A stretch of 51,251 nt of DNA, from NCBI GenBank assembly GCA_021154885.1, contig JAJKHS010000074.1, positions 1 through 51,251 on the forward strand. The letters are read 5' to 3'. The notes below the pieces were generated by a model, which worked only from the letters and a program-made list of their open reading frames with translations, made no database searches and was not told where the DNA came from. Below, piece after piece: positions 1 through 51,251 of the stretch (position 1 is its first letter; each line of letters opens with the position of its first letter). The stretch is from Thermoanaerobaculum sp. (GTDB lineage: Bacteria > Acidobacteriota > Thermoanaerobaculia > Multivoradales > UBA5704). Position numbers and translations under genes: made by a program.

Positions 1-239
1 CCGTCGACGATCAGGCCGGCGTAGGCGTCGCGGGCGATGTCCTCCGGCCGGTGGCTGAAGCAGACCCAGGCCGGGGTCATGGCGTCGGTGTTGATGTCGT
101 CCAGCAGGTCCTCGACCCGGAGGTCCGCCATCCGCAGGTCCAGCTCTCCCGTCAGTTGCCGGCGGATGAGGTCCGGATCCTTGGTGAGGAACAGCACCCG
201 CTTGCCCGGGGTCAGCCGGATGGTCTCGGGAGGCTTCAT
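1..239 (-). CDS. Aconitase-family hydratase, N-terminal part (cut by window edge)
   Basis: The 79 visible codons start at ATG 239, with AGGAGA five bases upstream, and run off the left edge. The protein begins MKPPETIRLTPGKRVLFLT and contains a block reading LLDDINTDAMTPAWVCF near residues 45-60, followed by RPEDIARDAYAGL. This DNISTDE/ITPAW-like block is what I remember from the N-terminus of aconitase-superfamily hydratases of the YbhJ type. Those enzymes use a [4Fe-4S] cluster to interconvert tricarboxylic or methyl-substituted acids. The cluster cysteines lie further downstream and are not in the window, so the substrate cannot be inferred. The call rests on pattern memory of this one segment. 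The gene is divergent from the cassette to its right. Confidence 0.5.
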   Translation of the reverse strand, partial: MKPPETIRLTPGKRVLFLTKDPDLIRRQLTGELDLRMADLRVEDLLDDINTDAMTPAWVCFSHRPEDIARDAYAGLIVD

Positions 240-450
240 CGGGACTCTCCTGGTCGGTCGACGTGAACGGCTCGCCCGGGCCATGGCGGACATGGCGGGC
301 GGGTGACGACGCGCTGACATTGTATCCAAACGCCGGCGGCGGAGGGGACTATTCTCGGCGCCTCGCCGTGAGCTTCGGGAGATCTGGACGATGGGCTTGT
401 CCTCACGCGACGCCTGTGCTATCTTCAGGCCGTCCAAGGGGGATGAAATC

Positions 451-744
451 ATGCGGAGGAATGCCACACTGCCGTCTGCGTCGCCTGAGGAGCTGTGCGA
501 CAATCGTCCCATGAAGGAGGCCGTCTCTCCCGATGTCGCGAAGCGGCCCGGTGTCTCGAGGAGGCGGCGGACGAAGAAGCACATTGCTCCCCCTCTCACC
601 GCTGACCAGATCTCCCGAGGGGTGGGGGTGACCAAGAAAGATGCCGCATTGGTTACGAAGGTTCTGCTCGAGCTGGGGTATATCAAAGACGAAGGCAAAG
701 GGAACGGTACGAGAAAAAGGAAGGTCAAGACTCCGAAGAGCTGA
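451..744 (+). CDS. Small basic HTH-like protein, partner of the TIR/NDT-like protein
   Basis: This 97-residue protein is not one I recognise by name. Residues 35-43 form a highly basic patch (SRRRRTKKH). Residues 47-78 (PPLTADQISRGVGVTKKD..VTKVLLELGYI) look like a helix-turn-helix or winged-helix core, and the C-terminus is again Lys/Arg rich, so nucleic-acid binding is plausible. I chose ATG 451 because AAGGGGGATG lies just upstream; ATG 511 is an alternative start. Base composition and codon third positions are clearly less GC-rich than in the Nudix-MBL gene to the right, which suggests acquisition by transfer. The stop lies 24 bases before the start of the next gene, so the two are probably co-transcribed. 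Possible roles are autoregulator or antitoxin of the following gene; both are inference. Confidence 0.6.
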   Translation: MRRNATLPSASPEELCDNRPMKEAVSPDVAKRPGVSRRRRTKKHIAPPLTADQISRGVGVTKKDAALVTKVLLELGYIKDEGKGNGTRKRKVKTPKS

Positions 745-768
745 CCGATCTCTCTCCCTTCCGATCTT

Positions 769-1383
769 GTGGATACCTCGTCTCGACTGCCTGCTCAGAC
801 CGTCTTTCTCAACCTGCCTTTCGACGAGGCATATCGGCCGCTACTTGTCGCGCTCGTGGCAGGGCTCACCGCTTTGGGGTTCGAGCCTCACTGTGTCCTG
901 GAGGTGCCAAGCGGCGGGCAGAACCGGCTGGACCGGATTTATGGTTTAATCGAGAGCTGCGGTGCTTCCATCCATGACCTCAGCCGGGTCTCGCGATCCG
1001 GTTCCCTCCGAGTCCCCCGATTCAACATGCCTTTCGAGCTTGGGCTCGCCTACGCGATCGCTCAGAGACAGTTGCACAACTTCTTCGTACTGGAGGAGCG
1101 TTCTCACCGCCTGCAGGTCAGCCTGAGCGACCTGAACGGCCATGATCCTCATATCCACGGTGGGACCCAGGATGGAGTCCTGAGATGCTTGCTCGACTGC
1201 TTTGGGACGGGATCGTACCAACCGCCCTTCGCGACCTTGAAGTCTCTGACGCGAAAGCTGGGCCGCGCCGTTTCGCGATTGGGACATGAGCAGGGGACTC
1301 GCACCCCCTTTCATCCTTATCTGTTCCGGCAGACTGTGGACGCCGCCGTCCGGCTCGCTCGCGCGGAGGGCGTGATCGGCTGA
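769..1383 (+). CDS. Nucleoside-deoxyribosyltransferase/TIR-like fold protein
   Basis: This 204-residue protein starts at GTG 769, 24 bases after the HTH-like gene. Conserved-looking blocks are FLNLPFDEAYRPLL (residues 13-26), SIHDLSR (67-73) and RFNMPFELG (84-92). A Rossmann-like opening strand plus an FELG motif containing a glutamate (Glu90) resembles the nucleoside 2-deoxyribosyltransferase/TIR-like superfamily, in which that Glu is the catalytic nucleophile. I remember similar uncharacterised bacterial proteins with a FxNxPFD...IHDLSR...RFNMPFELG signature. Many members of this superfamily cleave nucleotides or NAD in antiphage or conflict systems, but no activity can be read directly from the sequence. 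Low GC and pairing with a small HTH-like protein support a mobile effector module. The residues after about 150 have no recognised motif. Confidence 0.6.
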   Translation: MDTSSRLPAQTVFLNLPFDEAYRPLLVALVAGLTALGFEPHCVLEVPSGGQNRLDRIYGLIESCGASIHDLSRVSRSGSLRVPRFNMPFELGLAYAIAQRQLHNFFVLEERSHRLQVSLSDLNGHDPHIHGGTQDGVLRCLLDCFGTGSYQPPFATLKSLTRKLGRAVSRLGHEQGTRTPFHPYLFRQTVDAAVRLARAEGVIG

Positions 1384-1415
1384 TCTCTCTCCAAGTGCCG
1401 TGATATAAGCCACCC

Positions 1416-3023
1416 ATGGCCAACGATCCCTCCGGCAACCTCTACGAGAAGGTCGTCAGGCAGCCTCCGGGGGCAGAAGCGGGCGCCCTGCCGCCGCCTC
1501 GCATCTCGGCGTCGGTGGTGCTCTGGCGCCACTTGGAGGGGGGCGGCCCGGAGGACGTCGAGGTCTATTGGGTGAAGCGGGCGGAGACGCTGGCCTTCAT
1601 GGGCGGCTGGCACGCCTTCCCGGGGGGTGGGATGTCGCGGTCCGACGCCGGCCTCCCGGTCTCCGGCGAGCCGCAGCTCGCCGCGGACGCGCCGCCGGCC
1701 GCGGGTCTGCCGGACTCCCTGCGCGACCTCGACGAGCCGGGCCCGGACCTCCTGCCCGGCCTCGCCGCCTGCGCCCTGCGCGAGCTGTTCGAGGAGACGG
1801 GCATCCTCCTGTCGATTCCGGCCGTCGATCCCGAAGACCTGCCGGAGCTGCGCCGCGCCCTGCTGGCGGGCGAGCGCACCTTCGCCGAGATCGTGAAGAC
1901 CCTGGGCGTGAAGCTCGAGGCCTCGCCCCTGGTCTACGCCGGCCGCTGGGTGACGCCGCCGTTCGCGCCCGTCCGCTTCGACAACCGCTTCTTCCTCCTG
2001 GAGTGGCCGCCCGAGGCCCCGGCCCAGCCGTCGGTCCACGAGGGGGAGCTGGAGCACGGCTCGTGGATCCTCCCGGCCGAGGCCCGGGAGGCGTGGCGCC
2101 GGGGGGACGTGCTGGCGGCGCCGCCCATCCTCCACATCCTGGAGGTCCTGAGCCAGGACGGGCCCACCCGCGGCCTCGGCCGCCTGCGCGACCCGGCCGA
2201 GACCAACCTCGGCCCCCTGCGCCGGGTGGAGATGCGCCCCGGCGTGGCCATGTTCCCCCTCCTCACTCACACCCTCCCGCCGGCGGCCACCACCAATGCC
2301 TACCTGCTGGGGACCCGCGACTGCGTGCTGGTGGACCCAGGCGCCTCCTCCGAGCGCGAGCTGGACCGCCTGGAGCAGGCTCTGGCCGCCGCCCGCGAGC
2401 GCCTCGGCCGCAAGGTGACCGCCATCTGGCTGACCCACCATCATCCGGACCACGTGGGCGGGGTCGAACGGCTGCGGGCCTCCCTCGGCGTGCCCGTCCT
2501 GGCCCACCCGCTGACGGCGGAGCGCCTGGCCGGACGGGGGATCAAGGTCGACGGCGAGCTCCAGGACGGCCAGCGGATCGTGTTGGGCGGGGATTATGCC
2601 GTCCTGGTCATCCACACCCCGGGGCATGCCCGGGGGCACCTCTGCTTCCTGGAGGAGGACCAGCGCTCGCTGCTCTGCGGCGACATGGTCTCCGGAGTGA
2701 GCATGATCGTCGTCGATCCTCCCGAAGGGGACATGGACGACTACCTGGGCTCGCTCGCCAGGCTGGCCGCTCTCCGTCCCGAGACCCTCTTCCCCGGCCA
2801 TGGCCCGGTGATCAAGAACGCGGCCGCCAAGCTCCGCGAGTACGTCGACCACCGGCTCTGGCGCGAGGAGCGGATCCTGGAGGCCTGGAACGCGGGTCTG
2901 CGCGATCCCGCCGCGATGCTCCCCACGGTCTACGACGACGTGCCGCCCCAGGCCTGGCCGCTGGCGCAGCGCCAGATCCTCGCCCACCTGGACCGGCTGC
3001 GGCGGCAGGAGCGGATCGGGTAG
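1416..3023 (+). CDS. Nudix hydrolase-metallo-beta-lactamase fold fusion protein
   Basis: This 535-residue protein has two domains. The N-terminal half (about 25-240) is Nudix-like: FPGGG near residue 68 and RELFEETGIL from residue 122. About 45 residues lie between the first glycines and the REL block, as in the NUDT19-type subgroup, so the canonical Nudix box is interrupted. The C-terminal half (about 270-535) is a metallo-beta-lactamase fold: THHHPDH at 340-346 supplies the zinc ligands, followed by HTPGHARGH, LLCGDMVSG and FPGHG. The winged C-terminal helix pattern resembles LACTB2-like hydrolases. Likely substrates are CoA or nucleotide derivatives for the Nudix domain and thioesters or RNA for the MBL domain, both inferred from families. 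The gene stands alone, with 32 bases to the upstream cassette. The start codon is ATG without a strong ribosome site. Confidence 0.85.
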   Translation: MANDPSGNLYEKVVRQPPGAEAGALPPPRISASVVLWRHLEGGGPEDVEVYWVKRAETLAFMGGWHAFPGGGMSRSDAGLPVSGEPQLAADAPPAAGLPDSLRDLDEPGPDLLPGLAACALRELFEETGILLSIPAVDPEDLPELRRALLAGERTFAEIVKTLGVKLEASPLVYAGRWVTPPFAPVRFDNRFFLLEWPPEAPAQPSVHEGELEHGSWILPAEAREAWRRGDVLAAPPILHILEVLSQDGPTRGLGRLRDPAETNLGPLRRVEMRPGVAMFPLLTHTLPPAATTNAYLLGTRDCVLVDPGASSERELDRLEQALAAARERLGRKVTAIWLTHHHPDHVGGVERLRASLGVPVLAHPLTAERLAGRGIKVDGELQDGQRIVLGGDYAVLVIHTPGHARGHLCFLEEDQRSLLCGDMVSGVSMIVVDPPEGDMDDYLGSLARLAALRPETLFPGHGPVIKNAAAKLREYVDHRLWREERILEAWNAGLRDPAAMLPTVYDDVPPQAWPLAQRQILAHLDRLRRQERIG

Positions 3024-3209
3024 CCTTGCCAGGCACGGGAGGTGCATGAATCAGGACGTGGTGGTGCGGCGAAATAAGGTGCTACCTGGTCCTCGTTGTT
3101 CCCCGGGGCGATCCTCGCCAGAACGGCAAAGGCCAGGGCGAAGTGATCCCGCGAGATTGAAAAAATAACCCGGCATTGGTTCGATGCCATTGACAGAGCC
3201 GAGGAAACC

Positions 3210-3953
3210 ATGAATCCGAACATCAAGGCTTTCGCAGTCGCCACCAGCTTGATGACGGCGGCGCTCCTTCCGGCGGGGGCGGCGGCCCAGGCGCCTCCGG
3301 GACAGAACCCTCCCCAGGGCACGCCTACCAACACGGCGCCCACCACGCCGCAGCCCGCCCAGGGACAGCAGGTCACGCCGCCGCAGGACGCCGCCAAGGC
3401 CCAGGCGCAGAGCCAGGCCCAGAATGGACAGGCCCAGCCGCCGGCCGCGGGTGAAAAGAAGGTGCTCACCCCGGAGGAGGCCGGCCTCTCCTTCACGCCC
3501 CCCGAGGGCTGGAAACAGGGCGATCCCAAGGGCTTCAACGTGCCCGGCAACATCTGCTGCGCCTGGTCGCCGGACAACGTCGCCTCGATCGTCGTCTTCG
3601 TCCAGAACGTCGGCCAGCCCTACAGCCCGCGGGTGCTGCTGGAGCAGAGCGCGCAGGCGCTGCAGAAGAGCCTCGGCGCCGACGTGAAGCAGAAGGACGT
3701 CATCGACGTCGGCGGCATGCGCGGCTTCTCGCTGGTGGTGACCGGCAACGGCAACGGCGCCGCCATCGACGGCAAGGGCACCGTCCGCACCACCCAGCAC
3801 TGGGTGGCCATCCCCCGGGACAAGGACATCGTCATCTTCCTGATGAACTCGCCCGAGGCCAACTACGAGAAGAACGACCAGACCCTCCAGGCCATGATCA
3901 ACACCCTCAAGGTCACCGGCCAGCAGTCGCCCGAGCAGCGGGCGTCCAAGTAA
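3210..3953 (+). CDS. Secreted protein with Gln/Pro-rich linker, function unknown
   Basis: This 247-residue exported protein starts at ATG 3210 behind GAGGAAACC. A signal peptide is visible (MNPNIKAFAVATSLMTAALL, cleavage near AAA-QA around residue 29). Residues 30-85 form a low-complexity linker rich in Gln, Pro, Ala and Asn. The remaining compact domain (about 90-240) begins LTPEEAGLSFTPPEGW and resembles PsbP-like or DUF1795-like proteins, which fold around a central beta-sheet. Adjacent cysteines (NICCAW) could form a disulfide or a metal site. The upstream spacer (3024-3209) has no recognised gene. Function is unknown; an envelope-associated role is inferred from export. Confidence 0.7.
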   Translation: MNPNIKAFAVATSLMTAALLPAGAAAQAPPGQNPPQGTPTNTAPTTPQPAQGQQVTPPQDAAKAQAQSQAQNGQAQPPAAGEKKVLTPEEAGLSFTPPEGWKQGDPKGFNVPGNICCAWSPDNVASIVVFVQNVGQPYSPRVLLEQSAQALQKSLGADVKQKDVIDVGGMRGFSLVVTGNGNGAAIDGKGTVRTTQHWVAIPRDKDIVIFLMNSPEANYEKNDQTLQAMINTLKVTGQQSPEQRASK

Positions 3954-4088
3954 GCCGCCCGCCCTCCCGGCAGTCTCTCCCTCCTCTCCCTCTTGGGGGA
4001 GGAGGGCTGTCCCGAAACCTTGCGGACAGGGCATCGTACCTTGCAGTATCGGCACCCAACCCGCCGGGCGCGCCAAGGAGGACGACTC

Positions 4089-5567
4089 ATGCCATCCCTT
4101 CGCTTCACGGTCTCGCTCTTCGCGCTGCTCCTGTTGCCGCTGCTCTTCCTCAGTGCCCCAGGATTCGCCCGGGCGGCGGAGGCTCCCGTTCCCGATCTGG
4201 CTGCGGGCGCCGCCGGCCACTGGGAGGGCGAGCTCGATCTCCCCCAGAACGCCGGCAAGCTCCAGGTGATGGTCGACCTGGTGCGCGCGGGCGGCGCCTG
4301 GACGGGCACTATCGACATCCCGATGCAGGGCGCCAAGGGCCTGCCGCTGGAGGACGTCGCCGTCCAGGACGGCAAGGCCCACTTCAAGATCAAGGGCATT
4401 CCGGGCGATCCCACCTTCGACGGCACGCTGGCCGTCTCGCCCACGCAGTCCATCCAGGGCACTTTCACCCAGGCCGGCGCCTCCCTCCCCTTCCGGCTGG
4501 GCCGGGAGCCGGTGGCGAAGCCCGTCCGTCCGCAAGAGCCCAAGCCGCCGTTCCCCTACTCGGCCGAGGAGGTGACCTATACCAACGGCGGCGTCAAGCT
4601 CGCCGGCACGCTGACGCTCCCACCCGGCGACGGCCCGTTCCCGGCCGTGGTGATGATCACCGGCAGCGGCGCCCAGGACCGTGACGAGACCCTCCTGGGA
4701 CACAAGCCCTTCCTCGTCCTGGCCGACCACCTGAGCCGCCACGGGATCGCCGTGCTGCGGGCGGACGACCGGGGCGTGGGCGGCTCCACGGGCAGCGTGT
4801 CCGACTCCACCACCGCCGACTTCGCCCAGGACGCGCTCGCCGGCGTGCGGTTCCTCAAGACCCATCCCAGGATCGCCAGGGACAGGATCGGGCTCCTGGG
4901 GCACAGCGAGGGCGCCGTGGCGGCGCCGCTGGCCGCCAGCCAGTCGAGCGACGCGGCCTTCGTCGTCATGCTCGCGGGCACGGGCGTTCCCGGCGCCGAC
5001 GTCCTCCTTCTTCAGAGTGAGCGCATCGCTCGCGCCGAGGGTACGCCCGAGGAGAGGATTCAGAAACAGTTGGCGGCGATCCGGAAGATGATCGACGCTC
5101 TGCGCACGGAGAGCAGCGACCCCGCGGCCCGCGACGCGAAGCTGCGGCAGACCGCCAGGGAGAGCGTGGCGACGCTGACGCCCGACGAGCTGCGCATGGC
5201 GGGCGGCGCCGACAGCCTCGTCGAGCGCGACGTCCAGTTCTTCGGCAGCCCGTGGTTCCGCTACTTCGTCGTCTACGATCCGCGGCCGGCCCTGCGCCGG
5301 GTCAAGGTGCCCGTGCTGGCCCTCGACGGCGAGCTCGACCTGCAGGTGATCCCGGACCAGAACCTGCCGGAGATCGAGAAGGCGCTCAAGGAAGCCGGCA
5401 ACCAGGACTTCACCCTCAAGCGCCTGCCGGGGCTCAACCACCTCTTCCAGCCGGCGAAGACGGGCAGCCCCGGCGAGTACGCGAAGAGCGAGATCACCGT
5501 CGATCCACTGGCGCTGGACACGGTGACGGGGTGGATCACGGAGCGGTTCGTCACTGCCAAACGGTGA
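4089..5567 (+). CDS. Exported alpha/beta hydrolase with N-terminal lipocalin-like domain
   Basis: This 492-residue protein starts at ATG 4089, preceded by AAGGAGG at good spacing. An upstream in-frame extension to 3993 is unlikely to be translated. A signal peptide covers residues 1-32 (LFALLLLPLLFLSAPG, then ARA). Residues 35-135 form a small beta-rich domain (GHWEGELDLP.GKLQVMVDL) seen in front of many secreted hydrolases. The hydrolase domain follows: an oxyanion-hole-type segment VVMITGSGAQDRDE, then ADDRGVGGS, and the nucleophile elbow GHSEG with Ser273. A late Asp (LDGELD) and His (GLNHLF) complete a plausible triad. Family members act as esterases or peptidases on small molecules; the substrate here is unknown. 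The gene is followed at 73 bases by another exported hydrolase. Confidence 0.85.
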   Translation: MPSLRFTVSLFALLLLPLLFLSAPGFARAAEAPVPDLAAGAAGHWEGELDLPQNAGKLQVMVDLVRAGGAWTGTIDIPMQGAKGLPLEDVAVQDGKAHFKIKGIPGDPTFDGTLAVSPTQSIQGTFTQAGASLPFRLGREPVAKPVRPQEPKPPFPYSAEEVTYTNGGVKLAGTLTLPPGDGPFPAVVMITGSGAQDRDETLLGHKPFLVLADHLSRHGIAVLRADDRGVGGSTGSVSDSTTADFAQDALAGVRFLKTHPRIARDRIGLLGHSEGAVAAPLAASQSSDAAFVVMLAGTGVPGADVLLLQSERIARAEGTPEERIQKQLAAIRKMIDALRTESSDPAARDAKLRQTARESVATLTPDELRMAGGADSLVERDVQFFGSPWFRYFVVYDPRPALRRVKVPVLALDGELDLQVIPDQNLPEIEKALKEAGNQDFTLKRLPGLNHLFQPAKTGSPGEYAKSEITVDPLALDTVTGWITERFVTAKR

Positions 5568-5639
5568 GGCGCGCGGCAGCAGGGAATCCCGTCCCTCGTC
5601 GCCGGGTTCTCACACCAGACCTTCGCGAGGACTCGTCGA

Positions 5640-8258
5640 ATGACCCGGAACCTGAGACTCCGTTTCACTGCCGTCTCCCTGTGCCTCCTGCTCGCCCTGC
5701 CGCTGGGCGCCGCGCCGGCTGCCGCCGCTCCCGTTGACACCGCGCCGCCGCTCACCCTGGAGCGGATCATGGCCGACCCCGACTGGCTCGGCAACCCGCC
5801 CGAGGGCGCCTACTGGGCGGACGACGGCCGCTCCGTCTACTACGAGCGGGAGCGCGACGGCGAGGGCAGGAACCCCAGGGACCTCTATCGCGTCGACCTC
5901 GCCGCCGGCCGGACGGTCAAGGTCGAGCCCGCGGACCGCGGCAGGCTGGACGCCCCCGGCGGCGACCGCAGCCGCGACCGCAGGTGGAAGGTCTACGCCC
6001 TCCAGGGCGACGTCTTCCTCAAGGACCTCACGACCGGCGCCGTGCGGCAGATCACGCGCACGGCGGAGAAGGAGTCCGATCCCCACTTCCTGGCGGACGG
6101 TCAGCGCATCTGGTTCCGCCGCGGTCCTGCGGTCTTCGTCTACGACCCCGCCTCGGGCCTCACCTCTCAGCCCGCCGAGATCCGGCTCGACACCGATCCG
6201 GCGGAGAAGGACGACCCCACCTACCTGGCGGCGGAGCAGACCCGCCTCTTCGACGTCATCCGCCAGAAGCAGGAGAGGGAGAAGCGGGACCGCGAGGAGG
6301 AGAGAACCAATCAGAAGGCCGATCCCACCCGGCCGCCCCTCCCCTGGTACTTCGGCAAGAAGATAACGGTCGAGGACTCCCGCCTGTCGCCCGCCGCCGG
6401 CTGGCTCGCCGTGGTGACCGCCCCCAAGCGGGACGACCAGCTCAAGCCCTCGAAGATGCCCAGCTATGTCACCGAGAGCGGCGAGGTCGAGACCAAGGAC
6501 GTCCGCTCCAAGGTCGGCGCCGAGGGCCAGGTGCCCCACTCCGTCGCTCTCCTCGACCTCGTGAAGCACAGGAGGATCGACCTCGATCTCAGCGCTCTGC
6601 CCGGCATCAAGGACGATCCCCTGAAGCACCTGAAGGACGCCGCCAAGGCGCGCCGGGAGGCGGAGAAGGCGAAGAAGGCCGCCGCCAAGGAGGCCGCCGC
6701 GAAGGACGAGGAGAAGGAGCCCAAGAGTAAGGAAAAAGAAGAGGCCACCCAGGAAGAGGAGAAGGGCAAGGACAAGGATGCCAAGGCCCTCGCCGCCAAG
6801 GCCCAGACGGACAAGGACAAAGAGAAAGACAAGGATAAGGATAAGGACAAGGACAAGAAGCCCGAGCCGCGCCCCGTGGAGGTCCAGGCGCTCACCTGGT
6901 CGGAGGACGGCAGCCAGCTCGCCGTCATGCTCCGCTCCCGCGACAACAAGGACCGCTGGATCGCCATCTGGGACGCCGCCAGCCGCAAGCTCACCCCCCG
7001 TCACCGACTGACCGATCCGGCGTGGATCAACTGGGACTACAACGTCCAGGGCTGGCTCAAGGACAACGAGACGCTCTATTTCCTCTCCGAGGAGGGGGGC
7101 TGGTCGCGGCTCTACCTGCTGTCCACGAGGACGGGCCAGATCCGGCCGCTCACCCCCGGGGGGCATTTCGAGGTGGGCGAGCCGGTCCGGAGCTGGGACG
7201 GCCGTTTCATCTACTACCAGGCCAACGTCCAGCACCCCGGCAACTACGACGTCTGGCGCGTCGAGGTGGCCACCGGCAAAACGGAGCAGCTCACCCGACT
7301 GGGCGGTCTCACCACCTTCGCGCTGTCGCCGAACGAGGATCAGCTCCTCCTCACTCACTCCGGCACCACCCGGCCGAACGAGCTGTACGTCCAGACGCTC
7401 CAGACCCTCCAGCCGGGAGCGGAGGCCCGGCAGGTGACGCAGACCCGTACGGCCGCCTTCCTGGCCGAGGACTGGGCAGTGCCCGAGGTGGTGCCCATTC
7501 CGTCCACCCACGGCGCGCCGGCGCCCGTCTACTCCCGGGTCTATACGCCCAAGGACTTCGATCCCGCGAAGAAATACCCGGCCGTGACGTTCGTCCACGG
7601 CGCCGGATATCTCCAGAACGTCCACTACGGCTGGTCGAGCTACTTCCGCGAGTTCATGTTCCACACCCTGCTCACCCGCCACGGCTACATGGTGCTCGAC
7701 ATGGACTACCGCGCCTCCGCCGGGTATGGCCGCGCCTGGCGCACGGCGATCTACCGTCAGATGGGCTATCCCGAGCTCGAGGACCTCCAGGACGGCGTCG
7801 CCTGGCTGGTGGCTCACAAGAGCGTGGACCCGAAGCGGGTGGGCGTCTATGGCGGCTCCTACGGCGGCTTCATGACCTACATGGCCCTCTTCCGGGCGCC
7901 CGACCTCTTCGCCGCCGGTGCCGCCCTGCGCCCCGTCTCGGACTGGACCTACTACAACGATGACTACACCTCGAACATCCTCAACCGGCCGGAGGACGAC
8001 CCGGACGCCTACACCAAGAGCTCGCCCATCGAGTACGTGGCGGGGCTCCGGAAGCCGCTGCTGATCTGCGACGGCATGTTGGACGACAACGTCTTCTTCC
8101 AGGACAACGTGCGCCTGGTGCAGCGGCTGATCGAGCTGAAGAAGGAAAACTTCGAGACCGCAATCTACCCCGTCGAAAGCCACGGCTTCGTCCAGCCCAC
8201 GAACTGGCTCGACGAGTACCGCCGGATCTTCAAGCTGTTCGAGCGCACCTTGAAGTAA
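5640..8258 (+). CDS. Exported S9-family (prolyl-oligopeptidase type) peptidase
   Basis: This 872-residue serine peptidase begins with a signal peptide (MTRNLRLRFTAVSLCLLLAL...AAAAP). The central part is a WD40/DPP-IV-like propeller with TolB-type blades (LTWSEDGSQLAV, RLGGLTTFALSPNEDQ). The C-terminal alpha/beta hydrolase domain contains GGSYGG with Ser740, Asp815/816 in GMLDDNV and His848 in ESHGF. It therefore probably cleaves short peptides in the periplasm. Unusual is a charged Lys/Asp/Glu/Ala insert at about residues 334-410, ending in a run of KD repeats, within the propeller. Related S9 proteins of Acidobacteriota and Bacteroidota often carry such charged loops. The gene is convergent with nothing and is followed by the sigma factor after 71 bases. 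Confidence 0.9.
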   Translation: MTRNLRLRFTAVSLCLLLALPLGAAPAAAAPVDTAPPLTLERIMADPDWLGNPPEGAYWADDGRSVYYERERDGEGRNPRDLYRVDLAAGRTVKVEPADRGRLDAPGGDRSRDRRWKVYALQGDVFLKDLTTGAVRQITRTAEKESDPHFLADGQRIWFRRGPAVFVYDPASGLTSQPAEIRLDTDPAEKDDPTYLAAEQTRLFDVIRQKQEREKRDREEERTNQKADPTRPPLPWYFGKKITVEDSRLSPAAGWLAVVTAPKRDDQLKPSKMPSYVTESGEVETKDVRSKVGAEGQVPHSVALLDLVKHRRIDLDLSALPGIKDDPLKHLKDAAKARREAEKAKKAAAKEAAAKDEEKEPKSKEKEEATQEEEKGKDKDAKALAAKAQTDKDKEKDKDKDKDKDKKPEPRPVEVQALTWSEDGSQLAVMLRSRDNKDRWIAIWDAASRKLTPRHRLTDPAWINWDYNVQGWLKDNETLYFLSEEGGWSRLYLLSTRTGQIRPLTPGGHFEVGEPVRSWDGRFIYYQANVQHPGNYDVWRVEVATGKTEQLTRLGGLTTFALSPNEDQLLLTHSGTTRPNELYVQTLQTLQPGAEARQVTQTRTAAFLAEDWAVPEVVPIPSTHGAPAPVYSRVYTPKDFDPAKKYPAVTFVHGAGYLQNVHYGWSSYFREFMFHTLLTRHGYMVLDMDYRASAGYGRAWRTAIYRQMGYPELEDLQDGVAWLVAHKSVDPKRVGVYGGSYGGFMTYMALFRAPDLFAAGAALRPVSDWTYYNDDYTSNILNRPEDDPDAYTKSSPIEYVAGLRKPLLICDGMLDDNVFFQDNVRLVQRLIELKKENFETAIYPVESHGFVQPTNWLDEYRRIFKLFERTLK

Positions 8259-8329
8259 AGCCGAGTAAGATCTCTCCATCAGTATGCAAGGAGATCTGCA
8301 CTACCCGCTTTAGCCCGGGGTTGGCGTCC

Positions 8330-9172
8330 ATGGCCGAGGGAGACGACACCAGGATCAGCGACGAGACGCTGATCGGCCGCACGGCGGCGGGAGACCGCTC
8401 CGCCTTCGAGCGGCTGGTCCGGCGCCATCAGGCGTCCGTGCACCGCTTCACCCGCGCTCTGGCGTACGACGACGCGGACGCCGAGCAGGCCCTGCAGGAG
8501 ATCTTCCTGGCCGCCTGGCGGGCGGCCGGCCGCTTCCGCTACGACGCCTCGGCCCGCACCTGGCTGCTGGCCATCGCCCGCCACGCCATCTACCGCCGGC
8601 ACCGGCGCTGGGCGGACGAGCCGGCCGGCTTCGCCTCCCTGCGGGAGTTGGGAGAGGCCGCCGGCTGGGGGAGCGAGGACGAGGCTTTCGTCGACCGCCT
8701 GGTCGACGGCGAGGTGCTGGCGCAGGCTCTCGCGTCGCTCTCTCCCGAGGACCGCGAGATCCTCATCCTGCGCGAGCTCGAGGGACTCTCCCACGAAGAG
8801 GCCGCCGGCGTGGCGGGCCTCGACGACGCCGCGGCCCGGGCCCGGCTGCACCGCGCCCGCCTGCGGCTGATGAAGAAGCTGCGGGAGGACCCCGATCATG
8901 GCGGTGATCGCAGGGCTCGCGAAGACCGGATCGTGGCCGGGCTCCACTGCGGCGAGGTGCTGGCCGACCTCACGGCCTTCCTGGACGGCGGGCTGCCGGC
9001 CGACCGGGTGCGCCGCATCCAGGAGCACGTGAAGGATTGCGAGGACTGCGAGCGCTTCGGCAGCGAGTTCTCCGCCGCGGTGTTCGCCCTGCGGGAGATC
9101 CTGCGCGAGCCGGCGCGCGACGAGGAGGCCGAGGCGCGCCTGCTGGCCCGCCTGCGCACGGAGATCGGGTGA
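8330..9172 (+). CDS. ECF sigma factor fused to zinc-finger anti-sigma domain
   Basis: This 280-residue single reading frame joins two normally separate proteins. Residues 10-185 hold sigma-70 region 2 (SAFERLVRRHQASVHRF, AEQALQEIFLAAWR) and region 4 (LSPEDREILILRELEGLSHEEAA...RLHRARLRLMKKL). The C-terminal about 80 residues read LHCGEVLADLTAFLDGG...HVKDCEDCERF. This is the Cys...His-x3-Cys-x2-Cys signature of zf-HC2 anti-sigma domains. The natural reading is a sigma factor with a built-in redox- or zinc-sensitive inhibitor, acting in the cytoplasm. The start could be TTG 8321 or ATG 8330, and neither has a good ribosome site; an AGGAG at about 8288 sits too far upstream. It ends 2 bases before the GNAT gene start (TGA-G-GTG), so the two are likely coupled. 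Confidence 0.88.
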   Translation: MAEGDDTRISDETLIGRTAAGDRSAFERLVRRHQASVHRFTRALAYDDADAEQALQEIFLAAWRAAGRFRYDASARTWLLAIARHAIYRRHRRWADEPAGFASLRELGEAAGWGSEDEAFVDRLVDGEVLAQALASLSPEDREILILRELEGLSHEEAAGVAGLDDAAARARLHRARLRLMKKLREDPDHGGDRRAREDRIVAGLHCGEVLADLTAFLDGGLPADRVRRIQEHVKDCEDCERFGSEFSAAVFALREILREPARDEEAEARLLARLRTEIG

Positions 9173-9173
9173 G

Positions 9174-9632
9174 GTGAGCGGCGCCCTCCACATCCGTTCC
9201 GGCGACGCCGGCGACGTGGCCACGATCGTCGACTTCCAGCTCCGCATGGCCCGCGAGACCGAGGGCCTGGAGCTCGACCGCGACACCGTCGTCCGCGGCG
9301 TGGCCGCCGTCCTCGCCGATGCCGCCAAGGGGAGCTACTGGCTGGCCGAGCGCGCCGGACGTATCGCCGGCTCGCTCCTCACCACCCGCGAATGGAGCGA
9401 CTGGCGCGACGGCACGGTGCTGTGGATCCAGTCCGTCTACGTGGTCCCCGAAGAGCGGGGCCGCGGCGTCTACCGCGCCCTTTACGAGCACCTGAAGCGC
9501 CGCGTCGAGGAGGACCCTGCCTTGAAGGGCCTCCGCCTCTACGTCGACCGGCGCAACGCCGCCGCGCAGCGGGTTTATGAGCGGCTGGGGATGACCCGCG
9601 AGCACTACGAGCTGTTCGAGTGGTTGAAGTAG
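9174..9632 (+). CDS. GNAT-family N-acetyltransferase
   Basis: This 152-residue protein starts at GTG 9174, one base after the sigma factor stop, which indicates translational coupling. It spans a full GNAT domain: an N-terminal IRSGDAGDVATIVDFQLRMA segment, then VYVVPEERGRGVYRALYEHL, the acetyl-CoA pyrophosphate-binding motif A (here R-G-R-G-V-Y in place of Q/RxxGxG/A). It ends with LYVDRRNAAAQRVYERLGM, typical of motif B. The acceptor substrate is unknown; small-molecule amines or protein N-termini are typical. The last 28 bases overlap the end of hsdS on the opposite strand, so the two genes share their 3' termini tail to tail. Confidence 0.88.
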   Translation: MSGALHIRSGDAGDVATIVDFQLRMARETEGLELDRDTVVRGVAAVLADAAKGSYWLAERAGRIAGSLLTTREWSDWRDGTVLWIQSVYVVPEERGRGVYRALYEHLKRRVEEDPALKGLRLYVDRRNAAAQRVYERLGMTREHYELFEWLK

Positions 9633-11689
9633 ACCCGCCCCTCCCGCACCTCCAGCTTCCCGTCCTGCACCGCCCACTGGAACACCCGCTCCATCCGCGC
9701 CCGGATGGCGAAGGTGACCTGGCTGTAGCCGAGATGGGCCGCGAGGTCGCGGACGAGGTCGCCCTGCTCCCGTTCGCCGTCGCGCTTCAACAGGGTCCGC
9801 GCCGCGTCCACGAGGAAACGGTATTCGTAGCGGCCGAAGGTCGGCGTGGCGCCGGCGAGGAGGTCGCCTTCGCGGGCCACGATGCGGCGTTCGACGGCGA
9901 TCTCCAGGTGCTTCTCCAGGCGGGCGCGCACACTTTTACCGAGCTTCGGGCAGCCCAGGCGCGCCGCCACCCGCTCGATCAGCGCCTCGCGCGGCAGGGC
10001 TCCGGCGCCCCAGCAGGCCTGGCGGACGGCGGCCAGAATGGCCCCGGAGACCGCCTCTTCGCTCAACGCCTCACCCTCCATCCCCGCTCGGGCCAGGCGC
10101 TCGGCGCCGATGCGGTCGAGGACGTCCGCCGCCGGCTCGAAGCCCCGTCCCTCGCCGCGCGCCAGCTCGGCCTCGGTGGGTACCAGCTCGCCGCGCACGG
10201 CGCGCCCCAGGATCGTCCGCCACAGCTTGTGGGCCCGCTCGTCGGCCACCGCCACCTGCCGCTCCACCTTGTCGGCGAAGGCGAAGAGCTCCTCGATGCG
10301 CCGCACGATCTCGTGCTGCTCGGCGAGCGACGGCGCCGGCACCGGCAGGGTGAGCAGCCGCGAGACGTTGATGTTCGACTGGCTGACGCAGTCCGTTCGC
10401 ACCGTCCGCGCCCAGCGCCGGCCCCACGGCGAGGTGATCCAGCCGCAGGCGTAGCGGGGGGAGATCAGGCTCTCGTCGCACTGGATGCGCACCAGGTAGG
10501 AGGCGAAGACGGCCTCGAGATCGAGATCGAAGACCGCGGCCTTGCCCACCAGCTCGGGGCTGTTCGTGCGGTTGAACAGGACGTCGCCCCGCCGCACCCG
10601 GTAGGCCTCGGCGTCCGCCGCCTTGAGGCTCACGTACTTGAGGTCGCCGGCGTCGATCCGCCCCTCCTGGATGTTGCCCATGCGCAGCATGGCGACGCCA
10701 TTCTTCGCGTCGCTGTCCGCCTTCACCGACAGGCCGTACTGGGCGCGGCGGATGACGTCGTTGAGCGCGACCAGGCACCACCCCTCTGGGACCTCCGGCG
10801 GCTCCAGCGGCTCGGGCGCGTGCCAGGGCGTGCGTTCGAGGTTCTTCGGCCGGCGCGGCGCCCGGCGGTCGTAGGCTTCGGCATCGCAGCAGGCGCGGCG
10901 GTACTCCTGGCGGCGGAGAGCGAAGGCCCTCTCCAGGCGGCTATCGAAGCGATTGAGGGGGTCGAGGGCCGGCTGCCCGGCACGCCAGTCCTCCGTCAAC
11001 CGGCCCGCATAGGCGGCGGCGAGGACCGATTGGCGCAGGCGCCGGAGGATCTCCGGCAGGCTCGCCAGGGACTCGAGGGCCCGCTGCACCGGCGCCAGCA
11101 GCTCCCGGGCTTTCGCCACGATCCGCGCCTGCTCGGCCAAAGGGGGGAGAGGGAGGATTACCCCCGAGAGGAAGCTCTTGAAGTTGAGGTTGCGGATGTT
11201 CGTCGTCTGCGTCTGGTACTCGTCGAACGCGCCGGCCAGATAGAGGTGGTTGAGGACGAGGTGGACATAGCCGGGATCGACCTCGGGGTGGATCCGCATC
11301 TGGCGGCAGAAGTTGGCGCAGACGAGGGGTGCGTCGGCGCGGGCGAGCGCCTCCTCGTCGATGAGCAGCGTGCGGCCCACCGGCTGGCCGGCGCCGCCGC
11401 CCGAGACCTCCACCACCAGGTCGCCCACGGCCAACCGGCGCTTGGCCAGGCTCGTGCGCTTGATGGTCCGCAGCGCGGCCGTGGTCCCCTTGGCGCGGTG
11501 CCAGTCGCGGAACTCGGTGCCGCGCACGACGCGCACCCGCACCAGGTCCGTCTCCGCGGCCTCGGGCGCCTCGCCCCACTCGCCGCCCAGGACATAGACG
11601 GCGATCTCCTCCAGGGTGGCCAGCGACCACCCCTCGGGCAGCTCACCTTCGCGCCGGCCGATCTCCCAATCGGAGACCGCGCTCGTCAC
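9605..11689 (-). CDS. hsdS: Type I restriction-modification specificity subunit with C-terminal extension
   Basis: This 694-residue protein starts at GTG 11689, overlapping the hsdM stop (GTGA), so the pair is translationally coupled. Two target-recognition domains are visible. TRD1 (about 18-195) ends in SFLSGVILPLPPLAEQARIV; TRD2 (about 300-465) ends in LPVPAPSLAEQHEIV. Each is followed by a conserved helical spacer (RQSVLAAAYAGRLT, then RTILGRAVRGELVP). HsdS normally ends near residue 535 (DVLDRIGAERLA). This one continues for another 155 residues with two similar-looking helical/winged-helix segments (about 545-615 and 620-690), reminiscent of the DUF3320-type domain of large helicase proteins. 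HsdS determines the bipartite DNA target and recruits HsdM. The last codons overlap the GNAT gene on the other strand. No hsdR is present nearby. Confidence 0.92.
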   Translation of the reverse strand: MTSAVSDWEIGRREGELPEGWSLATLEEIAVYVLGGEWGEAPEAAETDLVRVRVVRGTEFRDWHRAKGTTAALRTIKRTSLAKRRLAVGDLVVEVSGGGAGQPVGRTLLIDEEALARADAPLVCANFCRQMRIHPEVDPGYVHLVLNHLYLAGAFDEYQTQTTNIRNLNFKSFLSGVILPLPPLAEQARIVAKARELLAPVQRALESLASLPEILRRLRQSVLAAAYAGRLTEDWRAGQPALDPLNRFDSRLERAFALRRQEYRRACCDAEAYDRRAPRRPKNLERTPWHAPEPLEPPEVPEGWCLVALNDVIRRAQYGLSVKADSDAKNGVAMLRMGNIQEGRIDAGDLKYVSLKAADAEAYRVRRGDVLFNRTNSPELVGKAAVFDLDLEAVFASYLVRIQCDESLISPRYACGWITSPWGRRWARTVRTDCVSQSNINVSRLLTLPVPAPSLAEQHEIVRRIEELFAFADKVERQVAVADERAHKLWRTILGRAVRGELVPTEAELARGEGRGFEPAADVLDRIGAERLARAGMEGEALSEEAVSGAILAAVRQACWGAGALPREALIERVAARLGCPKLGKSVRARLEKHLEIAVERRIVAREGDLLAGATPTFGRYEYRFLVDAARTLLKRDGEREQGDLVRDLAAHLGYSQVTFAIRARMERVFQWAVQDGKLEVREGRVYFNHSNSS

Positions 11690-13158
11690 GAGCCACCCTG
11701 CAGCACTCGCGGCCGCTTCGGCTCCGCGTCGTCTTCGAGCAGCAAGAGAATGGAGGACAGCTCCGCGACGGCCTTCCGGAGCTCGGCGATGGCCTCCGTC
11801 GCCAGCTCCTCGGGCTCGGGCAGCTCGTCCCCCAGCGACTCCTCCCGCAGCCACTTGAGGCCGTCGATCTTGAAGTCGTGAGCACGGACCTCGGCCATGG
11901 AGAACGGCCGCCAGCGGTCCTCCCGCGGGTCCGCTGCCGCGCGCCGGGAGCCGCCGTGGGGATCGCGGCCGTAGCACTCCTCGAACGCGCGCAGGTGCTC
12001 GTGGGTCAGCGGCCGGTCCTTCTTCGTGATGCGTGGCACGTTGGTGCGCGCGTCATAGACCCACACCGTCTCCGTGGGTTGCCCCTTGGTGAAGAAGACC
12101 ACGTTGGTCTTGGTCCCCGCGCTGTAGGGTGTGAACGTGCCGTTGGGCAGGCGGAGCACCGTGTGCAGGTTGCAGTCGTGGGTGAGCTGCCGGAACACCT
12201 CGCCCGCCTGATCGGCGAACAGGCAGTTGTCGGGCACGATCACGGCCGCCCGGCCGCCCGACTTCAGCAGCGTCATCACGTGCTGCAGGAAGTTGAGCTG
12301 CTTGTTCGACGTCTTGACCGCCAGATCGCCGCGCTCCGGCGCCTGGTTCGCCCCTTTGTTGCCGAACGGCGGATTGGTAAGCACCACGTCGAACCGCCGC
12401 TCGTCCGGGATCTGGGCGATGGAGTCCCCCTGCTTGATCACCGGCTCCAACTCGTGCAGGAAGAGGTTCATCAACGCCAGCCGCCATGGACGGATCACCA
12501 GCTCCTGCCCGAAGTAGGTGCCGCGCCGCACCCGCTGGAGCAGCTCCGCGTCGCGGGCGCCCTCCCGGGATTCGGCCAGGAACCACTCGTAGGCCACCAC
12601 CAGGAAGCCGCCCGTGCCGCACGCCGGATCACAGATCGTGAAGTCCGGGTTCTCGCGCGGGTCCGGACGCACGCAGCGCACGATGGACTGGATCAGCCGC
12701 CGCGGCGTGAAATACTGTCCGGCGCCCTTCTTGCCTTCGCTCGCCGCTTTTTCGAGCAGCCCCTCGAACACCGCGGCCTTGAGGTCCACCTCCAGCGCGG
12801 ACCACTCCCTCTCGTCGATGAGATCGATCAACCGCTTGAGGTTCGCCGGGTTGTTGAAGCGCGACATGGCTTCCTTGAAGATGTCGCCCAGCAGGCCCTG
12901 CTGGCGGCCCAGCGTGTTCAGCACGCCCGTGTAGTGGTCGATGAGCGACGCCGGCTCCTCGCCCGAGAGCGCCGGCCACGAGCAGTCGAACGCCTTACCC
13001 TCCTCCTGCACGACAAAGCGCCTCAGATCGATCCCCCGCTCGTCGGCCATCTTGAGGAAGAGCAGACAGGTGATCTGTTCGATGTAGTCGCCGTAATCGA
13101 TGCCGTCATGACGCAGCGTGTGGCAGAAGCCCCAGAATTTCTGGACGACATCGCTCAT
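11686..13158 (-). CDS. hsdM: Type I restriction-modification DNA methyltransferase subunit
   Basis: This 490-residue N6-adenine methyltransferase uses S-adenosylmethionine. The N-terminal bundle begins VQKFWGFCHTLRHDGIDYGDY, typical of HsdM_N. Methylase motif I is DPACGTGGF (177-185) and the catalytic motif IV is NPPFG (262-266). TPRRLIQSIVRCVRP precedes motif I as usual. I chose ATG 13158 because it matches the usual HsdM beginning. In-frame upstream starts exist (for example ATG 13228) but would add an unlikely tail; GGGGGATGAG lies upstream of 13158. HsdM acts as a (HsdM)2HsdS complex. Because no hsdR follows, this may be a methylation-only (epigenetic) system, unless hsdR is unlinked. Confidence 0.93.
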   Translation of the reverse strand: MSDVVQKFWGFCHTLRHDGIDYGDYIEQITCLLFLKMADERGIDLRRFVVQEEGKAFDCSWPALSGEEPASLIDHYTGVLNTLGRQQGLLGDIFKEAMSRFNNPANLKRLIDLIDEREWSALEVDLKAAVFEGLLEKAASEGKKGAGQYFTPRRLIQSIVRCVRPDPRENPDFTICDPACGTGGFLVVAYEWFLAESREGARDAELLQRVRRGTYFGQELVIRPWRLALMNLFLHELEPVIKQGDSIAQIPDERRFDVVLTNPPFGNKGANQAPERGDLAVKTSNKQLNFLQHVMTLLKSGGRAAVIVPDNCLFADQAGEVFRQLTHDCNLHTVLRLPNGTFTPYSAGTKTNVVFFTKGQPTETVWVYDARTNVPRITKKDRPLTHEHLRAFEECYGRDPHGGSRRAAADPREDRWRPFSMAEVRAHDFKIDGLKWLREESLGDELPEPEELATEAIAELRKAVAELSSILLLLEDDAEPKRPRVLQGGS

Positions 13159-13331
13159 GGGCCGAGTCTCATCCCCCTTCTTAAATCGTTGGAGGCGTGG
13201 AACGGCTGAGTATCGTAGCGGATCGGTCATGGATATTGAAGAGCGTGTGAAGAAGGGTGAAATGAGAGGTCTCCGGCAAACCATATGTTTTCGCCGGTCG
13301 ACGCGTGTTCCATTTTGACGCGACGAACCAT

Positions 13332-14132
13332 CTAGTGGTTCTTCCTTTCGAATCCCGGGGCGATCACAGTCGCCGGCAGATGGCGCCGCTGTTGCGCCAG
13401 CGCCCAGCCGCCCCAGGCGAAGGCGGCGAGCATCAGCACGCGGCCGAGCGCATAGGAGAGATTGCCCAGCGTCGTGTCGTAGGGCATCAGGTTCAAAGTT
13501 CCCAGGATGTTCTCCCAGTCGTGATAGCCGGGGACGTCGCGGCCGGTGACGCCGCCCAGCAGCAGGAGCGATCCGGAGCGTGCGTCGGCGACATAGGGCG
13601 CGATGTCCATGAAATTCTCCGCCAGCCACCAGAGGCCCACCGCGGCGCCGAATGGATCGCGGTTGCGCAAAAGGAAGACCCCCAGGCAGATCGCGGGGAT
13701 GAGGAGCTGGCCCAGGGTGCCGCCCAGCACCCGCACGAATTCGCCGAACGGCGAGAACAGCACGTGCCCCGCCTCATGGAACGGCAGATTGATCAGATGC
13801 ATGAACGAGCGGGCCACGTAATCGTCCTTGACCGACGACAGGAGGAACCGCCAGCCCCAGAGGAAGAGGCACGCCGCGAGCGCCGACCGGCCCCAGAAAT
13901 AGATGGGCTCCACCTCTCTGTCGTCCGCCGGCAGCAGCAGCTCCCGCCACCACTCCCACCCCTTCAGCTCCTCCGGCTCCGCGCTCGCCACGGCCGCCGG
14001 GCGCGGCCGGTAGACGCTTCCGGCGCTCCCCTCGGCGGCGTGCAACTCGTGCCAGCGGGCGAAGACGATGCCGCAATGGACGCACTCCGGGTTCCCGTCC
14101 GGCTGGTCGAGCTGGCACTTGGGGCAGAGCAT
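13332..14132 (-). CDS. Zinc-ribbon membrane protein with HExxH motif (M50-like)
   Basis: This 266-residue protein begins with a short zinc ribbon (CPKC at 3-6, CVHC at 17-20). After a soluble linker come several hydrophobic spans (about 82-98, 135-160, 165-180 and 220-240). HEAGH at 119-123 is a gluzincin-type metal-binding motif placed at the edge of a membrane span, as in site-2 protease-like M50 proteins. A further glutamate or aspartate ligand could come from LAENFMD or from HDWEN. It is therefore probably an inner-membrane metalloprotease or a catalytically altered relative. The substrate is unknown. It is the last of three minus-strand genes here, 54 bases after the next zinc-ribbon gene. 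Confidence 0.75.
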   Translation of the reverse strand: MLCPKCQLDQPDGNPECVHCGIVFARWHELHAAEGSAGSVYRPRPAAVASAEPEELKGWEWWRELLLPADDREVEPIYFWGRSALAACLFLWGWRFLLSSVKDDYVARSFMHLINLPFHEAGHVLFSPFGEFVRVLGGTLGQLLIPAICLGVFLLRNRDPFGAAVGLWWLAENFMDIAPYVADARSGSLLLLGGVTGRDVPGYHDWENILGTLNLMPYDTTLGNLSYALGRVLMLAAFAWGGWALAQQRRHLPATVIAPGFERKNH

Positions 14133-14186
14133 GGATGCGGCAATGGTACAGCGCTCCCGGCAAAACTCGAAGAGCGCGCTTGAGCC

Positions 14187-15254
14187 TCACTCGTCCCCTC
14201 CTACCTCCACCACCTCGCCATCGCTCTTCACCTTCCCCTTGTAGCTGCGCCCCTCTTCGAGGCGCCTCCAGGCCTGCTCGTCGGGGGCGCGGTAGTGGGC
14301 GGGCCTGCCGTCGGCATCCTTGAAGAGGACCTCGTAGAGCTCCTGGCGGCCGGATTCGCGCTGCTTAGGGGCGAGGCCGGGGTCGGGCCAGGCCGGGGCG
14401 AGGCCGCCGCCCTCGGCTCTGGCTTCGCGGTCGCGCACCCATTTCTCGATCTCGTAGCGGATGCGCTGGCGGTAGACGGGCTGCTCGCGGTAGACCGGCT
14501 CCTGGTAAGTCTCCTGGTGGGAGCGGTCCTGGTAGACGGGACGGTCCTGATAGACGTCCTGGAAGTAGCCGTTGCCGAGGTCGCGGGTGCCGGTCTTCAC
14601 CCGCTGGGTGCCGGTCTGGACTCGCTCGGTGACAGTGCGGGTCCGGGTCCGGGTGCCGGTCTGGATACGGTCGACGTGGTGGACTTCGCGCGAGCTGCCG
14701 AGGACGCGGGCGCCGGACGGCACCTCCCCTTCCCAGGCCTGCTCGGCGACCGGCTTCTGGACCTCGACGGCGATCGTCCGCGCCCAATGGTGGCCGGTGA
14801 CCGTGAGGGTGGTCGACTTCGGCCGGCCGAGAAAGATCAGGAGGACGACGAGCCCCAGCAGGCCCAGGCAGCCGAGGCCGAAGCCCTTCTTCCAGAAGGA
14901 GCCTCCTCCCCGGACCGGCACGGCGAGCGGCTGTGGCCCCGGCGTGGCCGGTTTCTCGTTCAGCGGGTGGTCGACGACCGCGCGCGTCCTGGCGCCGTCG
15001 CGGGGGGCGCCGCAGCCGGAGCAGAAGGCGTTGGCGGCGGGGTTGTCGGCATTGCAGTAGGGGCAGATCCAGTCCGCACCCGCCTGGGACCGCTTCAGGG
15101 CCTCGGCGTCGGTCACCTCCGGCGCCTCGTCCGGCAGATAGAACTTGACGTCCGGGCCGCGGGGACGGCCGCAGCCGCCGCAGAACTTCTCCGGTCCCCG
15201 GTTCCCTTTCCGGCCACAGGCCGGGCAATCCCAAGCGCCTTCGCGGATGGCCAT
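14187..15254 (-). CDS. Double zinc-ribbon membrane protein with Tyr/Gln-rich repeats
   Basis: This 355-residue protein has two zinc ribbons: Cys10/13/25/28 and Cys64/67/78/81. A single hydrophobic span lies at about 124-143. The outer domain includes LTVTGHHWARTIAVE, then a repetitive stretch (about 195-275) built from short units such as TGTRTRT, VQTGTQ, YQDRPVYQDR, ETYQEPVYREQPVYRQR, ending RYEIEKWV. I remember the same architecture (zinc ribbon, TM span, HxYE/VYxxxPVY repeats, YEIDKW) in uncharacterised membrane proteins of several phyla. It may sense envelope state or scaffold a complex, but its function is unknown. Its 3' neighbour also begins with a zinc ribbon, which suggests a shared pathway. 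Confidence 0.72.
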   Translation of the reverse strand: MAIREGAWDCPACGRKGNRGPEKFCGGCGRPRGPDVKFYLPDEAPEVTDAEALKRSQAGADWICPYCNADNPAANAFCSGCGAPRDGARTRAVVDHPLNEKPATPGPQPLAVPVRGGGSFWKKGFGLGCLGLLGLVVLLIFLGRPKSTTLTVTGHHWARTIAVEVQKPVAEQAWEGEVPSGARVLGSSREVHHVDRIQTGTRTRTRTVTERVQTGTQRVKTGTRDLGNGYFQDVYQDRPVYQDRSHQETYQEPVYREQPVYRQRIRYEIEKWVRDREARAEGGGLAPAWPDPGLAPKQRESGRQELYEVLFKDADGRPAHYRAPDEQAWRRLEEGRSYKGKVKSDGEVVEVGGDE

Positions 15255-15290
15255 GGTCGAGCCTCACCCCGGCCTTGAAAAAGAAGCCGG

Positions 15291-15845
15291 TCAGCCGCCC
15301 AGCAGGGCCTTCTTGAAGTCCTCGCCGGGATCCGGCTTGGGGCCGATCCAGGTGGAGAGGATGGCGTCGGCCGTGGGCTTGCCGGGGAGCGTGCCCTTCA
15401 CCTTGCCGTTGACCTGGACCTCGGTGCCGTCGCCCGGGACGTAGGTCAGCACCAGCTCGTTCCCCTTCTTGATGGGCTCCATCCAACCGCAGAGGGTGGT
15501 GAACGCCTTCTTCACCTCGGCGGGAGCGTTGGGGGTGTTCAGCGACAGGCCGTCGTTCCAGGCGTCGCACATCTGCTCCTTGCTGACGCCGTAGAGGAAG
15601 TGCATCACCTGCCGCCGCGGGGTGTCGGCGCCGAGGATCTTGGCCGCGGACTTCTCCTTCTGGGGGAGGTAGAGCCCGGCCACATACACCTTGATGAAGA
15701 ACTTCGTGCGCAGGGCGATGCCGTTGAGCACCAGGCTCTGCCCCTTCACCTCCGCCTTGTCGGGGAGGTTGACCCCGGCGAGGGTGGTGGCGCCGGCGGA
15801 CACCGTGAGGAGCAGGGAGAGGAGGGCGGAGTATAGAATTCGCAT
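15291..15845 (-). CDS. Secreted chalcone-isomerase-like protein
   Basis: This 184-residue protein starts at ATG 15845 with GGAGG seven bases upstream. A signal peptide is evident (MRILYSALLSLLLTVSAGA-TT). The mature region contains LNGIALRTKFFIKVYVAGLYLPQK, the core of the bacterial chalcone-isomerase-like domain (PF16036). It is followed by a helix and DTPRRQVMHFLYGVSKEQMCDAWNDGL. Bacterial members of this fold are not known to make flavonoids and probably bind hydrophobic ligands such as fatty acids in the periplasm. It is 36 bases upstream of the zinc-ribbon gene and divergent from the sigma factor at 15945. A longer in-frame extension to 16475 is an overlap artefact. Confidence 0.8.
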   Translation of the reverse strand: MRILYSALLSLLLTVSAGATTLAGVNLPDKAEVKGQSLVLNGIALRTKFFIKVYVAGLYLPQKEKSAAKILGADTPRRQVMHFLYGVSKEQMCDAWNDGLSLNTPNAPAEVKKAFTTLCGWMEPIKKGNELVLTYVPGDGTEVQVNGKVKGTLPGKPTADAILSTWIGPKPDPGEDFKKALLGG

Positions 15846-15944
15846 CGGTTCCTCCAACGACGTTTGGCTCTTTGGGGAGCGTCTGGCGGAGAGTCTAGCC
15901 GAATCCGCGGCAACCCCGCCCGGGCCCGGCCGTATCTGCCCACG

Positions 15945-16559
15945 ATGGTTGACCACGTAAAAACGGACGCCGAGCTGGTCGCCAGCACTCTGCGGGGCTC
16001 CCAGGACGCCTTCCGCGAGCTGGTGGTGCGGTTCGAGCGCCCGGTCTACAGCCTGGTGCAGCGCATGGTCCAGGATCCGGCGACGGCCGAGGACCTGGCG
16101 CAGGAGGTCTTCGTCAAGGCCTACCGCCGCCTCGACAGCTACGATCCGCAGTGGAAGTTCTCGAGCTGGCTGTTCAAGATCGCGCACAATACGACCATCG
16201 ACCACCTCCGCCGGGGGGTGCCGGAGACGGTGCCCCTGGAGTCCGAGGAGGAGGGCCGGGCGGACCTCTCCGCGATGCTGGCGGACGAGGCGGCCGAGAG
16301 CCCCGCGGCGGCGGCGGAGCGGCGGGACCTCGCCCGCTCGCTGGAGCGTGCCATCTCCCGCCTGCGGCCGGAGTACCGCCAGGCCGTTCTCATGTTCTAC
16401 GCTCACGGCGCCTCGTACCAGGAGATCTGCGAGGCCACCGGGCTGCCTCTCGGCACGGTGAAGACCAACCTCCACCGGGCCCGCAAGGAGCTCGCCCAGG
16501 CCATGACCGCCCTCGGCTGGGGCCCGGAGAGTGAAACCGGGAACGTGCGGGCCTCGTAG
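15945..16559 (+). CDS. RpoE-type ECF sigma factor
   Basis: This 204-residue RNA polymerase sigma factor starts at ATG 15945. Region 2 reads FRELVVRFERPVYSLVQRMV...AEDLAQEVFVKAYRRL, with YDPQWKFSSWLFKIAHNTTIDHLRR forming the -10 recognition helices. Region 4 reads LRPEYRQAVLMFYAHGASYQEICEATGLPLGTVKTNLHRARKEL. These features place it in the ECF group. It is the first gene of an operon with a membrane anti-sigma-like protein (26 bases downstream) and a bactofilin-like membrane protein, so it probably responds to envelope state. It is divergent from the chalcone-isomerase-like gene at 99 bases. An acidic stretch (SEEEGRADLSAMLADEAAES) links regions 2 and 4. Confidence 0.9.
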   Translation: MVDHVKTDAELVASTLRGSQDAFRELVVRFERPVYSLVQRMVQDPATAEDLAQEVFVKAYRRLDSYDPQWKFSSWLFKIAHNTTIDHLRRGVPETVPLESEEEGRADLSAMLADEAAESPAAAAERRDLARSLERAISRLRPEYRQAVLMFYAHGASYQEICEATGLPLGTVKTNLHRARKELAQAMTALGWGPESETGNVRAS

Positions 16560-16585
16560 GGCGAGTCATAAGGAGAAATGACGGA

Positions 16586-17134
16586 ATGCGCCCCTCCCCC
16601 CACGACGCTCTCAACCGCTGGCTCGCCGCCGAGCGGGATGACCGCGCCGATTCCGCGGATTCCGCGGACATCGCCGACGCCGCGCTGCGCGAGCTGTTCG
16701 AGGCACTGCCCAGCCTCGCGCCGGCGGCCGGCTTCGCCGACCGGGTGCTCGCCCGGGCCAGGCTTCAACCTGAGACGCGGGACGTCTTCGCCTCGCGTGC
16801 CCTCCGGTTGGTGCTGCTCTTCAGCCTGATCGCCGTCAGTCTCGGCGCGATCTGGCTGCCGCCGACGCTGCGGGCCCTCGCCAGACTGTGGACTTTGAGC
16901 GACGTGGTGCGGCTCGGAGCGCGCGCGGTGGCGGAGGGCAGCCGTGGGCTCGCCATGGTGCTCCGCGTGAGCGAGTGGCTGCTCTCGCTCGGCCGGGCCC
17001 TCTCCGCGCCGCTGATGACGCCGCAGGTGATGGCGGCCCTCACGGTGGGCCTGCTCGTCTCGGGCCTGGCCTTCCGCTTTCTCCGCGACCAACTCACTGG
17101 TGAGAGGAGCTTGAGCTATGTGGACCCCCTCTGA
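16586..17134 (+). CDS. Putative membrane anti-sigma factor
   Basis: This 182-residue protein starts at ATG 16586, ten bases after AAGGAG; an earlier ATG at 16578 is too close to that site. Its N-terminal segment (1-65) is soluble and carries DSADSADIADA, encoded by a 9-base direct repeat. A first membrane span lies at about 72-92 (LVLLFSLIAVSLGAIWLP) and further hydrophobic segments at about 130-165. No zinc-finger Cys/His motif is present. The position immediately after the sigma factor, the size, and the soluble-then-membrane topology suggest a membrane-bound anti-sigma factor. This is inference from context. The end overlaps the next gene by 17 bases. Confidence 0.6.
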   Translation: MRPSPHDALNRWLAAERDDRADSADSADIADAALRELFEALPSLAPAAGFADRVLARARLQPETRDVFASRALRLVLLFSLIAVSLGAIWLPPTLRALARLWTLSDVVRLGARAVAEGSRGLAMVLRVSEWLLSLGRALSAPLMTPQVMAALTVGLLVSGLAFRFLRDQLTGERSLSYVDPL

Positions 17135-18755
17135 TGGCCAACGACTCGCCGGCCGGAGATCACTCCGCGCCGCGGTCGTTTTCTTGAGCCTCGGCCTGTC
17201 CGTGGCGATGTTCTCCGGGTTCTCCGGGTTCTCCGGGTTCGCCGCATCCGCCGCCCCCGCCCCGCAGTCTGCGACCAGCCCGCCCGCCTCGGCGGAGGAG
17301 AGGGCCAGCCTGCGTCAGACCCTCGAGAGCCGCTACGAGGTGCTGCCGGTACACGGCGGCATCGTGCTCAAACCCCGCCAGCCGCGGGCGGGGATCCGCA
17401 CCATCGAGGTGACCGCCGAAGGGGTGGCGGTCAACGGCGAGCGGGTGACCGCCCGCACTCTGCACGACTGGCTGGGCGCCGACGCCGATTCCGTCCTGCG
17501 CCTGCAGGGCTTGAGCGCCGCCGAGCAGCGGCAGATCTTCGGCCTGGAAGGAGGTAGTGCCCCCGCGGCCACCCCGGTCCCCGCGGCAACGCCCGCCCCC
17601 GCGGACGAGAGCGCCGCCGCCACCACCGAAGGCGAGGTGTCCGAGGAGCCGGCGGAGCCGGAGACCCCGGCCCCGGCGGAGACACCCGAGAGCCGCGGGA
17701 ACCGGCGCAGCTACGGCAGCCGCGTCAACATCCTCGGCAGCGTGACGGTGGAGAAGGACGAGGTCGCCGAAGAGGTGGTGGCCATCGGCGGCTCGGCCAC
17801 GGTCGAGGGCGAGGTGGGGAGGGACGTGACGGCCATCGGCGGTCCCGCCCGCATCGACGGCAAGGTGGGAGGCGACGTGACCTCGGTGGGGGGAGGGGTC
17901 TATCTCGGCTCCAACGCCGAGGTCGAAGGCGACATCACGAGCGTCGGCGGTTCGGTCCACCGCCAACCGGGATCAAAGGTCCGGGGCACGATCAACGAGG
18001 CGGGCTCTCCGTTCGGCCGCCCGTTCGGCCGGCACGTCCGTTTCGGCCGCGACTGGGAGCCCTGGCCGTTCTGGAGCGGCGTCTCCGAGGTGATGAGCAG
18101 CATCATGTTCACGGTGCTCCTGGGTCTGCTCGTCTGCCTGGTGCTGCTCGTCGCCCGCGTGCCGCTGGAGCGGGTGGACCGCCAGCTCGTGGCCCAGCCC
18201 TGGCCGTCGGCGGCCGTGGGGCTCGCCGCGTTCGTCTTCTCCGGGCCGTTGCTGGCGGCGGTGACCATCCTGCTGGCCATCACCATCGTCGGCTGCGCGC
18301 TGTTCCTGCTCTACCCGTTCCTGTTCCTCTACCTCGGGCTGCTGCTGCTGCTGGGCTACACGGCGGTCGCCTACCGGCTGGGACGGCTGGTGGAGAGCCG
18401 GTTCGAGCGCAACTTCGGCAGCCCCTACATGGCAGCCCTGGTGGGCGTGCTGCTGATCCAGGTCTGGTCGATCCTCGGCCACATGCTGGACGTGCTGCCC
18501 GGTCCCTTCGGCTTCTTCTCCTTCATGGTGGGGCTGTTGGGGTTCCTGGTGCAGGCGGTGGCCTGGATCGTGGGCTTCGGCGCGGTCATCCTGGCGCGCT
18601 TCGGCCTCGCGCCGGGGTACTGGCCGGAGCGGGGAGCGCCGGTCATCGTGCCGCCGCCCGCCCCGGTGCCGCCGGTTCCCTATGAGCGGCCGGTCGAACC
18701 CCTTCCCCTCTCCCAGGCGGAGCCGCCGGCGGAGTGGAACGAGCCGCCGCAGTGA
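17118..18755 (+). CDS. Membrane protein with bactofilin-like polymer repeats
   Basis: This 545-residue protein starts at ATG 17118 inside the end of the previous gene, with AGGAG upstream. It has a signal peptide containing a threefold FSG repeat (residues about 33-41), a soluble domain (55-150), and an Ala/Pro/Glu linker. Residues 190-290 form a beta-helical repeat block (VNILGSVTVEKDEVAEEVVAIGGSATVEGEVGRDVTAIGG...). These short VxGxVxxDVxAIGG repeats are typical of bactofilin-type and related polymer-forming proteins. Four or more membrane helices follow (about 330-500), then a Pro-rich tail. It probably forms a membrane-tethered scaffold at the envelope. Its location behind a sigma/anti-sigma pair suggests regulation by envelope stress. 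Confidence 0.8.
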   Translation: MWTPSDGQRLAGRRSLRAAVVFLSLGLSVAMFSGFSGFSGFAASAAPAPQSATSPPASAEERASLRQTLESRYEVLPVHGGIVLKPRQPRAGIRTIEVTAEGVAVNGERVTARTLHDWLGADADSVLRLQGLSAAEQRQIFGLEGGSAPAATPVPAATPAPADESAAATTEGEVSEEPAEPETPAPAETPESRGNRRSYGSRVNILGSVTVEKDEVAEEVVAIGGSATVEGEVGRDVTAIGGPARIDGKVGGDVTSVGGGVYLGSNAEVEGDITSVGGSVHRQPGSKVRGTINEAGSPFGRPFGRHVRFGRDWEPWPFWSGVSEVMSSIMFTVLLGLLVCLVLLVARVPLERVDRQLVAQPWPSAAVGLAAFVFSGPLLAAVTILLAITIVGCALFLLYPFLFLYLGLLLLLGYTAVAYRLGRLVESRFERNFGSPYMAALVGVLLIQVWSILGHMLDVLPGPFGFFSFMVGLLGFLVQAVAWIVGFGAVILARFGLAPGYWPERGAPVIVPPPAPVPPVPYERPVEPLPLSQAEPPAEWNEPPQ

Positions 18756-18770
18756 CCTCTGGGACGGGGA

Positions 18771-20978
18771 TCAGGACGGCTCGCCGGCGGGTCCGGCGAG
18801 CCGCTCCGCCAGCCGCGTGAACCGCGCTCGCACCCGCCGGTTTCCCACCGCGATCCGCAGCGCCCGCTCCTCGCCCACCAGGATGGCCAGCCGCTTCGCG
18901 CGCGTCAGGGCGGTGTAGAGGAGGTTGCGCTGCAGCATCACGTAGTGCGTGGAGTGGAGGGGGATCACCACGCAGGGGTACTCGCTCCCCTGGGACTTGT
19001 GGATGGAGCAGGCGTAGGCGAGGACCAGCTCGTCGAGCGAGCCGGGATCGTAGACCACCTCGCGGCCGTCGAGCGCCACGGTCACGAGCTGGTCGACCTC
19101 GTCGACGGCCACGATCCGCCCGATATCGCCGTTGAAGACCTCCAGGTCGTAGTTGTTCCGCACCTGCATCACCTTGTCGCCCACCCGCAGGGTCCGGCCG
19201 CCGCGGGTCACCTCGACTCCCTGCGGGTTCAGCAACTCGCGCAGCACTGTGTTCAGGTTCTCAGTGCCGAGAGGGCCCCGGTTCATCGGGGTGAGCACCT
19301 GGATCTGCTCCACGGGATCGAGGCCGAACTTCGCCGGGATACGGCGGGAGACGAGCTGGGCGACGGTCTCCACCAGCTCCTCCGGCTGCGGACGCTCGAT
19401 GAAGAAGAAGTCGCCGTCGCTGTCCACCGACTCCAGGACGGGCATCATCCCCTGGTTCACCCGGTGGGCGTTGACCACGATCAGGCTGCGCTCGGCCTGG
19501 CGGAAGATCTCGGTGAGGCGCACCACCTCGACCGCCGTCGAACGGATGAGGTCGGCCAGCACCCGGCCCGGCCCCACCGAGGGGAGCTGGTCGACGTCCC
19601 CCACCAGGATCAGGCGGCCGTGGTCCGGCACCGCCCGCAAGACATGGTTGGCGAGGATGGTGTCGAGCATCGAGGCCTCGTCCACGATCAGCAGGTCGCA
19701 GGAGAGAGGGTGCTCGCGGTTGCGCACGAACTGGCGGGTCTTCGGGTCGAGCTCCAGCAGGCGGTGTAGGGTGGTCGCCTCGGCGCCCGTGGCCTCGGCC
19801 AGGCGCTTGGCGGCGCGGCCGGTGGGGGCGGCGAGGAGCACCTTCTGGCGCTTCCTCTCCAGGATCTTCACCAGTCCCCGCACCAGGGTGGTCTTGCCGG
19901 TGCCGGGGCCGCCCGTGATGACCAGCACCTTGCGGGTGAGGCCGGCGCGGACGGCCTGGCGCTGCTGGCGGGCGAGCTCGATCTTCTCGCTCCTCTCGAA
20001 CCAGTCGAGGGCGCGGTCGACGTCGATCTCCAGCGGCAGCGGCGGCTGGACGAGGAGAGCCCGGAGGCGCGCCGCCACCCCGGACTCGGCGGCGTGGAGG
20101 GACTTGAGGAAGACCGCCTGCTCCTCGGCCGAGGCGAGCGGCTCCAGCACGATCTGCTCGGTCTCCGCCAGGGCGGCCACCGCCTGCTCGACCAGAGCGG
20201 GCGACGCTCCCAGGAGCTTCTCGGCCTCCTCCAGGAGCGACTTGCGCGGCAGGTAGACGTGCCCGCGGTCGGCCCCTTGCCCCAGCAGATACAGGGAGCC
20301 GGCCTCGAGGCGTTGCGGCGCCGTGGGCGGTACGCCGAGGGCTGCGGCGATCTTGTCGGCCGTCTTGAAGCCGATGCCGTAGATGTCCGTCGCCAGGCGG
20401 TAGGGGTTCTCCCGCACCAGCTCCGTGGCCCGCGGGCCGTAGGCCTTGTAGATCTTGATGGCGTAGTGGGTGGAGACGCCGTGGGACTGGAGGAAGATCA
20501 TCACCTCCTTGATCTCCCGCTGCTCGGCCCAGGCGCGGAGGATCTCGCGGCTGCGCTTGGGACCGATCCCCTCCACCTCGACCAGCCGGTCCGGCCGGTT
20601 CTCGATGACGTCCAGCGTCTCCAGGCCGAAACAGGCCACCAGCCGCGCGGCCATGACCTTGCCGATGCCACGGATCAGCCCCGAGCCCAGGTACTTCTCG
20701 ATGCCGCCCACCGTCGCCGGGGTCACCGTGGCGTAGGAGGTCACCTTGAACTGCTTGCCGTACTTCGGGTCCTGGATCCAGGCGCCGGTCAGGCGCAGGT
20801 TCTCCCCCGGCTGCACGCCCAGCAGGCTGCCGACCGCCGTCACCAGGTCGCGGTGACCGGGCACCGAGAGGCGCGCCACGGTCCAGGCGTTCTCCTCGTT
20901 GCTGAAGACGATCCGCTCCAGCACCCCTTCCAGGGTGGTCGGGGCGGTGGTCGGCTGGGAGTCGAAGGGGAGGGTCAT
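18771..20978 (-). CDS. recD2: RecD2-type ATP-dependent 5'-3' DNA helicase
   Basis: This 735-residue helicase starts at ATG 20978. The N-terminal OB-like domain and helix-hairpin-helix segments (LIRGIGKVMAARLV at 101-114, VEGIGPKRSREIL at 135-147, YGIGFKTADKIA at 200-211) mark RecD2 rather than the RecBCD subunit. Walker A is GGPGTGKTT (356-364) and Walker B includes DEAS (433-436). Later SF1B motifs include GDVDQLPSVGPG, TEIFRQ and the C-terminal HKSQGSEYPCVVIP, where UvrD-like motif VI (YTALTRAKR) follows. It unwinds DNA in repair. It ends 15 bases from the convergent bactofilin-like gene and is divergent from the NtrC-type regulator with 61 bases between starts. Confidence 0.97.
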   Translation of the reverse strand: MTLPFDSQPTTAPTTLEGVLERIVFSNEENAWTVARLSVPGHRDLVTAVGSLLGVQPGENLRLTGAWIQDPKYGKQFKVTSYATVTPATVGGIEKYLGSGLIRGIGKVMAARLVACFGLETLDVIENRPDRLVEVEGIGPKRSREILRAWAEQREIKEVMIFLQSHGVSTHYAIKIYKAYGPRATELVRENPYRLATDIYGIGFKTADKIAAALGVPPTAPQRLEAGSLYLLGQGADRGHVYLPRKSLLEEAEKLLGASPALVEQAVAALAETEQIVLEPLASAEEQAVFLKSLHAAESGVAARLRALLVQPPLPLEIDVDRALDWFERSEKIELARQQRQAVRAGLTRKVLVITGGPGTGKTTLVRGLVKILERKRQKVLLAAPTGRAAKRLAEATGAEATTLHRLLELDPKTRQFVRNREHPLSCDLLIVDEASMLDTILANHVLRAVPDHGRLILVGDVDQLPSVGPGRVLADLIRSTAVEVVRLTEIFRQAERSLIVVNAHRVNQGMMPVLESVDSDGDFFFIERPQPEELVETVAQLVSRRIPAKFGLDPVEQIQVLTPMNRGPLGTENLNTVLRELLNPQGVEVTRGGRTLRVGDKVMQVRNNYDLEVFNGDIGRIVAVDEVDQLVTVALDGREVVYDPGSLDELVLAYACSIHKSQGSEYPCVVIPLHSTHYVMLQRNLLYTALTRAKRLAILVGEERALRIAVGNRRVRARFTRLAERLAGPAGEPS

Positions 20979-21039
20979 ATCCGCCGAAGCCCGCTCAGTT
21001 TATGACAGGTGGTGTCGACTGTGCCAAAATGACCCGCGC

Positions 21040-22431
<1,392 letters not shown>

Positions 22432-22440
22432 GGAGGGGAC

Positions 22441-22656
22441 ATGGAGCTTCACACGGAGGTGCTGATCCACAACGAGACCCTGGGAGTGAAGGGGGGCAAA
22501 GGGGTACTTCTGCAGATCAGTCAGGATGGTTACTACGAGGTCAACTGCGTCTTCGGCGAGCGGGTGCATCGCACGCTCTTCCCCATCTTCGGCACGGTGC
22601 TGATCAGCCGCGAACCCGAGGACAGCACACGCCTCGATCTGGAGATCGAGCGCTGA
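22441..22656 (+). CDS. Small conserved-looking protein, function unknown
   Basis: This 71-residue protein has an excellent ribosome-binding site (GAGGAGGGG) before ATG 22441. Its sequence alternates hydrophobic and polar residues (TEVLIHNETLGVKGGKGVLL, then YYEVNCVFGERVHRTLFPIF) and looks like a small beta-barrel. It contains no motif I recognise. Overlap with pdxJ by one base (TGATG) and tight spacing to the regulator make it a real, co-translated gene. A possible role as a nucleic-acid-binding or regulatory barrel is only a guess from the fold impression. Confidence 0.7.
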   Translation: MELHTEVLIHNETLGVKGGKGVLLQISQDGYYEVNCVFGERVHRTLFPIFGTVLISREPEDSTRLDLEIER

Positions 22657-23420
22657 TGGTTGCGAAGGCGGCAAGGGAGGGTGCGAAGCTCTCGGTCAAC
22701 GTGGATCATGTCGCGACACTGCGGCAGGCCCGCAAGACCCACTACCCCGACCCGGTCGAGGCGGCGCGGATCGCCGAGAACGCGGGCGCTTCGGGGGTCA
22801 CCGTCCACCTCCGGGTGGACCGCCGGCATATCCAGGACGCGGACGTGGAGCGCCTGCGCGCCAGCGTGCGCGGCAAGCTCAACCTGGAGATGTCGAGCGC
22901 CGAGGAGATGGTGAAGGTCGCCCTGCGGGTCAAGCCGCACCAGGTGACCCTGGTGCCGGAGCGGCCCGAGGAGGTGACGACGGAAGGGGGGCTCAACCTG
23001 ATCCTCTACGGGCGGCGGATCATCGACGTCGCGGACCGCCTGGCCACGGCGGGGATCGCCATCTCGTTGTTCATCGATCCGGATCTGCGGCAGATCCAGG
23101 CGCTCAGCGCCCTCAAGGAGCACGGGGTCACCGGTTTCGAGATCAACACCGACGCCTACACCCGTGCCGCGGACCCGGCGGCGGGCGACTCCGAGCTGCG
23201 ACAGATCGCGCAAGCGGTGGAGCAGGGGAGAGCTGCGGGTCTGCGGGCCTACGCCGGGCATGGCCTCAGCACGGAGAACGTGGGGGCCGTCGCGGCCGTC
23301 CCCGGCATGGAGGAGCTGAACATCGGTCATGCCATCATCGCCCGGGCGGTGATCGTGGGCATGGAGACGGCGGTCAAGGAGATGCTGGCGGCGATCTCAG
23401 CCGGTGCGGCGAAGGTTTAG
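22656..23420 (+). CDS. pdxJ: Pyridoxine 5'-phosphate synthase
   Basis: This 254-residue TIM-barrel enzyme condenses 1-deoxy-xylulose 5-phosphate with 3-amino-2-oxopropyl phosphate in vitamin B6 synthesis. The start ATG 22656 overlaps the previous stop by one base. Diagnostic segments are LSVNVDHVATLRQAR at the start, GVTVHLRVDRRHIQD (usually HLREDRRHI, here Val replaces Glu), KPHQVTLVPERPEEVTTEGG, and HGLSTENV near the end, with GHAIIARAVIVGM. The Glu-to-Val change in the HLREDRRHI motif is worth noting, because that Glu is normally conserved; the rest of the active site looks intact. It is the last gene before a convergent terminator region. Confidence 0.95.
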   Translation: MVAKAAREGAKLSVNVDHVATLRQARKTHYPDPVEAARIAENAGASGVTVHLRVDRRHIQDADVERLRASVRGKLNLEMSSAEEMVKVALRVKPHQVTLVPERPEEVTTEGGLNLILYGRRIIDVADRLATAGIAISLFIDPDLRQIQALSALKEHGVTGFEINTDAYTRAADPAAGDSELRQIAQAVEQGRAAGLRAYAGHGLSTENVGAVAAVPGMEELNIGHAIIARAVIVGMETAVKEMLAAISAGAAKV

Positions 23421-23456
23421 GGGAGGCCAGGGCGGTAGAAGTCGAAACAGGGTCTT

Positions 23457-23544
23457 CAGGGACAGCAGGGACAAACAGGGACACGATACCGCCGAGACGG
23501 GGGCTTCCTTGTCTCTGCTGTCCTTGGTGTCCCTGTTGTCCTTG
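23457..23544. terminator. Convergent intergenic hairpin made of CAGGGACA repeats
   Basis: Between pdxJ and glmM, which converge, GGACAGCAGGGACA (23460-23473) faces TGTCTCTGCTGTCC (23510-23523); 13 of 14 positions pair. Both arms are themselves built from repeats of a CAGGGACA-like octamer, so several alternative pairings are possible. A bidirectional terminator is the natural reading, though no long T-run follows. A related hairpin with the same GACAGCAGGGA core lies at 40423-40469. Confidence 0.6.
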
Positions 23545-23563
23545 CTTGCCCAGGATCAAGCCT

Positions 23564-24964
23564 CTACCCCGCCCCCAGCTCCCCCCGGATCGCCGTGGCG
23601 AGCTCGCCTGCCAGGCTGTCGATCAGCCCCTGCTCGGGGCCTTCGATCATGATGCGGGCGAGGGGCTCGGTGCCGCTGTAGCGCAGGACAAGGCGGCCGT
23701 CGTCCCCCAGGCGCTGCTCGACGTCGCGGGCGGCGGCAGTCACCGCAGGCAGGGACTCGAAGTCCAGCTTCTTCGCCACTCGCACGTTGAGCAGCACCTG
23801 GGGATAGCGTCGGAACGGGGCCAGCATCTGCGAGAGAGGCCGGCCGTTCTGAGCTTTAAGGAAGGCCATCTGGATCGCCGTAAGGAGGCCGTCGCCGGTG
23901 CTCGACAGTTCACTCTGCACGATGTGGCCGGACTGCTCGCCGCCCAGCAGGATACCCTCCCGGCGCATCGCTTCCACCACGTAGCGGTCCCCCACGTTGC
24001 AGCGCACGAGGCCGATGCCCTCGGCGGCCAGGGCCCGCTCCAGCCCGAGATTGCTCATCGAGGTGGCCACGATCCGTAGGGGATGGAGCCGGTCCGACCG
24101 GTGGAGGCAGGTGCCCCAGAGATAGAGGATGGCGTCGCCGTCGCGCACCTCGCCGCGCTCGTCGGCGAGGATGCAGCGGTCGGCGTCGCCGTCGAAGGCG
24201 GCCCCGAGGTCCGCCCCCTCGGCCGCCACCCGGGCCGCCATCTCGCCGGGCGCCGTCGAGCCGCACCCTTCGTTGACGTTGCGGCCGGTCGGCTCGGCGT
24301 GGAGCAGGGTCACCCGCGCCCCCAGCCGCTCGAACAGCTCTCCCGCGTAGCCGGAGGCGGCGCCGTGGCCCGTGTCGAGCACCACCCGCAGCCCGGCGAG
24401 CGGATGCTCGCCAGGGCGCTCGAGGGGGACGGTCGCGGCCAGATGCCGCAGGTAGCGCTCCCGCAACTCCGGCTCCGCGGCCAGCGCTCCCGGCGGGATG
24501 TCCGCCACCGGTGCGGATGGCTGGGTCAGCAATCCTTCGAGCGCCGCCTCGTCCTCGTCGCTCCACTTGAAGCCCTGCGGGTCGATGAGCTTGATGCCAT
24601 TGTCCGGCCAGGGGTTGTGGCTGGCCGAGACGACCACCCCGGAGGCCGCCCCGAGCTGGTGGGTCAGCCAGGCGACGCCCGGAGTGGGGATGACTCCCGC
24701 GTAGCGCAGGTCGATGCCGCCGGCGAGCAGGCCGGAGGCGAGCCAGCGGCAGATCTCGGGCGTGCTCTCCCGGGTGTCGCCGCCGAGCACCACCCGGGGG
24801 GGAGCGCCGTTGCCGCGGTGACTGCGATGGCCGCGCGAGCGCAGGGTGGCGGCGAGGTGGAAGGCGAGGCCGGTCACGGTCTCGCGATCGAGGGGAAACT
24901 CGCCGAAGCGGCCGCGGATGCCGTCGGTGCCGAAGAGTCGCTGGGAGTGGGAATTCGGGCTCAA
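23564..24964 (-). CDS. glmM: Phosphoglucosamine mutase
   Basis: This 466-residue enzyme converts glucosamine 6-phosphate to glucosamine 1-phosphate for peptidoglycan precursors. The active-site serine loop SASHNP gives phospho-Ser115. FGTDGIRG at 11-18, the metal-binding DGDADR near residue 258, the sugar-binding GGEQSGHI and the phosphate-binding RYSGTEPLARIMIEG are all present. The start is TTG 24964, overlapping the cdaR stop as TTGA. The order cdaA-cdaR-glmM is widely conserved; in Gram-positive bacteria CdaR and GlmM both modulate CdaA. It is the last gene of a long minus-strand operon. Confidence 0.97.
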   Translation of the reverse strand: MSPNSHSQRLFGTDGIRGRFGEFPLDRETVTGLAFHLAATLRSRGHRSHRGNGAPPRVVLGGDTRESTPEICRWLASGLLAGGIDLRYAGVIPTPGVAWLTHQLGAASGVVVSASHNPWPDNGIKLIDPQGFKWSDEDEAALEGLLTQPSAPVADIPPGALAAEPELRERYLRHLAATVPLERPGEHPLAGLRVVLDTGHGAASGYAGELFERLGARVTLLHAEPTGRNVNEGCGSTAPGEMAARVAAEGADLGAAFDGDADRCILADERGEVRDGDAILYLWGTCLHRSDRLHPLRIVATSMSNLGLERALAAEGIGLVRCNVGDRYVVEAMRREGILLGGEQSGHIVQSELSSTGDGLLTAIQMAFLKAQNGRPLSQMLAPFRRYPQVLLNVRVAKKLDFESLPAVTAAARDVEQRLGDDGRLVLRYSGTEPLARIMIEGPEQGLIDSLAGELATAIRGELGAG

Positions 24965-25656
24965 CGCTTGTCCTTTCGCGGTTTCGTCTTCGAGTCCTGG
25001 GGCTTCGGCTCGTCGTGTATCGTCATCGGCACCTTGACGTTCACCTGGGTGGGCTGGACGATCTGGATCAGGGGATTGGGGGAGGCCACCGACACCGTCA
25101 CCTCGAAGGTGATCGCCCGGCCGTCCAGGCTGATGGGCGACGTGGAGAGGTGGCCGGCGTGGGCGATCATGGATGCGGGGCCGCTGACCAGCACCTGGTT
25201 GGGAAAGATCTCCGGCTCCTGGACCGTGGCCCCCGCCGCCGGCTCGCCCGTGAGCTTGGCCACCACGGGGAGCCGCTGCGTGATCTCCGGCTCGAGCTCC
25301 ACCTGGATGGTGGGCGGCTCGATGGAGACCACGTCCAGGCCGTCCGGCGCCGTCACGTTCTCCGGCCCGAGCTCGATGGTGGCCATCCCCTCCTGGCGCC
25401 GCGACAGCTCGACCGTCACGTCCACCGTGAAAGGCTGGAGCTTGCGGATGGCCTTCTTGCTGCCTCTCAGCCGCACGTTCACGCTCGGCACCGGGTTGAT
25501 GATCATGAACCCCCGGGGACGGTTGTAGCTGACGCTGGCCTCCACCAGCCGCTCGCTGGAGACGAGGCGGTCCTGCAGCGAGGCGTTGAACCAGATGCCG
25601 ACGGCGATGCCCAGGGCCAGCAGCCGCAGCCCCCAGGTGCGGGCGGTCTCGCTCAT
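24961..25656 (-). CDS. cdaR: YbbR-domain regulator of diadenylate cyclase
   Basis: This 231-residue protein has one N-terminal membrane span (about 8-24, LRLLALGIAVGIWFNA) and a tandem YbbR-type beta-domain exterior, recognisable by repeated phrases such as VNVRLRGSKKAIRKL and NQVLVSGPASMIA. The C-terminal tail is Lys/Pro rich. YbbR proteins bind CdaA at the membrane and tune c-di-AMP output. The gene overlaps cdaA by 4 bases (start ATG 25656, cdaA stop 25653) and glmM by 4 bases, which indicates a tight translational unit. Confidence 0.88.
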   Translation of the reverse strand: MSETARTWGLRLLALGIAVGIWFNASLQDRLVSSERLVEASVSYNRPRGFMIINPVPSVNVRLRGSKKAIRKLQPFTVDVTVELSRRQEGMATIELGPENVTAPDGLDVVSIEPPTIQVELEPEITQRLPVVAKLTGEPAAGATVQEPEIFPNQVLVSGPASMIAHAGHLSTSPISLDGRAITFEVTVSVASPNPLIQIVQPTQVNVKVPMTIHDEPKPQDSKTKPRKDKR

Positions 25657-26429
25657 GGCGTCCCCCGCTGCGGGTTCAGCAGGTACTTGTAGAGGGCGTT
25701 GCGCAGGCCTTGACTTTCGAGGTCGCGGATCATCTCGCCGTCGAAGGCCACGGAGATGGTCCCCGTCTCCTCGGAGACCACGACGGCCACGGCATCCGTC
25801 TCCTCGGTGAGGCCGAGGGCGGCGCGGTGGCGGGTGCCGAACTCCTTCGACAGCTCCGGATTGGGCGTCAGCGGCAGGAAGCAGGCCGCGGCGGCGATGC
25901 GGTCGTCCTGGATGATGACCGCGCCGTCGTGCAGCGGCGTGTCGGGCTGGAAAATGTTGATCAGCAGGTCGTAGGAGACGACGGCGTCGAGGGCGATGCC
26001 GTTCTCGACGTAGTTGCGCAGTCCGTGCAGTCGCTCGATGACGATCAGGGCGCCGGTGCGCCGGGACGAGAGCGTGGTGGCGGCGAGCACGACTTCACTG
26101 AACGATGCCACCACGTTCTGCTGCTTGGCGAGCCCCCACAGCGGGTTGCGCCCGAATCTCACCAGGGCGCGGCGGATCTCCTGCTGGAACAGGACGATGA
26201 TGGCGAACGGCAGGACGATCAGCAGGTTCTCGAGAATGCGCTGCAGGGTGGGCAGCTCGGCGAGCAGCGCCCCGTAGTACACCAGGACCAGGAAGAACAG
26301 GCCGAGCAGCATCTGCACCGCCCGCGTGCCGCGGATGAGCAGCAGCAGATTGTAGATGATGATGGCGACGGCCAGGATGTCGACGGCGTCGCGCCAGTTG
26401 AGGATCTCGAGGAAGCGTAGCAGGCTCAA
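25653..26429 (-). CDS. cdaA: Diadenylate cyclase (membrane, CdaA type)
   Basis: This 258-residue enzyme makes cyclic di-AMP from two ATP. Three membrane helices occupy about 12-33, 38-58 and 64-82. The DAC domain follows (about 105-245) with the signature DGA (168-170, in PLHDGAVII) and RHR (200-202, in GTRHRAALG), both required for catalysis. Domain order and length match CdaA. It overlaps folP by 4 bases and cdaR by 4 bases. c-di-AMP would control potassium or osmolyte balance and wall homeostasis, which fits the neighbouring glmM and ftsH. Confidence 0.97.
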   Translation of the reverse strand: MSLLRFLEILNWRDAVDILAVAIIIYNLLLLIRGTRAVQMLLGLFFLVLVYYGALLAELPTLQRILENLLIVLPFAIIVLFQQEIRRALVRFGRNPLWGLAKQQNVVASFSEVVLAATTLSSRRTGALIVIERLHGLRNYVENGIALDAVVSYDLLINIFQPDTPLHDGAVIIQDDRIAAAACFLPLTPNPELSKEFGTRHRAALGLTEETDAVAVVVSEETGTISVAFDGEMIRDLESQGLRNALYKYLLNPQRGTP

Positions 26430-27364
26430 GGCTGGTCCCCCGGTCGCGAGATGGCGCAGATGGCGTGCCAGACGTCCAGGAACTGCGCCGTCTCGGCCAC
26501 GTCGTGGACCCGCACGATGGCGGCCCCGAGCGCCGCGGCCCAGGCCACGGCGGCGAGGCTGCCGCCCAGCCGGTGGTCCGGCGGAGCGAGGGGGGCGCCC
26601 GGCCGCTCCGCCGCCCTGGCGAGGAAGCTCTTGCGGCTGGCACCCACCAGGAGCGGCCGGCCGAGGGTCGCGAGCTCGGGGAGGCGGCGGATCAGCGCCA
26701 GGTTCTGCTCCCAGGTCTTGCCGAAGCCGAGGCCGGGATCCAGCACGAGCTGCGACTCGTCGATCCCGGCGGCCGCGGCGCGGCCCACGGCCGCCGCCAG
26801 CTCAGCCCTCACCTCGCCCAGCAGGTCCGCGAAGTGGATGCCCCGCTGCATGGTGGCGAGGTCGCCCCGGCTGTGCATCAGCACCAGGGGGCAGCCGGCC
26901 GCGGCCACCGCCCGGCCCAGGAGAGGGTCGGCGAGGGCGCTGACGTCGTTGATCAGGTCGGCCCCGGCTGCCAGGGCCTGCCGCGCCACCTCGCCCTTGC
27001 GGGTGTCGACCGACAGGGGTGCGTCCGTGGCCCGGCGCAGCCCCTCCAGCACCGGCAGGAGACGGGCGACCTCCTCCTCCGGCGGCACCGTCCGCGCTCC
27101 CTCGCCATAAACCCCGCCGCCGGGGCGCGTCGACTCGGCTCCCAGGTCGAGGAGGTCGGCGCCCTCGGCGAGCAGGGCGAGGCCGCGGTCGACCGCCCGC
27201 GCCGGATCGCTCCATCGGCCGCCGTCGCTGAAGGAGTCGGGGGTGAGATTGAGGACACCCAGGACCCGCGGGCGTCCTCCCGGTGATCCCAACGGGAGCG
27301 AGCGGCCGCGAGGCAGCCGCAAGGTCCAGGTCCGGGCGGTGTCGGGTAGGGTCGCGATCTCCAT
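26426..27364 (-). CDS. folP: Dihydropteroate synthase
   Basis: This 312-residue TIM-barrel enzyme of folate synthesis joins para-aminobenzoate to 7,8-dihydropterin pyrophosphate. Diagnostic motifs are GVLNLTPDSFSDGG (substrate-binding loop), LDLGAESTRPGG, DTRKGEVARQALAAGADLINDVSAL, LVLDPGLGFGKTWEQNLALI and GASRKSFL. The end carries RVHDVAETAQFLDVW. The start is ATG 27364, without a strong ribosome site; an N-terminal about 30 residues precede the barrel. It sits between ftsH (86 bases away) and cdaA (overlap). Confidence 0.96.
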   Translation of the reverse strand: MEIATLPDTARTWTLRLPRGRSLPLGSPGGRPRVLGVLNLTPDSFSDGGRWSDPARAVDRGLALLAEGADLLDLGAESTRPGGGVYGEGARTVPPEEEVARLLPVLEGLRRATDAPLSVDTRKGEVARQALAAGADLINDVSALADPLLGRAVAAAGCPLVLMHSRGDLATMQRGIHFADLLGEVRAELAAAVGRAAAAGIDESQLVLDPGLGFGKTWEQNLALIRRLPELATLGRPLLVGASRKSFLARAAERPGAPLAPPDHRLGGSLAAVAWAAALGAAIVRVHDVAETAQFLDVWHAICAISRPGDQP

Positions 27365-27450
27365 CCAGGGGGTGTGGGCCGACCTTATCCTGTGGACTGC
27401 CCGCTCAAGTCTATCGTGAGAAGCAGGCCCTCACCACCGGCAAAAGAGAG

Positions 27451-29475
<2,025 letters not shown>

Positions 29476-29603
29476 AGCTCGGCTACCTCATCTGGAACGC
29501 CCCGCGGGCGCTCCTCTTTCGTATTTCGTCGCGATCCGGGACGGAACGTCCCTTCTTCGTGACAACCAGTCGTCCGGTCCGTTCGATTCCCGTCCCCTCT
29601 CCG

Positions 29604-30176
29604 TCAATCTCCGTCGCTCAGCCTGCCGACATAGGGCAGGTTCCCATAACGCCCCTGGTGCTTCAGCCCGTAGCCCACCAATAGGCCGTGTCGGTGGGTG
29701 GTCAGGGCGCTGTAGTGCAGGCCGAAGGCGGTCTTGCGCTCGTCGGGCATGTCGATCAGCGCGGCGAAGCGGACCTCCCGGGCGCCGTGGTCGCGGAGCT
29801 GCTGCTCCAGGTACGGCTCGGTGACACCGGAGGCGACCACGTCCTTGAGCACCAGGACGCTCTGGCCGGCGATTTCGATGGGGATCGGGTACTCGATCCG
29901 CAGCACCTCGGCCGACTCCTCGCCGTCCGCGGGGTTGGCGGGCTCGGCGCGATCGGCGCGGTAGGTCACGTCGATGAGCTCGTAGCGCACGGGGATCTCG
30001 AGGGCCCGCACCAGGTCGGCGAGGAAGATCACCGAGCCGCCCACCAGGGCGACCAGCAGCGGATCCTCGGCGCCCAGCTCGGCCGCGATGCGGCGGCCCA
30101 GGGCCGTGACGCTGTCGCGCACCTCGGCGACCTCGAAGAGGATCTCGATGCCGGCCTGCGGGATGTCTACAGTCAT
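29604..30176 (-). CDS. Hypoxanthine phosphoribosyltransferase-like protein, active site degenerate
   Basis: This 190-residue member of the type I phosphoribosyltransferase fold starts at ATG 30176, which overlaps the tilS stop (ATGA). It aligns with HPRT along its length: VALVGGSVIFLADLVRAL (PPi-loop region), YELIDVTYRAD, and the end LLVGYGLKHQGRYGNLPYVG. In true HPRT the PRPP loop reads VEDIIDTG, with the general-base Asp. Here it is LKDVVASG (residues 110-117), so Glu becomes Lys111 and the catalytic Asp becomes Ala115. The Asp that follows GYGL in true HPRT is Lys172 here. Both residues are needed for catalysis, so I do not call it a functional enzyme. In Bacillus, HprT with TilS binds DNA and activates ftsH; this copy, still between tilS and ftsH, may keep only that role. 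Confidence 0.8.
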   Translation of the reverse strand: MTVDIPQAGIEILFEVAEVRDSVTALGRRIAAELGAEDPLLVALVGGSVIFLADLVRALEIPVRYELIDVTYRADRAEPANPADGEESAEVLRIEYPIPIEIAGQSVLVLKDVVASGVTEPYLEQQLRDHGAREVRFAALIDMPDERKTAFGLHYSALTTHRHGLLVGYGLKHQGRYGNLPYVGRLSDGD

Positions 30177-31588
30177 GTCGTCGCAACCTCGGCGACCCAG
30201 GCGGTCGCGTGTCCGGCCAGGCGGAAGCGCTGCTCGATCGCGATGCCCGGCACCCAGGCGATCCGCTCGCCGACGCAGAGCAGCGGCAGCCGCTCGCGCA
30301 CCGGCCGCGGCACCCGGCGGTCGATGAGCACCTTCTTGAGCCGCCGGCTGCCGTCCGCGCCCAGGGGATGGATGCGGTCCCCGGGACGGCGGTTGCGGAT
30401 CGTCACGCGATCTCCCTCCGTCAGGGGGAGCGCGAGCCCGGCGCGAAGGGACGACCCCTGAAACATCCAGGGCTCGACCGCGCGGCGAAAGAGGCGCATC
30501 CGGACGGAGACCTCCGGGACGTCCAGCTCTCCCGGAACCTCAAGAGTATAGGTGAAATGGGGGACGGGTTCCTGCGCCGTTGGCGCCCGGCGCAGGGTCA
30601 GGAGGCCACCGCGGGCCTCCCAGCGCCAGCCGCCGCCGCAGTCGCAGGCCGCAGGTCCGCGCGGTCCTCCTCCGGCAAGCTGCCGCAGGAGCTCGGCCCG
30701 GGCGGCACTCGCCGCCGGATAGGGCGCGCCCGCCCGGCGGTGGAGCCAGGCCAGGGCGAAGGGCCGCAGCTCCGAGGGGAGCCCTTCCCAGGCCGCCCGG
30801 CCGATCGCCATTCCGTCTTCCTCCACCGTGGCCACGAGCAGGCTTTCCAGGCGGCGGTCGAGCGCGGCGCAGGCGGCGCGGGAGCGGCTGGCCAGACGGG
30901 CGAGCCGGGCGGCGAGGTCGGGATCGGACCGATCGGTCCGATCGGTCCGATCTTCGCCGGCGAGAGCCGGCAGAAGGCGGTGCCGCACCCGGTTGCGGGG
31001 CACGCCGAGGTCGCGGTTCGTGGGATCGTCCACCGCCGCCAGCCCCGCCGCTGCCACCGCTGCGGCGAGCTCGGCCCGCGAGGCGCCGAGGAGGGGGCGC
31101 ACCACGGCGCCGTGCACGGGACGCACGCCCGCCAGCCCCTCGAGGCCGCTGCCGAAGAGGAGGCGCAGCAGCACGGTCTCGGCCTGGTCGTCCCGGTGGT
31201 GGCCGGTCGCCACCCAGCGGGCGCCCAGGCGCTGGCGCGTCTCCTCCAGGAACGCATAGCGGTGCCGCCGCGCCGCGGCCTCGTGGCTCTCTCCAGGTTG
31301 GCGGGCCGACGGGACATCGCGCCGCTCGGCGATCAGCGGCACGCCGAGCCGTGCGGCCAGGTCCGCCGCCGCCGCCGCCCGTGCCGCCGAGCCGGAATCC
31401 ATGGCATGATCGAGATGGGCCGCGAACAGTCGCAGAGAGAGACGAGGGGCGAGCCGGGACATGCCCCACAGCAGGGCCGTGGAGTCGGGACCGCCGGAGA
31501 AGGCGACGACGACGCCCTCCCCCGGAGCGAGGTCCACCGCGGTCCGCAACGTGCGGAAGAAACCTTCCAGCCTGTGGAGAAGGTCCAT
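30173..31588 (-). CDS. tilS: tRNA(Ile)-lysidine synthase
   Basis: This 471-residue enzyme adds lysine to C34 of tRNA-Ile(CAU) so that it reads AUA codons. The PP-loop is SGGPDS (31-36). After the N-terminal ATPase domain (to about 220) comes a middle helical region. The C-terminal domain ends with RPGDRIHPLGADGSRRLKKVLIDRRVPRPVRERLPLL, the usual TilS C-terminal signature. The start codon ATG 31588 lies only 11 bases after the encoded CCA end of tRNA(CAU). A run reading DRTDRTDRSD (encoded near 30925-30955) is a 9-base tandem repeat. It leads a minus-strand operon into hpt and ftsH. Confidence 0.95.
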   Translation of the reverse strand: MDLLHRLEGFFRTLRTAVDLAPGEGVVVAFSGGPDSTALLWGMSRLAPRLSLRLFAAHLDHAMDSGSAARAAAAADLAARLGVPLIAERRDVPSARQPGESHEAAARRHRYAFLEETRQRLGARWVATGHHRDDQAETVLLRLLFGSGLEGLAGVRPVHGAVVRPLLGASRAELAAAVAAAGLAAVDDPTNRDLGVPRNRVRHRLLPALAGEDRTDRTDRSDPDLAARLARLASRSRAACAALDRRLESLLVATVEEDGMAIGRAAWEGLPSELRPFALAWLHRRAGAPYPAASAARAELLRQLAGGGPRGPAACDCGGGWRWEARGGLLTLRRAPTAQEPVPHFTYTLEVPGELDVPEVSVRMRLFRRAVEPWMFQGSSLRAGLALPLTEGDRVTIRNRRPGDRIHPLGADGSRRLKKVLIDRRVPRPVRERLPLLCVGERIAWVPGIAIEQRFRLAGHATAWVAEVATT

Positions 31589-31598
31589 GGTCGCTCGA

Positions 31599-31675
31599 TG
31601 GTGGCGGTGACGGGACTCGAACCCATGACCTAGCGGTTATGAGCCGCTCGCTCTAACCAACTGAGCTACACCGCC
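31599..31675 (-). tRNA. tRNA with CAU anticodon (Met elongator or Ile2)
   Basis: This 77-base cloverleaf on the minus strand has acceptor arms GGCGGTG/CACCGCC, D-arm GCTC/GAGC, anticodon stem AGCGG/CCGCT around CTCATAA, and T-arm ATGGG/CCCGT. CCA is encoded at the 3' end (31599-31601). The CAU anticodon fits both elongator tRNA-Met and the tRNA-Ile2 that needs lysidine. It does not look like initiator tRNA. Because it directly precedes tilS (11 bases), tRNA-Ile2 is attractive, but sequence alone does not decide it. Confidence 0.9.
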
Positions 31676-31736
31676 GGGATCGGATGAAGGAAGGGATGGC
31701 CGCCTCACGGGACGGACCGCCCTTCGACGCGGGCGG

Positions 31737-31742
31737 ATTATA
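31737..31742 (-). promoter_or_regulatory. Candidate -10 box for the tRNA(CAU)-tilS operon
   Basis: On the minus strand a perfect TATAAT occurs 61 bases upstream of the tRNA 5' end. A convincing TTGACA at 16-18 bases upstream was not found, so the promoter is a candidate only. Confidence 0.4.
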
Positions 31743-31764
31743 CCTGAGACCTCAATCAATGCGG

Positions 31765-31788
31765 AGGGCGCCCATCGACGGGCGCCCT
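31765..31788. terminator. GC-rich hairpin between tRNA and arsR
   Basis: AGGGCGCCC (31765-31773) and GGGCGCCCT (31780-31788) form a 9-bp stem with a 6-base loop. It lies downstream of arsR as transcribed (minus strand) and upstream of the tRNA. A T-run is not obvious. It may terminate arsR. Confidence 0.5.
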
Positions 31789-31816
31789 TCTCCCCCAATG
31801 GCGGCCCGCTCAGGCC

Positions 31817-32143
31817 TCAGCGCATCACTTCCTGGCAACTATGGAACTGGCCAAAGAACTCCTGCATCGAATTCGACAGAGCATTGTCGTTCAGACGATA
31901 AATTACGTTCTGACCCTGGCGCTGGTCGACGACCAGGTCCGCTTCCTTGAGGACTGACAGGTGGCGGGAGATGGTAGGCTGGGAAAGATTGAAGTTCCCG
32001 ACGATCTCGCCGACCGTGCGCTGGCGCCCTTCGAGCAGCCTCAGGATCTCCTGTCGTGTGCCGTCCGACAGAGCCTTGAAGACTTTGGTCAGATGCCGTT
32101 CCTCACGCCTGAAGTCATGGGTGATGCGGTCGATGTTAGCCAT
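31817..32143 (-). CDS. ArsR-type winged-helix transcription regulator
   Basis: This 108-residue protein starts at ATG 32143, eleven bases after AAGGAG. The winged-helix fold reads LTKVFKALSDGTRQEILRLLEGRQRTVGEIVGNFNLSQPTISRHLSVLKEADLVVDQRQGQNVIYRLN. These are the standard ArsR helices and wing. The classical metal-binding ELCVCDL cysteines are absent and only Cys104 is seen, so a metal ligand is not evident. The gene and its upstream region are less GC-rich than their surroundings. A longer in-frame extension up to 32284 starts in the upstream region and is doubtful. Targets may include the gene itself or sodA, but no operator was identified. Confidence 0.88.
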   Translation of the reverse strand: MANIDRITHDFRREERHLTKVFKALSDGTRQEILRLLEGRQRTVGEIVGNFNLSQPTISRHLSVLKEADLVVDQRQGQNVIYRLNDNALSNSMQEFFGQFHSCQEVMR

Positions 32144-32379
32144 GTCCGTCTTTTCTCCTTCAATTGGGTTGCTGAGCAAGCCGCCTTTGATAGACACATT
32201 GTAGAGAGCCATACTTGAACGAGACTTGATACTGCGCGGCCGAGGATGCAGGTTCGTGCCCAATTCTTGAGCAGACAGGTGCAAACTTCTCTATAACCAA
32301 AAAGTTGCGTCGATGTCACCGGGTGGCCGCAGGAGGGTTCGCGGGTAGCCGCGGGTAGCTTGGACGGGGAAAAACGGGA

Positions 32380-32402
32380 CAGGGCTCCTCATCGGAGCCC
32401 TG
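32380..32402 (-). terminator. Rho-independent terminator of sodA
   Basis: CAGGGCTCC and GGAGCCCTG form a perfect 9-bp stem with a 5-base loop. On the minus strand the stem is followed within about 4 bases by TTTTT, as expected for intrinsic termination downstream of sodA. Confidence 0.85.
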
Positions 32403-32415
32403 TGCGAGGGATTGC

Positions 32416-33033
<618 letters not shown>

Positions 33034-33139
33034 TTCCCTCCTTGGTCTCTGGTCGGGTGGTGCGCGCGGCGGCGCCGGCGCAGGTATGCGAGGGGGGCGG
33101 GTGAGGCTTGGGGTGATCCGCCCCCCGGCCCGCGCCTAT

Positions 33140-33195
33140 TCTTGCAGAAATCGTCTTGCAGAAATCGTCTTGCAGAAATCGTCTTACAGAAACAC
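33140..33195. repeat. 14-bp direct tandem repeat, four copies
   Basis: Three identical units of TCTTGCAGAAATCG (33140-33181) are followed by a degenerate fourth (TCTTACAGAAACAC). The array lies between the end of rpmG and the start of sodA. The AT-richer composition stands out locally. It could be a slippage-made minisatellite or a row of binding sites upstream of sodA. Confidence 0.85.
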
Positions 33196-33197
33196 CA

Positions 33198-33219
33198 AGG
33201 CCCCCGCGAGGGGGGCCCG
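33198..33219 (-). terminator. Possible terminator of the tRNA-rpmG transcript
   Basis: GGCCCCC and GGGGGGCC flank a short loop and form a stable stem just downstream of rpmG (minus strand). It is followed by a moderately T-rich stretch (TTGGTGTTT). This is a weak but plausible terminator. Confidence 0.5.
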
Positions 33220-33253
33220 AGATGCAACTGCGGAGGGAGGGAGCTGGAGGGAC

Positions 33254-33409
33254 CTAGCGCAGCTTCTCTTCGACGAACTCGACGTGCTTGCGGACCTTGG
33301 GGTCGTACTTCTTCATCCGCAGCTTCTCGGTGGAGAGCTTCTTGTTCTTCGAGGTCGTGTAGAAGTAGCCGGTGCCGGCGGACGAAACCAACTTGATCTT
33401 CTCGCGCAT
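33254..33409 (-). CDS. rpmG: Ribosomal protein bL33
   Basis: This 51-residue protein begins [19 protein letters not shown], continues with [20 protein letters not shown] and ends [12 protein letters not shown]. These are typical bL33 sequences. The zinc-binding cysteine pairs are absent, so this is the Cys-free form of bL33. It lies 36 bases downstream of tRNA-Asp on the minus strand and appears to share its transcript, a common bacterial arrangement (tRNAs with rpmG). Confidence 0.93.
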
Positions 33410-33445
33410 GTCAGGTCTCTCAATCTTTCAATCTTCTGGGATGAT

Positions 33446-33522
<77 letters not shown>

Positions 33523-33579
33523 GCAAAGAGCTTCACTCTGTTTCCGACTGGTTCCGACGGCGGCGGACCCTCGACCTCC

Positions 33580-33655
33580 TGGTGGGAGGTGAGGGATTTG
33601 AACCCGCGACCCCCTGCGTGTAAGGCAGGTGCTCTAACCGCTGAGCTAACCTCCC
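33580..33655 (-). tRNA. tRNA-Val (UAC)
   Basis: This 76-base cloverleaf has acceptor GGGAGGT/ACCTCCC, D-arm GCTC/GAGC, anticodon stem CCTGC/GCAGG around CTTACAC, and T-arm GCGGG/CCCTC with one mismatch (C-T). The anticodon UAC gives Val. CCA is encoded (33580-33582). It is the first member of the tRNA-Val, tRNA-Asp, rpmG unit. Confidence 0.94.
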
Positions 33656-33674
33656 CTGCCGCCAAGGAGCGCCA

Positions 33675-33703
33675 ATGATAGGGAAGGGCGGAGGGGTTGT
33701 CAA
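33675..33703 (-). promoter_or_regulatory. Sigma-70 promoter of tRNA-Val/tRNA-Asp/rpmG
   Basis: On the minus strand TTGACA (33698-33703) and TATCAT (33675-33680) are separated by exactly 17 bases. The -35 is perfect and the -10 matches five of six. It ends about 20 bases before the tRNA-Val start, as expected for a strong tRNA promoter. Confidence 0.88.
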
Positions 33704-33708
33704 CGGGC

Positions 33709-33737
33709 TTGCTCCGCGTTCCTCAATCCTGTATAAA
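33709..33737 (+). promoter_or_regulatory. Candidate promoter of the sigma-70-like gene
   Basis: TTGCTC (33709-33714), a 17-base spacer and TATAAA (33732-33737) lie upstream of the gene starting at 33820, back to back with the tRNA promoter. The -10 is good, the -35 weaker. Confidence 0.5.
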
Positions 33738-33819
33738 GGTCTCCCTTTCCGTGCCGGGTGTCCGCCCGGCGCTGTCCCTGCCGCCACCGCCCTCTCCTTT
33801 CCTGCGAGGAGAGAGGGCG

Positions 33820-34500
33820 ATGCCCCCATCGAAAAAGAAGAAGCGCCGCCGGGAGAGGCGGCGGGAGGACCTCTTCCAGGCCGCCTGGGAGGAGCTGGTG
33901 GGCCGCTACGGCCATCACTTGCGCGGCCAGGTCCGCTGGTGGCTCCTGCGTGCCGGCCTGCGGCCCGAGCCCGACCAGGTGGAGGACCGCGTCCAGGAGG
34001 TCTACTGCCGTCTGCTCCTGGGCGGCACGCTCCTGCTGCGGCAGCTCCGGCGGTGGAGCGAGCCGCAGGTGGTCCACTACCTGGCGCGGACGGCGCAGCG
34101 GGTGATCTGCGACGAGCGCCGGGCCGCGCTGGCCGCCAAGCGTGGCGCCGGGTTCCAGATCGCCCTCGCCGGACGGCTGGCGGAGCTGGCCGACCGGGTG
34201 GCGGACTCGCGCGGCACGCCCGAGGAGCTCGCCATCCTCGCCGATGCCCGCCGGGTGCTGCTCGCGCGTTGCCGCCTGCTGGCCGCGACCGCCATGCGCC
34301 CCGAGGACCGGCAGCGCAACCTGCGGGTCCTGCGCTGGGCCCTGCTCGAGGGGTGGAGCAGCCGGGAGATCGTGCGCGCCGAAGGCGGTCGCCTGGCCAT
34401 CAGCACCGTCGACACCCTGGTGCACCGCGCCCGGCGCCGCCTGGAGGACGGTGCCGACCTGCCGCGCCGGACGGGAGGGTGCCTGAGGGCGCGCGGTTGA
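33820..34500 (+). CDS. Divergent ECF-like sigma-70 family protein
   Basis: This 226-residue protein starts at ATG 33820 behind GAGGAGAGAG. Its very basic first residues (PPSKKKKRRRERRRED) are unusual. Region 2-like helices follow (ERRREDLFQAAWEELVGRYG, then VEDRVQEVYCRLL). A C-terminal HTH resembles region 4 (LRWALLEGWSSREIVRAEGGRLAISTVDTLVHRARRRLED). The linker is longer and the conservation weaker than in canonical ECF factors. No anti-sigma gene lies beside it. It may direct transcription of a few promoters or act as a DNA-binding regulator. Confidence 0.7.
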   Translation: MPPSKKKKRRRERRREDLFQAAWEELVGRYGHHLRGQVRWWLLRAGLRPEPDQVEDRVQEVYCRLLLGGTLLLRQLRRWSEPQVVHYLARTAQRVICDERRAALAAKRGAGFQIALAGRLAELADRVADSRGTPEELAILADARRVLLARCRLLAATAMRPEDRQRNLRVLRWALLEGWSSREIVRAEGGRLAISTVDTLVHRARRRLEDGADLPRRTGGCLRARG

Positions 34501-34530
34501 GGTTGATGAGGTTGATATGCTCAGCCCACC

Positions 34531-35481
34531 ATGCTCCGCGTCTTCACCAGCGCCGCCTGTCTCGACCACCGCACGCCTCCGGGCTACCCGGAGAAGCCCG
34601 AGCGGCTCGCCGGCGTGATGGCCCGCCTGCGGGAGGGGGGCTGGGCGATTGAAGAGGAGATGGAGGAGGAAGAGGCCGGCGCCGCCGCCCGCGACGCCGT
34701 GCTGGCCGTCCATGACGAGGCGTACGTGGCTCGCTTCGAGCGCGCGGTATCGCGCGGCGACTCCCTCCTCGACGCGGCGGACAACCCGTTGTCCGCCGGC
34801 ACCTGGAAGGCCGCCTGGGCGGCGGTCGCGGCCACGCTGGCGGCGGCGGACTGGGTGGCGGGCGCCGGCGACCGCACGGCCCTCGCGGCGGTGCGTCCGC
34901 CCGGCCACCACGCCGAGCGCTCGACGGCCATGGGCTTCTGCTTCTTCAACAACGTCGTGGTGGCCGCCGAGCACCTGCGCCGCCGCCACGGCGCCGCGCG
35001 GGTGGCGATCTTCGACTTCGACGTCCACCACGGCAACGGTACGCAACACAGCTTCGAGTCCCGCGCCGACGTCCTCTACGCCAGCACCCACCAGTATCCG
35101 TTCTACCCCGGCACCGGCGCCGCGGCCGAGACGGGCCTCGGCGCCGGCGAGGGCTTCACCCTCAACGTCCCCCTGCCCGCCGGCACCGGCGACGAGGGCT
35201 ACGCCGAGGCGATCCGGACCCAGGTCCTGCCCGCGCTGCGGCGCTTCGCCCCCGACGTCCTCCTCCTCTCCGCCGGCTTCGACGCCTGGCAGGCCGACCC
35301 GCTGGGCGGCATGCGCGTCACCCGCGACGGTTTCCGCGCCTGGGGCGACTGGCTGCGCGAGTTGGCCGCCGAGCTCTGCGGCGGCCGCATCCTCGCCCTC
35401 CTCGAAGGCGGCTACGACCTGCGCAACCTCCCTCTCCTCGTCGAGGACCACCTCGCGGGGCTCGCCGGCGGCCGGCCGTAG
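34531..35481 (+). CDS. Histone deacetylase superfamily amidohydrolase
   Basis: This 316-residue protein belongs to the acetoin-utilisation/HDAC-like family of zinc amidohydrolases. It begins VFTSAACLDHRTPPGYPEKPERLAGVM. The catalytic core includes the histidine pair in RPPGHHAERSTAMGFCFFNN, the Asp/His zinc ligands in FDFDVHHGNGTQ, and a third Asp in LLSAGFDAWQADPLGG. The C-terminal catalytic segment is LLEGGYDLRNL. It probably deacetylates small amides or polyamines. The frame stops at TAG 35479-35481. Beyond it, the same frame stays open for 83 codons that consist of the 21-base repeats (see the repeat entry), which is unusual. Confidence 0.93.
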   Translation: MLRVFTSAACLDHRTPPGYPEKPERLAGVMARLREGGWAIEEEMEEEEAGAAARDAVLAVHDEAYVARFERAVSRGDSLLDAADNPLSAGTWKAAWAAVAATLAAADWVAGAGDRTALAAVRPPGHHAERSTAMGFCFFNNVVVAAEHLRRRHGAARVAIFDFDVHHGNGTQHSFESRADVLYASTHQYPFYPGTGAAAETGLGAGEGFTLNVPLPAGTGDEGYAEAIRTQVLPALRRFAPDVLLLSAGFDAWQADPLGGMRVTRDGFRAWGDWLRELAAELCGGRILALLEGGYDLRNLPLLVEDHLAGLAGGRP

Positions 35482-35502
35482 AAGCCCCTCATCACCCCGA
35501 AC

Positions 35503-35733
35503 CCCGTCGCAGGCCTCGCCAGGCCCGGCATTGGCATCGCGAGGCCCGTCGCGGGCTTCGCCATGCCCGTCACGGGCCTCACGAAATCTCGTATCGGCCT
35601 CGCCAGGCCGGTCACGGGCCTCGCGAGGCCCGGTCAAGGCTTCGCGAAGCCCGTCAGCGGCCTCGCGAAGCCTCGTATCGGCATGGCGAAGCCCGGCATC
35701 GGCTTCGCGAAGCCTGTGACGGGCCAGCGCTGA
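35503..35733. repeat. 21-bp tandem repeat array with palindromic cores
   Basis: Eleven units (the last shortened) follow the HDAC stop in the same frame and end at TGA 35731-35733. On the plus strand they encode heptads of the type PVTGLAR, with Gly invariant, Leu/Ile/Phe/Met at one position and Arg/Lys at another. Each unit contains a core such as GGCCTCGCGAGGCC or GGCTTCGCGAAGCC, which is a near-perfect palindrome. The outer pair changes together (C-G or T-A) in several units. Because of the palindromes both strands encode GLARP-like peptides. The period of 21 bp is two helical turns. The first 7 codons after the stop (35482-35502) are non-repetitive. Confidence 0.85.
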
Positions 35734-35793
35734 CCACGGGACCGGAAGCCGCCGCGCCTCGGGTCCTATCTTTCCCCAAACGTTTCCCCTCCG

Positions 35794-35892
35794 GGCCCCC
35801 TGGGACCGCCGGCGTCCCGCCGGCAACTAACTCCTGTTTTAAAGAAGAAGCGGAGTAAGTGGCCGGCGGGACGCCGACGGTCCCAGGGGGCC
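35794..35892. repeat. 31-bp inverted repeat (MITE-like or palindromic element)
   Basis: Left arm 35794-35824 (GGCCCCCTGGGACCGCCGGC...) pairs with right arm 35862-35892 at 30 of 31 positions, around a 37-base spacer. The first 15 bases of CCTGGGACCGCCGGC are found again at the right edge of the window (51237-51251). It is therefore likely a dispersed element rather than a single terminator. Confidence 0.8.
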
Positions 35893-36025
35893 TGGCTCAG
35901 AGGGTCGGGGCGGCAAGGAACCTCTCCAGATACCTCACCTCCCGCTCCCGTCGCCCAGATCGGGCAAGCTCCGCCTTGGCCTCCTCGCCGGGAGTTGCTG
36001 GGACTGAGACCATCAGGGCCAGGCC

Positions 36026-36059
36026 GAGACGCCCCGCGGAGTTCCCCACGGGGCGTCTC
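36026..36059. repeat. Perfect 11-bp inverted repeat (hairpin)
   Basis: GAGACGCCCCG (36026-36036) and CGGGGCGTCTC (36049-36059) pair perfectly with a 12-base loop. It sits in the same spacer as the 31-bp inverted repeat. It could be a terminator or a second dispersed palindromic element. No T-run follows on the plus strand. Confidence 0.7.
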
Positions 36060-36106
36060 TACAATGGGATGGCAGGACGGCTCACCCTATAGACGAACGC
36101 CAATGA

Positions 36107-36135
36107 TTGACTTTCCGGCAGCATCCCCATAAAAT
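36107..36135 (+). promoter_or_regulatory. Candidate sigma-70 promoter of the secreted repeat protein
   Basis: TTGACT (36107-36112), a 17-base spacer and TAAAAT (36130-36135) match the consensus at five of six positions each. It lies 117 bases before ATG 36252. Confidence 0.65.
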
Positions 36136-36251
36136 CCCCCAAAGTTCACGTAATACTTGAAGGGTGACCGTATAGGTCCGCGTCCTTCGGCTGTTTCCGA
36201 CGATTCACACCGGGGTTGCAGGGCGGAGGGGTTGTGGAGGAGGTAGGAGCA

Positions 36252-37490
36252 ATGAAGCGCAACGTCATCCTGTTTGTGCTCGCTTTGGCCGTGCTGGCCG
36301 CGGCTCCGGCGTTCGCGGCGGCGCCGTTCGGCTGGTTCGGCGGCATCCTGGGCGCGGTCGACAATGCCGGGTCGGGGGTCATCCCGGTGGCCGGCTGGGC
36401 GCTCGACGACAACGGCATCCAGAACGTCGACATCCTGGTGGACGGGGCCGTCGTGGGACGGGCCTTCTACGGCATGGCCTGGGAGGGGGTGGCGGCGAGG
36501 TACCCCAACTTCCCCGACTCGGCGCTGCCCGGCTTCGGTTTACTGCTCGATTCCACCCGCTTCCTGAACGGCCGCCACACCGTGCAGCCACGGGTGCGCA
36601 GCCGTGCCGGCGAGGTGGCCCTCCTGGAGCCGCGGGTGATCCAGTTCACCAACAACGAGACCGTCCTGCTGCCCTTCGGCACCATCGAGTTCCCCAAGGC
36701 TCATGCCGAGCTGCGCGGCAACTGCGACCTGACGTCGCCGAACCGCCGCTTCAGCGTCATCTCCGGCTACGCCCTGGACCCCGGCCTCACCGATCTGGAC
36801 ACCGGCGTCGCCTACGTCCAGCTCTTCATCGATCGCGCCCTGGTGGCCGACACGGACCTCGACTGCGGCTCCTTCGACATCACGGGCGGCCTCACCGACT
36901 GCTACGGCCTGCGTCGCCAGGACGTCGAGCGGCAGTACCCGGGTCTCAAGGACAGCCCCCACAGCGGCTTCCGCTTCGTCCTCGACATCGGCGCGCTGGT
37001 GACCAGCCCGGAGCCCGGCGTGGTCGACGCGCCGTTCAACCAGGGCGCGCACATCCTGACCGTCCGCGCCGGCGACCACGCCGACCAGGTGCGCAATATC
37101 GCCGAGATCCCGGTCACCTTCTTCTGCGACCAGAACAACAGCAACGAGAATTCGTTCGGCGACATCGACGTGCCGGCCCGCGGGTTCATCTACAGCGGCG
37201 TCATCCAGACCACCGGCTGGGCCCTGGACTGGGAGGGGGTGAAGACTGTCTTCATCCAGGTGGACGGCAGCCTCGTCGGCGCCGCCAACTTCGGTATTCC
37301 AAGGCCGGACGTCGGCGAGCTGGCCTTCCACCCCGGCTATCCGGACAGCTCCGCCCCCGGCTGGCGGTTCGCCCTCGACACCCGGCAGTTCTCGGACGGC
37401 GAGCACTTCCTCGACGTGGTGGTGCTCGACAGCGCCGACATCCACACCATCATCGGCCGGCGCCGGTTCGTCATCGGCAACGGCCAGTAA
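36252..37490 (+). CDS. Secreted protein with three Ig-like repeats
   Basis: This 412-residue exported protein has a signal peptide (MKRNVILFVLALAVLAAAPA-FAA). ATG 36252 follows GAGGAGG. Three similar units of about 90-120 residues are visible. Each has a VxGWALDxxGI/V...VxILVDGxxVG pattern, then a PGF/GWxxxLDTxxFxxGxH segment (for example GWALDDNGIQNVDILVDG at the start and GWALDWEGVKTVFIQVDG near the end). These look like bacterial Ig-like or beta-sandwich modules, probably a cell-surface or secreted adhesin-like protein. Asn/Gln- and Cys-containing segments (FFCDQNNSNENS) lie between units 2 and 3. It is monocistronic and ends in a hairpin terminator. Confidence 0.75.
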   Translation: MKRNVILFVLALAVLAAAPAFAAAPFGWFGGILGAVDNAGSGVIPVAGWALDDNGIQNVDILVDGAVVGRAFYGMAWEGVAARYPNFPDSALPGFGLLLDSTRFLNGRHTVQPRVRSRAGEVALLEPRVIQFTNNETVLLPFGTIEFPKAHAELRGNCDLTSPNRRFSVISGYALDPGLTDLDTGVAYVQLFIDRALVADTDLDCGSFDITGGLTDCYGLRRQDVERQYPGLKDSPHSGFRFVLDIGALVTSPEPGVVDAPFNQGAHILTVRAGDHADQVRNIAEIPVTFFCDQNNSNENSFGDIDVPARGFIYSGVIQTTGWALDWEGVKTVFIQVDGSLVGAANFGIPRPDVGELAFHPGYPDSSAPGWRFALDTRQFSDGEHFLDVVVLDSADIHTIIGRRRFVIGNGQ

Positions 37491-37516
37491 ACCTGCGGCG
37501 CTGCCCGCGCTCCTCG

Positions 37517-37542
37517 AACGCCCCGTCGCACGACGGGGCGTT
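37517..37542 (+). terminator. Terminator after the Ig-like protein gene
   Basis: AACGCCCCGTCG (37517-37528) pairs perfectly with CGACGGGGCGTT (37531-37542) around a two-base loop and is followed by T. This is a strong hairpin in the plus direction, 27 bases after the stop codon. Confidence 0.85.
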
Positions 37543-37589
37543 TCATGCTCTCAGGCCATGTTTTTTCTCCGGTGCTATCCTTCGCGCGG

Positions 37590-38564
37590 ATGTCTGCGAT
37601 CGACCGGATCGTCTTCTTCGGCACACCTGAATTCGCGGTTCCCACCCTGGCGGCGCTGGTCGCGGCGGGGCGGGCTCCCGTGCGCGTCGTCACCCAGCCG
37701 GCGCGGCCCGCGGGGCGCGGCCAGAAGCCGCAGGACCCGCCGGTGGCCCGCTGGGCCCGCGAGCACGGTCTGCCGGTGATGCAGCCCGAGCGCGTGCGCG
37801 ATCCCGCGTTCCTGGCAGAGATCGCGGCGCTGGCCCCCGACGTGGCCGTAGTGGTGGCCTTCGGCCAGATCTTCCCCCGCGCCCTGCTCGACCTGCCGCG
37901 GCATGGCTGCGTCAACCTCCACGCCTCGCTGCTGCCGCGCTGGCGCGGCGCCTCGCCCATCCAGGCCGCGGTGGCGGCCGGCGACGCGCGGACGGGGGTC
38001 GCCACGATGCTGATGGAGGCGGGGCTCGACACCGGCCCGATCCTCCTCGAAGAGGCGACGGACATCGGGCCGCGGGAGACCGCCGGCGAGCTCGCCCGGC
38101 GGCTGGCCGACGCTGGCGGCGGGCTCATGGTGCGGACTCTGCAAGAGCTGGAGCGGGGGAGCCTCGCGCCCCGCCCCCAGCCGCCGGAAGGGGCGACCTA
38201 CGCGCCGCGCCTGATCCGGGAGAGCGGCCGGATCGACTGGTCGCTCACCGCGCTCGAGATCCACCACCGGCTCCGCGCGTATACCCCATGGCCGGGGCTG
38301 ACGGCCGAGCTGCGGGGCGCGCCGGTGAAGATCGTGGCCGCGGCGGTGCTGGACGGCAGTCTGATCGCGACGAGTGCGGGCCTGGATGCCGGCCCGGGGA
38401 CGTACCTGGGCTTGCGGGAAGGGCTGCTCGCCGTGGCTTGCGGCGGCGGCGTCCTCGGTAGTGTCCTCGGAATTGTGGAGCTGCAACGCCCGGGCAAGCG
38501 GGCCCTCCGCGCCCCCGACTTCGCCAACGGCGAGCGCCTGCAGGCGGGAGAGAGGTTCTCCTGA
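37590..38564 (+). CDS. fmt: Methionyl-tRNA formyltransferase
   Basis: This 324-residue enzyme formylates initiator Met-tRNA with 10-formyl-tetrahydrofolate. It begins RIVFFGTPEFAVPTLAALV, and residues of the active site are in NLHASLLPRWRGASPIQ and LDTGPIL. The C-terminal OB-like tRNA-binding region follows IDWSLTALEIHHRLRAYTPWPG. The start ATG 37590 was chosen because the usual N-terminus begins a few residues before the first strand; the in-frame extension to 37545 is spurious. It lies 14 bases upstream of rsmB, which is often its neighbour. Confidence 0.95.
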   Translation: MSAIDRIVFFGTPEFAVPTLAALVAAGRAPVRVVTQPARPAGRGQKPQDPPVARWAREHGLPVMQPERVRDPAFLAEIAALAPDVAVVVAFGQIFPRALLDLPRHGCVNLHASLLPRWRGASPIQAAVAAGDARTGVATMLMEAGLDTGPILLEEATDIGPRETAGELARRLADAGGGLMVRTLQELERGSLAPRPQPPEGATYAPRLIRESGRIDWSLTALEIHHRLRAYTPWPGLTAELRGAPVKIVAAAVLDGSLIATSAGLDAGPGTYLGLREGLLAVACGGGVLGSVLGIVELQRPGKRALRAPDFANGERLQAGERFS

Positions 38565-38578
38565 GCGGCCCGAACAAA

Positions 38579-39982
38579 ATGTCGAAGCGTCACTTCGCCC
38601 CACCCCCCCAGGCCCAGACCGACGCCGGCCGCGGCCGGGCGCCCCGGCGGACGCCGCAGGACAACGTGCGCGCCGCCGCCGCCTGGGTGCTCGAGCGGAC
38701 TCTCCAGTCGCTGGCTCCGGCCGACTCATTCCTGGAGAGCGCCCTGCCGCGCTTCGACGAGCGCGACCAGGGGCTGCTGCGCGAATTGGTGATGGGGAGC
38801 CTGCGCTGGCTGCGCCGCCTCGACCACATCATCGCCGTGGCGAGCAACCGCTCGTTCTCCCAGATCGAGGCGCCGCTCCACGCGCCGTTGCGCGTGGCCA
38901 TCTACCAGCTCCTGTTCCTCGACCGCGTCCCGGCCCACGCCGCCGTGCACGAGGCGGTGGAGCAGGCGCACCAGGTCACCCACCGCGGCGGCGCCAGCTT
39001 CGTCAACGGCGTGCTGCGCCGCATCGCCCGGGCGCCGCGGCTGGAGGACTGGCCGGTCGAGGACACCGATCCGGTGCGGCGGCTGGCGATCGAGAAGAGC
39101 CATCCCGACTTCCTGGTGGCGCGCTGGCTGGAGCGCTTCGGCACCGCGCGCACCCTCGACCTGCTCGACGCCAACAACCGGGCCAAGCCCATGCAGGTCC
39201 TCGCCTTCCGCGACCGCGGCGGGCGCGAGCTGCTGGCCGAGGCGCTGATCGACGAGGGATTGGAGGTGGAGCCCGCCGTGCTCTCCCCCCTGGGACTGAT
39301 CGTCCGCCGCGGGAATCCTCTGACCTCGGCCGCCTTCCGGCGCGGTGAGCTCTATGTGCAGGACGAGGCGAGCCAGGCCGCCGCCCTCCTCCCGCCGCCG
39401 CTCCCGGGCGAGACCATTCTCGACGCCGCGGCGGCGCCGGGCGGCAAGAGCTTCTCCCTCCTCGCCGCGGAGCCGCGGGTGCGTCTCACCCTGGCCGACG
39501 TCTCCCTGGGGCGCGCCCGCGCGCTGCGCGCCAACCTGCGGCGGCTGCGTCGCCCCCTGCCGCTGGCCATGGCCGATGCCGGCGCGCCCCCCTTCCGGCG
39601 GCCGTTCGACCGCGTCGTGCTCGACCTCCCCTGCACCGGCACGGGGACGCTGCGCCGGCATCCGGAGATCAAGTGGCGGATCAGCGAAGAGGAGATCGGC
39701 CGCCTCTCGCGCCAGGCCCTGCGCCTGCTGGAGGGCGCCGCGCCCCTGGTGGCCCCCGGCGGCCGGCTGGTGGCCATCACCTGCTCGCTGGAGCGCGAGG
39801 AGAACGAGGACGTCGTGGCACGCTTTTTAGCAACTCATCCGGAATACGCCCCCCTGCCGCTCGCCGGCCTGCTGGAAAAGCCCGTGGCGGCTGGCGTCAC
39901 GGGTCCCGGGGCGTGGCGGATCCTCACCGGCGCGGACCACGATGGCTTCTCGGTCCACGTGCTCGCGAAAGCCCGGATCTAG
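38579..39982 (+). CDS. rsmB: 16S rRNA (cytosine-C5)-methyltransferase, RsmB/NOP family
   Basis: This 467-residue protein starts at ATG 38579. The N-terminal NusB-like RNA-binding domain (about 22-160) is visible in RAAAAWVLERTLQ...LLRELVMGSLRWLRRLDHII. The SAM-binding motif is DAAAAPGGKS near residue 281. The catalytic cysteine motifs are DLPCTGTG and the later TCSLEREENEDVV. The enzyme methylates C967 of 16S rRNA in E. coli. It follows fmt closely, as in many genomes. Confidence 0.94.
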   Translation: MSKRHFAPPPQAQTDAGRGRAPRRTPQDNVRAAAAWVLERTLQSLAPADSFLESALPRFDERDQGLLRELVMGSLRWLRRLDHIIAVASNRSFSQIEAPLHAPLRVAIYQLLFLDRVPAHAAVHEAVEQAHQVTHRGGASFVNGVLRRIARAPRLEDWPVEDTDPVRRLAIEKSHPDFLVARWLERFGTARTLDLLDANNRAKPMQVLAFRDRGGRELLAEALIDEGLEVEPAVLSPLGLIVRRGNPLTSAAFRRGELYVQDEASQAAALLPPPLPGETILDAAAAPGGKSFSLLAAEPRVRLTLADVSLGRARALRANLRRLRRPLPLAMADAGAPPFRRPFDRVVLDLPCTGTGTLRRHPEIKWRISEEEIGRLSRQALRLLEGAAPLVAPGGRLVAITCSLEREENEDVVARFLATHPEYAPLPLAGLLEKPVAAGVTGPGAWRILTGADHDGFSVHVLAKARI

Positions 39983-40007
39983 GCGGCTCCGGAGCTCCCC
40001 GGCCGTA

Positions 40008-40036
40008 TTGACAGCCCCCCCGCGTTGTCTTATCGT
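40008..40036 (+). promoter_or_regulatory. Sigma-70 promoter of the HU gene
   Basis: TTGACA (40008-40013) and TATCGT (40031-40036) are separated by 17 bases. The -35 is perfect. The HU start codon follows 48 bases downstream, with AAGGAGGAGAG just before ATG. Confidence 0.85.
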
Positions 40037-40083
40037 TTCTGGCAGTCACTTTCGTTCAATAAAACGACTGAAGGAGGAGAGAG

Positions 40084-40383
40084 ATGGCTGGCAAGGCTGA
40101 CCTGGTGAATAGTATTGTGGACGCCGTCGAGGGCATTTCCCGCCGGCAGGCCACCGCGGCATTCGAAGCAGTGTTCTCGGCGATCACGGACGCGCTGAAG
40201 GCCGGCGAGTCCGCCAAGGTTCCCGCCTTTGGCAGCTTCGGCGTGGCGGAGCGCGGCGCGCGCAAGGGGCGCAATCCCGCCACCGGCGAGGCCATCACGA
40301 TCAAGGCCAGCAAGACCGTGCGCTTCAAGGCCGGCAAAGAGCTCAAGGAGAGCGTCAACGTCAAGAAGCGGGGCCGCAAGTAG
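40084..40383 (+). CDS. hup: HU-family histone-like DNA-binding protein
   Basis: This 99-residue protein has a strong ribosome site (AAGGAGGAGAG). It begins AGKADLVNSIVDAVEG; the core reads AFEAVFSAITDALKAGESAKVPAFGSFGVAERGARKGRNPATGEAITIKASKTVRFKAGKELKE. GSFGVAER and RNPATGE are hallmark HU arm segments that contact DNA. It forms dimers that bend DNA. A C-terminal lysine-rich tail (VNVKKRGRK) extends slightly past typical HU. Confidence 0.97.
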   Translation: MAGKADLVNSIVDAVEGISRRQATAAFEAVFSAITDALKAGESAKVPAFGSFGVAERGARKGRNPATGEAITIKASKTVRFKAGKELKESVNVKKRGRK

Positions 40384-40400
40384 GCCGCGAAAATCACAGC

Positions 40401-40495
40401 CAGGGACGGCAGGGGCTTCAGGGACAGCAGGGACTGGAAGAGAAATCGTCGTTTCTCGTCCCTGCTGTCGCTGTAGTCCCTGTAGTCCCTGTTTC
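40401..40495. terminator. CAGGGAC-repeat hairpin between HU and glycosyltransferase genes
   Basis: GACAGCAGGGA (40423-40433) pairs perfectly with TCCCTGCTGTC (40459-40469); outer parts again use CAGGGAC repeats. It sits between convergent genes, like 23457-23544, and shares the same core. It is a likely bidirectional terminator or a member of a repeat family. Confidence 0.65.
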
Positions 40496-40503
40496 GGGGC
40501 CCT

Positions 40504-41184
40504 CTACCGGATCTGCCGGTACAGCCGCGCCAGCCGGTGCGGCGAGACGCCGCAGAAGAACAGCAGCCAGATCAGCCAGTTGATCGCCACCGTGCGCACG
40601 GAGCCCAGCTCGAGGAAGCGGCGGGCGCCGGTGGTGACGGGCTCTGCGATGATGGCGAAGCCCGGCAGCCGCCGCAGGCGCCGCATGAAGTCGACGTCCT
40701 CCAGCAGCGGCCAGTCGGGGAAGCCGCCCAACCGCTCGAAAGTCTCCCGCGTGGCCCATTGCGCCTGGTCGCCGAGCGGCACGCGCAGCCACCGCGTGCG
40801 GCGATTGACGAGCCACGAGCCCAGCCGCTGCATCGGGCGGTCCGCATCGAAGCGCAGGAAGAAGGCGCCTCCCGGCGCGCCACGGGCCGCGGCCGCGCGC
40901 ACCGCCTCGGCGCCTCCCGGCGGCAGCGTGGTGTCGGCGTGGAGGAAGAGGAGGATCTCGGCCTGCGCCGTCGCGGCGCCGCGATTGAGCTGAATACCCC
41001 GGCCCGGCGGCCCGGTGACGACGCGGGCCCCCAGCGACCGCGCCATCTCCACCGTGCCGTCCCGGCTGCCGCCGTCCGAGACGATCACCTCGTCGGCGAC
41101 CGCCAGTGCGGCAGGCAGAAAGCGGCGCACGGTGTCCTCTTCTTCGAGAGTGGGCACCACGATCGCCAGTCGCATGGGGTCCAA
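40504..41184 (-). CDS. Family 2 glycosyltransferase
   Basis: This 226-residue protein is a compact GT-A glycosyltransferase of the TIGR04283 type. It reads MRLAIVVPTLEEEDTVRRFLPAAL near the N-terminus, then VSDGGSRDGTVEMARSLGARV, and the DxD-type LLFLHADTTLPPGG. Acceptor and donor are unknown; it may glycosylate envelope lipids or carotenoid-like compounds. The C-terminal hydrophobic stretch (VAINWLIWLLFFCGVSP) could anchor it to the membrane. The start is ATG 41184; ATG 41175 is an alternative. Confidence 0.9.
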   Translation of the reverse strand: MDPMRLAIVVPTLEEEDTVRRFLPAALAVADEVIVSDGGSRDGTVEMARSLGARVVTGPPGRGIQLNRGAATAQAEILLFLHADTTLPPGGAEAVRAAAARGAPGGAFFLRFDADRPMQRLGSWLVNRRTRWLRVPLGDQAQWATRETFERLGGFPDWPLLEDVDFMRRLRRLPGFAIIAEPVTTGARRFLELGSVRTVAINWLIWLLFFCGVSPHRLARLYRQIR

Positions 41185-41239
41185 GATGGCGAAATGCTAG
41201 CATGCCGGGGCCAGTTAGACCGTTGGGAGATGTCGCCTC

Positions 41240-41716
41240 ATGAGCTCGCAAGGTTCCTTCAGCCATCTCGATCCCCAGGGCAGTGCCCACATGGTGGACG
41301 TGTCCGAGAAGCCCGTCACCCGGCGCGTGGCCCAAGCCTCCTGCCGCGTGCTGCTCTCCGCCCAGACCCTGATCCGGCTGGCCAATCTCCCCAAGGGGGA
41401 CGCCTTCGCCGTGGCCCGCCTCGCCGGCATCCAGGCGGCCAAGCGCACCTCCGAGCTGATTCCCCTGGCCCACCAGATCCCCCTCGACCAGGTGGAGATC
41501 GAGATCGCGCCCATTCCCGAGGGGGTCGTCATCCACAGCCACGTCGTGGTCAACGCCCGCACCGGCGCCGAGATGGAGGCCCTGGTCGCCTGCTCGACCG
41601 CGGCCCTGGCCCTCTACGACATGGTCAAGGCGCTGGAGAAGGGCGCCGTCATCACCGACCTGCGCCTCGACGCCAAGAGCGGCGGGCGGACGGGCGTGTT
41701 CCGGCGGGACGGATGA
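41240..41716 (+). CDS. moaC: Cyclic pyranopterin monophosphate synthase
   Basis: This 158-residue enzyme acts in molybdenum cofactor biosynthesis, making cyclic pyranopterin monophosphate from the MoaA product. Motifs include GSAHMVDVSEKPVTRRVAQA, AKRTSELIPLAHQIPLDQVE and ALVACSTAALALYDMVKAL. The C-terminus is DLRLDAKSGGRTGVFRRDG, with the catalytic Lys in the AKSGG part. It overlaps namZ by 4 bases (ATGA), an unusual partnership for moaC. No moaA or moeA is nearby. Confidence 0.95.
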   Translation: MSSQGSFSHLDPQGSAHMVDVSEKPVTRRVAQASCRVLLSAQTLIRLANLPKGDAFAVARLAGIQAAKRTSELIPLAHQIPLDQVEIEIAPIPEGVVIHSHVVVNARTGAEMEALVACSTAALALYDMVKALEKGAVITDLRLDAKSGGRTGVFRRDG

Positions 41717-42927
41717 TCCGCACCGGCCTCGACCGCCTCCTCGCCCAGGCGGCGGACCGCCTCGCGGGGCGGCGCTACGGCGTGCTGGCCCATGGCGCGT
41801 CGATCACCGCGGCCGGCGTGCCCATCCACCTGGCTCTGGCGGCCAGCCCGGCGGGCCCGCCCCAGGCCCTGTTCGGACCCGAGCACGGCTACTATGGCGT
41901 CGAGCAGGACATGATCGCCGCCGAGAGCGGCCGTGACCCGTGGACGGGCGCGCCCATCGTCTCCCTCTACGGCGACTCCGAGCAGACCCTGCGGCCCTGT
42001 CCCACGGCGTTCCAGGGGCTCGACCTGCTGATCGTCGACCTTCAGGACGTGGGCTCCCGCTACTACACCTATGCGGCGACCGGCGTCTGGGCGGCCGAGG
42101 CGGCCATGGCGGCGGGGTGCGAGGTCTGGGTGCTCGACCGGCCCAACCCGCTGGGCGGCGTGGTGATCGAGGGCAACCTCCTGCAGCCGGGCTTCGAGTC
42201 GTTCGTGGGCGCCTTCCGCCTGCCGGTGCGCCACGGCCTCACCCTCGGCGAGCTGTTCCGCCTGGAGGCGCGCCGCCGGAGCTGGGCCGGCTCCCTCGTC
42301 CACTTCGCCGTCTGGTACATGGAGGGCTGGCAGCGCGCCATGTCCTGGAAGGAGACCGGCCTCCCCTGGGTGGCGCCGTCGCCCAATATGCCGACGCCGG
42401 CGACGGCCCTGGTCTACCCCGGCGGCTGCCTCGTCGAGGCCACCGAGCTCTCCGAGGGGCGGGGCACCACCCGGCCGTTCCAGCTCACGGGCGCCCCGTT
42501 CATCGATCCCAAGCGTCTGGCCGACTATCTCAACGGGCTCAACGAGCTCAACGGCCGCCGCCTGCCAGGCGTTGTCTTCATCCCCACGTATTACCGGCCC
42601 CAGTTCCAGAAGCACCGGGGAGCCATCTGCGGCGGCGTCGAGCTGCTGGTGACGGACCCCGCGGCTTTCCGCTCCTACCGCACCGGCGTCGAGCTGCTGG
42701 ACGCCATCCACCGCCTCTGGCCCGCGGAGTTCGCCTGGCGCGCGGCCCCCTACGAGTTCGTCTCCGAGATCCCGGCCATCGACCTCCTCACCGGCGGCCC
42801 TGAATGCCGCGAGGCGATCGAGCGGGGGACCGGCCTAAAAGACTGGCTCGCCACCTGGGGACCGGACGAACGGCAGTTCCGCGCCGAGCGCCGGGAGATC
42901 CTGCTTTATCCGGAGGAGGAGCCGTGA
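41713..42927 (+). CDS. namZ: Exo-beta-N-acetylmuramidase NamZ-like protein (DUF1343)
   Basis: This 404-residue protein matches the DUF1343/NamZ family, which removes terminal MurNAc residues from peptidoglycan. Typical segments are ALFGPEHGYYGVEQDM, VSLYGDSEQTL, VDLQDVGSRYYTYAATG, LDRPNPLGG, PLPVRHGLTLGELF (here RLPVRHGLTLGELF), WVAPSPNMPTPATALVYPG and LSEGRGTTRPFQL. It starts at ATG 41713, overlapping the moaC stop. No signal peptide is seen, so it would act in the cytoplasm or by a non-Sec route, for example in cell-wall recycling. Coupling to moaC is probably an accident of operon growth. Confidence 0.9.
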   Translation: MIRTGLDRLLAQAADRLAGRRYGVLAHGASITAAGVPIHLALAASPAGPPQALFGPEHGYYGVEQDMIAAESGRDPWTGAPIVSLYGDSEQTLRPCPTAFQGLDLLIVDLQDVGSRYYTYAATGVWAAEAAMAAGCEVWVLDRPNPLGGVVIEGNLLQPGFESFVGAFRLPVRHGLTLGELFRLEARRRSWAGSLVHFAVWYMEGWQRAMSWKETGLPWVAPSPNMPTPATALVYPGGCLVEATELSEGRGTTRPFQLTGAPFIDPKRLADYLNGLNELNGRRLPGVVFIPTYYRPQFQKHRGAICGGVELLVTDPAAFRSYRTGVELLDAIHRLWPAEFAWRAAPYEFVSEIPAIDLLTGGPECREAIERGTGLKDWLATWGPDERQFRAERREILLYPEEEP

Positions 42928-43379
42928 AGTCCCCCCACCTCCTGCGGGTGACGGCCTCCCCGGACCGCTTCGCCCCCCTGATCGCCGCCGCCCGTGCCCT
43001 GGACCTGCGCGTCGGCTGGCTCGACCTGCTCGCTCCGGACGCCGGACCCGATCCCATCCCCCCAGCTTTGGAGGCGGCGGCGGACCTGGGAGTCCTCCGC
43101 GCCGTCGCGGTGGGGGAGGGGAGAGCCGTCGCCGTGAAGCCCCTGCGGGGTCAGCCGGTCCTCAAGGACCTTCTCCGCGAGCACTTCCTCGGCTGCGCCC
43201 TCGTCCTGGTGCGGGGAGACGTGGACGCGCCGGCCCTGGAGCCCGAAGAGGATGGCTGGCGCCTCCTCCGCGCCGAAAACGCGACCCGCCGCCTCACCAC
43301 GGCCGAGCTCGCGGAGTCTCTGCGCAAGCCCCATCCCTGGGGCTCGAACACGGCTCCGGACACCGCGGTTTCGCTCTAG
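42924..43379 (+). CDS. Hypothetical protein downstream of NamZ
   Basis: This 151-residue protein starts at GTG 42924, overlapping the namZ stop (GTGA) with GGAGGAG upstream, so it is co-translated. No family is recognised. The sequence is Ala/Leu/Arg rich with a central VLVRGDVDAPALEPEEDGWRLLR segment; no membrane span or signal peptide is visible. Its position makes a role in muropeptide recycling or molybdopterin metabolism possible, but nothing in it shows which. Confidence 0.65.
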   Translation: MKSPHLLRVTASPDRFAPLIAAARALDLRVGWLDLLAPDAGPDPIPPALEAAADLGVLRAVAVGEGRAVAVKPLRGQPVLKDLLREHFLGCALVLVRGDVDAPALEPEEDGWRLLRAENATRRLTTAELAESLRKPHPWGSNTAPDTAVSL

Positions 43380-43436
43380 AGCTGCTGCTCGGTCGGGCCG
43401 GAGGGGGCGCTCCGGGCACTCCCCGCCGGACTGTGC

Positions 43437-43790
43437 TCAGTTGGCGATTTCCGGGTCCGCCTCTCCTGCGTCGGGCTCCCCGAGCAGGCGATGCAGATCC
43501 TCGACCAGGAGGTCGACGTCGCGAAGCGTCAGCTCGATCGAGAGACGCAGGCCGGCCAGGTTTTCGGTCAGGCTCGCCGGCAAGGCGACCTCGGGCGGCA
43601 GGCTCGCGGTGAGCTTCTGGAGCCGTGCACAGAGATCCGTGAGCTGCCCGGCCGTCTTCTGGGCACGCTCGCGAAAGTGAGGCGGCATGGCCTCTCTCTC
43701 GGCAACCTTGAGCAGATGATCGCGAGAGATGGGCACCGCCCAGACCAATTGCCGGAGCTGTTCTACGACCTCGCCATCCTTATCGTCCAT
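43437..43790 (-). CDS. Hypothetical coiled-coil protein
   Basis: This 117-residue minus-strand protein (ATG 43790) is helical throughout, with leucine spacing that suggests a coiled coil or helical bundle (LRQLVWAVPISRDHLLKVA, then LTENLAGLRLSIELTLRDVDLL). It carries an acidic C-terminus. No family is recognised and no partner is obvious. It sits between convergent and divergent genes on its own. Coding potential is supported by codon bias and by absence of a better alternative frame. Confidence 0.5.
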   Translation of the reverse strand: MDDKDGEVVEQLRQLVWAVPISRDHLLKVAEREAMPPHFRERAQKTAGQLTDLCARLQKLTASLPPEVALPASLTENLAGLRLSIELTLRDVDLLVEDLHRLLGEPDAGEADPEIAN

Positions 43791-43987
43791 CCGCGCTTCT
43801 CCTGTCTCGCGCCAATCGAGCCCGAAGGAATTCTAAGCTGAAACCCGGTCCCCTTCTCCCCCTTCCTGCGCACTCCTTGAAGGTATCCGCGCCTTCCGCG
43901 GGCCGCCTTGCCCCCGGGGAGGCGTTTTGCCACAATGCGGCATAGATGACAGGGGTCCCTTCTTGACCCCGGCGAGCGAGGTGTTGC

Positions 43988-45094
43988 GTGTCTGATTCCG
44001 TAAATGAGCAGATCAAGTTCTTTCTTCCCGGACCGACCTACGTCCCCCAGGACGCGCGGGAGGCCATGACCAGGCCCATGGTGGGGCACCGGTCTGCGGG
44101 GTTCAAATCGTTCTATCTGTCTCTGGCTGAACGGCTTCCGAAGGTGCTCCGCACCTCGGGCGACGCCATGGTCGCCACCGGCAGCTCGACCCTCATCATG
44201 GAGAGCGCGGTCGTCTCCTGCGCGGCTCAGGACGTGCTCAACCTCACCAATGGCGCGTTCTCGGAGCGGTGGCACTCGATCTCCAGGTCCGTGGGCAAGA
44301 CGGCGGACAAGGTGTCGGTGCCCTGGGGCCAGCCCATGGACCCGGAGATCGTCCGTTCCGCGCTGCGGCGTAAGAAGTACGACGCCGTCACCCTGGTCCA
44401 CAACGAGACGTCGACGGGCGCCCTGTCCCCCATCGCCGAGATCGCCCGGGTGATCCGCGAGGAGAGCGACGCCGTGATCCTCGTGGACACCGTCTCCTCG
44501 CTGGCCGGCGCGCGGGTGGAGAGCGACGACTGGGGACTCGACGTGGTTCTCGCCGGGACGCAGAAGGCCATCGCCGTGCCGCCGGGTCTCACCCTGTTCA
44601 CCCTCTCGGAGCGGGCGGCCGAGCGGGCGGCGAAGGTGCCGCACCGCGGCTTCTACACCGACCTGCTGCGCTACCGCGAGAAGCACCGCGAGGGGGGCTT
44701 CATCACCACGCCCGCCATCCCGCTGCTCTACGCCCTGGACGTCCAGGTGAACCGCATCCTGGCCGAGGGGATGGAGGCGCGCTGGGCCCGTCACGAGCAG
44801 CTCTACCGGCGGACGGCGGAGTGGGCCGCCTCCCGCGGCTGCACGTACGCCTCGGCGGAGGGTGCCCGGTCGGTCACCGTGAGCTGCCTCCACCCTCCCG
44901 CGGGCGTCGATCCCCAGGCCATCGTCAAGGGGCTGGCGGCGCGCGGCTACACGATCGGCGGCGGCTATGGCGACTGGAAGCCCACGACCTTCCGCATCGG
45001 TCACATGGGCGAGGTGCGGGGGAGCGACCTCGAGGCGCTTCTCTTGGAGATCGATCAGATCCTGGAGACGGTCGCCGCGCCGGCGGTCCGCTGA
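43988..45094 (+). CDS. Class V aminotransferase, probable phosphoserine aminotransferase (AGAT type)
   Basis: This 368-residue PLP enzyme starts at GTG 43988. Residues LPGPTYVPQDAREAM and MVGHRSAGF are typical of serine-pyruvate/alanine-glyoxylate aminotransferases. The PLP lysine is Lys193 in LAGTQKAIAVPPG and the ring-binding Asp is in LVDTVSSLAG. It lies directly upstream of serA (3 bases), so it most likely performs the SerC step (3-phosphohydroxypyruvate to phosphoserine), as in archaeal and other AGAT-type SerC enzymes. Substrate assignment is from context, not from residues. Confidence 0.85.
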   Translation: MSDSVNEQIKFFLPGPTYVPQDAREAMTRPMVGHRSAGFKSFYLSLAERLPKVLRTSGDAMVATGSSTLIMESAVVSCAAQDVLNLTNGAFSERWHSISRSVGKTADKVSVPWGQPMDPEIVRSALRRKKYDAVTLVHNETSTGALSPIAEIARVIREESDAVILVDTVSSLAGARVESDDWGLDVVLAGTQKAIAVPPGLTLFTLSERAAERAAKVPHRGFYTDLLRYREKHREGGFITTPAIPLLYALDVQVNRILAEGMEARWARHEQLYRRTAEWAASRGCTYASAEGARSVTVSCLHPPAGVDPQAIVKGLAARGYTIGGGYGDWKPTTFRIGHMGEVRGSDLEALLLEIDQILETVAAPAVR

Positions 45095-45097
45095 ATC

Positions 45098-46693
45098 ATG
45101 GCAACCATGGGAACGACCACGGCGCACCGCATCCTGATCGCCGATACCCTCGATCCCTCCGGTCTCTCGCTGTTCCAGGAGGCCGGGGTGGAGGTCCATC
45201 AGCTCACGGCGGAGGAGCGCCCGCGCCTCGCCGAGATCCTGGCCGATTTCGACGCCCTGGTGGTGCGCAGCTCGACCCAGGCCACGGCCGAGCTGCTCAA
45301 GGCGGGCAAGCGTCTGAAGGTGGTGGGGCGCGCCGGCATCGGCGTCGACAACGTGGACGTGGCCGCCGCCACCGAGCTCGGCATCCTGGTGGTGAACGCC
45401 CCGACGGCCAATCTGATGTCGGCCACGGAGCACACCTTCGCCCTCCTCCTCTCGCTCGCCCGCCGGGTGCCCGAGGCCGACGCCTCGGTGAAGGCGGGGG
45501 AGTGGAACCGCAAGCTCACGGGCGTCGAGCTCCACGGGAAGACCCTGGGGATCATCGGCTTCGGGCGCATCGGCCAGCGGGTGGCGGACCGCGCCCGGGG
45601 CTTCGAGATGAAGATCCTGGCCTACGACCCGTTCCTCGACGCCGCCGCGGCCCGCCGCATGGAGGTGGAGCTGCTGCCGCTCGACGACCTGCTGGCCCGG
45701 GCGGACGCGGTGACCCTCCACGTGCCGTTCACCGAGCAGACGAAGAACATCCTCGGCCGGGAGCGGCTGGCGAAGATAAAGAAGGGGGCTCTGCTGGTCA
45801 ACTGCGCCCGCGGCGGCGTGGTGGATGAAAGTGCGCTGCTCGAGTCGCTGGAGTCCGGCCATCTCGGGGGCGCGGCCCTGGACGTCTTTGCCGAGGAGCC
45901 GCCCAAGGACCTGCGGCTGGTGCGTCACAGGAAGGTGGTGGCGACGCCGCATCTGGGGGCCCAGACCCGCGAGGCGCAGGAGCGGATCTCGATCGAGACG
46001 GCGGAGATGGTCCTCGCCGCCCTCTCGGGGTCGCTGGCGGTGGCGGCGGTGAACCTGCCGTTCCGCCCCACGGGCGCCGGCAGCCGGCTGGAGCCGTTCA
46101 TGGCCCTGGGCGAGACTCTCGGCTGCATGTCCTCCTCGCTGCTGGGCGCCGCGCCCCAGCGGTTGCAGGTGGACGTCTGGGGTCTCGACGAGTCGCTGCG
46201 GGCGCCGGTGACGGTGGCGGTGCTCAAGGGCGCGCTGACGCCGTTCCTGGGCGCGGCGATCAACTACGTCAACGCCGAAAAGGTGGCCGAGGCGCGGGGC
46301 ATCGAGGTGGTGCGCTCCACCCACAGCGCCCGGGGCGACTATCCGCAGCTCGTGGACGTCACCCTCTCGGGCGGCGGCCGGAGCGTCGAGCTGGGGGGCA
46401 CCCTGTTCGGCGACCGCGATCCCCGTGTCGTCCTCTTCGAGGGCTACCGCCTGGAGTTCCAGCCGGAGGGGAACCTCCTGGTACTGGAGAACCTGGACAA
46501 GCCGGGCGTGGTGGGAAAGGTGGGCACCCTGCTCGCGGAGCACGACGTCAACATCGCGGACATCCACCTCTCCCGCCGCGGTGACGAGGCCCTGGCCGTC
46601 CTGCGCGTGGACCAGGAGCCCACGCCGGCGCTGCTGGAGAAGCTGGCCGCACTGCCGGAGGTGAAGTCGGCGCGGCGGGTGTTGCTGGGGTAG
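45098..46693 (+). CDS. serA: D-3-phosphoglycerate dehydrogenase
   Basis: This 531-residue enzyme opens serine biosynthesis by oxidising 3-phosphoglycerate with NAD. The NAD-binding motif is LGIIGFGRIGQRVADRARGF. The catalytic Arg is in NCARGGVVDE, the Glu in FAEEPP and the His in TPHLGAQTREAQ. The long form carries an intervening ASB domain (about 315-450) and an ACT domain (LLVLENLDKPGVVGKVGTLL to the end), so it is probably inhibited by serine. It starts at ATG 45098, three bases after the aminotransferase stop, so the two are a coupled serA/serC unit. Confidence 0.97.
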   Translation: MATMGTTTAHRILIADTLDPSGLSLFQEAGVEVHQLTAEERPRLAEILADFDALVVRSSTQATAELLKAGKRLKVVGRAGIGVDNVDVAAATELGILVVNAPTANLMSATEHTFALLLSLARRVPEADASVKAGEWNRKLTGVELHGKTLGIIGFGRIGQRVADRARGFEMKILAYDPFLDAAAARRMEVELLPLDDLLARADAVTLHVPFTEQTKNILGRERLAKIKKGALLVNCARGGVVDESALLESLESGHLGGAALDVFAEEPPKDLRLVRHRKVVATPHLGAQTREAQERISIETAEMVLAALSGSLAVAAVNLPFRPTGAGSRLEPFMALGETLGCMSSSLLGAAPQRLQVDVWGLDESLRAPVTVAVLKGALTPFLGAAINYVNAEKVAEARGIEVVRSTHSARGDYPQLVDVTLSGGGRSVELGGTLFGDRDPRVVLFEGYRLEFQPEGNLLVLENLDKPGVVGKVGTLLAEHDVNIADIHLSRRGDEALAVLRVDQEPTPALLEKLAALPEVKSARRVLLG

Positions 46694-46767
46694 GGGGGCC
46701 TAAACTTCCTCCTTGCGAGATAGACTCCCGCACGTCCCGCTGGGGACGCACACAGGAGATCCCTTTC

Positions 46768-47844
46768 ATGGCCCACGTCGGAGTCGTCTTCGGAGGTCGC
46801 AGCGTCGAGCATCAGGTCTCGATCCGCTCGGCGCGCACCGTGATCGCGGGGCTGCGGGCGGCGAGGCACGAGGTGACGCCGCTGGGCATCGCCGCGGATG
46901 GCTGCTGGATCGACGCCGCGGCGTCCGAGGCGGTGATCGCCGGGGGGACGAAGGAGATCCCGCCGGTGGACGTGCCCATCGCTCCCACACTGCGGCACCT
47001 GCTGGCGTCGGGGATCGAGGTCGCGTTTCCCATCGTCCACGGCACCTGGGGCGAGGACGGCACCATGCAGGGCCTGTTCGAGATGCTGGACCTCGCCTAC
47101 GTGGGTCCGGGCGTCGCGGCCAGCGCGCTCGCCATGGACAAGGTGCTCTCCAAGCGCCAGTTCCAGGCCGCGGGCGTGCCGGTGGTGGATTATGAAGCGG
47201 TGAGCCGCGCCGACTTCGAGCGCGATCCCGCCGCGTTCGTGAAGCGCTGCGAGCGGCTCCCCCTGCCGCTCTTCGTCAAGCCCAGCGTCGGCGGCTCGAG
47301 CGTCGGGATCAAGAAGGTGGAGAGCCGCCACTGCGTCGAGACCTCGGTGCGCTTCGCCCTCCAGTTCGACGATACGGTGCTGGTGGAGCGGGGAGTGACG
47401 GGGCGGGAGCTGGAGTGCGCCGTCCTCGGCTACCGGGAGCTCTCGGCCTCGGCGGCGGTGGGGGAGATCGTCCCCAGCCAGGACTTCTACGACTACGCGG
47501 ACAAGTACCTCCTCGACTCGGCCGGCCTGATCGCGCCGGCGGACCTGCCGGAGGCCGTGACGGAGCGGCTGCGGCAGCTCGCCGTCCAGGCCTTCGCCGC
47601 CATCGGCGGGGCGGGGCTCGCGCGGGTCGACTTCCTCTATGCAGGGGGTGACGCTCTCTACGTCAACGAGATCAATACCCTCCCCGGCTTTACCAGCATC
47701 TCCATGTACCCTCGCCTCTGGGGCCTCTCGGGCGTCCCCCTCCCCGCGCTGGTGGATCGTCTCGTGAAGATCGCCCTCGAGCGCCACCAGGACCGCCGGC
47801 GGCTCGACGAGGGGATCAAGGCCTTCCTGGCCGAGCTGGGGTGA
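46768..47844 (+). CDS. ddl: D-alanine-D-alanine ligase
   Basis: This 358-residue ATP-grasp ligase joins two D-Ala for peptidoglycan precursors. It begins VGVVFGGRSVEHQVSIRSA; other motifs are PIVHGTWGEDGTMQGLFEML, FVKPSVGGSSVGIKKV, and LARVDFLYAGGDALYVNEINTLPGFTSISMYPRLW, where the metal-binding Asp, Glu and Asn lie. The start ATG 46768 follows CAGGAGAT. It stands after the serine operon with a 74-base gap. An omega-loop Tyr is at ASAAVGEIVPSQDFYDYADKY. Confidence 0.97.
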   Translation: MAHVGVVFGGRSVEHQVSIRSARTVIAGLRAARHEVTPLGIAADGCWIDAAASEAVIAGGTKEIPPVDVPIAPTLRHLLASGIEVAFPIVHGTWGEDGTMQGLFEMLDLAYVGPGVAASALAMDKVLSKRQFQAAGVPVVDYEAVSRADFERDPAAFVKRCERLPLPLFVKPSVGGSSVGIKKVESRHCVETSVRFALQFDDTVLVERGVTGRELECAVLGYRELSASAAVGEIVPSQDFYDYADKYLLDSAGLIAPADLPEAVTERLRQLAVQAFAAIGGAGLARVDFLYAGGDALYVNEINTLPGFTSISMYPRLWGLSGVPLPALVDRLVKIALERHQDRRRLDEGIKAFLAELG

Positions 47845-47983
47845 GCCCGCGCCAACGAGCGCCTCGGTCTGCGCCAGCTTCTGCGCGGAGCAGTCTCCGC
47901 CGCCCCGCTTGCCCGCCGCCCGGGGCTTGGCTAAGCTCCGGGCGGTCTGCCGGCCTTTTTCTCCCCCAGACCGAGGAGCCCTG

Positions 47984-50900
47984 ATGCCCATGCGCGCTGT
48001 CCGTTTTTTATTCGTCCCCCTCCTGGCCGCCCTGCTCGCGGCGGCTCCGGCCCTGGCCGCGAAGCCGGCGCCGGCGAAGAAGGAGCCCCCGACCGACACG
48101 AAGCCCACGGGGCTCACGGACCTGCCGGAGCTCAAGGCCATCAAGTACCGCCTCCTCGGTCCGGCCTGGGGCGGCCGCGTGGCCCGCGTCACGGGCGTGC
48201 CGGGGGACCCCGGCGTCTACTACGCGGCCACGGCCTCGGGCGGCGTCTGGAAGTCGGTGGACGGCGGCGCCTCGTTCAGCCCGGTGTTCGACGATCAGCC
48301 GGTCTCGTCCATGGGCTCGGTCGCCGTGGCCGCCTCCGACCCCAACGTCGTCTACGCCGGCTCGGGGGAGGCCAACATCCGCGGCAACGTGGGAGCGGGC
48401 AATGGCATCTACAAGTCGGTGGACGCCGGCAAGACCTGGACGCACGTCTGGAAGCAGGAGGGGCAGATCGGCCAGATGGCCGTCCATCCGAAGAACGCGG
48501 ACGTCGCCTTCGCCGCCGTGCTGGGGCACGCCTTCGGGCCCAATCCCGAGCGCGGCGTCTATCGCACGAAGGACGGCGGCAGGACCTGGCAGCAGGTGCT
48601 CAAGAAGGACGAGAAGACGGGCGCTTCGGCCGTGACGCTCGATCCCTCCAATCCCAATATCCTCTTCGCCGGTCTGTGGCAGGCGCGGCGCTACCCCTGG
48701 GACCTGACGAGCGGCGGACCGGGCTCGGGCCTCTACGTCTCCCGCGACGGCGGCGACACCTGGAAACAGCTCACGGGCAACGGTCTGCCGGACGGGATCT
48801 GGGGCAAGGTGGGGGTGGCGGTCGCGCCGTCGGAGCCCCACCGGGTCTACGCCCTGATCGAGGCGGAGAAGGGAGGGCTCTACCGCTCGGACGACGGCGG
48901 CGAGAATTGGACGCTCGCCTCGGGCAGCCATGAGCTGCGCCAGCGGGCCTGGTATTACTCGACGCTCGCCGTGTCGCCGGCCAATCCGGACGAGGTCTGG
49001 GTGCCGCAGGTGCCGATGCTGAAGAGCATCGACGGCGGCAAGAGCTTCGAGCACGTGTCCGGTATGCCGCACGGCGACAATCACGACGTCTGGTTCGATC
49101 CCCTGAACGCGAAGCGGATGATCGCCTGCGACGACGGCGGGGTCTATATCTCGTACAACGGCGGCCAGAGCTGGATCGCGCCGCCGCTGCCCATCGGCCA
49201 GTTCTACCACGTGGGGGTGGACAACCGGGTGCCGTTCCAGGTGGCCGGCGCGCTGCAGGACATCGGCACGGCCCAGGGGCCCAGCGACTCGCTCTCCGGC
49301 CATGGCATCCGCAACACCGACTGGCACGGGGTGGGGGGCGGCGAGGCGGGCTGGGTCGTCTCCGACGCCGCGGACCCGAACGTCGTCTACGCCGGCGAGT
49401 ACCTGGGCTATCTCTCCCGCTACGACCATCGCACGGGCGAGTCGCGCAACGTCAGCCCCTGGCCGGAGAACCCCTCGGGGCACGGCGGCGAGGACATGCG
49501 CTACCGCTTCCAGTGGACGGCGCCCATCGCCGCCTCGCCCCACGATCCGAAGATCCTCTACTACGGCGGCAACGTCGTCTTCCGCACCGCCGACGGCGGC
49601 CAGACGTGGACGACGATCAGCCCGGACCTGACCCGCAACGACAAGTCGAAGCAGAAGTGGGCCGGCGGCCCGATCACCGGGGACAACACCGGCGTAGAGA
49701 CCTACGACACGGTGTTCGTCATCGCCGAGTCGCCGGTGAAGAAGGACCTGATCTGGGCGGGGAGCGACGACGGCCTGGTGCACGTCACCAAGGACGGCGG
49801 CAGGAATTGGCGCAACGTCACGGCCGCCGTGCCGGGCCTGCCGGAGTGGGGGACGGTGTCGATGCTCGAGCCCTCTCACTTCGACGCCAACACCGCCTGG
49901 CTGGTGGTGGACGCCCACCGGCTGGACGACATGCGCCCCTACCTGTGGATGACCACCGATCTCGGCCGCACCTGGAAGCGGCTGGACGGCGGCCTGTCGC
50001 GCGACATCTATCTCCACGCCGTGCGCGAGGACCCCGCGCACCGCGGCCTGCTGTACCTCGCCACCGAACGGGGCGTCGTCTTCTCCCGCAATGCCGGCGA
50101 CCCTGGCGCCACCTGGCACACGCTCAAGCTCAACCTGCCCACCGTGGCCGTGCACGACCTGCAGGTGAAGGACGACAAGCTGGTGCTCGCCACTCACGGC
50201 CGGTCGATGTGGATCTTCGACGACCTCGGCGTGGTGCGCAATCCGTTGCCGTCGCCGGCGCCGGCCGCGGGCGTCCACCTCTTCCCCGTGCCGGCCGCCG
50301 TACGCTGGGAGATCCGCGGCGCGGCGGCCGACCGCTGGAACGCCCCGAACGCCCCTCATGGCGCCCGTTTCTACTACTGGCTGGCGAAGGAGCCCAAGGG
50401 GGACGTCACCGCGCAGGTGCTGGACGCCTCCGGCACGGTGGTGGCGAACCTCTCCAGCAAGCCCAAGGAGCCGACCGGCTTCAGCGAATACGTCAAGGAG
50501 GAGAAGGAGCAGCTCGCCGAGCTCGCGCTGCCGAAGGGCGCGGGCGTGCAGCGGGGGGTGTGGGACCTCGCCTGGGACGGCGCCGAGATGATCCCCAAAG
50601 GTGTTCTCGACTCCGGCTATCCGGCCTTCGGGCCCGAGGCCGTGCCGGGCAACTACACGCTGCGGCTGACGGTGGACGGCCAGACGGTCACGGCGCCCTT
50701 CGTCCTCCGTCCCGATCCGCGGTCCACGGCGTCGCAGGCCGACCTCGAGGCGCAGCTCCGTTTCTCCCTCCAGGTCCGCGACGCCATCACCCGCCTGACC
50801 CGCGACGTGGTGCGCCTCCAGACCGTCCGCCGCCAGCTCGCCGAGCGCAACGACCTGCTGGCGAAGGACGAGCGGGCCAAGCCGCTGATCGATCCCGCGA

Positions 50901-51217
50901 AGGCGCTGATCGCCAGGCTCGACGACCTGGAGGCGCGGCTGCACAACCCCAAGGCCGAGATCGCCTACGACGTCCTGGCCCAGAAGGGGGGCACCAAGCT
51001 CTACTCGCGCCTGGCACCCCTCCTCGGCTGGGTGGACAGCGGCAACGGCGCGCCGACCTCCGGAGCGCAGGAGGTCTTCGCCGAGCAGTCGAAGGAGCTG
51101 GCCGGCTATGAGACGGAGCTCGACGGGCTCCTGGGCAAGGATCTGACGGCGCTCAACGACTCGGCGGGCAAGCTCGGGGTGCCGGTGATCTATGTGCCGC
51201 CGGTGGCGGCGAAGTAG
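47984..51217 (+). CDS. Large exported BNR/Asp-box beta-propeller protein (VPS10/sortilin-like)
   Basis: This 1077-residue protein starts at ATG 47984 behind GAGGAG. It has a signal peptide (VRFLFVPLLAALLAAAPALA-AK). Residues 50-750 contain repeated Asp-box motifs: SVDGGASF, SVDAGKTW, TKDGGRTW, SRDGGDTW, SDDGGENW, SIDGGKSF, TADGGQTW and TKDGGRNW. These indicate a ten-bladed-type propeller as in sortilin/Vps10 and BNR glycosidase-like proteins. The C-terminal about 300 residues form a beta-sandwich (a FlgD Ig-like region: PGNYTLRLTVDGQTV) and a helical tail. It is common in Acidobacteriota and related phyla. Its catalytic activity, if any, is unknown. Confidence 0.9.
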   Translation: MPMRAVRFLFVPLLAALLAAAPALAAKPAPAKKEPPTDTKPTGLTDLPELKAIKYRLLGPAWGGRVARVTGVPGDPGVYYAATASGGVWKSVDGGASFSPVFDDQPVSSMGSVAVAASDPNVVYAGSGEANIRGNVGAGNGIYKSVDAGKTWTHVWKQEGQIGQMAVHPKNADVAFAAVLGHAFGPNPERGVYRTKDGGRTWQQVLKKDEKTGASAVTLDPSNPNILFAGLWQARRYPWDLTSGGPGSGLYVSRDGGDTWKQLTGNGLPDGIWGKVGVAVAPSEPHRVYALIEAEKGGLYRSDDGGENWTLASGSHELRQRAWYYSTLAVSPANPDEVWVPQVPMLKSIDGGKSFEHVSGMPHGDNHDVWFDPLNAKRMIACDDGGVYISYNGGQSWIAPPLPIGQFYHVGVDNRVPFQVAGALQDIGTAQGPSDSLSGHGIRNTDWHGVGGGEAGWVVSDAADPNVVYAGEYLGYLSRYDHRTGESRNVSPWPENPSGHGGEDMRYRFQWTAPIAASPHDPKILYYGGNVVFRTADGGQTWTTISPDLTRNDKSKQKWAGGPITGDNTGVETYDTVFVIAESPVKKDLIWAGSDDGLVHVTKDGGRNWRNVTAAVPGLPEWGTVSMLEPSHFDANTAWLVVDAHRLDDMRPYLWMTTDLGRTWKRLDGGLSRDIYLHAVREDPAHRGLLYLATERGVVFSRNAGDPGATWHTLKLNLPTVAVHDLQVKDDKLVLATHGRSMWIFDDLGVVRNPLPSPAPAAGVHLFPVPAAVRWEIRGAAADRWNAPNAPHGARFYYWLAKEPKGDVTAQVLDASGTVVANLSSKPKEPTGFSEYVKEEKEQLAELALPKGAGVQRGVWDLAWDGAEMIPKGVLDSGYPAFGPEAVPGNYTLRLTVDGQTVTAPFVLRPDPRSTASQADLEAQLRFSLQVRDAITRLTRDVVRLQTVRRQLAERNDLLAKDERAKPLIDPAKALIARLDDLEARLHNPKAEIAYDVLAQKGGTKLYSRLAPLLGWVDSGNGAPTSGAQEVFAEQSKELAGYETELDGLLGKDLTALNDSAGKLGVPVIYVPPVAAK

Positions 51218-51236
51218 GGTTTTCCTGGGGTTTTTT

Positions 51237-51251
51237 CCTGGGACCGCCGGC
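51237..51251. repeat. Second copy of an inverted-repeat arm, cut by the window edge
   Basis: The last 15 bases, CCTGGGACCGCCGGC, are identical to bases 35799-35813 of the 31-bp inverted repeat. A run of T precedes it. The rest of the element lies outside the window. Confidence 0.75.

Follow-up and report, generated by a model that had tools for sequence, protein, structure and literature searches.

The array of short palindromic repeats behind an HDAC-like gene in the window (the whole 51,251-nucleotide stretch of Thermoanaerobaculum sp. DNA analyzed here) belongs to a dispersed, mostly intergenic family that numbers about 25 arrays, all built on one degenerate dyad motif, GGNNTCGCGANNCC-N7, with units recurring in a fixed phase. 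Whole elements of about 200 to 250 bp exist as copies in two subfamilies, in both orientations and with inverted outer units; the window array is missing at the orthologous site of two congeners and one family relative, and relatives carry the same architecture with another sequence. The explanation that we prefer, and to which we give roughly an even chance of being correct, is that the window array represents a single copy of a dispersed, nonautonomous, foldback-like intergenic DNA element whose phased dyads are kept or copied by a process acting at the DNA level.

The body of such an element consists of phased 21-bp units in series, mostly 8 to 14 of them, each roughly dyad symmetric about two axes, one at the center of TCGCGA and the other at the center of the 7-bp spacer. 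With two dyad axes in each unit, every turn of the helix brings a new half-unit of about 10.5 bp, the orientation alternating from one to the next. In two subfamilies, the outer units form imperfect terminal inverted repeats. We hypothesize that a trans-acting enzyme might move or copy the element and the phased dyads might persist through contact with a putative dimeric or structure-reading protein along one face of the DNA. The main rival to a mobile element is a local copying process; the whole-element copies and the conservation of the core lead us to favor the mobile-element reading.

The window array and its family in the genome

Ten clear 21-bp dyad units occupy positions 35512 to 35721 (+ strand), each with the core GGC-N-TCGC-N-A-N-GCC plus a 7-bp spacer. 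The first-pass annotation had counted eleven; its period and dyads are confirmed, but the eleventh unit is reached only if a weak, degenerate initial unit at 35491 to 35511 (+ strand) is admitted. Both ends of the array are degenerate. Identity at lag 21 was 0.653 in this array, compared with a mean of 0.297 and a maximum of 0.401 in 2,000 shuffles, and the remaining lags from 15 to 29 gave 0.19 to 0.36. The best palindrome at a half-width of 30 scored 0.767 (200 shuffles, 0.551; sd, 0.036; maximum, 0.667). Both the period and the dyad symmetry lie far outside the values for same-letter shuffles. The window array is real; it was also detected by TRF, with 42- and 84-bp periods scoring higher. 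The cores had been described as palindromic with an invariant GGC. Dyad symmetry does exceed that of shuffles, but only 3 of the 10 cores (at 35617, 35638, and 35701) are perfect palindromes, and GGC, which starts all ten clear window units, is less constant in the wider family, where only 141 of 259 units have C as their third base.

The family was recovered by several searches of the 8.2-Mb draft genome. A two-unit pattern (up to 2 mismatches) matched 83 times on the forward and 99 times on the reverse strand, compared with 0 and 2 for the control. A four-unit model built on sequence alone gave at least 124 matches at at least 23 places; the first look with this model scored 150 of 11,298 candidates, so that 23 may be a lower bound. 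Two further arrays lie beyond these, one on contig C23 and the other beside an IS200-type gene. The latter (L172, 2004 to 2165) consists of eight 21-bp units with GATCGCGA cores adjoining the transposase gene. Unit-by-unit reading of 24 arrays yielded 259 units, with 5 to 14 (mostly 8 to 14) per array. With chaining that admitted only spacings of 20 to 22 bp, 207 of the 235 spacings were 21 bp, 24 were 20 bp, and 4 were 22 bp (mean, 20.91 bp); the dyad units thus stand in helical phase, as would be expected of a phased array for a dimeric protein. Higher-order repeats of 42 and 84 bp were present within arrays.

According to a simple codon-based gene caller, 19 of the 24 arrays overlap no predicted gene. 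The overlap at the window array is an antisense open reading frame running through the HDAC gene, that at L027 is a weak gene call, and the short array L036 lies inside a predicted gene; the arrays at L043 and L070 also overlap predicted genes, of provisional extent. Flanking genes were tandem for 11 arrays, divergent for 5, and convergent for 5, with 3 arrays unassigned. The search for a conserved neighbor gene that the first-pass annotation had suggested came out negative: a Pfam scan of 20 neighboring proteins revealed no domain in common, and the arrays adjoin many unrelated genes.

Phased dyad arrays of other motifs also occur in this genome, at L092 (11079 to 11655), L103 (16477 to 16897), L109 (7040 to 7303), and L100 (2633 to 2860), each motif being met once in the sampled DNA. 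Separately, a near-perfect 21-bp repeat, GCGATGACTGCTGCCGGGCCA, lies near a contig end (L072, 7180 to 7682); it looks nonpalindromic and may be coding.

Whole-element copies, their ends, and the window site

Four arrays (L028, L029, L033, and L071) were mutually 81.5 to 89.5% identical across 190 to 231 bp, three others (L026, L027, and L039) were mutually 78 to 83% identical across 225 to 235 bp, and each group included one inverted copy. Similarity between copies generally stopped within about 25 bp of the array ends or inside them; L033 and L071 have about 50 bp past the array in common, which indicates that copy ends are inexact for that pair. The type B end motif lay on the + strand to the left of its − strand match in all six arrays having both, four of which are homologous copies and so do not represent independent events, and the subfamily C end motif showed the same order in both of the arrays having both; this ordering is partly expected from palindromic units. 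At the window array, the left end, CCCGTCGCAGGCCTCGCCAGGCC (35503 to 35525, + strand), matched the reverse complement of the right end, CCCGTCACAGGCTTCGCGAAGCC (35701 to 35723, − strand), at 19 of 23 positions, a by-eye count that the palindromic units partly predict. In two end-motif searches, 9 of 14 and 26 of 27 matches fell inside known arrays, with no obvious autonomous copy among those; these searches yielded no parent, nor could any transposase be connected with the element. By eye, no target-site duplication was evident at subfamily C ends. A lone end-motif match outside the known arrays, at 56229 to 56252 of contig C25, perhaps marks another array.

The HDAC-like gene upstream of the window array (34531 to 35481, + strand, stop TAG) has orthologues in two congeners (G001 and G002) and in a relative from the same family (G003), and in all three the array is absent at the orthologous site. 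In the congeners, the leader of the downstream gene (36234 to 37490, + strand) directly follows the HDAC stop. The orthologous gap of G001 and G002 lacks about 590 bp (35491 to 36081, no strand assigned), in which the array is accompanied by two further dispersed hairpin repeats. This addition is bordered on either side by TCACCC but contains three repeats rather than the array alone. At the other sites compared, the orthologue of the L029 gene has no array in G003, a weak comparison in which the G001 contig ends about 55 bp past the stop and G002 gave no match. Conversely, neither the genome studied here nor G003 has a counterpart of the G002 array L169 next to the orthologous gene, and there the other flank differs.

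The longer of the two hairpin repeats adjoins the array (35785 to 35900); BLAST placed it at four other locations in 688 kb of this genome, and it gave weak matches to Rfam microRNA families below the gathering score. The shorter one (36015 to 36070) recurs at two other loci in the sampled DNA. The window also holds a 14-bp tandem repeat, TCTTGCAGAAATCG, in 3.8 copies at 33140 to 33192.

Level of constraint and rival explanations

The half-sites of one unit do not covary. Among 259 units from 24 arrays, the four outer pairs were complementary at a rate of 0.526, compared with 0.532 (sd, 0.012) after half-units were re-paired within their own arrays, and complementarity was not clearly higher when each unit was paired with its neighbor over the spacer (z, 1.2). 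The first-pass annotation had reported outer pairs changing together across the dyad; within units this does not hold, but between arrays several dyad-related positions do change together, namely, (3,12), (2,13), (17,19), and (16,20), with z values of 4.0, 3.7, 3.4, and 3.2, respectively, all of which are optimistic since the arrays are related. The pairs (1,14) and (15,21) were weaker (z, 2.2 and 1.7), pairs (4,11) and (5,10) did not covary, and among nine control pairs (11,12) reached a z of 2.8 and (3,11) a z of −2.9. Differences between dispersed copies, counted in nine nonindependent pairs of seven arrays, affected 33 of 483 sites in the central TCGCGA, 88 of 532 in the spacer, and 118 of 634 in the outer arms. 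The contrast was clear in subfamily B (core, 0.048; spacer, 0.173; outer, 0.149) and weaker in subfamily C (0.104, 0.153, and 0.252, respectively). Symmetry of the substitution rate ranked first of 21 axes in subfamily B (r, 0.69) and tied at rank 3 of 21 in subfamily C (r, 0.66); pooled values (r, 0.99 for information content and 0.94 for substitution rate) were set aside because they combined arrays of arbitrary orientation. The true axis ranked first in 23 of 23 arrays, whose units had been anchored on the palindromic six-mer. Overall, the evidence favors double-stranded DNA as the level of constraint. The first-pass annotation had argued for DNA or RNA; the DNA side of that claim is partly upheld by the dyad symmetry and the conserved 21-bp phase, and no RNA signature emerged.

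A role of transcribed arrays as RNA elements, for example as tandem hairpins in mRNA 3′ ends, would fit their strong folding: for 23 arrays, z ranged from −1.3 to −10.8 relative to letter shuffles. However, permuting the order of units left the folding of these 23 arrays no worse (mean z, −0.16 and −0.30), showing that the array as a whole is not optimized as a single hairpin; fold drawings had suggested such a whole-array hairpin, and L040 and L043 lean toward it, but the permutation did not support it. Mismatches on the presumed transcript strand were G-U in 74 cases and A-C in 75, without preference, no Rfam family was listed at the gathering score for 35300 to 35900, and 5 of the 21 assigned arrays lie between divergent gene pairs. 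We therefore regard an RNA element as improbable. A repetitive peptide tail had also been proposed, to which one may add a read-through product that extends the HDAC-like protein; the frame past the TAG is open, as described, for 83 codons through the TGA at 35731 to 35733. Such a coding reading is extremely unlikely, given that 17 of 24 arrays are interrupted by one or more frame-breaking 20- or 22-bp units, that in the two congeners the HDACs stop at this very position with neither a tail nor an array, and that arrays adjoin genes of many kinds.

A more serious alternative, though in our judgment still an unlikely one, is that the arrays are local minisatellites, each enlarged at its own site through slippage or through hairpin-primed template switching, with a segment of about 10 bp copied alternately forward and inverted and with phase and dyads arising as functionless side effects of the copying machinery. 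Such a process would fit the occurrence, in a single genome, of unrelated sequences that share the geometry, several of them met only once in the sampled DNA, as well as the higher-order repeats and the absence of unit-level covariation. Against it stand the copies of whole elements at several sites in both orientations, the occurrence of 24 arrays built from one motif, the conservation of core over spacer between copies (weak in subfamily C), and the fact that chaining needed no change in spacing of more than 1 bp, where only 20 to 22 bp was allowed. Mobilization of REP-type palindromes by a RAYT transposase appears quite unlikely. Like REP, BIME, and REPIN sequences with their RAYTs (PMC3733652), the arrays are short extragenic palindromes in species-specific families and clusters with possible nonautonomous mobility. 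The genome also has 12 Y1_Tnp matches, proteins of 305 and 336 amino acids match REP_Tyr_transpos below the cutoff, and one array (L172) adjoins an IS200-type gene. However, no RAYT was found beside the arrays read and no array beside L175 to L177 (6 of the 12 Y1 loci were read), other motifs share the geometry within this genome, and the window array shows no constant tag, with CGTC in 3 and GTAG in none of its 10 spacers. The strict head-to-tail phase of about 21 bp also sets the arrays apart, head-tail dimers being reported as absent or rare in REP families (PMC3733652).

Known systems and the same geometry in relatives

Dispersed bacterial palindromes are known, but a strict tandem phase of two helical turns, maintained across differing sequences in neighboring species, was not found described; a literature search, mostly without subscription journals, turned up no account of such arrays, which is weak evidence of novelty. 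Bacterial MITEs are described as intergenic sequences of 70 to 300 bp with inverted ends and no coding capacity (PMC3733652). The elements proposed here resemble them in size class, in being intergenic and noncoding, in dispersed whole-element copies (two subfamilies of four and three), in the empty window site in G001, G002, and G003, and in terminal inverted repeats (6 of 6 and 2 of 2 arrays having both ends, partly as expected from palindromes). They differ from MITEs in having a body composed of tandem dyad units in phase and in that no target duplication or parent insertion sequence was found. The Foldback elements of Drosophila, which are eukaryotic, likewise have inverted arms made of short tandem repeats but are much larger, with other repeat lengths. 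In plasmid iterons and partition sites, successive repeats are separated by about two helical turns, a spacing that suits binding to a single face of the DNA; unlike them, the arrays number about 25 chromosomal copies, and the 20 neighboring proteins scanned, one of them DnaB-like, share no replication or partition protein.

We tentatively suggest, as a possibility that we would not call probable, that the bacterial family harbors a class of intergenic elements set by geometry rather than sequence. Each turn of B-DNA would carry one half-unit, inverted relative to the one before, in many sequences that differ both within a species and from one species to the next. If so, a machinery specific to the lineage would have to produce or recognize dyads at helical spacing irrespective of their sequence. 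Selection on geometry would then be separable from selection on sequence, and the arrays would amount to a natural series of constructs bearing on whether the helical phasing of dyads is recognized by a protein or arises from the way in which the DNA is copied.

The congener G002 carries its own dispersed family, GGTCTGGAGCAGACC-N6 (unit GGTYTGGAGCARACC plus 6 bp), on 9 contigs. Its motif gave 19 and 25 matches in G002 (control, 0 and 0) and none in the genome studied here, G001, or G003. Six G002 arrays, chained at admitted spacings of 19 to 22 bp, had 10 to 15 units with 56 spacings of 21 bp and 8 of 20 bp (mean, 20.88 bp). The check on related genomes that the first-pass annotation called for thus found period and dyads retained while the sequence diverges; its counterargument, that the array might be unique to this genome, applies to the sequence and not to the architecture. 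A period-and-palindrome scan of 1.11 Mb from this genome, G001, and G003, in samples not selected by motif, found 16 arrays with a period of 20 to 22 or 40 to 43, 12 of them with a dyad z of at least 2.5, compared with 2 with dyads among 13 arrays of other periods (Fisher P = 0.0025). In nine genomes drawn from the order's other families (0.80 Mb), 3 arrays had that period, one of them a doubtful case that stood just at the dyad threshold and looked coding-like by eye, and 13 arrays had other periods, none with dyads; in these samples, the rate of dyad arrays differed between the family and the rest of the order (12 versus 1; P = 0.011). Perfect 14-bp “arrays” in G003 proved to be runs of N. 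An all-against-all comparison of 17 arrays of several kinds yielded four matching pairs at an E value of 1e−5 or better, three of them within one genome; the fourth, a short match that links L043 to the array L075 of G003 (55 bp, 76%), means that their motifs may not be wholly independent.

Beyond these genomes, the exact two-unit pattern occurred on two unrelated contigs in a search of one genome for each of 84,980 species, from which the genome studied here was possibly left out. A further model, R1, matched 5 of 39 relatives at E values up to 0.001 (G002, G003, G026, G012, and G032); the matches in G002 and G003 are dyad arrays of other sequence, and visual inspection of those in G026 and G012 revealed no array. 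The loose pattern was mostly near control levels in the 39 relatives, with the largest excess in G019 (14 versus 5).
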